NCBI GenBank assembly: GCA_003116975.1
Contig: BGKB01000020.1
Coordinates: 434,001-498,000 of the forward strand
Direction: 5' to 3'
Length of the DNA stretch: 64,000 bases
From: Aurantiochytrium sp. KH105
Lineage: Eukaryota; Sar; Bigyra; Thraustochytrida; Thraustochytriidae
Positions 1 to 64,000 of this stretch are shown one piece after another. The stretch's first letter is position 1, and every line of letters starts with the position of its first letter. Under the pieces are notes generated by a model. It had not been told where the DNA came from, did no database searches, and worked only from the letters and a program-made list of their open reading frames with translations. The translations under genes and the position numbers were made by a program.

Positions 1-670
1 TTCCGAACCGACTTTGGCGCGCTGCAGCTGACGGTGATATGTTGACCGGACGACAGCAATCGGAGGCAAGGAGCCTGGAGGAGAAGGGGGCGAGGGGAAG
101 GGTTCCACAACAGGAGAACGCCCCAAAAGCACAAATTCGCAAGTGAAAAAGAAGTTGAAAGCTGGCCTAGGTTTATATTCGCTAACCAGGCTCAAATTCT
201 CCTCAGCAAAAGAGCAGAAAACACAAAAATTACATACGTACTGTTACATCCGCCAGGCCGCCTTTCGTAACGGTGCTCAGTTACTATGAATTCTTTGGAC
301 TACATTGTCCACAAAGCTCATGTGCCTTCTCGCTAGGTGGCTAGGCGGCTAGGCTAGGCTGTCAAGCCGCTCAGCTCAGCTATCAAGATCCGCAACGGCT
401 ATGTCGAAGGATGGAGAATGGCGACGAGGCCCCACAGTGCCACTGTGCGCAAGAGGACGATGCCCTGCCAGCGTTACCATAATGCGCTGCCAACGCAAGC
501 GAATTGTTTTTCCTTGTGATCCCGCATCCGTAGATTGACCGTGACTTCCCTGTGCCGCCTATCCGGTATGTTTGGTTGTGGAGTCCGGCGTCCCCTCAGC
601 TCCGCATTCTTTCGGTCTTGTCCTTCTTTCTTCACCGTGGCAGGCAAACCGCTACCGTCCGGCTTGCGCC
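1..670. other. Upstream intergenic stretch, no gene seen
   Basis: No convincing coding frame. It holds short iterations of a CTAGG-type motif near 332-360 and otherwise ordinary sequence. The right part is presumably the promoter and leader of the gene starting at 671. Confidence 0.5.
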
Positions 671-1843
671 ATGGCAGGCTACGGCGAGTGGTGCGAGCAA
701 GACGTGGGCACGAACGGGTGCGCGGCGCCATACGTGTGTTACGTAAATGCCTCGTGGAATGATGGGGTCAGTCTTTGCACATGCAGCCTATGGTTTGGCT
801 GGCACGGCGAGGAGTGTCTCGAGCTGGGTGGGCCTAGCTATTACCTGCTCGCCTCTGCCGGGGTCCAAGGCATTGCCGCATTTGTTGGTCTTCTTGCTGC
901 TATCGATGCATGTGCCAAAAGCGTGCGGCATTTCGGCGTGCAGGCCAATGTGCAAGCAGTCACGTTGCTCTTTAGCATGACTGCGCAGGTGTTGCTTATC
1001 ACGTGGAGAGCCATCGTTATGGCCATTGTGCTGACACCACAATATCACAACCTTGAAGCTACTTCTAACTCATCGGGTCGTACGCACGCCCTTGTACCCT
1101 ACGAGCGACTCTTTATCGCATCGTTCATGTGTTTTGGAACGCTTGGGCTGCTTAATGTCTCCCTCGTTTGGGTTCAGGTCGCTCTTCGCTCGCACCATGT
1201 AACACAAAGGGTAACCTCGGGGCTCACGAGCTACCGCCGCACGGTCTACGTATTTGAGACTATTTTTGTTGCAGGGCTTGTTGGACTCAACGTTGCTGGA
1301 ATGACTGCAGCCATTACTATTTTCTCCGCGCCCTTCATTCTCTTTATGATTGTGACCTTTACATTCGGTGCAAACAAAATGAGTGAGCTCGCCGCGATTT
1401 TTCAAAGCGGTCCAAACACCCTCGAAGGTGACAGTAAAGGTAGTGAGCACCTCCACAGCATTGCCATGAGGTATAAACGCATCGTCTCGTTTGTCAAATC
1501 AACAGCAAGACGAATCGTCCTGTTTCTATCGCTGGCACTTCTCTCCGGCATTCTATACACAGCTCTCACATTGGTAGGCCAGCGCTCCGTACTTTTCCCC
1601 AATGCTCCTGTTCACGCCGTGGTGGTGTTCAACGAGGGTATTCCGCTTTTTAGTCTCGCTGCAGGTCTGACAGGGCTTTCGTATGTGCGCACAAATATTA
1701 TCGAGGCCGTTCACACGCGCGCCCCAATTCTAAGAGAACGCAAATTACGAAAACTTGCCCGTCTCGGAAAGAAGGGCGCGCAAAATGCGGTAGTCCCAAC
1801 ATCCATGAGTTCCGAACAAATGGCCTTGAGCTCTGAATTTTAA
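671..1843 (+). CDS. EGF-like, multi-pass membrane protein
   Basis: Single-exon gene of 390 residues. The first in-frame ATG is at 671; the frame is open upstream but only with non-ATG codons. The first 50 residues are cysteine-rich with spacing that ends in C-x-C then GWHGEEC, the usual close of an EGF-like module. About six or seven hydrophobic segments follow, for example near YYLLASAGVQGIAAFVGLL, LFSMTAQVLLITWRAI, LFIASFMCFGTLGLL, VFETIFVAGLVGLNV, IVLFLSLALLSGILY and IPLFSLAAGLTGLSYV. The C-terminal tail is basic and then polar and looks cytoplasmic. No classical signal peptide precedes the EGF-like part, so the first transmembrane segment may act as the signal anchor. The architecture suggests a surface receptor or sensor, but I do not recognise the family and assign no ligand. 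Confidence 0.72.
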   Translation: MAGYGEWCEQDVGTNGCAAPYVCYVNASWNDGVSLCTCSLWFGWHGEECLELGGPSYYLLASAGVQGIAAFVGLLAAIDACAKSVRHFGVQANVQAVTLLFSMTAQVLLITWRAIVMAIVLTPQYHNLEATSNSSGRTHALVPYERLFIASFMCFGTLGLLNVSLVWVQVALRSHHVTQRVTSGLTSYRRTVYVFETIFVAGLVGLNVAGMTAAITIFSAPFILFMIVTFTFGANKMSELAAIFQSGPNTLEGDSKGSEHLHSIAMRYKRIVSFVKSTARRIVLFLSLALLSGILYTALTLVGQRSVLFPNAPVHAVVVFNEGIPLFSLAAGLTGLSYVRTNIIEAVHTRAPILRERKLRKLARLGKKGAQNAVVPTSMSSEQMALSSEF

Positions 1844-2608
1844 AGAAAGCGTGCAAGGACTCCGAATGGGTCGGTGAAAAAGTCAATAAACTTTTCAACT
1901 GTCGAGCATTATGATCGTTATGATTTCTCAAGTTGATAGTAAAATTAATTTAAAATAAGGAGGGAGACTCAAGGCGTTGCGTTTTGAGCCACCCCAAGAG
2001 TTTTCTTTGCTCTATCAATGACAATCTGAGCAAGATCAGCAATTGGAATCGATAAGTAGTAAGAACAGCTGGCTCTGTCACATATTACGAGACAAATACT
2101 TTGCAGCACGGTGAGTTTGCCACCCGCACAGCCGCAAGTTTGCCAATAACCTGCGAGCTCGAACTGACAGTGAGGCCCGAGTCATGGCATGCCATGCATT
2201 CCAAAAACTAGACCCAGGCCTACCTCCAGGAAGAGTAGTTTCCCACCCCATCATTTTCTAATGCACTCAAAGCTTGAAGCCACGATGGATCGGTCTCGCA
2301 GACGATGGACCAATCCCGCAGCCTCGGCCTCGTGGTGAGGATCATCAATCCTGGTGGATTCCGTTCGGGTTCCGGCGTTGGGTTCCGGCGAGTTGTCACA
2401 GTCATTCATTTATGGCCAGGCAAGGGCCAAACTCCGCCCAATCCTGAATTTCGTGGTCGGTGTGCAGCGCGCGGCCAGGGTCTGCGAGCGCGAGAGGAGG
2501 AAACCTCGGAAGCGCGTCAAACCGGCGCCCGGGCGCAGCGAGGCGTTCTTTGCGTCTGCAGAAGGCGGCGCGAAGCCCAGGCAGGCAGGTAGCGAGACAG
2601 AAGACACC
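1844..2608. other. Intergenic, SBDS upstream region
   Basis: About 765 bp with no supported gene. AT-rich just after the upstream stop codon, then GC-rich towards SBDS. A short direct repeat of GGGTTCCGGCG type lies near 2367-2390. The SBDS frame is open from 2354 but the homology starts only at 2609. Confidence 0.5.
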
Positions 2609-4015
2609 ATGAGCCAGAAGATCCAGCAGGCGGTGAACCAGGTGCGACTCACGAACGTCGCCGTGGTGCGGCTCAAGAGGCACGGGAAGCGCTTCGAAGT
2701 GGCATGCTACCGTAACAAGATCGAGAACTGGCGCAGCGGCCTGGAGACCGACATCGACGAGGTGCTGCAGATTGACCGCGTCTTTGAGAATGTGAGCAAA
2801 GGCGTCATGGCCAAGACCAAGGATCTGGAGAAGGCCTTCGGAACGAGCGATACCGAAGCAGTGTGCCGCATCATCCTCAGCAAGGGGTCTTCACAGGTTT
2901 CCGAAGGTGAGCGCGCGATGCAGATTCAGAATCGATTCCGCAACGTTGCCACCATTGTTAGCGAAAAGTGCATCAACCCAGACAACCTCCGGCCGTACCC
3001 CGTGAGCACCATCGAGACGGCGATGCGCGACACCTTGCACTTTGCAGCCGTCACGAGCAAAAGTGCCAAGCAGCAGGCCCTCGAGGTTATCCGCGAGCTC
3101 GAAAAGGTAATGCCCATTAAGCGCGCGCAGATGTTTGTCCGTGTTGTCGTCGCTGCTGAGCACCGCGAGGCTCTGACGGAGCAGCTGACGTCTTCTCAAA
3201 GTAGCCTCGCGCGCTCGGATGACTCTGTGCCGGGTAACTTTGAGCAGCACGTCTATTTGGATCCGGGTCATTTTCGCGCCCTTTCCGAGTTCGTCGCCTC
3301 GCTCGCTCCACCGGGCACGCTCGAAGTCAAGGATTTCAACGTTCAGGACGACACAGAAGCCGACGTGGAGAACGCCGATGCCAAACGCAACGCACAGTCC
3401 AAGGCAAGCGACAAGGCCGCTGCTACCGCTGCTGCCACGTCAGGATCCGCTCAAGAAGGAGAAGTGGCCCAAGCCAGCGACGCCAAGGAGAGCGCCACGG
3501 ACGCGACCTCGGGCCAGGATGCAGGAGAAGAAGACCCTGAACCGGTGGACATGTACGAGGAAGCCGCCTCCAACCTGCAAACCCTGAAAAAGCAGCAAAA
3601 AAAGAGCAAGAAGAAGAAGAAGAAGGAAATGCGCCGTCTGGCAAACGAGGCGGACGACAATGACGACGAAAACAACGACGACGAAACTGCTTCTGCGAAA
3701 AAGCCGACTGAGAGTGCAGCAGAGACAAGAGCGGGCTGTGCCGAACCAAACCCTGCTCCAGAGGCTCCGCCTGCAGCGGCAAACCCTGTAACGGCATCGA
3801 CTACTGCAGCAGCAGCAGACCCGGGCGGCTTGCGATGTCGTACGTGCAACGTGGGGTTTGGCTCGGACCGTTCGCAGCAGCGGGAACATTATAAGACGGA
3901 TCTGCACCGGCTCAATCTCAAGCTTAACATGAAAAAGCTGCCATGTATGACCCAGGAAGAGTTTGATCTTCTCGGGCCGGAAGAAAGGGACGCTATTCTT
4001 CTCGACTATAGCTAA
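2609..4015 (+). CDS. SBDS: SBDS ribosome maturation factor with C-terminal zinc finger
   Basis: 468 residues from the ATG at 2609, which begins MSQKIQQAVNQVRLTNVAVV, a typical SBDS start. Residues 1 to about 250 cover the three SBDS domains: the FYSH domain with RFEVACYRNKIENWRSG, the helical middle domain, and the ferredoxin-like third domain. SBDS works with the GTPase EFL1 to release eIF6 from the 60S subunit. After residue 255 come about 150 residues of low-complexity Ala/Glu/Asp and Lys-rich sequence. A C2H2 finger of U1/JAZ type follows near residues 408-435 (CRTCNVGF...H...H) and then a short conserved-looking tail. Extended SBDS proteins with C-terminal RNA-binding or zinc-finger modules are known in some plants and protists, so the tail is unusual but probably genuine. 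It is transcribed convergently with the phosphatase gene. Confidence 0.93.
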   Translation: MSQKIQQAVNQVRLTNVAVVRLKRHGKRFEVACYRNKIENWRSGLETDIDEVLQIDRVFENVSKGVMAKTKDLEKAFGTSDTEAVCRIILSKGSSQVSEGERAMQIQNRFRNVATIVSEKCINPDNLRPYPVSTIETAMRDTLHFAAVTSKSAKQQALEVIRELEKVMPIKRAQMFVRVVVAAEHREALTEQLTSSQSSLARSDDSVPGNFEQHVYLDPGHFRALSEFVASLAPPGTLEVKDFNVQDDTEADVENADAKRNAQSKASDKAAATAAATSGSAQEGEVAQASDAKESATDATSGQDAGEEDPEPVDMYEEAASNLQTLKKQQKKSKKKKKKEMRRLANEADDNDDENNDDETASAKKPTESAAETRAGCAEPNPAPEAPPAAANPVTASTTAAAADPGGLRCRTCNVGFGSDRSQQREHYKTDLHRLNLKLNMKKLPCMTQEEFDLLGPEERDAILLDYS

Positions 4016-4408
4016 AAAATTAGCATGTTTGGCTGTAGCTTGAACATTTTGTCGCGATTCGGATCTCAATTGTGCAAAGTACAAAAGTGCAGCAGGAGCG
4101 AGCAGGAGCCAAATTCGATTTTTTTTTAAAATTAAAATTTTTTAAAATTAAAATTCACGGACGCGCGCCCCTGACCAAAGGAAGTCCTTCCTCATGGACG
4201 GCGCAATAGACAAGCAACGATCTCAAGAAGCGACCCATCCTGAGCCTCTGGAGTTCAAACTTTATTTTGTGCATAACGTTTCACTACTACTCTGTCTGGC
4301 GCGCAGTCGAGGCGGCCGACAAGCTTAAAGGTAATTTTGTTAAAGTAAAGAAAAAGGGACAAGAGTGCAAATTGATAAAAAGGCGCAGAGTACGTTCGCG
4401 CCAACCTC
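4016..4408. other. Convergent 3' spacer with AT-rich direct repeat
   Basis: Spacer between two gene 3' ends. At about 4120-4156 a 17-18 bp AT-rich unit (TAAAATTAAAATTTTTT) occurs twice in tandem. No coding frame. It is probably 3' UTR and terminator sequence of both genes. Confidence 0.55.
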
Positions 4409-5482
4409 TCACTCGTTCTTTGCAGAATCCCGCTTGGAGGACTTGCGCTTCTTGACCTTCTTGCCCTTGTCCTCGAAACCAAGGTAGAGAGGATCGACTG
4501 AGTCCTCCTGAATGCGGTACCAGGTCTTACCGTTCTTGAGCTTGCCGCGCTCCAGCGTAAAGGCCACCACTGCGCAATTCTTCATCTTCTTTGTCCGCGC
4601 AATATTCGTTGAGCTAAGAGGCAAAAAGGTGTTGAAAAAGTGACGCGCGTAGAGACTGTGGCCCGCCGCAATCACAGTGGGCTCGTCGTGCTCAAAGCAC
4701 CAAGCCGCAAAGTCCTTGACACGGTGGATGCCTCGAGAGCTCACCGGTTTGTCACCGTCGTTCTCCAGGCCGTTGAAGAAACGCTCAGGCGTCCATGTCA
4801 TCTTTTTCATGTTAATTCCGTGCAATTCCTCATCCGAGAGCTCGGGATAGCCCTGAGGCTTGGCAAGCGCGACGCAGTCAACGTTGACCGAGACTTCTTG
4901 AAGGCACGAGAGAATGTGAATCTTCTCCTGCGTTCGCTGCAGACGGGACCAGAATCCAATGGTCGCTGTAGAGAGCGCGCGTCGCAGGTTGCTCGAGACC
5001 AGGACGGACTCGCCCTCAAGACCCTTCAGGACAGCGCCAATACCCTCATCACTCGACTCGACGAACTTGGCGAGGCCAGCTGCTTGCATTGTGCCTTCTT
5101 CGCTGAGAGGAGAGTCGAGAAAGGTCGAGTCCAGCGTCGTCGCCTGCAGAAACTCGTCGCGCAGCGCGCGAAAGAGACGGCCAGGGAACGAGGGTCCGAA
5201 ACCTTTGTTGAAGACCTCGTTCCAGCGGCTTTCGCCGTGACGCACAAAGATGATCTGCTTCGTCGAGTCCACAGTATCCAGAATGCCGGCCGCGTCAGCC
5301 TGTCGCGGCCAGCGCTTATCCTGCGAGAAGATCATGTGGCTCAGTCCAATTCGCAGAAGGTGAAGCTTGTACACAATGTTCGCGAACCGCTGGTCGTACA
5401 AAGACGCGATCCACAGCGCCACCACCGACACCAGCGGCAGCACCGTGATCACCATGCCTGCCAGGACGCTCATCATGCCCAT
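4409..5482 (-). CDS. Membrane-anchored histidine phosphatase (phosphoglycerate mutase-like)
   Basis: 357 residues. Residues about 7-27 form a hydrophobic N-terminal segment, likely a membrane anchor. The histidine-phosphatase signature IIFVRHGESRWNEV follows, with RHG at 81-83. The second catalytic histidine is in VIAAGHSLYARHFF in the last third. Family members use the first histidine as phospho-acceptor. The substrate cannot be told; the fold covers phosphoglycerate mutases, sugar or inositol phosphate phosphatases and protein phosphatases. The tail is strongly basic (KKVKKRKSSKRDS) and looks like an electrostatic or nuclear-type motif. The start codon lies 20 bp from a CAG tract in the 5' leader. 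Divergent from the small acidic-protein gene on the other strand. Confidence 0.82.
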   Translation of the reverse strand: MGMMSVLAGMVITVLPLVSVVALWIASLYDQRFANIVYKLHLLRIGLSHMIFSQDKRWPRQADAAGILDTVDSTKQIIFVRHGESRWNEVFNKGFGPSFPGRLFRALRDEFLQATTLDSTFLDSPLSEEGTMQAAGLAKFVESSDEGIGAVLKGLEGESVLVSSNLRRALSTATIGFWSRLQRTQEKIHILSCLQEVSVNVDCVALAKPQGYPELSDEELHGINMKKMTWTPERFFNGLENDGDKPVSSRGIHRVKDFAAWCFEHDEPTVIAAGHSLYARHFFNTFLPLSSTNIARTKKMKNCAVVAFTLERGKLKNGKTWYRIQEDSVDPLYLGFEDKGKKVKKRKSSKRDSAKNE

Positions 5483-5518
5483 CTGCAGCCCCGCCCCGCT
5501 CCGCTGCTGCTGCTGCTA

Positions 5519-5552
<34 letters not shown>

Positions 5553-5967
5553 AAGCTCCTCCTCCTCCTCTGCCTCCTACTTCACAGCAACACGCACGCG
5601 CTCGGGCGCCGTACTGTCCTCCTCCGAGTCCCTCTGCCCGCCTTGTGCACCGCACCGCGAGCCGCAGATCGCGCGCGGCCTCGTCGGGGCCTCGCCGCCT
5701 CGCGCAGCCTCGCCTCGCGCAGCCTCGCCCCGCGCAGCCTCGCCCCGCGCAGCCTCGCCCCGCGCAGCCTCGCCCCGCGCAGCCTCGCGGCGCGTGGATG
5801 GATTCTGCGGCGGGGCGCAGCTCGCGCGGCTCGGCGGCAGCGCGCGAGGAGGGCGCGCCCGAAGCGGCCCAAGCGGCGGCCCGTTCTGGGAAAGAGACCT
5901 ATCGCAGCCGCGCCCGCGGCCTCGCTGCGGCGCGCCTCGCGAGCAGGACCGCAAGGGCGCGCGCGAG
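5483..5967. repeat. Divergent spacer with CTG tract and 15-bp tandem repeats
   Basis: 5502-5551 is a (CTG)5-(CTG)10 tract interrupted by ATGTTG and followed by CTC repeats. On the minus strand it is a CAG tract in the phosphatase leader. 5701-5790 holds six tandem 15-bp units of type CGCGCAGCCTCGCCC. The plus-strand frame stays open through all this and would encode poly-Leu, poly-Ser and RAASP repeats, but that looks like a GC-rich open frame, not protein. Confidence 0.8.
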
Positions 5968-6519
5968 ATGCTCGCGGCGTACAAGTCGTCTTCGGAGGAG
6001 GAGGAGGAGGAGGAGGAGGAGGAGAATGGGGGCGAGCGGGATGTGCCGATGAGGGACGGCGATGCCGGGGATGGAAGCGGGAAGGGGGAGGAGCGAAGGC
6101 CAGAAGGGCAGGGCCAAAACGGCGAGAAGCTCGCTTTGCACGAGGCCAAGCGGAGGCAGCCCGAAGGGGAGCTTGCGGGACCTCTTGCAGGTGCTGGTAC
6201 TGGTGCTGGTGATCATAGTGGTGCGGAGCCCAAGGCAAAGAAACCAAAGCTGAAACTGCCTCGCTTCGGCGAGACGTCCAACCTGAGCGCAACGAGCTCG
6301 CTTCCGAGACCCGCTGCCGCGCCCCAAACGACAAAGGCGACGACAGCTGCGTCTTCCTCCTTGCATCGAAAAGAGCAAAAGGGAGCAGGAGCACGCGAAG
6401 AGGCTATCTTTATCCCTCCGCAGGTCCGTTCGAGACGCAAAAACGTGAGTACCGAGGATCACGAGGGCTGGAACTCGGCGTATACGGCGCGGAGGATGCA
6501 GAACAAACAAGCGCGATAG
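5968..6519 (+). CDS. Small acidic, low-complexity, probably nuclear protein
   Basis: 183 residues if it starts at the ATG at 5968 (MLAAYKSSSEEEE). The frame is open from 5518, but that extension is repeat-encoded. The protein has a Glu tract at residues 10-19, a Gly-rich centre, a basic KAKKPKLKLPRF stretch, and a distinct C-terminal motif AIFIPPQVRSRRKNVSTED followed by an aromatic/basic tail. A start of M-x-x-AYxSS then acidic residues, a lysine/proline block and a conserved C-terminal motif recall small nuclear proteins such as the PRCC group. The match is too loose to name. Function unknown; the C-terminal motif is the part most likely to be under selection. Confidence 0.5.
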   Translation: MLAAYKSSSEEEEEEEEEENGGERDVPMRDGDAGDGSGKGEERRPEGQGQNGEKLALHEAKRRQPEGELAGPLAGAGTGAGDHSGAEPKAKKPKLKLPRFGETSNLSATSSLPRPAAAPQTTKATTAASSSLHRKEQKGAGAREEAIFIPPQVRSRRKNVSTEDHEGWNSAYTARRMQNKQAR

Positions 6520-6605
6520 AAGAACAGTCACGACAGCAAACACGCATTTCAACTACTTTTTGGGGGAAAAAATTGAAAGTCTTTGTACAGAAAATGTATG
6601 ATATA

Positions 6606-9600
6606 CTACTCGGACTCGGTTTCGTACTCGGTGTCGCTCGGAAGACTCGTGAGCACCTTTCCTTCGCTGCTTGGAAGAGGATACAATTTGCAGGCAAAGG
6701 CCGCTGGCGAGTACCGGGGCACGAGCCCAAGTCCTGGCGGCATCCGCGAAGGAACTTTGTCCCTGCCCGGCCACTTGCCGAGGGCACCCTCGAAGATGGG
6801 TTCACGCGTCTTCACGTCGCGCACACAGCACAATTGGTCAGCCTCGAGATCTCCGAGCGTCCACTCAGTCTCGAGCTCAACGTCGCGACCATCAAACGTA
6901 AAGGCGAGGATCCCCGCGCCATGAAAGACGTCCTGCTTCCAGCTCCCAAAGTACCATTCCGAAGGCGAAACTGACCAAGCGCCCTGGCCATGACGCTCTC
7001 CTTCGCTAAAGGTGCCCGAGTACTTGGTCTCATCCCCATAGGTAGCGTTGCCTACGCCCTGGGGCTTGCCCTCTTTGCTAAATCTGCCCTTGTACGTTGT
7101 CTTTCCCGAAGCGTCCGTGTAGAAACCTTCCTCGACGAAGCCTTCGTCATCGAAGACGCCATCAATTTTGTTTCCCTCGGGATCAAAGTAGATGCCTTGC
7201 CGCAGCACGTCTGCATCCCAAATGCCGGAAACTTGGCCATGGCCCTTGACGATGCACGTGCCTCGCCCATTGCGCTTGTTGTGCTCCCAGGCACCGTCAA
7301 ACAAGTATTCATCGCCAAGCATAGCAACGCCACTGCCATGACGCATGTCGCTCTCCCAGGCTCCCTCATATCTCCATCCCGAGCGCGGCGAGGTATATAC
7401 ACCACGACCTTGTCTTTCGACGCGAAGCTCAGAGGAATGTGTTGACGCATTGTCATCTTCGGTCTGGGGCAAAGAGCGGCTCCGTCCACTCCGGCGTTCG
7501 AGATTCAGGTCGATGAAGCCATCCACATCACTGATGAGAATCTCGCCACGGTACTCATCGCCATTTTCAAACTGAACAACCTCGCTGCACGTGTTCTTTT
7601 CGCGAGTTGTCTGCGTGCGACGTGCCCATTCGCGAAGATAGTCCTGGTTGTGCGATGGGTGCAGACCCTGTATGGCTCCTGGAGGCGCGTTTGGCAGCGA
7701 CCCATAGTCGATGTAGTGCGAAATCTCCGCAAACAAGCTATTCATCCACGACACAAAGAGCTCCTGAACCTTGACCTCGATCTCTTCATCCGAAAAATGG
7801 CCGCCGTCGATGGGCTCTGGCTCTTCGGTGTCTTCTTCATTCGTCGCCACCGAGACTTCGCCATCACCGCCTGTGCTCTGTGATTCCCCGCCATCATCCA
7901 GAGCCCTGTACGCAAGGTGATCATCGACTTGAGACGATGGCGCAGGTGCTGTCGACGCTCGCTGCGCATCGGGTTCAACCATTTGCGTAAAGGAACTCAA
8001 AAAGCTTGAAAAGGAAGCCGTCACGCTCCCTTGCTTACTTGAAGGACTGGGGGGAGACGTTGCCGTAGGCATTGGGGTCATCGAAGCACCTTGCAAGGTC
8101 GATTTGGCGCTTGCGACCGTAGATGTGGGCCCGTTGCCTTGGCCAGGTGACGAGGCTGCCTTGCTCGATTGCTGTGTAACAGGACTGTTCGCGGTGCGTG
8201 AATGCGAGTGAAGCTTGCCACTATGCACACGTTTCCTTCCTTCGCGGGCAAAGAGGAGTCGGTCAATTTTACGTACAAAAGCTCGATCTTTGCCTCCGAG
8301 ATCAGCGGCTACGCGGCCCGCTGGTGTCAATGATATCGTGCGCACTGTTGGCTTATTGAGTTGCTGCAGCTTTGTCACGACCTCGTCTGTTTTCTCGCGC
8401 ATGAATCGCGCTGCTCGCGAGGAGAATCGTTCGAATGACTGCAGCGCCGGCAGCGCACCAGACGACTTCTCTGGAGATGGCAAACTCGACGAAGATGACG
8501 ACGATGACGGCAAGGCGTCATTCGTCATGGTCGGATCGTCTGCGTTTGGAGGCGATTGTTGCGCCTGCCATCGGGGTTTCATTGTTTCGAGGACCGCATC
8601 ATCGAGTTCGACAATGAGGTCTCCAAGTCCATTCCGCACAGTCGAAGCCATGGCAGGGTTCGTGGTCCCGGCAAAGTAGCCACAACGTCCTTGCAAGTCT
8701 GACGCTTTACCGGCCTTTGAGGTGACGCGCGGTGTGTAAACCTCGCGCAAGTCATCCATCTCCATGAGACTGCAGTAGGGCATGAGCAAAAGTTTACTTT
8801 TGAAGCGTTTTTGCTTGCTCGCTGCGTACCCTTGCAGACGCGGAGGTAAAACTGCGACGGCCAACTCGGCGAGTTCGCGGCATCGACTCGAGTGTCGCAT
8901 GTCTTCGCCAACAAAACTTCCAAGCATGCCTCCACGACGAGGAAGAGTGCCAGAGATGCTGAGTACAATCTGGCTGACGAGGGCCCCAGCCGGACCAGTC
9001 ACCATCACGCCGGTATTTCCCAATAGCAGACACTTGAGAAGCGCGAGCGCCGGTCGGCTCCCGCCAAGCGCGCGCAAAGAGGTCAACAACGTCGCCGGGC
9101 CCTGGATTGCTCGCGGTTCCCGACACAACGAGGGTCGAAGCAGACTCAGAAGTTTTGCATGCAGGCCACGCATACGTGCAAGACGCATTTGTGACGAGTC
9201 TGCCCAGAGGATATCGTCTGCATGAGTATCCATGAGCGATCGTACATAATCGAACAAAGGAAGGTTGCAAAGAACCACCAGAGCGCGTTGGTGCTTGTTG
9301 CGCACGGCTTCATCGGACTCGACCTGCCGAAAACAAGAAACGCCAGCGACAAGAGCCGGCGCTTGCCGCAACAAAAAGTAGCTAAAGCCTTGGTCCTGTG
9401 CATCGGCGCGATCTGGCAGCGCCAAAAAGGCAAGCTTGGATCGAAAGTTTTGCTCTAGCTTGATTGTAACGGCACGTCTGCGGCTTGCCGGAGATACGGG
9501 TCGGCCATCTCCTCCTGCCACCGGATCATGCACGGGGAGAAGAGAAGTCGAAGACACGAACCCGCTCGATGAATTTGCAGACAAGTTTGATTGACTCTCA

Positions 9601-10355
9601 GCGGGCAGAGAATTCCCCGTTGATGACAATGACGAAGAAGAGAGACCGGCCAGGTCTGACTTGCTTCGCGAGCGTGACATTCCGGATGACTTTTGCTGCA
9701 GATCACCGACGCCTGGCTCGGCATCGAAAGCCTCGAGACCCTCTGGAAAGACCTCTTGGATCGAGGGTCCTTCCCTTACGTGGAACTCGACAACGCTGAC
9801 GCTCACCGTAGCGTTGCGTTGGTCTGGGCTTGGAGCCTGCTGGGCCGCGAAGGTAACGAGAGGCTTTCCTGCACTGGGCGGAGGAGTGTGGGATCTCGCA
9901 CGCGGTGATGCTACCGTTGATGAATTTGCAGTCGGCGGTGACTTTACTTCCTGCACTGGCAACGCCGTCATCACCGTGTGCAATTCAGGTTTTTCTGCGC
10001 CGTCGTCGAGACCCATATTTCCAAGGTCCAGGTCCAGGTTCAGATTCCCATTGACATCCGGATCTCCGCCTACATCCGGATCTTGCTCTACTTTCAGGTC
10101 TACATTCTCGTCTAGGTCCAGGTCCAGGTCCAGGTCCAGGTCTGGGGTGGTCAGCGTTTCTGGCGAGACAGCTTCGACTCCTCGTGCCGACGGAGGAGAC
10201 CCGGCCGTCGCCATGGTCTCCACGTTCGTCGCCCCATCCTCGAGCACCTCGGCCGCTGCGTCTGGGCTCTTGCTGTCCTCGCCCTGCGCGCTCGCGGCAG
10301 CTTCGTCCCGCTCGCGCGCAGGGAGGCTCTGCTGAGCGTCGTCGTCGGGCTCCAT
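6606..10355 (-). CDS. AVL9-type DENN protein fused to MORN repeats
   Basis: 1249 residues from the ATG at 10355, chosen because upstream codons are only an ATGG microsatellite in frame. Residues 1-180 are low complexity with a DLDLDLDLDL stretch. From about 184 to 690 comes an AVL9/DENND6-like longin-DENN region: VVEFHVREGPSIQEVFP, then LAFLALPDRADAQDQGFSYF, VAGVSCFRQVES, and VLCNLPLFDYV. AVL9 proteins act in late-secretory and polarised membrane traffic, and DENN proteins often activate Rab GTPases. A Ser/Gln-rich linker follows. Residues about 925-1150 contain MORN-type repeats (for example YEGAWESDMRHGSGVAML and YSGTFSEGERHGQGAW), modules that bind lipid or act as scaffolds. The tail is acidic. 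The combination would place trafficking activity on a membrane or cytoskeletal scaffold; this is inference. Confidence 0.78.
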   Translation of the reverse strand: MEPDDDAQQSLPARERDEAAASAQGEDSKSPDAAAEVLEDGATNVETMATAGSPPSARGVEAVSPETLTTPDLDLDLDLDLDENVDLKVEQDPDVGGDPDVNGNLNLDLDLGNMGLDDGAEKPELHTVMTALPVQEVKSPPTANSSTVASPRARSHTPPPSAGKPLVTFAAQQAPSPDQRNATVSVSVVEFHVREGPSIQEVFPEGLEAFDAEPGVGDLQQKSSGMSRSRSKSDLAGLSSSSLSSTGNSLPAESQSNLSANSSSGFVSSTSLLPVHDPVAGGDGRPVSPASRRRAVTIKLEQNFRSKLAFLALPDRADAQDQGFSYFLLRQAPALVAGVSCFRQVESDEAVRNKHQRALVVLCNLPLFDYVRSLMDTHADDILWADSSQMRLARMRGLHAKLLSLLRPSLCREPRAIQGPATLLTSLRALGGSRPALALLKCLLLGNTGVMVTGPAGALVSQIVLSISGTLPRRGGMLGSFVGEDMRHSSRCRELAELAVAVLPPRLQGYAASKQKRFKSKLLLMPYCSLMEMDDLREVYTPRVTSKAGKASDLQGRCGYFAGTTNPAMASTVRNGLGDLIVELDDAVLETMKPRWQAQQSPPNADDPTMTNDALPSSSSSSSSLPSPEKSSGALPALQSFERFSSRAARFMREKTDEVVTKLQQLNKPTVRTISLTPAGRVAADLGGKDRAFVRKIDRLLFAREGRKRVHSGKLHSHSRTANSPVTQQSSKAASSPGQGNGPTSTVASAKSTLQGASMTPMPTATSPPSPSSKQGSVTASFSSFLSSFTQMVEPDAQRASTAPAPSSQVDDHLAYRALDDGGESQSTGGDGEVSVATNEEDTEEPEPIDGGHFSDEEIEVKVQELFVSWMNSLFAEISHYIDYGSLPNAPPGAIQGLHPSHNQDYLREWARRTQTTREKNTCSEVVQFENGDEYRGEILISDVDGFIDLNLERRSGRSRSLPQTEDDNASTHSSELRVERQGRGVYTSPRSGWRYEGAWESDMRHGSGVAMLGDEYLFDGAWEHNKRNGRGTCIVKGHGQVSGIWDADVLRQGIYFDPEGNKIDGVFDDEGFVEEGFYTDASGKTTYKGRFSKEGKPQGVGNATYGDETKYSGTFSEGERHGQGAWSVSPSEWYFGSWKQDVFHGAGILAFTFDGRDVELETEWTLGDLEADQLCCVRDVKTREPIFEGALGKWPGRDKVPSRMPPGLGLVPRYSPAAFACKLYPLPSSEGKVLTSLPSDTEYETESE
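10030..10145. repeat. GGTCCA hexamer repeats coding for Asp-Leu
   Basis: Two blocks of AGGTCC hexamers, near 10028-10045 and 10115-10141, lie inside the 5' coding part of the AVL9-like gene. They are read on the minus strand as alternating Asp-Leu. The frame is kept because the unit is 6 bp. Confidence 0.75.
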
Positions 10356-10388
10356 GGATGGATGGATGGATGGATGGATGGATGGATG
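10353..10388. repeat. ATGG microsatellite abutting a start codon
   Basis: About nine ATGG units directly upstream of, and overlapping, the AVL9-like start codon (minus-strand ATG at 10355-10353). On the minus strand it is read CCAT, in frame as Ile-His-Pro-Ser, with no further ATG before the chosen start. Confidence 0.9.
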
Positions 10389-11499
10389 AATGTGCGCGGC
10401 AGGCGAGAAGATATCCGCCCTGCGGCGGCAGCTCGGGCTCCTCGCGCGGCCGCGCCCGCGCCCGGGGTCTCCGTGCCGGCGGGCCGCGGGAAGGCCTCCG
10501 CTCTCGACCCGCGGGAGGGCGCGAGCGTCCAGCCGGCGCGCGGGAGAGAGATCTGCCGCGCGGGCTGGCCGCGGTTCGTGATTGGCGACGCGCAAGAACG
10601 AGCAACGCCAGCGATGGAACGACAAGAACGAACGGACCTCCTTCTTATCTTCAAGTTGCACTGTATGCCCATGCCGAAATGTGCGTTATGAATGACGGAG
10701 TCCGCGTCCGGGCCCGAGTCGCGAGCTTGGTCTCCTCGCAAAGACGATTGGAGTGGAGTGGGCAAGAAGCACTTCTAGCGCTGGGGAGGAAAGAGCAGCG
10801 CAGCTGGAGCTGCAGACTGACGCAACAAGGACACAAGCTTGCCCTTGTTGGGCGAGCGTGGCCTGACGAGGAGAGCGAGCGAGCGAAACGAACGAACGAC
10901 CGAGTGAACGACGAAGACTCCTTTAACCCCACCCTTTGGCTTGACGATTATTGCGAGCAAGCGGGCACGCACGCACACAATAAGCACAACCTCCCTTGCG
11001 TCGCATTGCTTGGCTTGAGATTTGACGGCTCGATGGAGACCGCTGAGGATCTCTCGTTGCTGGGCTGGAGGAGACATGGGGACTCCCGAAGCGCCAAAAT
11101 CGCCGATTTTGATCGTTTTCGACCTCCTGTGGACTCAAGAGTGGAGAGCGAAACCTACGCGCACTTACAATTAGACGGGGATGAAGAAGAGTACGTTGAA
11201 GAGCTTGGAAGGCATATCTTAGAAAGAGAGAGAAGAAAGCTGACGAAAAACCTGGCCTTTTGCGGGGCCGTAATAATCCGTATAACAGTGGGCTCCACAC
11301 ACTTCGACCAACCTCATTTGCCAAGCAGGACAGCTGGCGTATTCTCGAAACACAATCGCCGCGCTCTCCAGACGCAAAACGAGCTCAGATTTATGGGTTG
11401 AGCATCTCTGGCCGCGAGAGCGAGCACGGACAGCGAGATGCTGATCCAACATTGGCCACATTGCAACCTGCAACACGATTTGAGAGCCAAAACGAGCGA
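10389..11499. other. Intergenic, GC-rich; possible unplaced 5' exon
   Basis: No supported gene. Plus-strand frames are open over long parts, including one from the ATG at 10691 to 11401, but composition is not gene-like and I recognise nothing. A first exon of the gene at 11500 could lie here, since that gene's frame is open upstream without an ATG from about 11260. Confidence 0.4.
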
Positions 11500-12222
11500 A
11501 TGTCAACGCATCGGCCACGCGGCCTGCATATTCCTGCCAATGTTTCTCGACGTGGCCATGCAAGCTCATCAGCTATTTCTTTCAAAAGTTCGCTTCCGTC
11601 TGTGAATCTTGCCGCGAACAGCTTACAAGGGATCGTCAATACATATGACCGTATTCTCATCGTACTCAACGAAAGACTGCAAGAGCTCGAAATGCTTGCA
11701 ATGGAGAAACCTCGAAAGGCTAGTTCTGAGGGTTGCCGCGAACTCTGGACGCGTCTGGTCCGCGACACCCACCGACTGTACGTCTTGCTGATTGCGTCAC
11801 TGATTCTTTTCGAGCGAGATGCAGATGCGGATCGGCAGCAAGAGTCTGGTCAGCTCAATGTTCACGAGTTTGACACCTTTGACTACGAAAGAATCAAGGA
11901 AGAAAACGACTATCGCATCACGATAAAGATGCTCCAGCGCTGGTTCGCGTGGGGAGGACGGATTCACGCAGCGTTTGAAAAACTTCGCGACCACGCGCGT
12001 GCGCTTCGGCGGCAAGGCTTTGATTTCAGTAAGCTCCACCTTTCTTGGGCAGGTTTTCGACAAATCGACGAGGCGTCGACGCGGTGCCTCGAGCGCATGG
12101 ACACCATTCGCGAGCTGCTTCGACGCTTCGACCTGCAGAATGCCACTACAGCAGTGATGGCGGCTATGCGCTTTCGCAAACTTTCGCCAAAAGGAGGCGC
12201 GCAGCTCGCGCCAAGGCGCTAG
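11500..12222 (+). CDS. Unknown helical protein
   Basis: 240 residues if it begins at the ATG at 11500 (MSTHRPRG). The frame is open back to about 11260 without an ATG, so a spliced first exon is possible. The body is predicted helical: QGIVNTYDRILIVLNERL, then RELWTRLVRDTHRLYVLLI, an acidic loop, and KMLQRWFAWGGRIHAAFEKL with IDEASTRCLERMDTIREL. No signal peptide, no transmembrane segment long enough to call, no cysteine motif. I do not recognise a family. Spacing to the uS17m gene on the other strand is 198 bp, tail to tail. Confidence 0.5.
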   Translation: MSTHRPRGLHIPANVSRRGHASSSAISFKSSLPSVNLAANSLQGIVNTYDRILIVLNERLQELEMLAMEKPRKASSEGCRELWTRLVRDTHRLYVLLIASLILFERDADADRQQESGQLNVHEFDTFDYERIKEENDYRITIKMLQRWFAWGGRIHAAFEKLRDHARALRRQGFDFSKLHLSWAGFRQIDEASTRCLERMDTIRELLRRFDLQNATTAVMAAMRFRKLSPKGGAQLAPRR

Positions 12223-12420
12223 AGATGAGGCTTGAGTTTTGGCAATGAAAGAATTGAGGCGAAATGGTGAACAACAAGCGATACCCGCGTGCCATTGAGC
12301 AGTCAGCCAAGACAACGCAGCACCAAAGCATAGGTTGCACTATTTACTCTTCCGATTTATGTGGGAAAACTGGTTGTTTCATTGTTTTGTTTTGTTTTGT
12401 TATTTTTATCTGCGGAAAAA

Positions 12421-12855
12421 CTAAAGGTCGTAGAGCTTGTCCTCCTCGAGCATGCGGGCCTCGTAGTCGCGACGCTTCTTCTTGTCCTCCTTGCGCTTTG
12501 CTGCCTTTTCGAAGCGAACCTTTCGCTTCTCTGGGTCGCGGACCAGCGGTTTGAGGGGTGGAGGCGGCGTCGCGAGCTCGCGACCGTCAAAGGTCCTGAT
12601 AAAATCGATCAGGTTGAAGGCCTTGTTCTTGCTAATTGGCCTGCAGGTGACAATCTGCACAATATCTCCCTCCTTGGCAAGCTCCAGCTCGTCGTGCGCC
12701 ATGAACTTCTTGTTGCGCTTGACGTACTTTTCGTACCGCGGGTGCGGCACGAAGCGCTCGACGTCCACGACGATGCTCTTGTTCATCTTGGTCGACACCA
12801 CCCGGCCCACGAACTTGCGCGGCCCCGGGGCGGCGCGCAGCAGACGGAGCGCCAT
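12421..12855 (-). CDS. MRPS17: Mitochondrial ribosomal protein uS17m
   Basis: 144 residues from the ATG at 12855. The frame is open upstream but with no ATG before the next non-coding sequence. The start MALRLLRAAPGPRKF is a short basic amphipathic leader, fitting mitochondrial import. The S17 core follows: GRVVSTKMNKSIVVDVERF, HPRYEKYVKRNKKFMAHDE, GDIVQIVTCRPISKNKAF, which is the OB-fold with the family signature. S17 binds 16S-type rRNA early in small-subunit assembly. The C-terminal 60 residues are an extra basic, helical extension (KRKVRFEKAAKRKEDKKKRR), common in mitoribosomal proteins. Confidence 0.92.
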   Translation of the reverse strand: MALRLLRAAPGPRKFVGRVVSTKMNKSIVVDVERFVPHPRYEKYVKRNKKFMAHDELELAKEGDIVQIVTCRPISKNKAFNLIDFIRTFDGRELATPPPPLKPLVRDPEKRKVRFEKAAKRKEDKKKRRDYEARMLEEDKLYDL

Positions 12856-13196
12856 CCTTGCGTCTTTGCGCGCGCCTGCGCTCGCAGCAGCCGCGGCTCT
12901 TCGCGCGCCTTCGCAAGCCCTCCTCGCAGCGCTCTTGGCGTCCGTGGTCTGGCCTCCAGTGCCGCGCAGCGCCACTCGAGTCTCATCCTGTAGTTTTGGT
13001 ACTAGACGGCACTAGACTGCACTTCTTTCATCAGAATAAGGAAAGAAGGAAGAAAGGAGAAGAAAGCTCTTCTGCAGAATGCCTGATCAAATCAACGTTT
13101 GTTTGAGAGCAGCAGCACAAGCAGCAAGAAGCAGATAAAGCAGCCGACGATGAAAAGGAACGCCCCTGGAAAGTCATAACGAGGGTTAAAAGTATA
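12856..13196. other. uS17m promoter region
   Basis: 341 bp between the uS17m start and the stop codon of the next minus-strand gene. It is GC-rich near uS17m and purine-rich (GAAAGGAGAAGAAAG) around 13040-13070. No gene. Confidence 0.45.
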
Positions 13197-16100
13197 CTAT
13201 GATTTGTAATCGACGTCTGTGTGCTGAAAGTCGAACATGAGCTCGATGAACTCGTCCTCGGAAAGCTCATGGTCCAGGGTGAAGTTGAACTTTTTGGTGA
13301 GACGCTCCAAGTCCGCAAAGGAGAAAAGAAGGTCTTCGTCGCTGCCAAACTGGTCTCGCGGCTTGTACTCGCGCTTGTTGAGGACCTCAAAGAGTTCGAT
13401 GAGCGAAAGCGTACCACCTTTATCTTTGTCGTAGAGCCGGAAGAGTTCGCGGAGCTCTTTGCGGTCAGCAGGCGTCATTACAGGATTGCAATTATCCTCC
13501 GTGTTGTTGTAGGTTGCCTCAATGAAATCTTCCATGGCGCGCAGGTCTTCGGCGCTCGCGCCGACAAAAAACATGCGCAACATCTCTGAAAAGGAAATTG
13601 AACCGTTGCCGTCCGTATCGAGCGTATCAAACATACTCGCAAGCTGCTCCACATCCACACTGAGCTTGTCCACATTATCCATGAGTACCTCGAGCTCAAC
13701 CAGCTTTCCGCTAGGGTCGCTCATTTGGTCAAAGAGGATCTTGTGACTTAAAATCTCGCGCTTCGAATAGATGCCAATGTCGGAGCTGTTTGCCCCTGAT
13801 AGCAACGGCCCGTTCGGGTTCGCAAATGTCGACTCGCGGCGTCGCTGCATGCTGCGTTGAGTGGCCGCCGATATAACGCTTGTGCGAGACTCGGAGACGA
13901 GCGTTGCTCTGCGTAGAATCGACTGTCGCGAGGGGCGTCGAACATTCTCAATCGAGCCATCGAGGTTGCGCTGATGCCTACCCGACTTTGTCGTCTTCAA
14001 ACTCGAATCTGATGCGTCCTGGCTCAACTCATTTTGTTGATCTTGCATCAAGAAGCTGACACGAGCCATGGAGCGCCGACGATAGTCGGGGATCGAAGCC
14101 ACGCCCCCCTTCGTAGGGCTGTCTTCCGCCGTCTCTGGAATATCCTGAAACAGAGACTCGCCATCTTCCAGGTTCAGGGTTGCTCGTGAAGGATGCCCTC
14201 CCATCGCTCGAAACGTTTCAGAAAAGAACATCTGGTCCTTGTGGCTGCTCCTGTCGTTGTCGGACTCGCCACTTCTACTGCTGCGACTGCTATCTCTCGA
14301 AATTTCCGTCGACGCCGAGACGAACTCGAGGGCTTCCTGGATGTCTTCCAGAAAAGCTGCGCCGCGACGGGATCTTTCGCTTTGCCGACTCGTATCCACA
14401 CTTCGACGCGAAGCTCTGTCCAAAACACTGACCCTTCGTCCGGCATAGGGAGACGACTGCTTCTTAGCCTCATGTGCAGCCGCGCGCTCCTGGATGTGCG
14501 CTGCTGGGAGAGCTGGCAGCGAAACGGAGCGCTGCACACGCTTTCCGGCAGATTCACACGAGGCGTCAGAACCTGCAACGACGCTCAAAGCCTCACTTGC
14601 GTTGCTTGACGATATTTGCAACGAGAGGTGTCGAGCTCGACGCTTCTGTTTGGACTTTTGCTTTTGCGCCGTAGCCTTTTCTTCTTCCTCACGTAGCAAC
14701 GCGCGTAAGAGGGGCGACGGTGTCGTGTCAACCTTGGTCTCACGCAGATGTTTTTGCAAATCTTGCAAGTCGCGCTTTCGCTGCACTTCAAGCTCGTAGC
14801 TTCTGTATGAATTGCGCAACGGTGAAAATCGATCTTCGGTCCTTCCATGCTCAGTGTCAGACCACGGGTCCGTGGGTACCTCGATTTGAGGAAGTTTTGT
14901 CGGCTCGGGTGCCTTGTTATCTTGCTCTGCTGCAATCGCATCGAGTGTTGCGTCGGAGGCTTTCTGTTCTTCGTCTTCATCCTTTTCTTCATTCTTCGGT
15001 GCTACCTCTTTTCCATTATGCTCTTCATCTTCTTTTACTTCAATGTGCTGGCATTTCTGCTCTTGACTCTGCCTTTGCTGCCTTTGCTGCTGCCCATTGC
15101 ATGATGTAGGACTGTCGAGTATGCCTGCGGTCATTTCATGGTGGTCAAGAGTTTGAGTAAAATCGATATCAAACGCATCTCTGCCTTCACGATGCTGGCC
15201 GTCCGCGAGGAGCAAAAGCGCCAGTGCTTTGGCCACTCGCGTGTTGCCAAGACGTACAATATCGCCGGAAAATTTCTCCGCTCGCATGTGCACGTCAATA
15301 TCGATCTCAGGGGGCGAGCGAATGGCGAGCGTCTGGCGTGTCAAAAGCCGAGGAAGCGAGTACTTTGCTCGCACACTTTGCAAGATGCGGATTGCCTCAT
15401 CGTAGCGGTCCCACAATTTTGCGTTGATGTCAAGATTGAACCTGTACGCCACATTCTTGGCCAAACCCTTTTGGACATTGGCAACTTCGTTTGCACTCAT
15501 CGAAAGGTTTCCGATACGCTTGCCTGCGTGGTTCCATATTCTCACATTTCCGTCCATTGAGGTCGTAAGAATGGACTCGGGCATTGCGATGACTTGCATT
15601 GAGCTGATATTCTCCGCATGTGCCGCAAAAAGCTTGAGAACGGGAAGACGTGCCTTGATTTTGGTCTCCGAGGACTTGATGTTTTTCCTGATGCGCAAAA
15701 GCTTTTGGCGCATGCGCTCTTGGCGCCGCTTGCGCTCCTTGCGCTCGAGCATCTTCTGCCGGCGCTTCTCCTCCACCTCGGGCCCCGAAGTGTCGTTGTC
15801 GTGCTCGTCTGCTCGAAAACCGTCAAAGTCCTCGAAGAGATAGCGGTAGCTCAGCTCGACGTGACGGGACGCATTGTAGCCTTCAAAGCTTGGAGGCAAC
15901 TTCTCGGGATCCAAAGGTTCGGATCCGAGGTCTTTCAGACACAACCCGAGGTTCCATTCCTTCATGTCGCCGCGCTGGTCACCAGTGTAAAGAGTGATTC
16001 CGTTTTCTGAGCGCTGGATCTCGAGACAACAGACAGGCACTGGGTCAAAGTCCTCGCTTGGAAAGTAAATGCGGAGGTTTTTGCTACTACCGACGGTAGC

Positions 16101-18359
16101 TCGGCGGTTCAATCTACGCCGAAAGCCGCCGTGCTTTGGAGAAATGTTGAGTGTTTCTACACCTTCGGCAACCGAGACATTCTTTCCTGTGGCGGTGGTG
16201 CTCGTGCGTCTCCGCGTCGCGTCCTGCTCTATGTTTGCTTCAGCGTTGTTGTTCCGGCTCGCTTCTGGAACACCGGCATCAGGAAGATGAACTTGGGCAC
16301 CTTCTGCGGCACGTACGCGTGGTGATCTGCACAGTACCGAAACGACGCGCATATATGGACGCGGAGATGGGCGAACCGTCCATATGGAGAGGTTTGCATC
16401 CTCGTCGGCGCTTACGAGAAGCGGATAAGACTCCACAAAAGACATTGCCGTGACCTGGCCCGTGTGCCCGATGCACTCGCCCTCGAGACGAAGCTGCTGA
16501 AATTCCCAGATCCGAATCGATTTGTCTGCAGACCCTGTGGCGATGAGAGAAAGCTCATAGCTGAATGCGCTCGCTGTAATCTCATACTCGTGCATGTCAA
16601 AGGCGACGCGGAAGAGAGGTAAAAGAACCCCATCTGCCTTTTCTTCTGTTGCGTCCTCGTCAAAGATGAAGACAGAACGGCTCGTGAGAACAATAAGGCA
16701 CTTGTCTTCTTTGTTGTAGTGAATCTGATTCACTGCGATGTCGGAGGCAGCACGAGGGTGGGTAGCGTCCATGGGCGCACTGAGGTGCCCCGTCAGAGCG
16801 GCTGATGGCGCGATCTCCGCAAGATGGACATTCTTCATAATAGCGCCGTTGATGGCGTTGAGCACAATGACGCGACCGTTCACATTGCCGAAGACCACCT
16901 TGCGCTCTCGATCATCAAAGCACATGCAGGATATTTCGCTGTCGGAAACGTGGTACCATTCGTCAATCATATCCCCGGCCACAGCGCACCAGACCTGAAT
17001 GTACTTTCCGATGGCAACGTAAAACCTGTCAAGGACCGAGTTGAACAGAGCTTTGAAGGGAAGAAAGTCTTGAACGTAGGTGGACATCGCTTCAAATAGA
17101 CGAAGCTCGCGACTTGCCGTGATGACTCGTCGAGGCCCGCAGGCGAGCATCATGCGGGGCTTGTACAGTCCATTATCGGGATCGGCGACAAAGGTCTGTC
17201 GTGCCGCGGCCTCCCCGCTTGCAGTTCGCGTCAGTTTCCAGAGTTTCATGGTTCCGCTTGCGTCGCAGCTCACTGCATGTTCTTGTTCGTCATCCGCCGA
17301 AAGGTACGTAAGTTGCAAGCCGATACATGGATGGTGATGGCCCGTGAGGACGAGGACAATCTGCTTGTTGTAGACATCCCAGCAATAAATCTCGTGCTCG
17401 TAGCCCCCGCTGAGCAGAAGATCCATCGATTTCGAGTACTGGAGATGCGACACTGCGCGCTTGTGTTTGATGAGAGCTCCTTTGCGGCGACTGGTCTCGA
17501 GGTCCCATAAGAGGATTTGCGAGTCCATGCCACCTGTGACGAAATAACCATACCGATGAACTTCTGCAAAGGCGATGACGATACTTGTGTGACCTTTCAG
17601 GCTGCCGTGCGGGATGCAAACACACTGAGCAGGCCCTCCGTGAAAGTGTTTGATGCGAAGCTTCCACATGCAGACCGTGCCGGAGTCATCTGTCGTGTAA
17701 AGAGTCCCGTTGCTCGCGTAGGACATTCTACGTATTGCTTTTGATTGGATGTGACCGAGAGAGCGGAAATCATCCCAGGTCCAAAAGGAGATCGACATGT
17801 CTGCACTACATATTGCCAAAAGCTGGAGGTCGTGCGCATAGACAAGGCTGACGATTGGAAAGCGGTGATTCTCCATTTCGCCATTGGTGGACTCGCGTCT
17901 TACCTGGAGTATGCGCTCAAGCTTTAGCGTTGTGGCATCAATGATTTTGACGGCGGAGGAACCGCTCTCAATAACGAGAATCGCATTAAGCGATTCAATA
18001 AGTTGGACCTCTTGCACGATGCGATGGTTGAGAGGATCCTTGAAGTCGGATATGTATTGAAAATTGACGCTGAGCGGCTTCTCGACTGTACGTGTGGCGA
18101 GCATGCCCGCTTCGATGCAATGCGAAGTAAACTCGTCCCACGACATGAAGCAATCTCCGTTGACGTCGACCTGATGGTACAGATCAACGAGTTCCATGAC
18201 AAGCTTGATACATTCTTCCTCGTTGGCTGGTTTGGGGAGATAGTGCAACATTGCATCAACGAACTCTTCGAGAATGAGGCCATCGCCGCCCGCGCTCGAC
18301 ATGAATTTGTTCCGCAGCACGTCGAGCGACGAGGATGGTAGCCTCATCATGACATCCAT
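13197..18359 (-). CDS. Large WD40-repeat protein with terminal EF-hands, probably axonemal
   Basis: 1720 residues in one exon from the ATG at 18359. An EF-hand-like segment sits near residues 40-85 (DVNGDCFMSWDEF). Residues about 100-680 and 930-980 contain many WD40 units, for example GHTSIVIAFAEVHRYGYFVTG, SGGYEHEIYCWDVY, TGSADKSIRIWEF and TSMDGNVRIWNHAGKR, enough for two propellers. A long charged region with Gln- and Ser-rich sequence and basic coiled stretches (ERKERKRRQERMRQKLL) separates these from a C-terminal calcium-binding block. In that block, FDTLDTDGNGSISFSEML and YDKDKGGTLSLIELFEVL have the DxDxG loops of EF-hands. The arrangement resembles the WDR49/WDR64/EFCAB8 group, linked to cilia. 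It is divergent from RSP3, which supports a flagellar role. Confidence 0.86.
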   Translation of the reverse strand: MDVMMRLPSSSLDVLRNKFMSSAGGDGLILEEFVDAMLHYLPKPANEEECIKLVMELVDLYHQVDVNGDCFMSWDEFTSHCIEAGMLATRTVEKPLSVNFQYISDFKDPLNHRIVQEVQLIESLNAILVIESGSSAVKIIDATTLKLERILQVRRESTNGEMENHRFPIVSLVYAHDLQLLAICSADMSISFWTWDDFRSLGHIQSKAIRRMSYASNGTLYTTDDSGTVCMWKLRIKHFHGGPAQCVCIPHGSLKGHTSIVIAFAEVHRYGYFVTGGMDSQILLWDLETSRRKGALIKHKRAVSHLQYSKSMDLLLSGGYEHEIYCWDVYNKQIVLVLTGHHHPCIGLQLTYLSADDEQEHAVSCDASGTMKLWKLTRTASGEAAARQTFVADPDNGLYKPRMMLACGPRRVITASRELRLFEAMSTYVQDFLPFKALFNSVLDRFYVAIGKYIQVWCAVAGDMIDEWYHVSDSEISCMCFDDRERKVVFGNVNGRVIVLNAINGAIMKNVHLAEIAPSAALTGHLSAPMDATHPRAASDIAVNQIHYNKEDKCLIVLTSRSVFIFDEDATEEKADGVLLPLFRVAFDMHEYEITASAFSYELSLIATGSADKSIRIWEFQQLRLEGECIGHTGQVTAMSFVESYPLLVSADEDANLSIWTVRPSPRPYMRVVSVLCRSPRVRAAEGAQVHLPDAGVPEASRNNNAEANIEQDATRRRTSTTATGKNVSVAEGVETLNISPKHGGFRRRLNRRATVGSSKNLRIYFPSEDFDPVPVCCLEIQRSENGITLYTGDQRGDMKEWNLGLCLKDLGSEPLDPEKLPPSFEGYNASRHVELSYRYLFEDFDGFRADEHDNDTSGPEVEEKRRQKMLERKERKRRQERMRQKLLRIRKNIKSSETKIKARLPVLKLFAAHAENISSMQVIAMPESILTTSMDGNVRIWNHAGKRIGNLSMSANEVANVQKGLAKNVAYRFNLDINAKLWDRYDEAIRILQSVRAKYSLPRLLTRQTLAIRSPPEIDIDVHMRAEKFSGDIVRLGNTRVAKALALLLLADGQHREGRDAFDIDFTQTLDHHEMTAGILDSPTSCNGQQQRQQRQSQEQKCQHIEVKEDEEHNGKEVAPKNEEKDEDEEQKASDATLDAIAAEQDNKAPEPTKLPQIEVPTDPWSDTEHGRTEDRFSPLRNSYRSYELEVQRKRDLQDLQKHLRETKVDTTPSPLLRALLREEEEKATAQKQKSKQKRRARHLSLQISSSNASEALSVVAGSDASCESAGKRVQRSVSLPALPAAHIQERAAAHEAKKQSSPYAGRRVSVLDRASRRSVDTSRQSERSRRGAAFLEDIQEALEFVSASTEISRDSSRSSRSGESDNDRSSHKDQMFFSETFRAMGGHPSRATLNLEDGESLFQDIPETAEDSPTKGGVASIPDYRRRSMARVSFLMQDQQNELSQDASDSSLKTTKSGRHQRNLDGSIENVRRPSRQSILRRATLVSESRTSVISAATQRSMQRRRESTFANPNGPLLSGANSSDIGIYSKREILSHKILFDQMSDPSGKLVELEVLMDNVDKLSVDVEQLASMFDTLDTDGNGSISFSEMLRMFFVGASAEDLRAMEDFIEATYNNTEDNCNPVMTPADRKELRELFRLYDKDKGGTLSLIELFEVLNKREYKPRDQFGSDEDLLFSFADLERLTKKFNFTLDHELSEDEFIELMFDFQHTDVDYKS

Positions 18360-19550
18360 GGTGGCTGTTTTTCTCGTTCGGGTTTCAATCTAGTAATTTG
18401 TAAATCGCTTTGTCTGTTTGCCTGCCTGTCTGCCTGCTTGCCTGCAAGCAATCAAGCAAGCAAGCAAGCAAGGCGGCCAGCCAGTCAGCCAGCCAGCTGC
18501 AGCTAGCTAGCGAACCAGCCAGTCAGCCAGCCAGCCAACCAGCCAGCGCAGCAAGATGAGATGCTACTTCGAATGATCTCGCCTATTATCTGCTTTGCCT
18601 CTCGTCCACCGCGCTGGCGGTCTTCACGAGTTGTGTCCTATGCAGGTACACCAGTAGACCGCGTAGCAAGAGCGCGTGTTCTATCCTTGCATGCTTATCA
18701 CTTGCTTTCCTAACTTGACAGTGCCTACGCTTTCAACTTGCTTCTACTAACTCTTGTGAGCATGTGGACGGTCTCCCCTCCCCTGTCAACAAAGTTCCCT
18801 TGCTCCGCCCGTGCGCTGGTGCTCCTGGGTCCTGGGAGCCCGACCCCAGGGTGGTGGGTCCGCGCCCAAGTCCGCGCCGCTCGCTGACCATGGGCTGCCC
18901 AAGGAACAGAACGCGCTGATTAGGAACGAGACACCCAGACAAGGTCTCCTTGCCGCGGCGGAAACCTTGTGAACTTTATTATATCAGATTTAACTTTCAG
19001 AACATAATAAGATTGTAACTACGATACACAATTATAAGAAACTCAACGGATATCTCGTTCTGTCTATTGTTTGTGTGTCTCACTTGCTTGCGCGCGGGGC
19101 GCGGGATAAGGAGGGCGATGCGGACGAGAACGAGGAGGAGGACGAGGTTGAGCGCGAGCAACAGAAGACGTCGCGGAGGCCATCTCTCGAAGGAATCGAA
19201 GGCCGCCCGGCGGGCCAGGGCAAGTCTCTCTCTTGCGCGCGCGCGTCTGAGAGGGAGGTGGCGCCGAGGGAAACCGAGACGAGACGCAGGAGACCGCGCG
19301 GTCAACAAAGGTCAACGAGCAGCGCAGCCTTGCTAGCGGCGCGGACAAAGTGGAGGCCTCTGCGCGGGGGACGAGCAAGGAGCAACGAGAGCACTCGCGA
19401 GCTACTTACGCGCCGCGAGCGACGCAAAGGCATCACGGTCAAGAGGGCGCAAAGTATCGCCCCGGTCCATGCACGAGAAGGTCGAGCACTTGATCCGACA
19501 GTGAAGTAGCGTGCAAACGCAGTTGCACACGTGATTACAACCAACCAAAA
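18360..19550. repeat. Divergent spacer of two flagellar genes, with tetranucleotide tracts
   Basis: 18411-18550 holds compound tetranucleotide tracts: CCTG/CTGC units, CAAG units (about 18446-18472) and CCAG units (about 18476-18545). They lie just upstream of the WD40 gene start. 18560-18950 is unremarkable, and 18960-19050 is AT-rich. The part up to 19550 is GC-rich with open but unconvincing frames. It is probably the shared regulatory region of the WD40/EF-hand and RSP3 genes. Confidence 0.75.
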
Positions 19551-20720
19551 ATGTCGCAGCAGACGTACACCTTCTCAGCGAAGCCGACGCCTGTGCAGGC
19601 GGGACGCAAGGCGCGTGGCGGCTATCGTCAAGATGATGATGATGCGGTCGACAGCGTGAATATCATGTATGATCGCCGCGTGTACCGCGGAAGCACGTAC
19701 TCAAGCCATAGCAAAGGCAAGGCAGACTTGCTGCGACGTGGCCCCGCGGGTGGTCGAGCGCGTGGCAAGGGAGCGAGCCAAGCTCTCGAGCAAGCTTCGA
19801 AAGAGAGCACGTCCTTTCCCATCTCGGGCGAAGCCCCTGAGCCCGGATTTGGACGCCGCGACATGGATGTGCAGACTGAAACCTACCTCGAAGAGCTCAC
19901 CGACAAGGTCCCCGAGACAGAAACGGAGACGCAGACTGACCCGTTCATGGACCGTCCCTCGTTGCCTCTGTTTGTCCCGTTCAAGACGGGCATCGACGCT
20001 GAGACCCAGGTGGAAGTGGATGAGCTATTTGACTTTGACGCCGAGGTGGAGCCCATCCTAGAAGTCCTCGTGGGTAAGACCTTGGAGCATGCCATGATGG
20101 AGGTACTCGAAGAGGAGGAACTTGCTGCTCTTCGTGCTCACCAGGAAGACTTTGAACAGCAACGAAACGTGGAGCGGGCCCAGGTACAGCGCATGGAAGC
20201 GGAGGCGATTCGTCGCAACGAGGAAAAGGCCCGGCGCTTCGAGCAAGAAAAGGCGCGCAAGGCCCGAGAGGCAGAGGTCGTCGACAAGGTGGCGGCACGC
20301 GCTTTCGCCTCAGACTATTTGTCAGACTTGCACAATAACGTCTTTGACAAGCTCATGGAGAGCGGCGAATTTTACGATCCGATCATCAAGGAAGTCGAGG
20401 ATGACTTTTTGCCGTGGCTGGTCACAAGTGTCCAGGGCCGTACAGACGCGCGTCTGGTGGCTTGCAAGCTGGCAGATAGTCTCGTGCGACGTGCGCTTGG
20501 GAGGCGAAGGGAAATTACACAACAAAGGAAAGACGCCATCGCCGCAGCTCGGGCTGCGGCCGAAGCTGCGGCGGAGGCGGAGGCAAAGGCGATTGCTGAC
20601 GCCGAGGCTGCGGCTGCAGCTGCAGAGGCCGAGGCACTCCGTCTTGCTCAAGAGGGAGAGGAGGGCGACGACGTGGATGTTGATGCATCACAAGAAGAGA
20701 ATCTGGTAGGAGAAGAGTAG
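19551..20720 (+). CDS. RSP3: Radial spoke protein 3
   Basis: 389 residues, start MSQQTYTFSAKP. RSP3 is the dimeric backbone of the axonemal radial spoke that anchors the spoke to the doublet microtubule and, in other species, binds the protein kinase A regulatory subunit. Family features visible: NIMYDRRVYRGSTYS near residue 40, the RRDMDVQTETYLEELTD region, TETQTDPF, and the amphipathic helix VEPILEVLVGKTLEHAMMEV that matches the AKAP-type anchoring position. A charged coiled-coil follows (RNVERAQVQRMEAEAIRRNE), then the conserved FASDYLSDLHNNVFDKLMESG block. The tail is Ala/Glu-rich and acidic. Length is close to the algal protein minus some of its C-terminal extension. Its presence implies a motile flagellate stage. 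Confidence 0.93.
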   Translation: MSQQTYTFSAKPTPVQAGRKARGGYRQDDDDAVDSVNIMYDRRVYRGSTYSSHSKGKADLLRRGPAGGRARGKGASQALEQASKESTSFPISGEAPEPGFGRRDMDVQTETYLEELTDKVPETETETQTDPFMDRPSLPLFVPFKTGIDAETQVEVDELFDFDAEVEPILEVLVGKTLEHAMMEVLEEEELAALRAHQEDFEQQRNVERAQVQRMEAEAIRRNEEKARRFEQEKARKAREAEVVDKVAARAFASDYLSDLHNNVFDKLMESGEFYDPIIKEVEDDFLPWLVTSVQGRTDARLVACKLADSLVRRALGRRREITQQRKDAIAAARAAAEAAAEAEAKAIADAEAAAAAAEAEALRLAQEGEEGDDVDVDASQEENLVGEE

Positions 20721-20890
20721 AACAAGACTACCTAGAAATGAAGCCTTTGCTCGATGTATGCAATTATATACTGTTGAGTTCCAATCTACCAAAAAAGAAG
20801 ATGAAAAGGGAGTGTCTTAGCCGTCTCATTCTTTCCGACTGTCTCGTCTTTATTTGACATTGGGCTATTCTGTTTTTCCTAGAATGCAAA
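20721..20890. other. Convergent 3' spacer
   Basis: 170 bp between RSP3 and the Mis18-like gene, tail to tail. No gene or repeat. Confidence 0.4.
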
Positions 20891-21928
20891 TCAATTATAG
20901 TCACTATCTTCCTCCATCGCTCGCACATCGCTATCCACATCATCCTCGTCTTTACCAAGAAAACGCTCGTCATCCACACTTTCGTCTTCTCCAGGATCGC
21001 TTATTCGTTGGCCTCGCCTCGACGCCTTATTTGGGGTTCGATTCGATCGTTTTAGTGATGATTTACGATGTGACGCTGATTCCTGTTCTTCCTCATCCTC
21101 TTCGCCGTCGATGTGGCGTCCACGACGATTCCCTCTCACGCCTGAACGATGAGGATGGTGCGCGTCCTTGGACGTCTGATTTCGAAGGGCTGAACGCGGA
21201 CTATCCTCGCCGCTTTCTGGTTCTGCCGATGCGAGCTGTGCGGGTAGCCCTCTTTCTTCGTTGTCTCCATCATCATCATCATCATCTTCGTCTTCTTCTT
21301 CTCCTTCTTTTTCTTCAAATGCGAGCTCATCGACAAGGGTGTTCATTCGATTGTTTAAAGCAAGAAGAGCAAACTTGACCTTTGCCATCTCGTCATTGAC
21401 GAGTTCCTTGACAAGCGACTCCATGCTCTTTTCAGTTGCGAGATCTGCTGCCCAGCGGGCCCGCGCATTTGCTACTTCGCGACGAACGAGATCGCGAATG
21501 TCCGCGCGCCCTGGCATGTCTGGTGCGTGCGCATGTTTAAGACCGCCTGTGGGCAAAGTAGGCGAGGTGGGGACAGAAGCAGTTGTTCGTTTGCGCTTGA
21601 GGCTGCGCGCCGTGCGCGACGGGCGCCCGTGCTCGTCTTCGAGGGACGAAGCGATTCGTGGGATCTCGTAGACGTGGACATCTCCGCGACTGACAACGAG
21701 GACGTCCGAGTCGACGAGAACCTTTCCCAGCGGCGTTTTGCACGCTGCGCACTGCGCTTTTCTACAAGGTCCTTCCTCTCGTCGTCGTGGGTCGTCGTAC
21801 AGCTGCGCCGAGAGCTCGAGGCCGCGGCAGACCTGCACTTGGAGGAGCGTGCTCGAGCTCGCGGGCTCTTCCGCAACACTGTGGCCCACAATCTTGCTGC
21901 ACCCGGGGCACTGCACCACCGCCGCCAT
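20891..21928 (-). CDS. Mis18/Yippee-fold protein with acidic C-terminal region
   Basis: 345 residues from the ATG at 21928 (MAAVVQCPGCSKIVGHS). The N-terminal about 95 residues have the two CxxC pairs of the Mis18/Yippee zinc fold: CPGC near residue 7 and CAAC near residue 70, the second followed by KTPLGKVLVDSD and then a beta-rich HVYEI end. Mis18 proteins license CENP-A loading at centromeres, and plain Yippee and cereblon-type proteins share the fold. A helical segment follows (SLVKELVNDEMAKVKFALL), matching the coiled coil that Mis18 uses to oligomerise, then an acidic tract of Asp and Glu and an Arg/Ser-rich tail. The coiled coil after the fold favours Mis18 over Yippee, but this is not certain. 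Divergent from the Zn2Cys6 fusion gene. Confidence 0.68.
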   Translation of the reverse strand: MAAVVQCPGCSKIVGHSVAEEPASSSTLLQVQVCRGLELSAQLYDDPRRREEGPCRKAQCAACKTPLGKVLVDSDVLVVSRGDVHVYEIPRIASSLEDEHGRPSRTARSLKRKRTTASVPTSPTLPTGGLKHAHAPDMPGRADIRDLVRREVANARARWAADLATEKSMESLVKELVNDEMAKVKFALLALNNRMNTLVDELAFEEKEGEEEDEDDDDDDGDNEERGLPAQLASAEPESGEDSPRSALRNQTSKDAHHPHRSGVRGNRRGRHIDGEEDEEEQESASHRKSSLKRSNRTPNKASRRGQRISDPGEDESVDDERFLGKDEDDVDSDVRAMEEDSDYN

Positions 21929-22769
21929 CGTCGCCTCCGTCTCCGCGCCACCGCCGCCCGCGCGCCCTTCCTCGCCCGCTCGCTTCGAGCGATATCTGGC
22001 TGGCTTGGTCACCAAGTTTTGATCGACGCTTCTCCAAGGTCGTTAAGTGGACAACCCATTTCCACATTCCATCCTCTAAGAGCAAGCTCGAGTCTAGCCC
22101 TCTCCTACTCTAAACCCTAGAACCGCCCTCGAAACGGAACAGCGTTCCGTTCTCTTCACAACCACTGCTGGGTCCACTTTTTAGAATTTTCCACACCCCG
22201 ACAGGGAGTACGCCTGGAGTTTCGCGGGCCCTGGGCGCGGCGGGGCCGGCGCGCGAACAGGGGCGTCGGCGGCGGGCGGGGCTGGGGACTCGCAGAGGGC
22301 CCCCCGGGCGGGGCGCCGCGGGAATCGGGAATTCCCCGGAGGCGGCGTCGGCTAAACCGGCGCGGATGGGGCCAAGGGGAGGAAGCAGGAGGGCGGAGAA
22401 AAGAAGAAAAAGAGGGCGGGGAGAGGGAAGGCGCGAGCAGGGTAGACCCCGAACAGCTCGAAGAGCGGCAACCGCGGCGCGGAGGCGAGCGGCGTGCGGG
22501 CGAGCGAGCGAGCGAGCGGCGCGGGCGGGCGGGCGGGCGGGAGACGGGGCCGAGGCCGCGGCGCCGACGCGGAGCGCCCCGCGTGGGCCGGAGAACGCGC
22601 CGCTGACGGAGGGCCGGAAATCGGACGCGGCGACGCGGCGCGGCGCGACGCGGCGCGAGCTGCTGCTGGCCCAGCGCTTGCTTTGCTTTACCTTACTTTG
22701 GATACCTGACGTGGCGGGAGGGTCGGCGAGCGGGACCGGCGGCAGCAGAAGCAGCAGCAGAAAGTGACG
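21929..22769. other. CpG-rich divergent promoter
   Basis: 840 bp between two divergent starts, very GC-rich from 22200, with GCGAGCGAGCGAGC and GCGGGCGGGCGGGC runs near 22500-22540. The minus frame is open through here but is a composition effect. No gene called. Confidence 0.5.
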
Positions 22770-23594
22770 ATGGAGAATGATATGATGATGGGTTCGGGTG
22801 TGATGCACCAGCAGCCAGACATGGGCCAGGGGCCGAACGCGCCGCCACCACCGCCGTATCACGACGGGCAGCAGGATCCCCAGCAACAGCAGCAGCAGCA
22901 GCATCATCACCACGTGGGAAATCCGGTCACCACGGTGCGCAAGACTTCGTGCGACATGTGCACGCAAATCAAGGTCAAGTGCTCGGGCGAGACGCCATGC
23001 AAGCGGTGCGCGAAAAAGGGTCTCGAGTGTGTCTACTCGCTGTCGAAAAAGCGCGGTCCTCCCAAGGGTAAGAAAAGAAGCATGACAATGAACAAGCGCA
23101 TTCGCGCGCACAAAGACTCGAGCTCTGAGCCCTCGGGCATGGGTCACGTGCAGGCGCAGCATTTCACGCCGACGCAATTTGCTGGTGGTGTCACGCTCGA
23201 GGCGATCCGAGAGCGCGTGCAGGTATTCAGCGACCAGCGAAACTGGGAACAGTTTCACACGCCACGAAATTTGGTGCTTGCACTGACGGGCGAGGTCGGC
23301 GAGCTGGCATCTATTTTCCAGTGGAAAAACAACATTCCCCCAGGTCTGGGCGACTTCACACTCAAGGATCGCGTTCGTGTCGCCGACGAGCTTGCCGATA
23401 TCCTTATCTACACGACCCGTTTGGCAGATCGCTGCGGCATTGATTTGGCAAACGCCACGCTTGAAAAGATCCAGAAAAACGACATGAAGTACCCCAAGGA
23501 CAAGAGTATGGGCTCGAGCAAAAAGTACACAGAGTTCGATCCAGCCATGCAGGCTCACACGCAGCCGCACGATAACTCCGGGGGCCTCATCTAG
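22770..23594 (+). CDS. Zn2Cys6 DNA-binding domain fused to dCTP pyrophosphatase (MazG-like)
   Basis: 274 residues from the ATG at 22770. Residues 1-55 are Met/Pro/Gln/His-rich with seven or more Gln and four His in a row. Residues 61-87 form a Gal4-type binuclear zinc cluster with spacing C-x2-C-x6-C-x5-C-x2-C-x6-C (C61, C64, C71, C77, C80, C87), followed by the basic linker KKRGPPKGKKR typical of such regulators. After a short linker, residues about 141-255 match DCTPP1, the all-alpha enzyme that hydrolyses dCTP and modified dCTP analogues: TLEAIRERVQVFSDQRNWEQ, FHTPRNLVLALTGEVGELA, FQWK, DELADILIYTTRLADRC and SSKKYTE. The metal-binding acids are present (E175, E178, E207, D210). Both halves lie in one uninterrupted frame, so this is a real fusion unless the assembly is wrong. 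Confidence 0.88.
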   Translation: MENDMMMGSGVMHQQPDMGQGPNAPPPPPYHDGQQDPQQQQQQQHHHHVGNPVTTVRKTSCDMCTQIKVKCSGETPCKRCAKKGLECVYSLSKKRGPPKGKKRSMTMNKRIRAHKDSSSEPSGMGHVQAQHFTPTQFAGGVTLEAIRERVQVFSDQRNWEQFHTPRNLVLALTGEVGELASIFQWKNNIPPGLGDFTLKDRVRVADELADILIYTTRLADRCGIDLANATLEKIQKNDMKYPKDKSMGSSKKYTEFDPAMQAHTQPHDNSGGLI

Positions 23595-23915
23595 CTTGCT
23601 TCGGAGCGACGCCGACTTCGTATCATAAACTGATGTTGTTCACAATACTTTGACTGTACGTGCCTGCTCCGATGTAAAAGGTATTTTGGTAAATGTCCCG
23701 TGCAAATCAGCAACCGAAATCTGCAGGTAGCCTACTACTTCTTTTCTATTCTATTCTTTTCTTCTCTCCTTCTTTCTCCATTGCTCTGATCTCACAGTCA
23801 GCTTGGCTCTTGGTTTTGGGAATGTTTTCTTTGCAGTTTCGTTCGCATGCTAATTTTACAGTATAACCATCTTTACACACCTTTTAGTTCTGGATGAAAC
23901 GCAAACACATTTTTA
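23595..23915. other. Convergent 3' spacer
   Basis: 321 bp, pyrimidine-rich (TTCTATTCTATTCTTTTCTTCTC) around 23740-23780. No gene. Confidence 0.4.
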
Positions 23916-25463
23916 TTACATGTACGATCCTCGAACACGCCGCTGGGTTCGCCTTTCCAATGCTCGAGCTTGCCGCTTAGAAATCGCGCGAAGCTTGGCC
24001 AATCGCATGCGATACATGGCTTGGATCCGTATGCAAGCTTCGAGTCGCGTGCGCTGCCACTCGCTCTGTAGCGAACGGAAGAGAGCAATTTTTATTGCGT
24101 ACGCTTCGACACGTGCTCGCCAGAACCTCTGCAGTACGCGCGCTGCATGCTGCCGCCTCGCTTTGGCGACAGCGAAGACTTCCCGCGCAACACATCCTCG
24201 CCAAGCGAGCTGAATGCGAGTTGCAGCCCGCGCATCTGCGGCACGACGTTCGGATCCAATGCGAAGCAGTGCCCGACGTGCAAAGCGTTGTGCGCGAACG
24301 ACCATAATTTCGGCAACAATCACGGATGACCATGTATGGAGCGTCGAACGCAAAGCTCGTGTAGCCCAACATGCCACAAAGGGCACCAAGACAGCCCGCA
24401 ATTTTCTGCGCTGCGCTACAAAGCGGCGCCAGACATTCCAGCTGCGATGCAAACGCGCAGCGAAGCGGTGCTGGCGAAATCGCGCATGTCTGTCCTCGAC
24501 CAGACGAGCTCTTCTGTCGAGAAAGATCTTCTCGGCAAGGGCCTTGGGCAAAAAGTATCGTTCCCACGCACAGAGAAGTTTAGCTTTGGGCGCTTCTTGT
24601 TGCGTCATTTGCGACTGACCGAAAAGCTCCGCAAGGTTTTCACGCAAAACCTTTGTAAAGTCGTCTCGCGATATACGTCCCTTGACACGATCTGCAAGGG
24701 AGGCGCCTTGACGCCATGCGGGGTCGATCACACTGAGCAGCTCGCGGAGCTGATCAGCATTCCCGACGCCGATCGTTAAAAGAGCCTCATAATCGCGCTT
24801 TTCAAGAAAGTTGGGAGCATAAATGTCAAAGAGATCTGAACGTAGGCGACGTCTGGCGGAGCCACGTTTCGCGTGGCAGAGTTGCGCGGCGGCGACAATC
24901 TCGCGCGCATCGAGGTCGTCGAGCTCAAAGACAATGACGCCGCAACGAAGGTGCTGCATCGCAGCAAAACCCTCAAAGACTTCTTGCGCTGCTGCGCGAT
25001 TAACTTTTCCGCTTTGGGTGACCAGATCGACAAAGGCACTTCTTGCAATATGCCCGGGCTCGTCCTGGGCATTTGCGACGCCCGCAGCTGCGGCGACAAT
25101 GGAGGCGCGGGCTTCGGCGGCATCGCTTGCGGCAGAAGCGGACGCAAAGGGCTGGCGCGCCGGCGCATGTGAATTTAGTCGCGAGCGGTAGCTCGTGGTG
25201 ATGCCGGCCTCGAGCGTGCGAATTTCTGTCGCGAGACTGGGTGTTTCAAGCAATAGCGTCCATCTCCTCGCGGCGAGCTTTTCGAGGCGAGCCCGGAGTT
25301 CCTCGTCGCGGGCTCGCGCCACTTCGGCGAGCTCGCCTGCGGCATATTTTGTCAAGTTCTGTTTGCGCGCTCGAAGTTGCGCAAGTTCGCGCGCCTCGAA
25401 GCGCTCGCGTTGGTCGTTGTAGTCGAACCACCGGCCTTTGGCGAGGCCTTTTGAGCCGCGCAT
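23916..25463 (-). CDS. IQ-motif protein, probably calmodulin-binding
   Basis: 515 residues from the ATG at 25463. The N-terminal third is an Arg/Ala/Glu-rich coiled-coil (RERFEARELAQLRARKQ). The centre has a domain of unknown type around LVTQSGKVNRAAAQEVFEGF and GVIVFELDDLDAREI, with an EF-hand-like flavour but no canonical calcium loop. The C-terminal 120 residues carry at least three IQ-like motifs: ATRIQLAWRGCVAREVF, ARVLQRFWRARVEAY and CIRIQAMYRMRLAKLR. IQ motifs bind calmodulin or related light chains. No motor or kinase domain is visible, so this is likely a cytoskeletal or ciliary adaptor. Confidence 0.65.
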   Translation of the reverse strand: MRGSKGLAKGRWFDYNDQRERFEARELAQLRARKQNLTKYAAGELAEVARARDEELRARLEKLAARRWTLLLETPSLATEIRTLEAGITTSYRSRLNSHAPARQPFASASAASDAAEARASIVAAAAGVANAQDEPGHIARSAFVDLVTQSGKVNRAAAQEVFEGFAAMQHLRCGVIVFELDDLDAREIVAAAQLCHAKRGSARRRLRSDLFDIYAPNFLEKRDYEALLTIGVGNADQLRELLSVIDPAWRQGASLADRVKGRISRDDFTKVLRENLAELFGQSQMTQQEAPKAKLLCAWERYFLPKALAEKIFLDRRARLVEDRHARFRQHRFAARLHRSWNVWRRFVAQRRKLRAVLVPFVACWATRALRSTLHTWSSVIVAEIMVVRAQRFARRALLRIGSERRAADARAATRIQLAWRGCVAREVFAVAKARRQHAARVLQRFWRARVEAYAIKIALFRSLQSEWQRTRLEACIRIQAMYRMRLAKLRAISKRQARALERRTQRRVRGSYM

Positions 25464-26138
25464 GGCCCATCACCGCGGACCGACAAGCTTCTGCGCGTCC
25501 GATGATCCTGCTTTTCGCGACTGTCCCAGGATGACTCGAACTTGACTCGGTCGCTCAGCGGCCTGTAGTACAATGGTTGGTCAACGGCCAAGAGTCGCAA
25601 GACTGGTTTCTCTGCAACTGCAAAGAAGAATGAAGAAAGGGGATCGTCACATGTCGAGCGCGACCGAGCTTGTCACGGTGGGCATAATGCGAGCTGATCT
25701 TCATATCTTGAAATCGAGATGTCAACCACTACGCGAGCGACAGCGGGCTACTTGATGATTTCTTGCGAAACAGGGGAACAACAGCATATAATAAATAGTG
25801 ATTTGACGCATTTTGAGACATATCTACAGCAAGATGCATGAAGCGATCAGACCTATTCAGCTGGTCTCGTCGTTGCGTCTTGTGCTCGTCAAGCGTCGTG
25901 TTTGGCATGCCTCCGTCGAGCTTCAAAGATTTCGGACATTTTCTTGCTATTTGGCGCTATGTGGTCTTTTGCCTGCAAGCTAGCTGACCAAAACCTGAAC
26001 GCGAACGAGCCCAGAACTCCGCCTTGCAGAGCGCACTGCACTGCAAAGACAGCGAGCGTCGGGCCTAGCGAGGCGACCGGCGCAGGGGCGAAACACATCC
26101 GCAACCCAACCGGACGCGCGGAGCACACGTTGACCAGG
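25464..26138. other. Divergent promoter
   Basis: 675 bp between the IQ-protein start and the nuclease start. A tRNA-like piece near 25557 was looked at and rejected. The nuclease frame is open through the right part from 25902, with an alternative ATG at 25959 that would add 60 residues. Confidence 0.45.
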
Positions 26139-29100
26139 ATGGCTCAGACATCAGCGTCGGCAGCGTTGACAGCGTCGGCAGCGTCAACCTCTGGACATTC
26201 AGAGGCACTGCAGATGGCGCTCGTGCAGCTGCGCAAGGCCGACTGGAGCGACGAGGAGGCGGTGAGGAAAGAGGCCCGCGCCGCGCTCGCCGCGTTACGT
26301 GATGTTGGCTGCAAAGGTGACAAAACGAGCAAGTCAAAGGCAACCAAAAAAGCTAGCGCGACCCAATGGATGAACCGCCGCGAAGCGTTGCGCGTGGGAC
26401 TCGAGCAACTCGTACAGGAAGAGCTCGTGAAAACGGTAGTCCTCTTTGAGGAAATTGCTGATGCGCCAGCGTTTCAGGAACTTCTCTTTGTATGCTTGGA
26501 TGCCATGTCGCGCGCTTTGCAGCGTGCGACAAGTGGACGGGCAGAGACACTCGACGAGAATGCGAGCGTACGAGCGTTGGCGTTGTGCGACAGACTCCTC
26601 GAGAGGCGCCGTCAAGTTTATATCGCAGAGAACGCAGAAGGTATTCGAGACTCGCTGAGCGCCATTTCGGTATTACGCATTATGCAAGTCTATCGCGTGC
26701 GGGTGAGCCATGCTTCCGGGGCTGAGACCGCAACATGTGCGGTGGCACGATTTTATCGGCTCATGGAGCGACGCACGGAAATGAAAAAGAATGTCTGGGA
26801 GCGGGAGACTTCATTCGCAGTCAAAGAGCTCACGGAGCTAATCGTGCAATTTGACTTGGTGCGTGACGCCTCGTGGCCCGTCGACGTGGCTGATCTTGTT
26901 CGCTGCTGCGTAGAGTTGCACTGGTTCCAGCTCATGTCAAAACTCGTTGCTGCAGATTCGACAAAGGATCTTGCGCGTGTTTTTATTCGCACGGCATTAT
27001 CAATGAAACCGCCGAATATGTGGAAGGCCCATGGATGCATGAAGGAGTATCGGCTGGAGAGAGAATTTCCTGAGCTGGTGCAGGCCTTTCGTCGCGGATC
27101 GCTCGAGACATGCGCAGAAAAGGGCAAGCATGCCGAGCTCTTGTTTCGCCTGGAAAATTACCGAGACCCCAAGCTGACGGCGTTCGTCACAGGCCTGCTC
27201 GTCGATCAAGGCGAGCATTGGCTGGCGCAGCACCTCGCGGATCGGCTCCAATTGGCGCGCAATACACCAGAATATCTACGCATTGACCAAGAGACCGTGA
27301 AACAAATCGAACAAGAGCGGCAGCAAACTTATTTACGTCTGCCGCGTGAGATTGAAGCATCGATCGTCTTTGTCTGCACGGATGCGAGCGCTAATGAGGC
27401 TTGCGCATGGCTCGATGGTCTCGGTGCTTCAGATATTGTCGGCATGGACGGGGAGTGGAAAGCAAGTCTTAAGAGTGGACGCAACCTGGCAAGTGTCTTG
27501 CAACTTTCAAGCCGCGAACGCATTTTTCTCCTTGATTTGCTATGGCTTATGGACGCAGCAAACAAAAAGAAGACAACGATTGGCACGCCTGGTTCCAGCT
27601 CGTCTCGCCAGCTCCTTTGCAATGCTTTGCAACGGCTGTTTCGTCGTGAAGATGTAGTCAAGGTGGCGTATGGATTCTCATCCGACATTGATGTGCTTAC
27701 CAAATCATATCCGGGGCATTCATGTTGGCAGGCCATTTATTCACTGTTGGATTTCGCGCACGTTTCCGTCCGAGAGGAGGGATCGGGTCAGTGGGCTGCC
27801 TCGTATTGTCGCAAGGTGTCGCGCGGGCTCAAGGACGTGGTTTTACAAGTCCTCGGGAAGAAGTTGTCCAAGTTGGAGCAGCTCAGCAATTGGGAGGCGA
27901 GACCGTTGCGTGCGGGTCAGATGCACTACGCGGCTCTAGATGCCTATGTACTGACACAGATCGCGGATGCAGTTTTCCCGCCTTTGCAAGGAATTCCAAG
28001 TAAACTGCTCACGCGGCTCGATCATCAAGCTGTTCGATCACGGGATGGAATGGGACAGCACGGTGCGTCGCAAAAGGAGGCGGTGGTCAAGGGTCTTGAA
28101 GAGATGGACCTGTTTAAGAGTGCTGAGGCAGAAATGCGACGCCGGTGCGAGCAGTATGGCATTCGCTTTGTCGATTCCTTGGAGAGCAGCAACGAGCTTG
28201 AAGGGGCCGAAGTAAGAGTCATCAAGCTAGCGTCACCGATGGTGGCTGTCAAGAAAGTTGCCGAAGCGTTGGGTGTCGGTGAGGCGCAGGTGCTCAAGTC
28301 AATGGCGTACATGGTACATGAGGGCGCTAAGAGCTGGAAGCCTGTGATGGTGCTCGTCCGCGGCGACTCGAGCGTGAAAGAGGGCCAGCTTGCTGCGTGG
28401 GCGCAAACAATGGTGCGCCGCGCTTCAGGAGATGAATGTCAGCGTTTTTTCGGGCTCCCAGGTGGCGGTTTGGGTCCTGTCTCTGCGGTAACGCCCCGAT
28501 TCCAAGTTCTCTGTGACAGTGCCGTCAAAGAGGTGTCTGGCCCGGTGTATGCGGGTCTCGGGTCGCTGGAACGCATTGCTCGCTACGATAGCGTGAACAC
28601 TCTGCTTACAATTTGCGGCGATGCGAGGACGAGTGTGGCAGGTGTGTCGAGCAAAGCTGTGACCCAGCAGCCAACATTGCGTCCTATCTCTGCGCTGGAG
28701 ACCAAATTTCTGGTGGACAACATGCTGGGACGTCTTGGCAAGATAATGCGCATGGTGGGTCTTGATTGTACCAAGGTACAGGAGGTGCCAGGCGTTGAAG
28801 AGCTCTTGGCTGCTTCCGTGGCTAACTCGCAGGCCGCAAAGGTACCAATGAAGGAACAGACGGCGCGAAAGCGCGCGCAGTCACTTTTGCGCACCAAGGA
28901 GCTGAAGCTTGCTCTCGCAGCGGCGCGCGCGGAGCAGCGCGTTTTCCTCACGACTGACCGCAAGGTCGCGGAGATGTATCGAGAGGATGACGTAGTTCTG
29001 CTGGACAACTTCTCCAACAGGTATGCACAGTTTGATGAGGTTTGCAAACGCCTCGCCATCAAGCTTGACGCCGGGAGCTTTTTAACGCGTTGTATGATGT

Positions 29101-29399
29101 GCAATGGTCTTGGTTTTGACCGCATTGATCGCGAGGAGGTTGCTCGGCTCAAGAAGGAGGGCCATGTGTCGGTCGACCGCGTGCCCGACGACATTCTAGA
29201 CTCTGTCACGGAATTTTATCGTTGCAAGCAGCCCGAGTGCTTTCGTGTGTTTTGGGAGGGGCCCAAGTTTGACCACTGCTGGGAGCTTTACGAGACGCTC
29301 AAGCTTGGCGAGCAGCGCAGCGCGTCGGATCCCACGACAGCCGGAACCGCTGCTGCCAACAATGAAGTCGACAGTTCGACTCCGTCCTCTGCAATATAA
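26139..29399 (+). CDS. EXD3/mut-7-like nuclease: DEDDy exonuclease, YbaK domain, Mut7-C
   Basis: 1086 residues from the ATG at 26139 (an ATG at 25959 is possible). The first about 410 residues are helical. Residues about 415-620 form a 3'-5' exonuclease of the DEDDy type: GMDGEW (D, E), FSSDIDVL (D) and HYAALDAYVL (Y, D) are all present. Residues about 690-830 match the YbaK/prolyl-tRNA-deacylase fold (LGVGEAQVLKSMAYMV, LPGGGLGPVSAVTP). Residues about 850-1055 are the Mut7-C PIN-like ribonuclease: LVDNMLGRLGKIMRMVGLD, then RVFLTTDRKVAEMY, ending in a zinc ribbon with CMMC and CKQPEC. MUT-7/EXD3 and related proteins act in small-RNA or tRNA metabolism. The inserted YbaK domain is the odd part. 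YbaK proteins deacylate mischarged tRNA; whether this copy is active is unknown. Confidence 0.86.
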   Translation: MAQTSASAALTASAASTSGHSEALQMALVQLRKADWSDEEAVRKEARAALAALRDVGCKGDKTSKSKATKKASATQWMNRREALRVGLEQLVQEELVKTVVLFEEIADAPAFQELLFVCLDAMSRALQRATSGRAETLDENASVRALALCDRLLERRRQVYIAENAEGIRDSLSAISVLRIMQVYRVRVSHASGAETATCAVARFYRLMERRTEMKKNVWERETSFAVKELTELIVQFDLVRDASWPVDVADLVRCCVELHWFQLMSKLVAADSTKDLARVFIRTALSMKPPNMWKAHGCMKEYRLEREFPELVQAFRRGSLETCAEKGKHAELLFRLENYRDPKLTAFVTGLLVDQGEHWLAQHLADRLQLARNTPEYLRIDQETVKQIEQERQQTYLRLPREIEASIVFVCTDASANEACAWLDGLGASDIVGMDGEWKASLKSGRNLASVLQLSSRERIFLLDLLWLMDAANKKKTTIGTPGSSSSRQLLCNALQRLFRREDVVKVAYGFSSDIDVLTKSYPGHSCWQAIYSLLDFAHVSVREEGSGQWAASYCRKVSRGLKDVVLQVLGKKLSKLEQLSNWEARPLRAGQMHYAALDAYVLTQIADAVFPPLQGIPSKLLTRLDHQAVRSRDGMGQHGASQKEAVVKGLEEMDLFKSAEAEMRRRCEQYGIRFVDSLESSNELEGAEVRVIKLASPMVAVKKVAEALGVGEAQVLKSMAYMVHEGAKSWKPVMVLVRGDSSVKEGQLAAWAQTMVRRASGDECQRFFGLPGGGLGPVSAVTPRFQVLCDSAVKEVSGPVYAGLGSLERIARYDSVNTLLTICGDARTSVAGVSSKAVTQQPTLRPISALETKFLVDNMLGRLGKIMRMVGLDCTKVQEVPGVEELLAASVANSQAAKVPMKEQTARKRAQSLLRTKELKLALAAARAEQRVFLTTDRKVAEMYREDDVVLLDNFSNRYAQFDEVCKRLAIKLDAGSFLTRCMMCNGLGFDRIDREEVARLKKEGHVSVDRVPDDILDSVTEFYRCKQPECFRVFWEGPKFDHCWELYETLKLGEQRSASDPTTAGTAAANNEVDSSTPSSAI

Positions 29400-30307
29400 G
29401 ATGCGAAACCGTAAACCGAAGCACAGCAACCGCAACGTCCACCGGGCGTTTGTTCTTTCCCTCTCTTGTATGTGAATGAGTGCTTGTTTTTTTTGTTTGT
29501 TTTTTTTCACGAGCGTTGGTATTAAGCGTTGCCTTCATTTTTCGACGAGTTCCGTGGTATACTGGTGCTTTCGTACGAAACCGTCAACGTCTGTCTGTCT
29601 GTCTGTCTGACTGACTGGCTTTCCCAAATGTGCTCCCTGTTTTCTTTTCCTTTCCTTTCCTTTCTTTTCCTTTTATTTCTTCTGGCTTTTCTTGTCCATT
29701 CTTTTCTTCTCTTTTCTTTTCTTTTCTTTTCTTCTCAATCGTTGCCATGAACACCGGCCGCACACATGCACCGCCTGCACCTGGCTGCTGCGTCTGGCTC
29801 TTCCCTCTGAGGACGAAAACAAAAAGCGCGTCCAGTTCACGGCGGCTTTACGGCCGGCCGGCCGGCTGCCGCAGGCCTCCGCGCGCTCACCTTCGTCACT
29901 TCCGGCCGTTGAACGTGCTCGACGGCAAGGCGTGCACGCTGCCGTGCTCGTGCTGCAAGTGCACGCCATCGTCCACCCAAAACACACCTCGCCACTCCCT
30001 CCCCTACCTACCTACCTACCTAACAGTACATGGCAGCACTGGCAAGTGCACCGCGGCGCCTTCGTCGCTACCGCGCGTGCTTCAGCAGCTTGCTGCGGCC
30101 ACGGCTGCGCGTGCGTGCGTCAGCAGCAGTGGCAGCTGCAGCGACCGCGCGTGCGACGCCGCAGCTGCTGAGGCTGCCGCCACTGCTGCTGCTTCTTCCT
30201 CGCGTGCACGAACAGCCGCATCCTGGTACTTGCGCGCGGCCCCAAATCGTCCCTCTTTCGCATCCACCACCATGGCCAGTGGCAACAGCAACCAGGCAGC
30301 AGCATGC

Positions 30308-30338
<31 letters not shown>

Positions 30339-32349
30339 TGGCCGCTCCGGCGCGCCCGCGTCGCTCGCCGGCGTCGCCTCGCACGCACGCGCGACGCGGC
30401 GTCGAGTCCTGGTCCGCCGCCGCCCGAGGCGAGGACAGGAATGAGCTGCGCGCCGTCGCCGCGAGGAACTTCTTCGTTCCCGAGGGAAGGGGGGGACGAG
30501 TGGCCGCAGCGTGCCGCAGGGAACCCCGGAGAGGCCGCCGGGAAATCTCGGCGGCGCTGACGCGAGCGCGGAGCCGCTGCTGCAGCTCGAGACCCTCGCG
30601 CCGCGCCGCAGCTGAGCCGCGAAGCTCCTCCGCGCGGCCGGCAGCGGCGCGGAACCGACCGGCGCGCGTACGGAGGCTGGCGGCGCGAGGTCGGTTTGGC
30701 GAGGGGGCCTGACTGGCCTGCCGGCTGGCGCGAGCGCGTTGGACAGGCACGCGGCAGCGGCACGGCCAGCAGCGACACGAGGACCAACCGCGCTGACCGT
30801 GAGGCCGACGCCTGCGACGCCTGCGACGCGCGCAGACTGACCGACCGCAGCAGGCAGCCGCACCGGCCAGGACCGAGGGAGGGGCAGCGGCCGATGGCGC
30901 GAGAGACGGAGTTCGCGGCGCGTCAGCGCCCCGCGGAGGGAGGGAGGGAGGGGGGGAGGGATGGTGGCTTTTTTGAATTCGCAAGCTTCTCCTCCTCGAG
31001 CCCGAGCTCGAGCTCGAGCTCGCGCGCGGCTGCGGCGGCGGCGGCGACCGACCTGCGAGCAGCCGCAGCCGCAGCTGCAGCTGCAACGAACGGGCTCATC
31101 GCACGACACGCACGGCACGGCCGAAGACTTTTCGCGGCGCTGACGGCTTCGCAGCAGTAGCTTGGAAGACAGGACACCAGCCCGAGACCCTCGCGTCTCC
31201 GCGTCGCAGGCCGCACTGCTGCTGGCTGCAACTGGCGGACTCGACTCAAGCCGTATACGCTCAGCCGCCGTCGCAGCGGCCGCGCGCGCGGCGTCGGTGA
31301 TCGCACGCGGTGCGACGCGGTGCGGCACGCGGCGGCTCCGTTCAAAATGCAAAACCCGGCAGGTTTCAAATGAACGTTTGCGCTTCTTTGTTTCCCCTTC
31401 ACTTCGTCGCGTCGTCTCGTCGCCTCCGGCTCTCCCCAGGAAAAGTCTCCGCGCCCCCGCCGCGCGCCGTCTTATCCTCGCTCCTCCGTCTTATCCTCGC
31501 TCCCACCGCGCCTGGCGCGCGGAACCCAGGATATCCTCGGCCCCGACGCGGGACGCCTGACGTGCGTCCCGCCTCCGCTGGCCACCCGTTCTGGCGCCCC
31601 GCAGGACCGCCGCGCCCGCGCTGAACGCGCCGCCTGCGCGGGGGTTTCGGAGAATCCGCTAGCTGGTATCTAGACCGTTCTAGGCGACGGTTGACTTTCT
31701 TTTCTTTTTTTTTTCTGAAAAACTTGTTGAGAAAAGAAAAATTGAATTTTTTTTTTGAAACACGCGCTGCACCAACGAGGCGACCAGGTCTTCCTCCCGC
31801 GCGCGCCCAAGCTGGCGCCCGAGCTGGGCTGGGCGAGGAGCCGAAGGCCAGCCGCGCGGGGTGGCGCGAGGTGAGGCGCGTTTGTGCAGCGCGGCGGTGC
31901 GTGCGGCCTGCTGCTGCCGGCTTCGGGAGGCGGAGGCGGTGGCCGGTGGGGAAGGGGGGGGGGCGGCCAGTCCCTTCTTCTTTCGGGTTTCGAATCTCCT
32001 TCTCGCCGCCCCTTCGCTCTCTCACTGGTCACTCACTGCCAGAGAGGCTGCCGTGAAAAAGAAAAGAAAAGAAAAGAAAAAGAAAAAGGAAAAAGGAAAA
32101 GGAAAAGAAAAAGGAAAAGAAAAAGAAAGGCGCAGCGGCGGCAGTTCCGAGGCGGCGGCAGCAAACCCGAAACCCAGACGCGCCCGTGCACGCAAGCAAG
32201 CACGCAAGCAAGCAAGAAAGCAAACAAGCAAACAAGCACCGCCTGCTCGACGCTCGCTAGGAGCCTCTGCAGACGCTCGCGAAGAAGAAAGACACCGACC
32301 GGTAGCAAAGTAGTCCGTCGCAAGAAGACAAGCAAGCAAGTCAAGCAAG
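29400..32349. other. Long repeat-rich intergenic region and eEF3 leader
   Basis: Nearly 3 kb without a supported gene. It contains CTGT tetranucleotides (29589-29613), TTTTC units (29640-29735), CTAC units (30003-30022), AAGC units (30307-30338), a G-rich GGGA tract (30936-30960), GAGCTC repeats (31000-31022), AAAAG units (32055-32130) and CAAG units (32190-32240 and 32328-32349), the last running straight into the eEF3 start codon. Long open frames occur on both strands because of the GC-rich sequence, but none resembles a protein. Confidence 0.6.
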
Positions 32350-34546
32350 ATGGTGTCGCAGGAACTGTGCCAGAAGCTGCTCAAGGCTGAGTCCAACGAG
32401 GCGCTCAAGGAGGTCGCCGACCAGCTCGCCGCCGAGGTCAAGGATGCTGGCGTCGAGAGCCTCGTCGGCAGTGAGGGTCTCCTCAAGACCCTCGATGCCG
32501 CCCTCGGCGACCAAGAGAACGCCATTGCCCGTGAGGGTGGCGTGCTCCTCTTTGGCGCCCTCAGCAAAAAGGTCAAGGGCGCCGCCCTCCCCTTCCTCCT
32601 CCCCCGCCTGGACGCCGTCATCGACCAGGCCGGTGACAAGAAGTCCTCGGACCTGCGCAAGGCCGCCAGCAAGAACGCCAAGGCCGTCGTCAAGGCCATG
32701 ACCCCGGCCCCTGTCGCCATGATCTTCGACCACCTCCTCAAGGAGGCCCAGGAATCCCCCAAGTGGCAGGTCAAGGTGCTCTGCATGGAGCTNNNNNNNN
32801 NNNNNNNNNNNNNNNNNNNNNNNNNNNNNNNNNNNNNNNNNNNNNNNNNNNNNNNNNNNNNNNNNNNNNNNNNNNNNNNNNNNNNNNNNNNNNNNNNNNN
32901 NNNNNNNNNNNNNNNNNNNNNNNNNNNNNNNNNNNNNNNNNNNNNNNNNNNNNNNNNNNNNNNNNNNNNNNNNNNNNNNNNNNNNNNNNNNNNNNNNNNN
33001 NNNNNNNNNNNNNNNNNNNNNNNNNNNNNNNNNNNNNNNNNNNNNNNNNNNNNNNNNNNNNNNNNNNNNNNNNNNNNNNNNNNNNNNNNNNNNNNNNCCC
33101 ACCAACCACTTGGACGTGCTCAACGTCCAGTGGGTCGTCGACTACCTCATGGGCGAACCCTGCAAGAACGTGACCTCGCTCATTGTCTCGCACGACACCA
33201 AGTTCCTCGACAACGTCGCCACCCACATTATCCACTTTGACACCCTCAAGCTCAACAACTACAAGGGCAACCTGTCCAAGTTCGTCGAGCGCTTCCCCGA
33301 GGCCAAGGCCTACTACGATCTTACCGCCTCCAAGCTGGCCTTCAAGTTCCCCAAGCCTGGTCCTCTCGACGGTGTCAAGTCCAAGGGTCGCCCCATCATG
33401 TCCATGACTGACGTCTCGTTCACCTACCCGGGTTGCGAGAAGCCCCAGCTCGAGCACATCAACGTCCGTGTCTCGATGGCCTCGCGCATTGCCTGCGTCG
33501 GTGCCAACGGTGCTGGCAAGTCCACCATGATCAAGCTCCTCACCGGCGAGTTCAAGGCCTCGCACGGAACCGTCTTCAAGCACCCGAACTGCAAGTTCGC
33601 GTACGTCGCCCAGCATGCCTTCCACCACATCGAGCAGCATCTCGACAAGACCGCCAACGAGTACATCCAGTGGCGCTACCAGGGTGGTGAGGACAAGGAG
33701 GCTCTTCGCAAGGAGACCGTCAAGATCTCCGACGAGGAAGCCGCCAAGATGAAGGAGCCCATGACCGTCAACGTCGAGACCGAGGACGGCAAGACCATCA
33801 AGGAGAAGCGCGTCGTCGACCGCATTCTTTCGCGCCGCAAGAACGGCAAGACCCTCGAGTACGAGGTCAAGTGGGTTGGCAAGTCCCAAGACATGAACAC
33901 CTGGTTCCCCCGCGACAAGCTCGAGGACCTCGGCTTCAAGAAGCTCCTCGACGAGGTCGATCGCCGCAAGGCCGCCGCCGAGGGTGCCTTCCAGCGTGTC
34001 CTCTCGCAGGCCAACGTCGAGAAGCATCTCGAGGACGTCGGTCTTGACCGTGAGCTCGGTACGCACAACCGCATCCGCTCCCTCTCGGGTGGCCAAAAGG
34101 TCAAGGTCGTGCTCGCCGCCGCCATGTGGGATCAGCCCCATCTCATCATTCTCGATGAGCCCACCAACTACCTCGATCGCGAGGCCCTCGGTGCTCTCGC
34201 CACCGCCATCAACAACTTCGAGGGTGGTGTGCTTCTCATTACGCACAACCAGGAGTTCGCTGATGTGACCACCCGCGAGACCTGGGTCGTCGCCAACCAC
34301 CGCTGCGACATCAAGGGTGATGCCGACTGGGCCGCCTACGCCGCCGAGGCTCTCGAGCTCGCGGCCGAGGAGGAGCAGGTCGATGCTTCCGGTAACAAGA
34401 TCGAGAAGAAGCGCACTCCCAGCGATGTCAACGCCAAGGACAAGAAGAAGATGATCAAGGCCCTCAAGAAGAAGATCAAGGAGGAGGACGACATGACCGA
34501 GTTCGAGGAGGAGTGCGCCATGGAGTGGGGCCTCTTCTCTGCCTAA
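32350..34546 (+). CDS. TEF3: Elongation factor 3 (ABC-F ATPase), interrupted by an assembly gap
   Basis: The 5' part (32350-32792) encodes MVSQELCQKLLKAESNEALK through an N-terminal HEAT-repeat region of about 148 residues. The 3' part (33098-34546) resumes at PTNHLDVLNVQWVVDYL, the Walker-B end of the first ABC domain. It contains a complete second ABC domain: GANGAGKSTMIKLLTGEF (Walker A), the chromodomain-like insertion EYEVKWVGKSQDMNTWFPRD, the signature LSGGQKVKVVLAAAM and IILDEPTNYLDREALG. It ends in a lysine-rich then acidic tail MTEFEEECAMEWGLFSA. eEF3 is an ATPase that helps release E-site tRNA and clear aminoacyl-tRNA selection in fungi and some protists. Codon use is far more biased (GCC, AAG, CTC, GTC) than in neighbours, as expected for an abundant protein. 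The two halves lie in different frames across the 305 N, so the gap size is nominal. Confidence 0.93.
32793..33097. other. Assembly gap (N run)
   Basis: 305 consecutive N inside the eEF3 gene. By family length the missing part should be roughly 1.2-1.4 kb (end of the HEAT region and most of ABC1). Confidence 0.99.
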
Positions 34547-34660
34547 AGTTTGAATTTATGATAAGAGGATCTGTGATGATATGATAAATTGATGAGTCGG
34601 TGATCGCTCATGATTGAGAAAAGCAACAGCGGACACGAATCGAGGTCAATGCAAAAAATC

Positions 34661-34785
34661 ACAAGAAGAAAAAGAAAAAAATCAAGGACAAGGATTGAAT
34701 GACCGAGTTCGAGGAAGAGTGGGCCATGGAGTGGGGGCTCTTCTCTGCCAAGAGTTTGATTCTATGATAAGAATGATGAACATGA
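34661..34785 (+). pseudogene. Decayed partial copy of the eEF3 3' end
   Basis: Aligns with the eEF3 C-terminal codons and the start of its 3' UTR at an offset of about 206 bp (ATGACCGAG at 34493 and again at 34699). The copy retains ATGACCGAGTTCGAGGA, GCCATGGAGTGGGG, CTCTTCTCTGCC and TATGATAAGA. The in-frame stop at the end of the original is changed and a new stop lies just before the ATG, so it cannot extend eEF3. The upstream Lys-codon stretch is present but has slipped. Similarity runs beyond the stop codon into non-coding sequence, which points to a DNA-level tandem duplication, not a retrocopy. Confidence 0.85.
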
Positions 34786-34831
34786 TGACTTGGTGGTAAC
34801 GGCCCGAGAACGTATTTTAGTGATGGGCTTC

Positions 34832-37451
34832 TTAGAAGAAAAGCAAGGCGAAAGCCAGCGACAAAAGTACCTGCATCGTAGCCAGCGCGGCATGTCTCGA
34901 GGCCCCAGAAGGCTCTGAGCCATTGCACTCTTCGTACGGCAGAGGTTCACTGGTGGGCGCGGTACTGTATCGGAAAATGCTACCAGTCAGGTCGCAAATT
35001 TTTCATCTGTGGAATAAGGAAAGACAACTTACATGTCTGTAAGAGCAGTGAGTTCGCTCATTGAGCAAGGGAGCGCAGAGATGGAGTTCCCCGAAATGTC
35101 GCTGGTAAAAAGTATTCGACGTCAATACACGAGGTTTTAGTGATTCTGTGTCTCTATCGGACCAACTTACAGGCTTGTGAGGCTCGTCAGGTTTCCAAAG
35201 CTCTCAGGGAGGCTGCTGAGCTGATTGTTTTGTAGATTTCTAGTTCGAGGGAAATGAAAAGAACTGTGAGTAACTCGCGTTTGCGGGCCTGCTAACGAAA
35301 ACAAAAAAGAACTCACAGGTCGTACAAGGTTGTCAGCTGGCCAAAGGCCTCCGGGACCGACGTAAGCTGATTCCCTCCGACATCACTGTGTGAAAAAAGA
35401 GAGCAGACCTGTCAGTCACGAGGTTTTTTTCGAATGGAGAAAATAACAGATTTGCAGCGAACGTACAAGTCGGACAGCCGCGGAAGATCGAAAATGGCAT
35501 CAGGAAGTAAGGTGAACTCATTGGAAGCGATATTCCTATTTTCGTCATGATTCCAAAAGAGCACGTCATAATTCGGTGTCAGCAATCTTCCTTTTTCTCT
35601 GAAGCTTCGAAGCAGAAAAACGATACGGATGAAATGAGTAACGTACAGAGTTTTGAGCCACGTGAGACTGCTGATTTGGCTCGAGAAGGTGGACATCTGA
35701 TTCGAAGCGAGGCCTCTGGATTGCAACGAAGTCGAAGGAACTTAGGTTAGAGGCGAGCTTCGCATGTGTCGAAAAAAAAATATCACGTACAGCCACTCCA
35801 TTCGCGTAAGATTGTAAATACTTTCTGGAAGCGAGGAAAACTGGTTCGAGCGAAGCTCCCTTTGAATTTAACGTGTGTCAGCATCAATGTCGAGACATCC
35901 TACCCAAAGAGCAGACTTACAGTGCGTAGAGGCGCGGCAGGACGCCGATGCTTTCAGGAATGGATGGAATCTCGTTCGATCCCAGGTTGCTGCAACGGCG
36001 GTTCATCTTTCGTTAGGCGAAGAGCAACGCTCGAACTGTGCTAGATAAGGTCAACGTACAGGACACCTAGCCTCTCGAGGCCACTGATACTCTCTGAAAC
36101 GGCAGTGAGCTGGTTCGACGCAAGATTGCTGTGTATTTAATTAAAGCTTGTTAGCACAACGAATCACGCGCAGGCAACTGGAGAAAGGACTTACAGATCA
36201 GTCAAATCCGAAAAGCTGAAAAGGCTCTCTGGAAGCAAGGACAGCTGGTTCGAAGCGAGATCACTGCGCATTTTTTTATTCAAGCGTAACCTCGAGTTAG
36301 CTTTCCACAGGATGACATTCAGCGAGTCAAGCGTTCTCACTTACAGACGATTCAATGCTGTACAGACACTGAGGCTTTCAGAAACCGAAGACACAAGATT
36401 TGTCGCGAGGTAGCTAGCACAATAATCACGTTGTCGTTAGTGCACGACGTAAATGGTTCGATCGACCGATGGATCGATATCAACAGCTTGGATGAACGGA
36501 CTTACAGCTGCTTGAGAAAACTGAGGTTGCTGATTTCCTCCGGAACGGAGCTTACTTGATTCGAAGCAAGATTCCTGCTCGTCAAGGTTATTTTTTTTGT
36601 TTCGTCAGCAAGAGCTTACTCCTTAACTCATGCAGCTGAAACGTACAGGTATGTAAGAGCCGTGAGATCGAGAAGGTTATCGGGAATCGAAGTGAATTCG
36701 TTTGAGTCAAGCTCTCTTTGCGCAGGAAAAGTTAGATGAAGAGCGGAACACTTGAAAAAAGCTACGCGGAGACGAGGATACGTACAGTTTTACGAGCTGA
36801 TTAAGGCTTGAAAGACCACTTGGCATGGAACTCAGCTTGTTGTACCGAAGGTCTCTGGTGGCTCAATCGCTGTTAGTTAGTTGCTGGCGCAAGAATGTGT
36901 CGAACGATGCAGAAAAAAAGTAGAACTTACAGCCACCGAAGCGACGAAAGTTGGTTCATGCTACCAGGAAGTGCCGTGAGCTCGTTGGATGAGAGCCTCC
37001 TGTGTTTCTTTTGTGTGAGCTCTCTCTTTCGCTCGCTCGCTCTCTCGCTCTCTCGCTCTCTCTCTCTCGCTTCCTTTGTGTCCCTCATTCTCTCTCTTTT
37101 TTATCTGTATCTTTGGAGAAAATAACTTACAAGGTCGTGAGCTTGTTGAGGTTCCCAATAGCTTCGGGGAGCTTTGTAATGGTTCCAGCTTGAAAGGCCC
37201 TAGGGTCGCACAAAACACATCATCAGCAAGGCAAATACGCGAGAAGCTAGGGCGCGTCCCGTGGCAACTTACATGTTCTCGAGATTTACGAGTTCCCCGA
37301 GCGGGGGTGACAGTCCGTCAAAGCTGTCTTCATACACGCATTCGAGTCGAGTTGTCTCGCTCGCGGAGCACGGCGACGGCGAACAGGTGCAGTCGCCCGC
37401 CGCCAGCAGCGGCGCGCTGACTAGCACGAATGCAATAGCAGCAAGCCGCAT
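34832..37451 (-). CDS. GPI-anchored leucine-rich-repeat protein, 17 exons, one LRR per exon
   Basis: My spliced model on the minus strand, in order of transcription: 37451-37273, 37199-37131, 36999-36931, 36854-36786, 36715-36647, 36574-36506, 36413-36345, 36263-36195, 36128-36060, 35989-35921, 35859-35791, 35715-35647, 35535-35467, 35385-35317, 35239-35171, 35101-35033, 34964-34832. It gives 448 residues with no internal stop. Exon 1 holds a signal peptide (MRLAAIAFVLVSAPLLAAG) and a cysteine-rich cap. The fifteen middle exons are each 69 bp, phase 2, one 23-residue LRR of plant/bacterial type (for example NLASNQVSSVPEEISNLSFL). Exon 17 ends NGSEPSGASRH then a hydrophobic tail with stop, a GPI-attachment pattern. 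Donors read GTAAGT, GTACGT or GTGAGT and acceptors AG. Introns are 61-131 bp. It is likely a cell-surface recognition or adhesion protein. Confidence 0.88.
37019..37070. repeat. CTCG/CTCT microsatellite inside an LRR-gene intron
   Basis: Simple CTCG and CTCT repeat within the second intron of the LRR gene (37000-37130). At 131 bp this is the longest of its introns. Confidence 0.8.
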
Positions 37452-38595
37452 CCTTTAGATCAACTCCGACTGACCGACTGTCTTGCTTGCTTACTTGGTT
37501 ACTTGCTTGGTCGCTCGCTCGCTTGCTTTCTCTCGATGCTTCTCTTTCCGCGACGTGGAGATTACGGTCTGCAGTGCATCGCATGCCGCGATGGAGCGTG
37601 TACGCGTACGTTCTCCCCTCGGCCCGCGCGATTTTGTCCCGAGCCATCGCGCGTGCAACACGCGCGCGAAAGCCAGCTGCGAGACGGAAGTTTTACGAAA
37701 TTTCATGCATGCTCGAGATCGGTTTCTTCGTGGGACGCACGTACATTCATTCATTCGTGAACTCGGTCCTTTGTTCCAAATCCTTCATTCGTTTGTTCGT
37801 TCGTTCGTTCGTTGCTTCATCGAGTCTTGCGCACGCCTTCTGCGAAGTTCTTGCCCCAACTTCAATCCGGGTTCCCTCGCAGACGACTTCTGCAAGAGTC
37901 CCCGTCATCCAGCTCTGCTCCCCAGCTAGGCGTGCATGTCCTCTGCCAGCGTGCATGCGCTTGTACCACCACTACTACCACCCGCTGGATTGTGCGATTC
38001 TTCTCGTCACCTCGCCGCACGACGCGGCACGTCCTTGAAGTACTCGAAGGCCCCGCGAGCCGAGCGCGACGAGCACGCGAGCAAGGCACAATTCTTGTTG
38101 CTGTTGCTGTTGCTGTTGCGCAAGCGCGACGAGCACGTTGTCGCAGAGTCCGGCCCCCTTTCCGCGCGGACGCGCGCGCGCAAGGGCAGGCAAGGCGCGC
38201 ACGCTCTGCGTGGATGGACGGGGCCGCCCTGGAGAAGCTGCTCGAGCTGAGGCCGCGCGAGAGCGGGAGGCCCCGGGGCCGAGGCTTGCTTGGGTGCGCG
38301 GTGCGGGACGTGGATGAGGGCCGAGGGGAAGTCGATGCCGCATCCTGGCAAGGGAGCAATGCGAGGAGATAATGTGCGATGCGATGCGCAGGCGCTGTTC
38401 CGGCGCCGCGCGGCGGCGGCGAGATTCGATCTTGGATCCAGCGGGGCAGGGTGGACGGAGCTGGTGCGATAGTCGATCGGTCGGCTTGGATCGTGAGATG
38501 GTGATTGATTGACGAGTGTAGGACCTTACCTTGGGCCAAAATTATTGCGCAAACCCCGAAGCCAAGAAGGGCGATCTGCAGAGAGACTTGTCAAG
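37452..38595. other. Divergent promoter region with simple repeats
   Basis: Between the LRR gene and the acetyltransferase. CTTG/CTCG tetranucleotides lie at 37482-37530, next to the LRR start, and TTCG units at about 37785-37815. Long GC-rich open frames on both strands look non-coding. The acetyltransferase frame is open from 38509 without an ATG. Confidence 0.55.
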
Positions 38596-39375
38596 ATGAC
38601 GAAGTTCGCCTCGTCGTCGTCGTCCCCGTCGTCGTCGTCGTCGTCGTCCACGGCGTCGGCGTCGAACGATACGCTGGCGCTGGCGCTGGCGGCCGGCGCG
38701 CTCTTCGTGGCGGGCGCCGCGGCCGCGTACCTCGCGACGGGCCGGCGCGAGGACTCGAGAGAAGGGCGCGTGGCGCGCTGGGTAAAGGAAACTAGAGCAG
38801 CCCGCGCCAAGCCGCACTCCGAGGAAAAGACCAAGATGATCGCGGGGGAAACCTACAAGTGCTCGGACGAGCAACTGAGTGCAGATCGCGACCTGTCGCA
38901 TGATGGCTGCGCCCTCTTCAACAGCCTAGCGCTGAGCGAACACGCATCGCTGCGGAAGCGCGTGCTTGCGGAACTCCTCGAAAACGAGCTGGTTCACGTG
39001 GAGGCGCCCTTCCACGTTGACTATGGGTACAACCTGCGATGTGCGAATGGCGTCTACTTCAACTTCAACTGCATCGTTCTCGACAGCGCGCCGATCACCA
39101 TTGGCGAAAGCACCATGTTTGGCCCTGGGTGCCAGCTGGCGACGCCGAATCATCCCTTGTCTGCACGCGAGCGTCACTCGGAGCCTTTCCCGGAGATCGG
39201 CAAGCGAATCTCCATCGGCAAGCATTGCTGGTTTGGCGCTGGCGTCATCGTCTGCCCCGGGGTCACCATTGGCGACGAATGCGTTCTCGCTGCCGGCAGC
39301 GTAGTCGTCAAAGATATTCCTTCGCGAAGCCTAGCGGCCGGTTGCCCAGCCAAGGTCATTCGTAGCGATCTCTGA
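38596..39375 (+). CDS. Membrane-anchored LacA/Maa-type O-acetyltransferase
   Basis: 259 residues from the ATG at 38596 (MTKFASSSSS). A Ser-rich start is followed by a hydrophobic segment at about residues 27-47 (LALALAAGALFVAGAAAAYL), likely a membrane anchor. The maltose-acetyltransferase cap MIAGETYKCSDEQLSADRDL follows, then left-handed beta-helix hexapeptide repeats (ITIGESTMFGPGCQLATPNH, ISIGKHCWFGAGVIVCPG, VTIGDECVLAAGSVVV). The catalytic histidine is in the TPNHPL motif and the end is GCPAKVI. The family transfers acetyl from acetyl-CoA to sugar hydroxyls. The N-terminal anchor is not part of the bacterial family and suggests action at an endomembrane. The bacterial-like catalytic part could reflect old transfer, but codon use matches the neighbours. 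Confidence 0.9.
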   Translation: MTKFASSSSSPSSSSSSSTASASNDTLALALAAGALFVAGAAAAYLATGRREDSREGRVARWVKETRAARAKPHSEEKTKMIAGETYKCSDEQLSADRDLSHDGCALFNSLALSEHASLRKRVLAELLENELVHVEAPFHVDYGYNLRCANGVYFNFNCIVLDSAPITIGESTMFGPGCQLATPNHPLSARERHSEPFPEIGKRISIGKHCWFGAGVIVCPGVTIGDECVLAAGSVVVKDIPSRSLAAGCPAKVIRSDL

Positions 39376-39583
39376 GTGAGTCATCCTCCAAAAGAGTTTT
39401 TGCGCAGATCGTCGCTGCACGGACGTGCTCGCAGGGTATGAGGTGGCCTCGGTCTGTTTTCTCTGTGTACCTCTAAAATTAAAGGAGGACGAAGCAGACA
39501 AAACCTACAAAAAATAATAATATGAATATCATCCAGGAAGGTATACAGAATCTAAAGCGCCGGCTTGACCCCATAAGGCATGA
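39376..39583. other. Convergent 3' spacer
   Basis: 208 bp, AT-rich near 39475-39530. No gene. Confidence 0.4.
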
Positions 39584-40969
39584 TCAAAAGTCGGGCGTGT
39601 CCGTGCGCTTGACCTCGCGGTCACCATCCCGCTCAATATCAAATCGAGAAACATTAGGAAGACCACGCGGAGAGGGCCTCGAGGAAAATGGCGTGATTCT
39701 ACCCTTGAGATTGGCGTCCTTGGCAGGACGAAAGGAGCCATGAAGGTTGTCGTTGTCCATGTCAAGGAGGACCTTGTCAAAGAAGCGATCGTCATCTGCC
39801 GAGAGCTGCTGACAAAGCATGCCAATGACGAGAATAAGCTCGACCACAGAAATAGCAATCACTGCAATGGCAACATGCTGTGACTGCTGATTGATGTACA
39901 TGAATTGCTGAAACTGAAAGGCACGCGCAAAGCCGCCAAAGCCGCAACCATAGCCCTTGGGTTCCGACGCTGTCACGTTGTCATCCTCGGGTTCGCCGTT
40001 GAAACCCACAATGCGCGCGCGCGATGCTTTGACAAAAGCGTTAAGTGGCGTGTTGGTCTGTGGAATCTTTTGCGTTGGACTAATGCTCACAATTGCGTCC
40101 GACAAAATGGAACAGATTCTTGTCGAGCCCTCGAGATGAGCGTAAAACTCTGCGTAAAGGTCTGCCTGAGGATAGCACGTGCACAGTACGTCGGAAGCAG
40201 AAGCGGCGTCCCCAGTGAGCCCGCAGGACTCTGGCGGCTGACCATTTTCGTCGCATGCAGGAACAGTATCGTGCGCGCTCCATCCCGGTTCATCGCAGCA
40301 CAAATTGTACATGGCAAGCTGCAAGGTTGTGACTTCCGCCTCGACGGGCCCAAGCGTCGTCCCGTCGTTTCCTTCGGCGCTTCCCAGCACCGTGTTGAGC
40401 AGCATCACGTACATGGAGGCAAAGGCGATTTGTACGAGGAACAAGGCCGCCAGGAGGCCCATAATCACGCGAAAGGTGCCGCGCGAGGTCGAGCCACAGT
40501 ACTCGTGACATAAACGATGCGACATTTTGCAGCTGACTCTGTCGAGCATATCGTCGAGCGTCTCATCGTGATGCGTATTTTGGGACGTTGCGTAGACAGC
40601 AACAAACGTGAGCACGATGCAGGCAATACCAGCAACGAGCGGACCCCAGGCAAAGAATTGAAACATGGCCTCGTACGACATGTCCATTGTGCCTAGGAAA
40701 GTCACAGTGAATTCAACAAAGTTCTTCTCCACCACGTTGAGGTACACGCTCAACGTGATGAGCCCAATGCCGCAAAGCACGTGGCCCACGAGGAAAGCGC
40801 GCATGACGGGACCATCGCGCACGAGGTCCTCCTTTACCTTTTCCCGTAACCGCCCCATCCGCGGCGTGTCGAGCTTGCCCAGGCGCAACGAGTTCATGCG
40901 CGAATTTCGGGCGTCCACCACGCCTCCAGGTACATTTAGGGCCGTCGTTCGCCGGCCGTGTTCTGTCAT
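39584..40969 (-). CDS. Tetraspanin-like four-pass membrane protein
   Basis: 461 residues from the ATG at 40969. Four hydrophobic segments: near residues 58-80 (FLVGHVLCGIGLITLSVYL), 108-128 (GPLVAGIACIVLTFVAVYA), 168-190 (VIMGLLAALFLVQIAFASMY) and 365-388 (VAIAVIAISVVELILVIGML). The loop between the third and fourth is about 170 residues and cysteine-rich. It starts with YNLCCDEPGW, similar to the CC motif of the tetraspanin large extracellular loop, and has further Cys pairs (ESCGL, LCTCY, YGCGFGG). Tetraspanins organise membrane microdomains. The CCG motif is imperfect (CCD), so I call it tetraspanin-like only. Both termini are basic or polar and would be cytoplasmic. Confidence 0.75.
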   Translation of the reverse strand: MTEHGRRTTALNVPGGVVDARNSRMNSLRLGKLDTPRMGRLREKVKEDLVRDGPVMRAFLVGHVLCGIGLITLSVYLNVVEKNFVEFTVTFLGTMDMSYEAMFQFFAWGPLVAGIACIVLTFVAVYATSQNTHHDETLDDMLDRVSCKMSHRLCHEYCGSTSRGTFRVIMGLLAALFLVQIAFASMYVMLLNTVLGSAEGNDGTTLGPVEAEVTTLQLAMYNLCCDEPGWSAHDTVPACDENGQPPESCGLTGDAASASDVLCTCYPQADLYAEFYAHLEGSTRICSILSDAIVSISPTQKIPQTNTPLNAFVKASRARIVGFNGEPEDDNVTASEPKGYGCGFGGFARAFQFQQFMYINQQSQHVAIAVIAISVVELILVIGMLCQQLSADDDRFFDKVLLDMDNDNLHGSFRPAKDANLKGRITPFSSRPSPRGLPNVSRFDIERDGDREVKRTDTPDF

Positions 40970-42278
40970 CCTCCCTCCCCTCCCCTTTCGGGTCGTCGTC
41001 GCGCTGCGATGCCCCGATCAGCTGCGAGGTCTCTCGCCGCCCCGCGACCTCTCCGCGCTCCGCCCTCCGCGCCCAGCTGCAGGTCCTCGCGCTTGCGCCA
41101 GGGCTGCTCGCCAAGGTCCCGCCACAGACAGAGGTTGCAGTTCTGCCGCGCCCGTGCTTGCGCCAACCCTGCTCGTATACCCTTTCTCTCTCTCTCTGTT
41201 AGGCTCCTTACGTGCCCTGTTCCTTCACGTTGTTCTGCATTGCCCTGTGCTCTGCTCTGCCCTGCTCCGTCCCAGCCAGATTGCGCGCGGGCACGTCATC
41301 TGTACTGCAATCGTCCCATCGCCCCTCTGGGCATGGACAGCGGCACAGATCCCAGCGCGCGATACGGCATCGCGCTGCCGCTGCCGCTGCCTGCGGCTTT
41401 CGAGCGAGCTTTCGAGCGAGCTTTCGAGCGGACGAGGAGCGCACGCGCGCGAGGAGGGAGGGAGGCCGACGCGGCTGGGTGCGGCTTGCGATCTCCACGC
41501 ACCTTTAGGGTCTCGCGCGGTAGGTACCGTACCTTGCCGTGCGTGCAGGCATGCAAGCGGCGACTGCGGGAGTCCACTCCGCTGCTGCGGGTAGAGGAAA
41601 GGGAGCAGAGGAGAGGAAAAGTGAAGAGTCCAGGAAGGGGAAGTGACCCAGCTCGCGCTGCGATCTGCGATCTGTTGTTGCCGGCAATCGCTGCATGTTG
41701 CCTCGCTCCCGTTGCTGCTGCTGCGGCGGATGTGGCTGATGAGGATTGAAATGCGCGAGGTCCAGGGTCAGCGACACCTAAGCGGGCGGGCAAACTCGTG
41801 GCGAGGGCAAGCGGCCCGGGGTAAGCGGAAGGACCGAGGGGAAGCTCCGGAGGGACACTTCTAGGGCTCGCGGCAACTCAAGCGCCCACGCGCGCGAGGC
41901 GGCCATTGGCCGGGACCTAAAAAAGCAGTGGTGTGGAAGACACGGATCCAGAATGCGGCGGGGGGTTGAATCGTCCCACAGGATTGAGCGGTCATCGAGT
42001 AGTCTGATCTTGCTTTGGACGAGTTGAACTCGTTGCGGATTACATTTTGCATTGTGGCTCGCTGTCGCTGGTAGAGCATTTCTTGAATCCGGAGACATTA
42101 TAGTCTGGAGTTTGAGAGGCTAGTGGGATGCTTGCTTGCTGAAGCAAAGTGGAGAGACACAGCAGAAGTGCTGCGAGAGGTGGGTGAAAAGCACGAAGAC
42201 CCGACCGAGATGAAGCAAGCGCCTTTGCACTTTCATCTGGCTGGCTGTTTGCGAGACACTCAGCCCTCTTTTGACCGA
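40970..42278. other. Intergenic, no gene recognised
   Basis: 1.3 kb between two minus-strand genes. A TTTCGAGCGAGC unit occurs about three times at 41398-41431 and a CT run at 41187-41197. The stretch around 41930-42110 was inspected for a tRNA because of GGTAGAGC, without success. The open frames on both strands look compositional. Confidence 0.45.
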
Positions 42279-44504
42279 CTAGTCGCTGCCGAAAGCAAAC
42301 TTGCGGGAGGGAAGTCGCTCCTCGGGGATTACCATATTACGACGGCTACGTTTGCGCCGCAGACTTATGAAACCAGCAATAGCGGCAGCGAGCGTAACGA
42401 GTGCGCCCAAAATCACAGTCACGCCAATTACTGCGCCTTGGGGTGCGCCCGAGAACGTCTCGCCTGCGGGTGTACGAGCAGAAAGGGGAGACCTTGTGGG
42501 AGATCCCTGCACCAATTCAAAGGGTGGCTGTGTGCTTGTAGTGACCACAGACGGAGCTGAGGTCGGCATTGTGCTCGTCAAATGTAGAGAAGGTGAATTC
42601 GTCGATACGCTGGGACTTGCACTTCCTGACCCAAGGTCGGGAGGTGCAGGACTCATCGTTGCTTCATGCTCGGGACTTGTCGTAGGAGCAGAGGAAGTTA
42701 TGTTCGAGATTGGCATTGACAACGTTGGGTCTCGCGTCGGTAGTAAAGTCGGTGTCTGCGTCGAAAGCCCGGCTGAAGAATGCCGTGTGGGAGATTGCGT
42801 CGCAACAAATGTAAACGCTGCGCTTGGTGCAGGTGAGGATGAAGGTATAGTCATTGTAGGCATTGCAGTCGCAATTGACGTTGAAGGTGAATCGGTGAGC
42901 AAATTTGACGTGGTCGGCACCGAGGATGAATTGTCAATTGTCGCATCGACCGGCACGTCTTCTCCGTGCTCCGTTATGGATTCTGGTCCACGCGTTGGAC
43001 TCTGTGTGGTTGGCGCTAAAGAACTTATCGCTTCAGACGATGCGTCACTGGGTATGTCGCTAGCATCTGAGGGAGCGACAGAAGGTGCGCAGGATTTAGC
43101 AACAATCCAAAAGTCCACGCCACCAACGACGTCGATGATGTGTCCTTCCGCAAGATGCGAAGCCACTGCGCTTGCGTCGCCGCCAAAATTGCCGTCGCCC
43201 CAAGCTACAAGTGTGCCTTTTTCGTCAGCGAGTTTTGCCACAAAAGAATAATCATTGGCCCAGACAGCAGCAACCCCTCCGGCGGACGCGACCTGTTCAG
43301 CCACGGCGCTGTGATCGCCGCCTCTTGCGGCGTTACCCCAGGTAACAAGAGTCCCGTCAGCTTTGATGGCCGCAAACGCATCGCCGCCACTAACGATAAT
43401 CTCGATGACATCAGAACTCAGCTGAGACGTGAGCGTCGAACTTGCTGGAGAGGCAATACCATACGACGAGACCGAGCCATTCACATGCAGCACGGCAAAA
43501 GCAGTGCGCCCGACGGCAACATGCTCGACTTCGGACACGTGCAATTTATCGATCGCGCCCACGGTGACTAGCTCATTCTCCGTCGTTACAAAAATGAAGG
43601 TGTTCCTTGTGGCGCAAACGGCCTTAAAGGGTGAGCCTAGGTTTAGCTTTGTGGGGCCCGAAAGGGACTCCAAACCACCCCATATGACCACAGTTCCATT
43701 TGATTTGATAGCTGCAAAGGCTGTCTCAGTATGAGCCACATCAATTACATTGCTTTCGAGCTGGCGCCCAAGGTCTTCGCTCGGAAGAATTCCCCCAAAG
43801 TATGGGTTGCCCCAGACAAAGACTTGACCCGTCTCTGAAAGCGCTGCAAACGCATTGGCATGCGCCACAAGTTTGCGCAGACCCATGTCTTTACGTGCAA
43901 AGGTCTCCTTCATTGCCGCGCAGTCACCTCCAGCGAATCGATTTCCCCAGCAGACCAGCGTCCCATTTGCAAAGAGGGCTGCGCGGGCCTGACGCCCGCC
44001 AAAGATTTTACTCACGTTTTGCAAATTCTGTAAGCCGCCCACATCGCCCCCATATGGACCGTAGCCCCAGTGTAGTGCGCTGCCGTCGGTTCGTAAAGCA
44101 CCAAAGGTAAAGTCTCCGGCAACAAGCTCCTTCACGTCGAAAAGGTCATTGGCAAGAACGCCTACATCTCCGCCCAGTAAAGTCGCGCCACTTGTCTTAA
44201 CAACCCCATCTTGTCTCAAAAAGGCGCACGCCGTGCTCGCGCAGCTTATCTGCGCTAACGAACCACATGGGAACTCCCCAGCGATGGCGGAAATGTTGGC
44301 CCCCATAAGAGGGTTTCTGCATATTTTACGCCACAACCTCGACAATTCAGTCAACTAGAGTTTTCTTCTGGTCATCAAAGGTGACCTGAACCACCATTCC
44401 CAGACTTACCCCCATGCAACAAGTCCTTGCTCGCGCGCCGTTACGCCACACGCTGTGGTCGCCGCCGCGCAGAGGACCACAAGCATGGACGTCCTCCCCC
44501 TCAT
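42279..44504 (-). CDS. WG-repeat (RCC1-like) surface protein with STP-rich stalk
   Basis: Two exons in my model: 44504-44410 (95 nt) and 44316-42279, with a 93-bp intron (GTAAGT...GCAG), phase 2, giving 710 residues. Exon 1 encodes a signal peptide (MRGRTSMLVVLCAAATTACG). Joining restores the first repeat, LVAWG then NPLMGANISA. About eight to nine repeats of roughly 45 residues follow with the pattern FAAIKADGTLVTWGNAARGG then a valine-rich strand, a beta-propeller type related to RCC1 and common in protist surface proteins. Residues about 440-645 are Ser/Thr/Pro-rich and probably O-glycosylated. A single transmembrane helix lies near 655-677 (VIGVTVILGALVTLAAAIAG) with a basic stop-transfer (RRKRSRR) and a short cytoplasmic tail. 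Likely adhesion or recognition at the cell surface. Confidence 0.82.
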
Positions 44505-45159
44505 CGTCAACTTTTTGCTTTCCAAAGTCTGTCTCTTCCTTGCTGCCTTCTTTCCTTTCTTGACAAGTTTAGACGCAGCAGCCTGCGCGCGCAGGCGTGC
44601 CCCTTCACTCGCTTTCGAGCGTCTGGCAGCTCGTTCTCCAAGACCTTGGCAGTTCTGGGCTCTGGTTCTGCATTTCGTCGAAGAATACACCTCATTGGTA
44701 TGATAGATAGGGCAAAAGCTGGGTCTTTCGTTTTGTGTTTTCGGGGTGCCGCGGCGGGTCTGAAACCGTCAAATGTACGTAAACATTGCACGAGAGCAGC
44801 CAGGCAAGTGTCGATCCAAGCTGAGAGCGAAAGCTAGACAAAGTCGAGGCGAGGTGAGGCGAGGCGAGTCGAAGTGAGGCGACTTGACTTGACATGACGC
44901 GTCCGCGTACGGCTCGAAAAAGAAAGTTAAAAAAAAAAAAGAGTGATGGAGACTTGCGAGGACAAAAGAAGCGGGCAACTCTGATCGGCGTTAGAAAGAT
45001 TGTAGTTGGGAATTTGTTATTATTTTGTATTCGAGAAAAAGAAAGATACGTGAATATGCATACAGTCAGGAGCGGTTTGGAGGGGTTGATCAAGGTAAGA
45101 ATGCAAGTCGGCTGGCGATGTGCGAGCAAAGCCGACCACGCTAGACATTCGATTGCAAA
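44505..45159. other. Intergenic, promoter of WG-repeat gene
   Basis: 655 bp. GAGGCGAG repeats at 44845-44885 and a poly-A run at 44930-44940. No gene recognised. Confidence 0.45.
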
Positions 45160-45801
45160 TTAGATGTCGATGCGCGTATCCGCAACGTTGACTCGCTGAC
45201 GGACTTTATGAATGACAAAGACGCCAACAACAAGAAGAGACGCCGAGTAGACAACAGAGTGAAAAGCTTGGACACGAGAAGAAGACGAGGACGTCGACAT
45301 GGATGTGCGATCTCCGAAGACTGCGGCCATGTTGCTTCCGGACCAAATGTGTGCATAGTCGTAGTCGCCACCATTCTTCTTGGTGTTACCCGCGCCTACC
45401 TTGTTCTCAGCCTTGTCGCCACATCGATATTCCGAAGGATCCTTGGGATTTGGCTCGCAGGTGAGCCCAATGCAGCATCGAGGTCCTTTATCGGGATCGC
45501 AGAGCGGAAATTCGCCAACACTACGCGTTGATATTATAAGATGGTCAGTTGGTACTACTCTTTTTGTTTTGGCGCGTGGATGATTCCTTTTTTAAACCCC
45601 CTGGGACGCGCGCATCTTCCGTCGACCTCTCGAGCACACTTACATCGTCGGTCTGATACAGTCGGGCGAGTACATGGGCAAGTTATTCACAAAGTTCAGC
45701 CCGCGACGGCCTCGCAACGAGGCCGAGTCCACTTCCGCCGCGCTTGCGCTCTGCACGAGCACGAGCGCTACCAGCACGAGCACCAGCATGCTCGGCTTCA
45801 T
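45160..45801 (-). CDS. Small type I membrane protein with knottin-like cysteine pattern
   Basis: Two exons in my model: 45801-45644 (158 nt) and 45520-45160 (361 nt), with a 123-bp intron (GTAAGT...GTAG), phase 2, giving 172 residues. The protein starts with a signal peptide (MKPSMLVLVLVALVLVQSAS). The ectodomain has six cysteines in the order C-x11-C-x7-CC-x4-C-x11-C, which is the order of inhibitor-cystine-knot (knottin) domains, though the first loop is longer than usual. Exon 1 ends after the first cysteine. A Ser-rich linker, a transmembrane segment (VVYSASLLVVGVFVI), a basic stop-transfer (HKVRQR) and a short tail ending in DTRIDI follow. It is probably an ectodomain displayed at the surface. 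The Cys-pattern match alone does not prove a knot. Confidence 0.78.
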
Positions 45802-46472
45802 CGCGCTTTCTCGCGTCTTCTCCCTTTAACGCTGCGGCGGCCCTGCTGAGCGAGGCGCCAAGGGCGCACGAGAGTTGCGTAGACCGCTCGCGCGCGCGTG
45901 CCGGGCCGGCGAAGCGAGTGCGCGGGCGAGTGCGCGCGGGACGCGGCTCGAGCGCGCGTAGATTCGGGGGTGGACGCGTGATTTCGAGCTTTGCAAGTCC
46001 CACAAAAGGAAAGAGGCGCGGGACGGGGATGCCGCACTTTGTCTCCCGCGTCGCAAGTCGGCAAAACGCGGCTTGCAAGTTGGACTATCCTGCGCCAAGT
46101 CGGGAATGCAGATCCGGGCTCGCGAGCGAGACGCGCGCAGTGAGTTAAACGGCGGCGCAAGTGGAGCAGATGCAGGCGCAAGTGGAACAAATGGGGCGCA
46201 AGAGGCCGTTGGCGCGGCCGGGTGAGATCCGACGGCGAGGCGCAAGTGGGGGAAAAGCGAGGCGCAAGTGGGGTATAAGGCGCGCGCAAGTGGGGACGGG
46301 AGGCGCGCAAGTGGAGCAAAGCGACGAGGAGGGAAGGAAGGCAGGCAGAGGCAAGTTGTTGATGTGAAATGAACGAAGCATCAAAGCCCCGTCGCGAGGC
46401 GCGGCGAGAAAGCGCGCGGGCGAGGCGGGCGGGCGGGGCGCGGGGGCGGAGCAGGAGCAGGTCTGCGGCGCG
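45802..46472. promoter_or_regulatory. Divergent promoter with CAAGT array in ~21-bp register
   Basis: Between the knottin-like gene (minus) and the TFIIB-like gene (plus). The motif CAAGT, usually as CGCAAGTGG, starts at 45994, 46054, 46076, 46096, 46158, 46179, 46199 (variant CAAGA), 46243, 46265, 46287, 46308 and 46352. Steps are 20-22 bp or close to multiples of it (60, 62, 44, 44). All copies are on the same strand. Sequence between copies is much less conserved. Confidence 0.85.
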
Positions 46473-47489
46473 ATGGAGGACCTGGAGGCGCAGATCGTGC
46501 ACCAGCTGTGCCCGGACCGCACCCTGGCGAGCGTGGAGGCGCTCATGCCTGCGGTGCGCGACAAGCACGAGGAGGCCGCGCGCAAGCGCAACAAGGTCGC
46601 GGACGCCGCGAACCTGCTCGTGACGAACTACAGATGCGTGAACTGCAGAAACGCAGACCAGGGACTCTTTCTTGAAGATTACAAGCACGGCCAGGTGACG
46701 TGCCGCCAGTGTGGCGTTGTCCTCGAGGACCGCAGGGTCCACGACGGCGAGTGGAAACGGCAATTCTCTGGCGACGATAACCCCAGCCAGCATGGCCCAA
46801 TACCCGACCCGCGGTTCTCTAGCGGACACAATCTTCGCACGCACATTTCTGGCGGGAGTGGTAAAGGTGCAGGTTCCAAATTATCTAAAAAAGAGCTCAC
46901 CGATCTCAAAACCTTTCAGGACCGTATCGAGATGGATCTCAGTAACATGACTGCCTCTGCTACCGACATGCAGCGCACGCGGATAGGCTACAAGGACCAG
47001 CAGAAGAAAAAGGTGTTTATGCTCATTGACGATGTCGGCGCCTCATTGCATTTACACGAAAAGGTCGTCCAATATGCGCAAGATCTCTTTGCGACCTATC
47101 GTGATGCGCTCGAGCAAGTCCAGCAGCGCGACGCCGTCACGGCGGCTTGCCTTATTCTCGCCCTGCGCGAGGTCACGCGAGACGGCGGTAATGCACTGAC
47201 AGGCCGCGGGGCCGGCTCCGCCGCCGTGGGCTCGAAACGAAAGCTCGGTGATGCGGGGGACAACAATCGAGCCAAAAAGGCCGCTTCTTACGAGGACATG
47301 CACCCTTTTCCTTGCAAGTACTGTACCAAGCGCTTTAGTAATGCCAAGGACCGTCGAATTCACATGCGCGCATGTCCGAACAAGGGCAAGGCTGCAGCGG
47401 CCGCCAAGGCGCCTGCGTCTTCCTCTGCTGGATCTGGCGCATCAAAATCATCAGGTCCATCATCCTCGTCCTCCACGTCCAAGTCTTGA
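46473..47489 (+). CDS. TFIIB-like protein with a C-terminal C2HC zinc finger
   Basis: 338 residues. A TFIIB-type zinc ribbon lies at residues 55-80 (C55, C58, C77, C80) with RCVNCRNAD and VTCRQCGVVLEDR, followed by the B-linker-like EWKRQFSGDDNPSQ and a second conserved block GPIPDPRFSSGHNL. A helical segment around 150-240 (LIDDVGASLHLHEKVVQYAQ and TAACLILALREV) fits one cyclin-like fold; ordinary TFIIB has two. After a Gly/Lys linker a zinc finger follows at about 280-303, CKYCTKRFSNAKDRRIH with C at plus four (C-x2-C-x12-H-x3-C). The tail is Ser/Ala-rich low complexity. TFIIB recruits RNA polymerase to the promoter; here the missing second cyclin fold and added finger suggest a specialised or promoter-specific factor. 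It is the plus-strand neighbour of the CAAGT array. Confidence 0.82.
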   Translation: MEDLEAQIVHQLCPDRTLASVEALMPAVRDKHEEAARKRNKVADAANLLVTNYRCVNCRNADQGLFLEDYKHGQVTCRQCGVVLEDRRVHDGEWKRQFSGDDNPSQHGPIPDPRFSSGHNLRTHISGGSGKGAGSKLSKKELTDLKTFQDRIEMDLSNMTASATDMQRTRIGYKDQQKKKVFMLIDDVGASLHLHEKVVQYAQDLFATYRDALEQVQQRDAVTAACLILALREVTRDGGNALTGRGAGSAAVGSKRKLGDAGDNNRAKKAASYEDMHPFPCKYCTKRFSNAKDRRIHMRACPNKGKAAAAAKAPASSSAGSGASKSSGPSSSSSTSKS

Positions 47490-48362
47490 GCTGAGAACGC
47501 GAGTCTTGCGTGCCCTTCTGCGAGCTCTTCACTGTGAAAAGAAAAGAAAAGTCAGGAACCAAGGAAGGAAAAAGAAAAACGAGATTGGAGACCTGCAGCA
47601 AAGGCCGGCCTCTATCTACTACACTTACTTACTTTTTCACCTATAACTTACGTAATAAATAGTCCACCAGCAGGTTGTAGTTCTTTCTCGTCTCCCTTAG
47701 CTCTCTCTCTCTCTCTCTCTCTCTCTCGCGTAAACCACTCTCGCCCAGACGGGTCCGCGTGCCACACTCTGCCCAGCGCTCCAGCAGCAGCAGCAGCTCG
47801 AGGTGCAGCCTGGTAGACAGGTAGGCAAAAGCGGCGGATCTGGGCCCAGTCTCGCGGGGACGGCGTGCAGGCGCTGCGAATATTTTCCCGCAGCGCGCAC
47901 ATATCAATCCCGAAATCCTCGTGACGGACGCTCGCTCCTCGCGCGCTCCCCCGCGTGCACGCGCCCGCCTGCGCGCCCGCCCGCCGCCCGCCGCCCGCCG
48001 CCCGCCCGCCGCGAAGAGCGCACAGCGCAGAGCGCAGCCCGCGCCGTGCTCGCGGGAGCGCGCCGCAGGGAGGCAAGGAATTGGAGATCGGGCAGAGGCC
48101 GAGTCCTCGCCATCCATCCCGGCACGCTCCGGCCAGAACGCCGACGCGCGTGCCGCCTGCCGCCGCCGCGGAGCGCGAGCGCGCGTGCCGGGCGCCCCGG
48201 CCGACCGGGCGAGCGAGTGCGCGAGCGCGCGGTCGTCTCGTGGCTGCCAGCTAGCTAAGTTGTGTGCGCCGTCTCCGCACCTTCTTTCTTTCTTTCTTTC
48301 TTTCTTTCTTTCCTCTCCTTGACTCGCGCCGAGAGTCCGTGCCTGTGCCCGAGCGCGAAGGC
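47490..48362. other. Intergenic with CT dinucleotide and TTTC repeats
   Basis: CT run at 47700-47727 and TTTC tetranucleotides at 48283-48312, the latter about 50 bp before the bHLH start codon. The middle is GC-rich with GCCCGCCGCCC repeats near 47985-48010. No gene. Confidence 0.6.
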
Positions 48363-49601
48363 ATGGCCACCATGGGCGACCTGGACGAGCTACCGTGGAC
48401 GGAAGACCTCGACCACGACAGCCTCCTCAACGGCGTGCTTGAAAACACGGGCGGAGGCCCCACCACCGACATCAGCAGGAGACTTCGGACCGCATCTGAT
48501 ATGCACCAGAGCGGGCTCCTGAATAATGACGAAAAGGCGACCTTCAAGCAGCTCGTGCTGCAGCGCGACGCCTCGCTCGATACAGATCTCGCTAACTTGA
48601 ACAAGTCCGCTACGCCGAGCGAACGCAGAAGTAGCTACATGAACCTCAAGAGCACCCTTCGTAAAAACAGTCTCCAGGTCAACATGAATCGACTGAGCAT
48701 GAGCGGCGTCGATCTTCTGGCGGACGAAATGGACGAGGATGCCAACTTCTCTGAACTCATTGACCCCAGCGTCTTTGACGATTTTGCCAGCTCTGAAATC
48801 GCCTTTCCACCCGCGCCCAGCGAGACAAGCTCCACATCCAATGGCTCCGACGGCCACCACCCTCTTACGCGAAAGGCGAGTACGGAGAGCTTTCGTCGCA
48901 AGTCTGTGACCTCAGCGGGCCCGCCGCCCCCAGCCCCGAAGCAGGCCTCGCAGACTGCGCGTACTCAAAGATCGTCGCAGCCGCAAACTCAGTCGCACAA
49001 CCAACAGACTTCCGCCGGGAACCAAAGACAGCGCCAGCAGCAGCAACACCCTCATCAGCAGCGACAGCAGCCACGAGCAGCCAATGCGCACAGCATGCAG
49101 AGCGGGCCCCCGCGCGGACCGGCCGCCGCGCAGCACGCACGACCCATGTCTGCCGCCCAACTCCAGTTCCAAACCCATCGACAGAACTGGCTTCAGGAGA
49201 CCGCACGTCAACAGGCACAACACCCTCAGATGTACCAGCCAATTGCCCCGCTCAATTCGAGCGCAAACAGGTCGAAATACCCCGAGGCTAGGCCTTCTGT
49301 TCAGGCCCAAGCCCCGCTCCGTCATACAGACTCGATAGCTGACGATGTTGATGTAGACCCCTCGACAGCAAAGGAAAAGAAGAACGAGCGCGAGCGTCGC
49401 CGTCGTCAACAAGTCTCCCAAGGCTTTACCGACCTTTTCAAGCTTCTGAAAATGCCCGAAGCCGTCAAGATGGAAAAGTCGACTGTCCTCAACGCCGCGC
49501 TCGATCGCGTGCGCGAGCTTGATCACACCCACAAGAGTCTTCTCGAGGAGAATCGTAGACTTCGCGCGCAAGCCGCCAGTCTTGGCATCAAGGTTGACTA
49601 A
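48363..49601 (+). CDS. bHLH (bHLH-zipper-like) transcription factor
   Basis: 412 residues from the ATG at 48363 (a second ATG at 48372 has a stronger context, ACCATGG). Residues 1-160 contain an acidic, aromatic start (GDLDELPWTEDLDHDSLLNG) and acidic stretches that could activate transcription. Residues 190-330 are Gln/Ser/His-rich low complexity. The bHLH lies at about 343-400: basic region KEKKNERERRRRQQ, helix 1 VSQGFTDLFKLLKM, loop, helix 2 KMEKSTVLNAALDRVREL, then heptad leucines LLEENRRLRAQAAS. The basic region has the NERERRRR arrangement typical of E-box binders. Target genes unknown. Confidence 0.9.
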   Translation: MATMGDLDELPWTEDLDHDSLLNGVLENTGGGPTTDISRRLRTASDMHQSGLLNNDEKATFKQLVLQRDASLDTDLANLNKSATPSERRSSYMNLKSTLRKNSLQVNMNRLSMSGVDLLADEMDEDANFSELIDPSVFDDFASSEIAFPPAPSETSSTSNGSDGHHPLTRKASTESFRRKSVTSAGPPPPAPKQASQTARTQRSSQPQTQSHNQQTSAGNQRQRQQQQHPHQQRQQPRAANAHSMQSGPPRGPAAAQHARPMSAAQLQFQTHRQNWLQETARQQAQHPQMYQPIAPLNSSANRSKYPEARPSVQAQAPLRHTDSIADDVDVDPSTAKEKKNERERRRRQQVSQGFTDLFKLLKMPEAVKMEKSTVLNAALDRVRELDHTHKSLLEENRRLRAQAASLGIKVD

Positions 49602-50145
49602 CGCAAACGGCGAGACGCACGATCTGTGCTCTGGGTTGAGCCAGGCTCGTGACGGCTGGTCCGTCCGTCTCTCTTTGTTTCTCTCTTTTGAATGTCAAGT
49701 CCGCAAGATGCTAATGTCCGATTCTCCCTCCCGTTCGCATCGCAATGCATCACAGGTGGAACGGGGCGCTTGCTTTTTTGCCAAGCTTTGCTCATCTCTT
49801 TCCACACACGCATCCTTGCTTACATACTTTTTGTCTTTGCAATCCTTCACTCAGCCAGTCATCTTGCACCAGGCACCACCAGCTTGGTCTCGTAAAAAGC
49901 ATTCTCAAGCTTATACATAATCACACATGATTTTCCATTCCACAAACTTCATCCGGATGAGCTCAAAGACATGATGCGGCCGCCACGTGCCACCCAACAC
50001 GCGCTTTCTCATTTGTTTCCCAAAGCGCATTTCAAGAATCACAAGAGCACCGAGGAAAGAAAAGTATGGCATAGCCTATACCATGGTATACCAAATGGTA
50101 CTCACACAAAGGATCGATTTTACATGATTTTTCATTTTACACTCT
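49602..50145. other. Convergent 3' spacer with a 14-bp palindrome
   Basis: 544 bp between bHLH and RECQL4, tail to tail. TATACCATGGTATA at 50077-50090 is a perfect palindrome. No gene. Confidence 0.5.
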
Positions 50146-53100
50146 TCATGCGTCGATTTCCTCACGCGCACGTACTGCGCTTGCGATTCGCAGCTCGCGG
50201 AGCGCAGCGTCACCTAATGCCTGGAGCTCATCGAAGCGGTGCGACCGCCACTTGCCCCAGTACGCGCTCGTCTTCCAACGCGCGTACGGATAACAAGGGC
50301 TGGAAATTCCGTGGAGAATGCGCGCCAACACGCGTCCACTCAAAACGCCATCAGCGAGGGCGCGGTCGCGCATCAGACCCTTGAGGTCGGATAAAACCAA
50401 CGTTCGAGTCTTGCCTTGTGTCAGTGTCTGAAAGGGAATCTCTGCAAGAGCACGAAGGTCGTCACTGTCATCTGCTACTGTAGGATGAGAATTGGCTGCA
50501 CCAATTTCCTCTTTGCCCTTTGCATCAATCGCAAAGTATGCGTGAAGCCGCGTTTCAACGTCATCGCGTCTGTCTTCAGCAAGAAGAGAGAAGACACCAA
50601 AGGCTTGCTCAATCTTTTGCGCCTGCAGCTGCTCCAATTCTGCGGCCTTGCGCACGAGCTCATCCACCACCTTTTCAGCTTCACCTTGCCACCGCGCATC
50701 GGCCGGGTCCGTGGCACGAATATAGAGAGCCGGCTCCGAGAAAGTCAGCGAGATTGCGCGCCGCGTCTGGAGCTCGGACAGAACCCGAATGACACCTGAC
50801 ACGCTCATACCTTGCACATCCGCCACTTGCGCCAAGGCACATTTCCCAGAAGCATCAGCTAGCTCCAAGGCCTTCTTGAGCACTCCGTTCGAGCTAGCTG
50901 GGTCCTGCGATCGCAGCACGGAAATTGTGCAGCTCGCGTACCCTGAAGGCAGAAGCTGCACGAGACGCAGAGGCGGTAAGGACAAGTGTACAATAAGGGT
51001 CTCTAGAACGGCTTCCTTCATGTCGAGCTTGAGCGCAAGCTCGTCGAGGCGAAGTGCAATTTGCCTCTGAGAACGCTGTTCGCCGAGCGTCCGGAGCAAG
51101 CTGCGAATGGGCATACGCCCGTCGACGCCTTCTGCGTGCGCAAGAGAGTGTAGTCGCATTGCGTCTGCCTCGTCAAACATGCACACGCAAACGGCCTCGC
51201 GGCCATCGCGACCCGCGCGCCCGACCTCTTGCACATAGTCCTCAATGGAACGCGGCATTCCCATGTGAACAACACCGCGAATATTGGCCTTGTCGATACC
51301 CATGCCAAATGCCACAGTTGCCACGACAACGCGGAAGCTACCTTTCATGAAACCCGTCTGCACCGTCGAACGGTCGCTGCCAGACATGCTTCCGTGATAA
51401 GCGCGAGCAGAGATGCCGTAGGAACGCAATCGTTCGGCAACCAGCTCTGTCTCGTTGCGTGTGCGAACATAGACAATGACGCTTGCTGGCTTGGCAAGTC
51501 GTACTCCACTTTCTTCGCGTGCGGGCTTTCGGGGCTTGCCCTCACCATCCAAGAGAGTAAGCAGCTTTTTAAATCGATGCTCCCCATCGCTGGGGACGAT
51601 GCAAGCTTCCAAATGGAGATTTTCGCGGAGCCATGAGCCTGCCTTGAGGCCGCTCTTCGCGTCGACGCCGAGCACGCCACAAATGTCCCGCACAACCTTT
51701 CCTGTAGCGGTTGCCGTGAGGCCCAGCACACAGCGCGGTCGCAAGCACGCCAAATCGTGCCGTGTTTCGTCATTGCCGCTATTGCCGGTACCCGAGCGCG
51801 CAAGCAGCTCGCGAAGGCGCAAGAACGCGGGGCGGAAGTTGTGGGACCACGACGAAATACAATGCGCCTCATCGACGCAAACCAGCGAGATCTCGGGAAG
51901 AAGACCAGGCGTTCGCACGAGTCGTTGAAAACTCGACGAAAAGAGTCGTTCCGGTGACACAAAGAGAACCTTGATGCGCCCGGCCTGCACCATTTTGATC
52001 GCCCGAGCCATTTCACGCCCCGACTGCTGGTGCGAGAGAATGGCTCCGGGTATTGCCATGGGCAAGCTTTTCAGCTGATCTTCCATGAGCGCCACCAGAG
52101 GAGAGATAACGAGCGTGAGTCCTGGAAGAAGCAATGCAGGAAGCTGGTAGCAAAGTGACTTGCCGGACCCGGTTCCCTGTACCAGCAGACTGGACTTGCC
52201 TTGCATAATGCGTTTAATTGCCCATAGCTGATCCCCACGAAACTTCTCAAAGCCAAAGACATCTTCAAGAACACCTTCGAGGACCTCTTCGGAAGGTCCC
52301 TTGTCCGCGTCCATTTCGCGGAAAACGTGCTCGTGGGCGTCCTTGCGCTCTAATTCTCCAGCAGCTGCTTCGATGTTGCGCTCCACCAGATCGGCCTTTT
52401 TCCCGTTCACGGAGAGTCCGCGTCGTTTTAGGGACTCCTTAAGCTGGGGCACGGACATTGCCGAAAAGGCGACGCGTGCATCAGCAAGACGTTCCTCCTC
52501 AAAGGCAACATCTGAACTCGGCCGAAGAAGCTCCTCCGCGACGCGGTCAGACTGGTCATCAGCCCACATGAAGAAATTGCATCCTCCGCGCCCGCCGCCG
52601 CCCCGGTTCCGCCAAGCTTGCGGGCCGTTATTCTCTCGGCCGACGCTGCAAGCATAAAATTGCTTGCCGCGGTTTTTGCCAGCCTTTTTCACGGTCAATA
52701 AGACCGCAGGGAGTTGATGGCCTGGACAGAGCGGCGCATCGTCGATAGAGGGACGCGAAAGGAGTTTACTGGAGCCCTGCGGCGCATCAACTTGGACTGT
52801 GCCGTCCGAGCTCGCGGCTGCAAGGCGATCAACGATGCCCTCAAGCGCGTCACTTTGTGTAGCCACCATCTTGCGCTGAGATACCAGGCCGGACGATGCG
52901 CCATCGTGGTCGTTACCCTCTGAGGGCGCGTAACCTCTCGCGGACTCGTACATTTCTTTGCGAGCTTTGAGGCGGCCGCTGCCGCCCTTTTTCCTATCAC
53001 GCCATCGATTCTTGCGGAGATCAAGCTTGACAAAGTTCTGTGAAAGCTCGCGGCGTGCCGGCACTGCAGGTGGCGCGGTCGCGGCGGATGGCTTTTTGCG

Positions 53101-54375
53101 CGTCTTTCCAGAAGACGAGGAAACTTCCGCCTTGTCTGAGGACATGAGCTGAGGTGCAGACACATCTTCGCGAGGTTGACGTTTGCGGGGCGCCTCGGGG
53201 CTTGCCGGAATCACCCTACTTCGACTGTTGTGCGCAACGTCTTCTTCTTCTTCATAATGGTCATTTTCCTTTTCAGGTACCGGTCGCAAGGCGCGCAGCT
53301 TTTCGGAGATGTCTTCGCGCGACGCTTGCTGAGGAGAGCCAAAAAGACATTTCTTCACTACCCCAGAACTAGCCTTACGGGGGGGCACTTCCGAAGCAGT
53401 CACGGCAGTTGCGCGTTCGCTATTTCCACTGCTGCTGTAATGGGAGCCAGGCGATGAAGCCACAGAAGCAGCATGCGCAGCTTGAGGCGAGCCAAGATGC
53501 GTGTTTGAGGAGTCCTTGAGAGGTGAGGCGACGCCTGGCGAGGCCAAAAGTGCTGCACGCCTCGAAGACATCGTGCTCGACGAACGAGTTAGACCCTTGT
53601 GGCGCGCTGCAGCGAGCGCAGCGCCAGCTACCACCCCAGACCCTCGCGACACTTTTTTGGCACCAAGTTCTCGCAATGCTTGACCTGGCTTGCGGCGGAG
53701 GACGCTTTGGGAGCCGTAGGGTAACGCACTTGCATTATTGACCTTGGAGACACCCTTTCCACCATGTCGACCCGCAGCCACAGGCGGCAACCCTAGCGCT
53801 GCCCCTTTGCTAATTGTGATGGGCGAGGCGCCGATCTCGTCTGCAGCAGCACCTTGCCTCTTGTCGGGTGTTGCAGCAAGAATATCTTCCTCGTTGGATT
53901 GCGCACGCTCTGGGGTCGAGCATGTGGACCCGCGACGAAATCGCTCTCCCACAAGAGGACTCGCGGCCACAGCATAGCGACGGCGTTTTATCAAGAGGGG
54001 CTGTTCCGGAGTGCCGGGTATAGCTCGCGCTGCATGGCCATCGCCGCGTTTACGTTTGAGCTCCGGCGACGCGGCTACGGCAAAAGCAGCTTCCTCGTTT
54101 CGCCCTCGCTTCTGCGGCGACTCGTGCAAGACCGATTGCGCCGCTCTATGCTGAACCGGCGCGTTGCGCGCTTCGCGCGCGCGGAGCGCCTCGGCCTCCT
54201 TTTTCAGCATCCCATAGCGCTTGTACTGCGTCTTGATGTGGACGAAGGTGTCCGCGTCCCGCGCCGTTGGTGGTCGTCCATGTTGGGCCTCGAACTGGGT
54301 CTCCCACCGCCGCAGCCGCGTCTCGATCTTGCCGAGACGCGCCTCCACCTCTGCCCGCCTTCCCTGCGTCGCCAT
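50146..54375 (-). CDS. RECQL4: RECQL4-type helicase with GRF zinc finger and SAP domain
   Basis: 1409 residues from the ATG at 54375 (MATQGRRAEVEARL); the frame extends upstream to an ATG at 54558 but the homology starts here. Residues 1-70 resemble the Sld2/RECQL4 N-terminus (KIETRLRRWETQFEAQHGRP) needed for replication initiation. A long disordered region follows. Near 550-620 is a GRF-type zinc finger (CPGHQLPAVLL, QFYAC, GGCNFFMW). Near 640-675 is a SAP-like helix pair (FSAMSVPQLKESLKRRGLSV). The RecQ core runs from about 690 to 1090: LVQGTGSGKSLCYQLPALLL (Walker A), VDEAHCISSWSHNFRP (the SHNFRP form is typical of RECQL4) and VATVAFGMGIDKANIRG with VGRAGRDGREA. RECQL4 acts in replication initiation and repair. 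Divergent from the AIF-like gene. Confidence 0.92.
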   Translation of the reverse strand: MATQGRRAEVEARLGKIETRLRRWETQFEAQHGRPPTARDADTFVHIKTQYKRYGMLKKEAEALRAREARNAPVQHRAAQSVLHESPQKRGRNEEAAFAVAASPELKRKRGDGHAARAIPGTPEQPLLIKRRRYAVAASPLVGERFRRGSTCSTPERAQSNEEDILAATPDKRQGAAADEIGASPITISKGAALGLPPVAAGRHGGKGVSKVNNASALPYGSQSVLRRKPGQALRELGAKKVSRGSGVVAGAALAAARHKGLTRSSSTMSSRRAALLASPGVASPLKDSSNTHLGSPQAAHAASVASSPGSHYSSSGNSERATAVTASEVPPRKASSGVVKKCLFGSPQQASREDISEKLRALRPVPEKENDHYEEEEDVAHNSRSRVIPASPEAPRKRQPREDVSAPQLMSSDKAEVSSSSGKTRKKPSAATAPPAVPARRELSQNFVKLDLRKNRWRDRKKGGSGRLKARKEMYESARGYAPSEGNDHDGASSGLVSQRKMVATQSDALEGIVDRLAAASSDGTVQVDAPQGSSKLLSRPSIDDAPLCPGHQLPAVLLTVKKAGKNRGKQFYACSVGRENNGPQAWRNRGGGGRGGCNFFMWADDQSDRVAEELLRPSSDVAFEEERLADARVAFSAMSVPQLKESLKRRGLSVNGKKADLVERNIEAAAGELERKDAHEHVFREMDADKGPSEEVLEGVLEDVFGFEKFRGDQLWAIKRIMQGKSSLLVQGTGSGKSLCYQLPALLLPGLTLVISPLVALMEDQLKSLPMAIPGAILSHQQSGREMARAIKMVQAGRIKVLFVSPERLFSSSFQRLVRTPGLLPEISLVCVDEAHCISSWSHNFRPAFLRLRELLARSGTGNSGNDETRHDLACLRPRCVLGLTATATGKVVRDICGVLGVDAKSGLKAGSWLRENLHLEACIVPSDGEHRFKKLLTLLDGEGKPRKPAREESGVRLAKPASVIVYVRTRNETELVAERLRSYGISARAYHGSMSGSDRSTVQTGFMKGSFRVVVATVAFGMGIDKANIRGVVHMGMPRSIEDYVQEVGRAGRDGREAVCVCMFDEADAMRLHSLAHAEGVDGRMPIRSLLRTLGEQRSQRQIALRLDELALKLDMKEAVLETLIVHLSLPPLRLVQLLPSGYASCTISVLRSQDPASSNGVLKKALELADASGKCALAQVADVQGMSVSGVIRVLSELQTRRAISLTFSEPALYIRATDPADARWQGEAEKVVDELVRKAAELEQLQAQKIEQAFGVFSLLAEDRRDDVETRLHAYFAIDAKGKEEIGAANSHPTVADDSDDLRALAEIPFQTLTQGKTRTLVLSDLKGLMRDRALADGVLSGRVLARILHGISSPCYPYARWKTSAYWGKWRSHRFDELQALGDAALRELRIASAVRAREEIDA

Positions 54376-55278
54376 CTCGCGCGCACGCCAGCCGCTCGCT
54401 CCTTGCGCCAGCGGCTGCCCACCGACCCAGCGAAAGATTGATCGTCTGCTCGACGCGCCGCACGCAGAGCGCGCCCGACTCGGTCTCCGTGCTCGACCTC
54501 GCCCCCGCGACCTAACCACCGCCTCGTCCCTTTCCCGTAACACGCGCACATCCGCCATCCGCCGTCGATTCACGCCCGATCAGGTGTCTCCGCAACGCAA
54601 AATGTATCCCAGCTTCCGCAACGCGCGGACGAATCTGCGAGGGAGCTGCGGCCTGATCCGGTAACGCCCGCACGCGCGAGGCGAGGGAACGGGGAATCGG
54701 GTGTCTGCGCAACGCAAGTCCGGCGGCGGTGAAGTCCGCGTTCAACTTCTCCGGCAGAGCGGCTCCGCGCCGAGTCCCGCGGCCGAGGCAGCGAGCTCCG
54801 TGCGCGCGCGGAGCGGAGGGAGGGAAGGAAGCGCGCGAGCGCGCGAGCGCGCAGGGCGTTCTCTCGCTGCGACTCGAGGCGATCCGGGCCGCGAAAAAGG
54901 CGCGGACGGAGATCAGGCAAGTCCCGAAACCGAGGTGAAGCAAAGCGCGGCCAAGATAAGATACTGCTGCTGCTGCTGCAGCTACGCGAGCTGCTGCTGC
55001 GGCCTTTTCTCACTCCGTCCAGACGCGAGATTGCGACGCGAGAGACGCGACGCGGGATCGGGAGAGAATCGGGCGCGTAGCGTACCAGCCTTCCGTTCCG
55101 GCCGGTCTGCTGGCCTGGCGTGCCTGTGACAAAGTCTTGGACGCGGCGAGGCTTACGCGCGCAGGTGGACGCGACGAACGAAAACACCTTCGTGACCGAC
55201 GCGACGAGATCAAAGGAGGGACGCGACTCTAGAAAAGGATTCCCGGTACGAATTTGTTTCGCAGCCGAGGTTGCAAGG
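54376..55278. other. Divergent promoter between RECQL4 and AIF-like
   Basis: About 900 bp. The sequence GGTGTCTCCGCAACGCAA at 54583-54600 recurs with one change at 54700-54717, a 117-bp spaced direct repeat. CTG repeats lie at 54964-54979. The frames open here (on both strands) lack family similarity. Confidence 0.5.
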
Positions 55279-56543
55279 ATGGGGCTGGCACGAGGCATTT
55301 TGGCGTCAAGGCGAGCGGGCCCAGTCCTACGTGGGAGGCATTGGGGGACCCGCGGGCTGCATGGCAGCTCGCCACGATATCAGCAGCAGCGGGAGTGGCG
55401 CCGTACTGCGAACGCCAAATCCAAGACGCTCGTAGCGACAGCTACGGCTGCTGCCGTTTCTATCGCTGGCGCCACCCTTTACTTTTCGCAAGGAGCAGAA
55501 GAAAATGTCGCACGCATGGACGAAGACCCTCTACTGACAAGGACGGAGAGCATTTTCAACCGACGGCGGATCAACAGCCGCCCGAAAAAGCTTGTTGGCC
55601 AAGTCCACTACGAATATGTCATCGTGGGGTCCGGTACGGCGGCCTACACTGCGCTCGAGGCAATTCGGCAATCGCGGCCAAAGTCTTCTATTCTGCTCAT
55701 CTCTGAGGAGCAACAGATGCCGCGCATTGACGTGGATACTTTTCAGGATCCGCTGCCCGACGAACTTTACGACGTGTACAACGATTGGCGTCGCCATATT
55801 GCCTGTAAACTGGACTCGAGTGAGAGCACCGAGCTCATTGGCCAGGGCATGCGCAAGTGGTCCACGCGGGGCTCGGGCGGATCCACGAACGGCAAAAAGG
55901 CCCAGGCCGTTTCTCTTTTGGTCGAGGCTGCCGGCGACCTGAACGTGAATCCCGAGGACAAGACCATTCAGCTATCAGACGGAAGCGTTCTTTCCTACGA
56001 CAAGTGCCTGCTGGCGCCTCCCGGCAAGCCCCGGGAGTTGTACGTACTCAAGTCGAGCATTTCCTTCCTCCTGCGCGATCGCATCAACGCCTTGCGCGAT
56101 TTCCAGGATTTTGATGACCTGCACAATGTCGTGAGCAAGGGAGGCAAGACCGTGCTGGTTGTGGGTGGAGGCTTTCTCGGAACGAGCATTTCCGCCGCGC
56201 TGCTCAACCTTAACAAGTCGCTGGAGCAGCCGAATCGCATTGTACAGGCATTTGTCGAGGCAACTGCGCTGCAACAATACTTTCCTGATTATCTGTGCTC
56301 TCACATCACGGCGGGTCTAGAAAAGCAAGGTCTGGAGCGCAAGCCTGATGTCCTTGTTACGGGTGTGTCGCGCAGCGAGCCTTCTGAGTCGCCGGCGTCT
56401 CAGCCCGTAGAACAGCACCACGTCTCTTCGTCATCGCAAAGCGCACTTGCATCCGCCGCCGCCCCTGCCGCCGCTTCTTCGGTACCACGGAGCGGAAGCA
56501 CTAGCCTCAAGACTGTCGCTGCTCCTACTGGTGCTGCTGCTGC

Positions 56544-56576
<33 letters not shown>

Positions 56577-57264
56577 GGGGAGCGGTCGCTTCGATCGGGA
56601 GACGGGCCTGCCAGAACAGGTTTGCGTGACATTCATGCAAAACACAAAGAAAGAATTTCTTGACGCCGACCTGGTTGTGCTCGCGAGTACAAATGTAGAC
56701 CCCAACGTGGAAATTGCGCGGACGAGTGACCTCGAAGTCGACCCTCGCTCCGGAGGCATTGTCGTCAATCCATCTCTCGAGGCGTACGACGGTCTCTTTG
56801 TTGCCGGCAGCGCCGCTTCCTACTATGATGCTTCGCTGAATCGCCGTCGGCGCAACGACTTTTACGACAATGCGCTCAACTCGGGTCTTTTGGCAGGTCA
56901 AAACATGGTGGCCGAGAATGGCCGTCTGTACCGCTACATGCACCAGCCCACCTTTCGCTTTTCGTTGCCGAACCTGGATCTATCGTTCGATGCTGTAGGC
57001 GAGATCAATTCGAACCTTCCCACCGTCGGCACATGGCTTGCAAAGCGGGACGATGCCGGCAGACCTACGCAGGACACTGCGTTTGAGCGCGGTATTGTCT
57101 TTTATCTGCGCAACAATGTTGTGGTTGGCGTGCTATGTTGCAATGCCCCTGAGTGCCTCGATGTTGCGCGGGACGTTCTCCGCGCCCGCATGAACTTTGA
57201 AGACGCTAGCAAGCTCATTCTCCTCGCGCCGACAAATTGGACAAAAACTCTAAAAACAAAATGA
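55279..57264 (+). CDS. AIFM1: AIF-like mitochondrial FAD oxidoreductase
   Basis: 661 residues from the ATG at 55279. The N-terminus (MGLARGILASRRAGPVLRG) is a basic mitochondrial leader, followed by a transmembrane segment near 50-68 (LVATATAAAVSIAGATLYF), as in inner-membrane AIF. The FAD-binding motif YVIVGSGTAAYTALEAI is at about 112-128, the second Rossmann motif KTVLVVGGGFLGTSISAALL is at about 290-309, and a late FAD motif LFVAGSAASYYD with NSGLLAGQNMV near 510-545. The C-terminal AIF domain is visible as IVFYLRNNVVVGVLCCNAPE. AIF supports respiratory-complex assembly and, when released, cell death. Between the NAD and C-terminal parts is a low-complexity insertion with a run of about ten Asp near 422-431, unlike animal AIF. 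Confidence 0.88.
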
Positions 57265-57664
57265 AGGAAGACCGACAGCCCCACCGGCACAACGAGAAAT
57301 CCGGCCTCTGCAATGCAATTCAACACACGATGCACACATCTTTTTCTTTATTATTGACGAGCCTTGTATGTGGGTGTGATCCATGCCGTGCGCGAGTGAC
57401 GGATAAAAACAGTGCGTAATGAGTGACTTTCTCATCAATTCCCTCGTTTAGAAGGAAGAGAAGCCTTGGGAGTAGGACTCAGGGAAGTCGAAAAGGCTGC
57501 CCGAGGTCTCGTATTGGGAGATACATGTCTCTTTCGATTTGCACCTTCTACTGCTCTACTGCTCCTGCCATGAACAACATCTCAAAACCCAAACAGGACT
57601 TTTCATGAATTATACTTGCTTGTGAAAACCTAGGCCTAGGCCGTATCTGATCGTCGGCTCACGT
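57265..57664. other. Convergent 3' spacer
   Basis: 400 bp between the AIF-like and GCN1 stops. No repeat or gene. Confidence 0.4.
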
Positions 57665-60600
57665 TCAAAAGGCTTCTTCTACGGTATCCTCGTCGACTCC
57701 AGCAAGAGTTTTACGGCAATACTCGCCCAGACTGCGGCCCACCGCGGCCGAGGAGATGCCCTTGATCACCGCCTTGAGCACTTCCGGGTCCGAGCGCACT
57801 TGCGTCACAGCCAAGAGAGCCTGATCAGCTGCAGCGCGCAACTTGGGCTCCTTGGTGGCGGCAAAGATATCTGGGGCCACGCGCGAACCATATGCTTTCA
57901 TCAGCTCCGGGTTCAGGCGCGAAGCACGCTTCAAAGCCTGCATCGCGCCAATGCGAACATCCATGAGCTTGTCCTTGAGACCACTCAAGAGCCTCTCCAC
58001 GAGACTGTCGGTGACCTTCGGCGCAGTGTCAGCGCCGACGCTCGCGAGCCAGGCGCCACAGGCATTGAGCGCCTCCTCGCGCAACGTCGGGTTATCCAGC
58101 GAGACGCCATGCGCCCACGTCTCTTCGACAATGTCCTTGAACCAGCCCGGCGCATTCTCGCTTCCCAACAATAGGTCTGTGCAAGACGATGCCGCCGCAC
58201 CCACGAGCAGACACGGCGTGTGAACGCTGGCCCAAGACCCGGCGGACGGTGCCGCGTCCTCGCGAAGCGAATCGACGCGCTTTCGCACGGCGACCTCAAA
58301 AGCCTGCGCGCCCTGCTCGACGTGCTTGAGCACACGCGCCAAACAGATGCTCGACTGCTTGCGGATTGCCGCGTGGCGGTTAAAGAGGAGATTCTCCGAC
58401 TCCATTTTGCCTGCGCACTTGCCAAGCACGGGCTGCGTTGCCTTGGCGCCCGAGATGAGAAGCACGCCAGAAAGTGCCTCTAGAACCGAAAGGCGCACGC
58501 CGGAGTCCGTCTCGGGCGCCACAGCCGTGTTTCCAAGGTCGTTTACAAGAGGATCCACGCGTGTGCCGATCTTGATGAGCTTTTTCAAGGCAGCGGTGCC
58601 GTTGTCCCGCACGCGCGTGTGCTCGCTGTTGAGCGCCTTGACAAATGTCGTCTGTAACTGCGGGAGAAAAGGGCGCAAGAGAGGCCCTCCCTTGTCGAGG
58701 AGCTTGCTCAGCGTCTGCAAAATTGCGACCTTGACCTGCCAAGGAAAACGATCTCCGACGATACGAATAAGAGGACCCGTGATCTTGATGACAAAGGGGC
58801 GAAGCGCTGCAGGCGAGGTCAAGTCAACGAGCTCGCCGAGTCCCAGTGCAGCGCTCTCGCGTTGCTCTGCAGAACCGTTCATGAGGGCGTGCTGGTAGAG
58901 AGGCAGCAGTGGCTCGAGACCCTTGGGCAGGCAAAGCCCGGGCAGCACGTAGTTGGCCGCCTCATTTCGATCCTTGAGGCGATACTTGGCGTCGGAGGCC
59001 ACGCTCTTGAGCATGCTACGGATGAAGTCGAGCTGGCCCAGGAGGGTATCCTGCGGTGTAGCCTTGATGACGCTAGAAAACGCCTTCCAGGACTCGGTGA
59101 GAAGGACCTTGTCCTCTTCCATGCTCGAAAAGCGCTTGATGAGCTCCTTGAGAATGGCGGCAAGGTGATCCGAAAAGTCTGCCTCAGTCGTTGCGCAAAA
59201 GGTGCCGAGCATGGCGACCACGACACGCTTCTCCTCTGTCGACTTTGACTCTACGAGGACGTTGAGGAGTCCGGGCACAAGCCAGGCCACACGCTCCTCC
59301 TCGATGCTTTGCAGCATTGAACACGTGGCGTCCCAGACGTGTGTCATGTCCTCTTCGTGTGCGCCACCGGGACCGCCCGCGCCCTTGACGAGCTCGCGCA
59401 AGCAAAATCCCTGAATTTTGTCCACGTAAAAGTGCAGCACCGGCGAAATCGTTTCACACACTGCACCGAGCGCCTTGGCATGGAACGGCGTCATGGGTGA
59501 GACCAAGAGCTTGGGCAGGAGCAGCGGCATGATCTCGCGACTGCGGAGCGCGAGGATCTTGGTGAGGCCCTCGAGGGCCCGCTCGCCTTCCTCGTTGTCC
59601 AGACCCGAGGCCTCGAGGCTCGTGAGCATGTTAGGAACGATTTCGTTCATTGCCACAGAGCCAACCTGGCGGTAGAGAGCGCCAAAGGCCTCGGCAGCGG
59701 CCTCCTGGACGTCCTCGTCCTCGTCGCTGAGACCGCTTTGTACCGCCGGGAGAAGGCGCGGCACGAAGCCTTCGAGCTGCTTTCTGCTCGCGGCCTCGAT
59801 GACGGCCAGCAAACCGAGCGCGATACCTGCGCGCGTGTCGGCATCGTCGCTCTTGAAACCATCCTGGATGATGGGGATGATATCGGGGAGAACGCGCTCT
59901 CCGAGCTTGCGCACGATGTCGCCAAGACTACGACCTGCAGCCATGCGCTTGTCATCCGACTCTCCGGACAGCCCGGCGACGATCTTGTCCATGAGCGGCT
60001 TGAGAATCTCCTTGAGCGCGCGACCGGTGTTGACGACAAGGTTCTTCCAGACCTTGAGAGCGCTTTGGCGCACGACGGCCGAACGATCCGTGCGCATAAG
60101 GTACACGGACGCAAGCACATCTTTGCGTTTTTCCTCGCCAAGGGCCTTGCCAAGAGCAGCATCAAAGTTCGCATCCACAACAGCTGTGGCGCGCCGCAGA
60201 GCGTGCTTTCCGCTTTGGGCGCCGCCCTGGGCGCCGCCCTTGGTCTCCTCTTCATCCTCGCTGTCTGTCATGTCCGCGTCGTCCTCGTCGTCAGCCTCTT
60301 GGAAGGCCTCGCGCGCTTGACGTGCGGCCGCCACGGCCTCGGCGCTTCCGCCGACGCGATACAGGAGATCGCCAAGCAAATGGACGGAGCTCTGGCGCAC
60401 GCGCCACTTTTCGTCCTCGAGGCCTTCCTCCAACACAGGCAGGAGCATGTGCGTATGCTCGATCGCATGCTGTTCCACGATAACCTGACCGGCGCGCATG
60501 GACACGTCGCGCACAAACTCGGACTCGTCCGCGAGGCCGTTGACCACAATGGGCAACTCGCGCGTCACAAACTGCTCGTTCTTCTTTACGCCAAGTACAG

Positions 60601-63600
60601 GGGGCAGAAACACCATCACCCAAACCACGCCCTCGCGCACCGGAGGGGCGTTTGCGTAGGCCATGGGGAAAACGTTCTCGTTGAGCACACGCAGCATAAA
60701 CTCGTCGCCAAGCGCAACAATGACCTCCACAAGACCTTGTGCACCGCCTGATCGCTCCACGGGGGAGGTGTCGCTGCGCGAGGTCTCGAGCAGCCATTGC
60801 AGCAAGTTGGCAAAGTCAGGCAGGCCCTCGCCAAGACCGCTGGTGAGGGTGCCCAGGGCCTTTGCAGCAGTCGAGCGGACGCCCGGAATGGGGTCCACAA
60901 GGACCTTGCGCAGAACAGGCATCAAGTCCTCGACGTAAGGGAGCACAGCTTTGACGTCCGAGATCATCGAGCACATATTGCCCGTAATCAGGGCTGCCTT
61001 TTTCTTTGTCTCGGCGGAGCGCTCGTTGAGTCCACGATCGAGAACAGGCACGATGAGAGCCAGCGACGGGGCATCGACCATATGCACGAAGCGCGTGCGG
61101 TGAAGAGCGTCGACGCACGGGGCCGTCTTGGTGTCTGGGTGTGTGAGCGCGCGCTTGAGGGTTGGCACCAAAGCTTGGATCTCCGGGTTCTGAATCACAG
61201 ATCCAATGTCCTTGAGCGCCTTGCTGCCCGCAACGCGCACCTTGGCGTGCGTATCTGTGAGCGAGGAGACAAGCGTCGGGACAACCTGAGGGAGGGCCGC
61301 AGCAAGCTGCTTGCGCGCGCAAAAAGCCATAGATCCCAGCATACGAATCGCGGCTTGCTTGGTGCGCCATGCAGGATCGTCAATGGCCTTGAGAAGCGTC
61401 GGCAGGATGAGCTTGACACCGTGTCCGCTGAGACGCGCCATGATCGCGCGAGAGGCATCTTGCGCCGCGTTGCGCACGGGCTTTTTGGCGTCAGCAAAGC
61501 ACTGGAGCAGCGAGGGCAAGACGCCAATCACGTACGGCTCAAAGAGCATGCCGAGAGACGAGCACAAGGCCTCGAGGACCATGAGGCCGCCCTGTCGGAC
61601 CTCGGTGTGCGTGGACTTGCATGCGGCCTCAATACGAGGCACCACATTGTTCTTTTTCAGGACAGTGATGCCAAGACCCTTGACGACACTTCCGACGCCA
61701 AGAGCGGCACCACGGCGCTCGGCGTACGAAGACTTGCCCGCTGCTTCGGTATCAAGAATGAAGGCCGGGCCATCGTCCTCGTCGTCCTCATCCTCTCCTT
61801 CAGCGCCTGCCTCCTTTTCAGGTGCGGGCGCCACGAGGGTGGCGCGCAGCATCAGCAGGTCGACATATTCGGCGCCACGTTCTTTCACCTTGGCGGCCTT
61901 CATGAGCGGCGGCAGACACTTTGTCGCAGCGAGCTGGACGGCTTCGTTCGGGGTTCGCAGAGCTTCCACAAGGCTCTCGGCAATCCGCGGGATGCGCTCG
62001 TCTGTCTTGTCAAGAAACGAGGCGAGCGAGCCAACGAGAATCACTGCGCCTTCGCGCTGCCAGTCCATCTCGGCCTCACCCGACTTTTGCTTTGACCCCT
62101 TGCCTGATGCCTTGTCCTCGCGCAAGTAGGGCTCGAGCATGGGTAGCAGTTGGTCAATCATGTGCTTGCCGTACGTGCTTACAAGCTGCATACCGGATTC
62201 CAAAAAGGTTTGGCGCACCAGGCCATCATTGTCCCGAAGGCCTTGGTCGCAAATGAAGGCAAAGGCGCTCTTGGCCTGGTCTGCACTGAGCACGCCACCC
62301 TCTCCGTCTGAATCGGCGCACGCAAGCAGGGTCGTGGCTACGCCCTGGCGCGGTCGCCTGCGCTTTTCCTGTTTGGCAAGCTTCTTTGCCTCGGCATCTC
62401 GGTCAATGAACTTGGGCTTACTGGACGCCTCGTTGTCCTCCTCTTGGGCCAAGCGCAATTTTTCCGTGTAGAGAGACACAAGAGCTTCGATCGCCTTTTC
62501 TCCCGTGTCCGGGTGCTCCTCGATACCGGCCGCAATCGATTTGGACGCCTGGCGGCGCACATGCGCGTACTCGTGCGATAGAAGAGCCACATAGGGTTCG
62601 AGGTAGGTGACAGGGAAGCGGGCCTGGGTCTGCTCGACCAGTTCGCGTGCCAGCCCACGCGCCTCTTCATCGTCATCGACGGCAACAAGCCAGATGCGCG
62701 CGACCAGAGAGGCGTGCGCACGCGAGGAAAGACCCTGGGGGGACTTTGCCGCGGCCAAAAGAGCACCGAGCGTAGCACGGCGCACCTCAGGAGACTCGGA
62801 CAAGAGTCCATCTTCGGAGATAACGAGCTCGAAGAGATCTGTATCCATGAGAGGAGGCGGGGCACTGCAGAGACGGCTCATGACGTCTGCCGGGGAAGGC
62901 ATGGCTCCGGGGAGCACGAGGCAAGCGCGCAAGAGGGCACGCATGGACTGCAGACGAAGAACATCGACAGCGGCCAGCGTGTTTGCGTGAAGATTGATGA
63001 GCCCAACGGCGCGCTCCACAGAATCCACCGGGGCTTCCATAAAGTCCATGTAGCCCTCGTACGGGTTGCTTCGCTTGGTGGGCTTGACGGAGGCGGCGGG
63101 CTCCGATTCAGGACCATTGCCATTCTCGGGTGCTTCAGGCTCGTTCTTGCTGGCCTTGGTTTTCTTCTTATCCTTTTTCTTTTTGTCCTTGCCATCCTTG
63201 TCCTTGCCGTCCTTGTCCTTTTTCTTCTTCGATTTGGGCTTCTTTTCCTTTTCTTCGGCCTTTTCGTCGTCGTCGTCGTCGTCGGCATCATCGTCATCGT
63301 CCTCGCCGCTCACCACAAAGGTTGCCCAGAGCACGAGAATCTCAGGATCGAGCGCAAGGCCAACGATGGTGAAGCGCATGACAGGAAACAAGAGGTCAAG
63401 GAGACCAGCGGTGAGCGGCTGATGATGGCCATCTTCGGCAAGGCCGCACGCTTCCATGAAGAGAACACGGCATGCCTCGCCCAGATGCACGAGACAGCCA
63501 GGACGTGTGTCCTCGCGAAGTGCCATCTGCAGCGCGAGCGCCAAAAAGTCAGCATTGCGTTGGACCGCCTCATTGGGCCCGGTAGACAGGAGCGCAGAGA

Positions 63601-64000
63601 GAACATCTTGCATGTCATCCAAGACGAGCGGAGCGTTGCTAATAGGGAAACAGGCGTTGGCAAAGACATTCATGTCACGGTGAACAACCGCGGCAGAAAC
63701 ATCTCTGCAGAGGGCCACAAGGAGGTCCAAGGCTTGACGCGCTGCCGCGGCGACGGGGACCATACGCTCGCGAAGCTCGGTCTCGGCCTGGAGTTCGCGA
63801 GCGATGAGTTTTTCGTCGAAACGGTCCTCGAGGCTCGTCGCGGCGCCCTGGGCGCCGGCGCCGGCGGCGCCTTGCTCGGCGGCCTTCTTTTTTGCCTCGA
63901 GTTCCTCGCGAACCTGCATCTCCCAAATTTCATCCTCGGTCATGTAGCGCGTGTCCATCTTTTGCTTTCCAGCTGCGCCGCTCTTGGCTCCACCGGCGGA
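57665..64000 (-). CDS. GCN1: GCN1, partial (5' end outside window)
   Basis: At least 2111 residues; the frame continues without a stop to the right edge, so the start lies beyond 64000. GCN1 binds ribosomes and the kinase GCN2 and is needed to activate GCN2 upon amino-acid starvation and ribosome collision. The N-terminal visible part TEDEIWEMQVREELEAKKKA with ELQAETELRERMVPVAAAAR matches the region before the eEF3-like block. Long HEAT-repeat arrays follow, including the eEF3-like region (GALLKNN-type FARKQLAAALPQVVPTLVSS) and the C-terminal GCN2 RWD-binding region (SGLKDKLMDVRIGAMQALKR near the end). A lysine/aspartate low-complexity insertion sits at about 63120-63320 (DDDDDDEKAEEKEKKPKSKK). 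The stop at 57665 is normal, so the C-terminus is complete. Confidence 0.95.
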   Translation of the reverse strand, partial: SAGGAKSGAAGKQKMDTRYMTEDEIWEMQVREELEAKKKAAEQGAAGAGAQGAATSLEDRFDEKLIARELQAETELRERMVPVAAAARQALDLLVALCRDVSAAVVHRDMNVFANACFPISNAPLVLDDMQDVLSALLSTGPNEAVQRNADFLALALQMALREDTRPGCLVHLGEACRVLFMEACGLAEDGHHQPLTAGLLDLLFPVMRFTIVGLALDPEILVLWATFVVSGEDDDDDADDDDDDEKAEEKEKKPKSKKKKDKDGKDKDGKDKKKKDKKKTKASKNEPEAPENGNGPESEPAASVKPTKRSNPYEGYMDFMEAPVDSVERAVGLINLHANTLAAVDVLRLQSMRALLRACLVLPGAMPSPADVMSRLCSAPPPLMDTDLFELVISEDGLLSESPEVRRATLGALLAAAKSPQGLSSRAHASLVARIWLVAVDDDEEARGLARELVEQTQARFPVTYLEPYVALLSHEYAHVRRQASKSIAAGIEEHPDTGEKAIEALVSLYTEKLRLAQEEDNEASSKPKFIDRDAEAKKLAKQEKRRRPRQGVATTLLACADSDGEGGVLSADQAKSAFAFICDQGLRDNDGLVRQTFLESGMQLVSTYGKHMIDQLLPMLEPYLREDKASGKGSKQKSGEAEMDWQREGAVILVGSLASFLDKTDERIPRIAESLVEALRTPNEAVQLAATKCLPPLMKAAKVKERGAEYVDLLMLRATLVAPAPEKEAGAEGEDEDDEDDGPAFILDTEAAGKSSYAERRGAALGVGSVVKGLGITVLKKNNVVPRIEAACKSTHTEVRQGGLMVLEALCSSLGMLFEPYVIGVLPSLLQCFADAKKPVRNAAQDASRAIMARLSGHGVKLILPTLLKAIDDPAWRTKQAAIRMLGSMAFCARKQLAAALPQVVPTLVSSLTDTHAKVRVAGSKALKDIGSVIQNPEIQALVPTLKRALTHPDTKTAPCVDALHRTRFVHMVDAPSLALIVPVLDRGLNERSAETKKKAALITGNMCSMISDVKAVLPYVEDLMPVLRKVLVDPIPGVRSTAAKALGTLTSGLGEGLPDFANLLQWLLETSRSDTSPVERSGGAQGLVEVIVALGDEFMLRVLNENVFPMAYANAPPVREGVVWVMVFLPPVLGVKKNEQFVTRELPIVVNGLADESEFVRDVSMRAGQVIVEQHAIEHTHMLLPVLEEGLEDEKWRVRQSSVHLLGDLLYRVGGSAEAVAAARQAREAFQEADDEDDADMTDSEDEEETKGGAQGGAQSGKHALRRATAVVDANFDAALGKALGEEKRKDVLASVYLMRTDRSAVVRQSALKVWKNLVVNTGRALKEILKPLMDKIVAGLSGESDDKRMAAGRSLGDIVRKLGERVLPDIIPIIQDGFKSDDADTRAGIALGLLAVIEAASRKQLEGFVPRLLPAVQSGLSDEDEDVQEAAAEAFGALYRQVGSVAMNEIVPNMLTSLEASGLDNEEGERALEGLTKILALRSREIMPLLLPKLLVSPMTPFHAKALGAVCETISPVLHFYVDKIQGFCLRELVKGAGGPGGAHEEDMTHVWDATCSMLQSIEEERVAWLVPGLLNVLVESKSTEEKRVVVAMLGTFCATTEADFSDHLAAILKELIKRFSSMEEDKVLLTESWKAFSSVIKATPQDTLLGQLDFIRSMLKSVASDAKYRLKDRNEAANYVLPGLCLPKGLEPLLPLYQHALMNGSAEQRESAALGLGELVDLTSPAALRPFVIKITGPLIRIVGDRFPWQVKVAILQTLSKLLDKGGPLLRPFLPQLQTTFVKALNSEHTRVRDNGTAALKKLIKIGTRVDPLVNDLGNTAVAPETDSGVRLSVLEALSGVLLISGAKATQPVLGKCAGKMESENLLFNRHAAIRKQSSICLARVLKHVEQGAQAFEVAVRKRVDSLREDAAPSAGSWASVHTPCLLVGAAASSCTDLLLGSENAPGWFKDIVEETWAHGVSLDNPTLREEALNACGAWLASVGADTAPKVTDSLVERLLSGLKDKLMDVRIGAMQALKRASRLNPELMKAYGSRVAPDIFAATKEPKLRAAADQALLAVTQVRSDPEVLKAVIKGISSAAVGRSLGEYCRKTLAGVDEDTVEEAF

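Follow-up and report, generated by a model that had tools for sequence, protein, structure and literature searches.

A Zn2Cys6 cluster and a DCTPP1-type MazG domain joined in one reading frame of Aurantiochytrium sp. KH105

The genome of the thraustochytrid Aurantiochytrium sp. KH105 (76.0 Mb in 367 contigs) contains a gene whose single reading frame, uninterrupted and with its stop codon included, encodes a protein of 274 amino acids. A Q/P-rich stretch at its N-terminus is followed by a complete Zn2Cys6 cluster, which a basic linker connects to a complete MazG domain of DCTPP1 type (table 1). The gene lies in a stretch of 64,000 nucleotides, C20:434001-498000, which is here called the window. 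The same frame is present in two allelic copies, both domains are complete, the catalytic acids are retained and this is the sole DCTPP1-type gene found. The first-pass annotation of the window had described a Gal4-type cluster with its KKRGPPKG linker, followed in the same frame by a MazG domain of DCTPP1 type, complete and retaining its four metal-binding acids, a description that is borne out by translation, Pfam and alignment with the mouse enzyme. It had also known of no such pairing, and within open-access text this holds: no report of a Zn2Cys6 cluster paired with a MazG or dCTP pyrophosphatase domain appears among the matches listed, in a search that may miss spellings such as Zn(II)2Cys6, and the combination of Zn2Cys6 with thraustochytrids, or with stramenopiles (PAS domain, transcription factor), gave no open-access text matches. 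The protein is a new domain architecture made from two known families.

To our knowledge, the way in which eukaryotic cells sense the levels of individual dNTPs and link them to gene expression is poorly understood. A sequence-specific DNA-binding domain and an intact dCTP pyrophosphatase combined in one protein would make a direct link between dNTPs and expression testable.

The reading frame and its two domains

An in-frame stop at 22707-22709 precedes the frame and ATG is absent from the interval 22500-22769, upstream of its start; the Pfam scan was run on the frame of 294 codons starting at 22710. Zn_clus is matched with an E value of 8.2e-11 (42.3 bits, cut-off 21), and the six cysteines, at positions 61, 64, 71, 77, 80 and 87, are spaced as C61-X2-C-X6-C-X5-C-X2-C-X6-C87 and followed by KKRGPPKGKKR, an arrangement that fits the consensus of Zn2Cys6 proteins, CX2CX6CX5-12CX2CX6-8C. 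Among PDB chains, those of GAL4 (E 1.1e-4), LAC9 and PPR1 match the cluster by sequence, and the DNA-bound Zn2Cys6 protein Pho7 appears at rank 35 of the Foldseek results as a weak match (probability 1.00, E 0.069, rmsd 10.3 A over 50 columns). The middle homology domain of fungal type, which is usual for Zn2Cys6 regulators without defining them, is not among the 7 Pfam families matched at E up to 1. The protein therefore shares with the Gal4-type regulators (GAL4, LAC9, PPR1, Pho7) the spacing of the six cysteines, the basic KKRGPPKG linker and the Zn_clus match, together with sequence matches to the first three, but differs from them in having a nucleotide pyrophosphatase as its other half and no middle homology domain among its Pfam matches. 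By its composition, the segment ahead of the cluster may resemble an activation domain. The linker behind it counts 11 K/R over residues 91-116, and its last third overlaps the beginning of the DCTPP1 homology.

Table 1. Coordinates of the fusion gene and its parts in the window
Feature	Position	Strand	Evidence
Zn2Cys6-DCTPP1 fusion frame	22770-23594	+	Translation, Pfam, allele on C131
Q-, P-, H-rich N-terminus	22770-22943	+	Composition; low AlphaFold confidence; 12-base in-frame polyQ length difference between copies
Zn2Cys6 binuclear cluster, residues 59-95	22944-23054	+	Pfam Zn_clus; PDB sequence matches; AlphaFold
Basic linker	23055-23189	+	Predicted disordered; NLS-like by eye
Internal ATG (M124)	23139-23141	+	Where DCTPP1 homology begins
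DCTPP1 homology region, residues 124-257	23139-23540	+	Ungapped alignment with mouse dCTPase
Four acids: E175 (23292), E178 (23301), E207 (23388), D210 (23397)	23292-23399	+	Alignment to mouse dCTPase
Pfam MazG-like match	23295-23534	+	PF12643

The second half of the protein matches the MazG-like profile with an E value of 1.5e-12 (48 bits, cut-off 27) and, in a phmmer search of the PDB, mouse dCTPase with an E value of 7.6e-33; the two proteins align without gaps over 134 residues, 60 of them identical. The four acids of the fusion protein correspond, again gap-free, to E63, E66, E95 and D98 of the mouse enzyme, in the motifs ExxE and ExxD, which we take, from the active-site residues known in DCTPP1 structures, to be the metal ligands. 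Identity extends to 23 of the 32 mouse positions compared, including, besides these acids, W47, W73, K74, Y102, K121 and N125, whereas H38, presumably a base-contacting residue, is replaced by V150. In the Foldseek search, mouse and human dCTPase chains occupy ranks 1-20, with E values from 2.3e-9. Hence, the likeness to mammalian DCTPP1, also called RS21-C6 (PDB 6sqw, 7mu5, 2oig), covers the fold, the residues identical with mouse, the metal acids and the six further equivalents just named; the difference lies in the Zn2Cys6 half and the valine for H38, the matched mammalian chains (110-170 residues) being devoid of a DNA-binding domain. NCBIfam has no family match for the fusion protein, and Rfam none within the window.

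An AlphaFold model of the monomer, computed with 42 aligned rows (mean pLDDT 77.2, pTM 0.50), predicts that both domains fold confidently and are connected by a disordered linker: pLDDT is about 96 over residues 61-90 and ranges from 90 to 97 over residues 141-250, except for 181-200 (72-77), and confidence is low for the linker and the N-terminus. In this monomer model, nothing points to an interface through which nucleotide binding could be passed on to DNA binding.

Two allelic copies of the fusion

The possibility of an assembly error at the locus, raised in the first-pass annotation, was checked and the fusion stands. A second copy on another contig (C131:96730-97566) has the same fusion, with 97% DNA identity and collinear flanks, ruling out an assembly chimera; both Zn_clus and MazG-like matches are paired on different contigs, as in a diploid assembly. 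Besides these, the DNA search gave five matches, 40-45 bases long, every one of which falls on the Q/H repeats.

Within the frame, 16 substitutions separate the copies, of which 14 are synonymous and two non-synonymous (pS 0.079, pN 0.003), and there is one 12-base in-frame indel in the polyQ tract. Synonymous and non-synonymous changes number 4 and 0 in the N-terminus, 2 and 0 in the zinc cluster, 2 and 2 in the linker, and 6 and 0 in the MazG domain with its tail. The segments of the frame diverge by 1.5-3.0% with a single, in-frame gap, compared with 10.0% (73/730 sites, 13 gap events) and 8.4% (26/309, 4 gap events) in the non-coding flanks; two neighbouring open frames, taken as a yardstick, diverge by 2.3% and 2.35%. 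Because the substitutions are mostly synonymous and the frame diverges less than its gapped flanks, every segment, the linker included, looks translated in the fusion frame. With its two amino-acid changes, the linker behaves as expected of a spacer that is disordered and under little constraint.

The linker deserves closer attention, for it is there that an intron or a read-through could join two genes whose mature proteins are separate, a reading that we consider very improbable. A GTAAG at 23068 lies within the linker, and the chance of 44 random linker codons staying open is 29%, which makes openness alone weak evidence for a fusion. The comparison of the copies speaks otherwise: over 23058-23189 the linker differs at 4 of 132 bases (3.0%) with no gaps, against some 12 changes predicted from the rate of the flanks, so that its divergence is roughly one-third of theirs and resembles that of the neighbouring open frames; moreover, the frame is the same in both copies. 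A chance open frame thus becomes very unlikely. We searched for in-frame introns of at least 31 bases whose donor, any of six pentamers, lies between 22770 and 23229 and whose acceptor has at least 10 pyrimidines in the 15 bases before it. Under these settings (in-frame acceptors, six donors) the GTAAG has no partner, and the single pair that emerged, 22935-23321, would cut out the entire cluster together with a portion of the MazG domain, which leads us to reject an intron concealing two genes. There would also be little room for a second promoter. Overall, we are far surer that the fusion is real than of what it does.

A related question concerns M124, which may be a relic of the ancestral start or an alternative start. 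The internal ATG (GGCATGG) stands at the beginning of the DCTPP1 homology, and it is conceivable that the locus yields, beside the long fusion, a second and shorter product, a dCTPase by itself that starts at M124, is transcribed from an internal promoter and does the enzyme work. However, from 22770 up to M124 there are eleven ATGs when all frames and the start itself are counted; leaky scanning to M124 is therefore unlikely, and the short form would require a promoter inside the gene. The changes in the N-terminus and cluster are, furthermore, synonymous only, which indicates that the long form is constrained too. We hold the production of two proteins to be unlikely.

Relatives of the two halves

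The genome contains 16 matches to Zn_clus, which form eight pairs on different contigs, the fusion pair included. When compared with six of the seven other pairs, the cluster of the fusion is identical at 28 of 44 positions (64%) with that of C10/C81 and at 24 of 44 with that of C14/C76; conversely, the C10 cluster used as query retrieves itself, its allele and then the fusion gene. In sequence, the zinc cluster of the fusion is similar to others in the genome, its nearest neighbours among those compared, all of which belong to this genome. The seven other pairs, of which C10/C81 and C14/C76 are examples, have clusters up to 64% identical and a similar basic linker, but differ from the fusion in that MazG matches never occur on their contigs. 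Four of them (C10/C81, C14/C76, C147/C96 and C170/C78) share, by eye, a common region behind the cluster with stretches such as GGFLPWGGD. The idea, also formed by eye, that this region is PAS-like was dropped, as Pfam, run on three of these four genes, has no match there.

For the MazG half, PF12643 and searches with the domain sequence retrieve from the genome the two allelic fusion copies only. The broader PF03819 matches five places, namely the two fusion copies, C17, C58 and a sub-threshold stretch on C123; C17/C58 constitute the other MazG pair over the cut-off, and C17 reads as HisIE (PRA-CH plus PRA-PH). A second DCTPP1 gene elsewhere in the genome was thus found neither with PF12643 nor with the domain sequence, a search that an intron-split gene could escape. 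Since the fused copy is the sole DCTPP1-type gene found, it probably does a housekeeping job too and would be under pressure to stay active. As to other enzymes of the dNTP pool, the genome has one dUTPase match and 17 matches to the cytidine/dCMP deaminase family, a broad family in which dCMP deaminase itself is not singled out. The dUTPase match (C139:83250-83636) is single, whereas those of Zn_clus and MazG-like are paired.

The first-pass annotation had proposed a phylogeny of each half. That of the MazG half groups it with mouse and human DCTPP1 (support 100/96), and the zinc cluster is placed by the comparison within its own genome given above. The tree has 81 rows, comprising 77 distinct sequences of 80 kept bacterial loci, one archaeal sequence, mouse, human and the window; its bacterial rows were picked for likeness to the window protein, and the grouping has to be read in the light of few columns, a long window branch, long branches that meet (possible false joins) and a eukaryotic sample limited, besides the window, to two rows. 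In BLAST, mouse (48.3%, 122 bits) leads the top bacterial row (46.6%, 112 bits) by a small margin. None of the frames of the 80 bacterial relatives kept of 194 found has the six-cysteine motif, one of these loci (L042) ending at a contig edge. On the strength of this absence and of a tree that sides with mammals, to which the same warnings apply, we reject a bacterial fusion or a recent bacterial origin of the MazG half. Three scans of viral contigs gave no relative of the fusion, and 15 phage records hold MazG-like proteins with 29.5-43.1% identity.

A precedent of sorts exists in fungal regulation. The repressors QutR and GaaX, which act on activators of Zn2Cys6 type, are reported to be akin to the final three domains of AROM; each is a protein of its own, and catalysis is thought to be lost in them (PMC6528562, PMC10512348). 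The present protein is like them in that an enzyme-derived module serves a Zn2Cys6 regulatory system, but here the connection is covalent and the active site appears intact. By analogy with these AROM-derived repressors, for which inducer binding is proposed in those papers, the protein could be a dedicated regulator whose MazG fold is just a dCTP-binding and oligomerization module, with catalysis lost or marginal. Yet the four metal acids and the majority of the compared mouse positions are kept, and no other DCTPP1-type gene that could supply the activity was found in the genome; we judge this loss of catalysis quite unlikely.

Possible functions and gene neighbourhood

How might a dCTP pyrophosphatase work when attached to a zinc cluster? 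The first-pass annotation had suggested either a transcription factor that senses nucleotides or a pyrophosphatase held on DNA. The explanation we favour, with a confidence about evenly balanced, is that the protein is an active, nuclear, DNA-binding dCTPase and likely also a nucleotide-responsive regulator. Judged from its sequence, the layout comprises the parts of a regulator, i.e. Q/P-rich N-terminus, cluster and basic linker, but the place of a ligand-sensing domain is taken by what looks like a functional enzyme. A DNA-binding module similar to the ones encoded by other Zn2Cys6 genes in this organism would have been placed ahead of the start of a eukaryotic DCTPP1 gene, and translation from the first ATG would give one bifunctional protein. 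Its MazG half would still hydrolyse dCTP and modified dCTPs and would form a tetramer, as DCTPP1 does, displaying several zinc clusters on flexible basic linkers. Clusters and linkers would bring the enzyme into the nucleus and onto DNA sites of CGG type. As this is the only dCTP pyrophosphatase found, occupancy by dCTP, or its turnover, could be coupled to the location of the enzyme on DNA, and through such coupling the protein would most likely also tune the transcription of nucleotide or replication genes to the level of dCTP. Various points stand against this favoured reading: both amino-acid differences between the copies fall in the linker, an internal M124 is present, H38 has become V150, no middle homology domain is among the Pfam matches, no interface is seen in the model, the tree carries warnings and the cluster is matched weakly by fold. 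A stronger version of it, in which a one-component, dCTP-sensing transcription regulator is also the only dCTP pyrophosphatase of the cell and reports the level of its own substrate to promoters, is put forward as a tentative possibility.

The protein may alternatively regulate no genes, its cluster and linker holding the dCTPase in the nucleus or on chromatin, where dCTP or 5-methyl-dCTP would be cleansed near replication. This tethered enzyme would agree with the retention of the catalytic acids in the sole DCTPP1-type gene found, with the basic linker and with the absence of the fungal regulatory domain from the Pfam matches; however, a Q/P-rich N-terminus with a complete cluster suggests the layout of a regulator, and a plain NLS would be enough for nuclear entry. 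We consider a tether without regulation doubtful. The probabilities attached to all five readings are matters of judgement.

Human DCTPP1 is described in nucleus, cytosol and mitochondria, its loss unbalancing dCTP, dTTP and dUTP (PMC7162842). Should the favoured explanation be true, Zn2Cys6 clusters outside fungi would be joined to catalytic domains and a house-cleaning enzyme would be placed on DNA instead of being left free in the pool, so that control of the dCTP pool could move onto the chromosome.

Regarding the neighbourhood of the gene, a divergent frame at 20891-22042 (-) has a sub-threshold Yippee-Mis18 match (E 4.8e-4, 20.7 bits, cut-off 26.6), and the interval that separates it from the fusion gene might act as promoter for both. 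Downstream lie an open frame of 517 codons at 23916-25469 (-), with IQ-like basic stretches by eye and no Pfam match at E up to 0.01, and a large open frame at 25842-29396 (+) that combines a 3'-5' exonuclease, an aminoacyl-tRNA editing domain and a Mut7-C RNase domain, in this order. On the other side, 19494-20720 (+) encodes Radial spoke protein 3 (E 1.9e-86), a gene of the flagellar axoneme. Elsewhere in the genome, open frames of 1318 aa with a phytoene-synthase match on C211 and C268 are consistent with the fused CrtIBY of thraustochytrids; for Aurantiochytrium sp. KH105, the genome report describes a duplicated genome, RNA-seq data with a browser for the genome, and CrtIBY as one fused gene (1,268 aa; PMC5924542).
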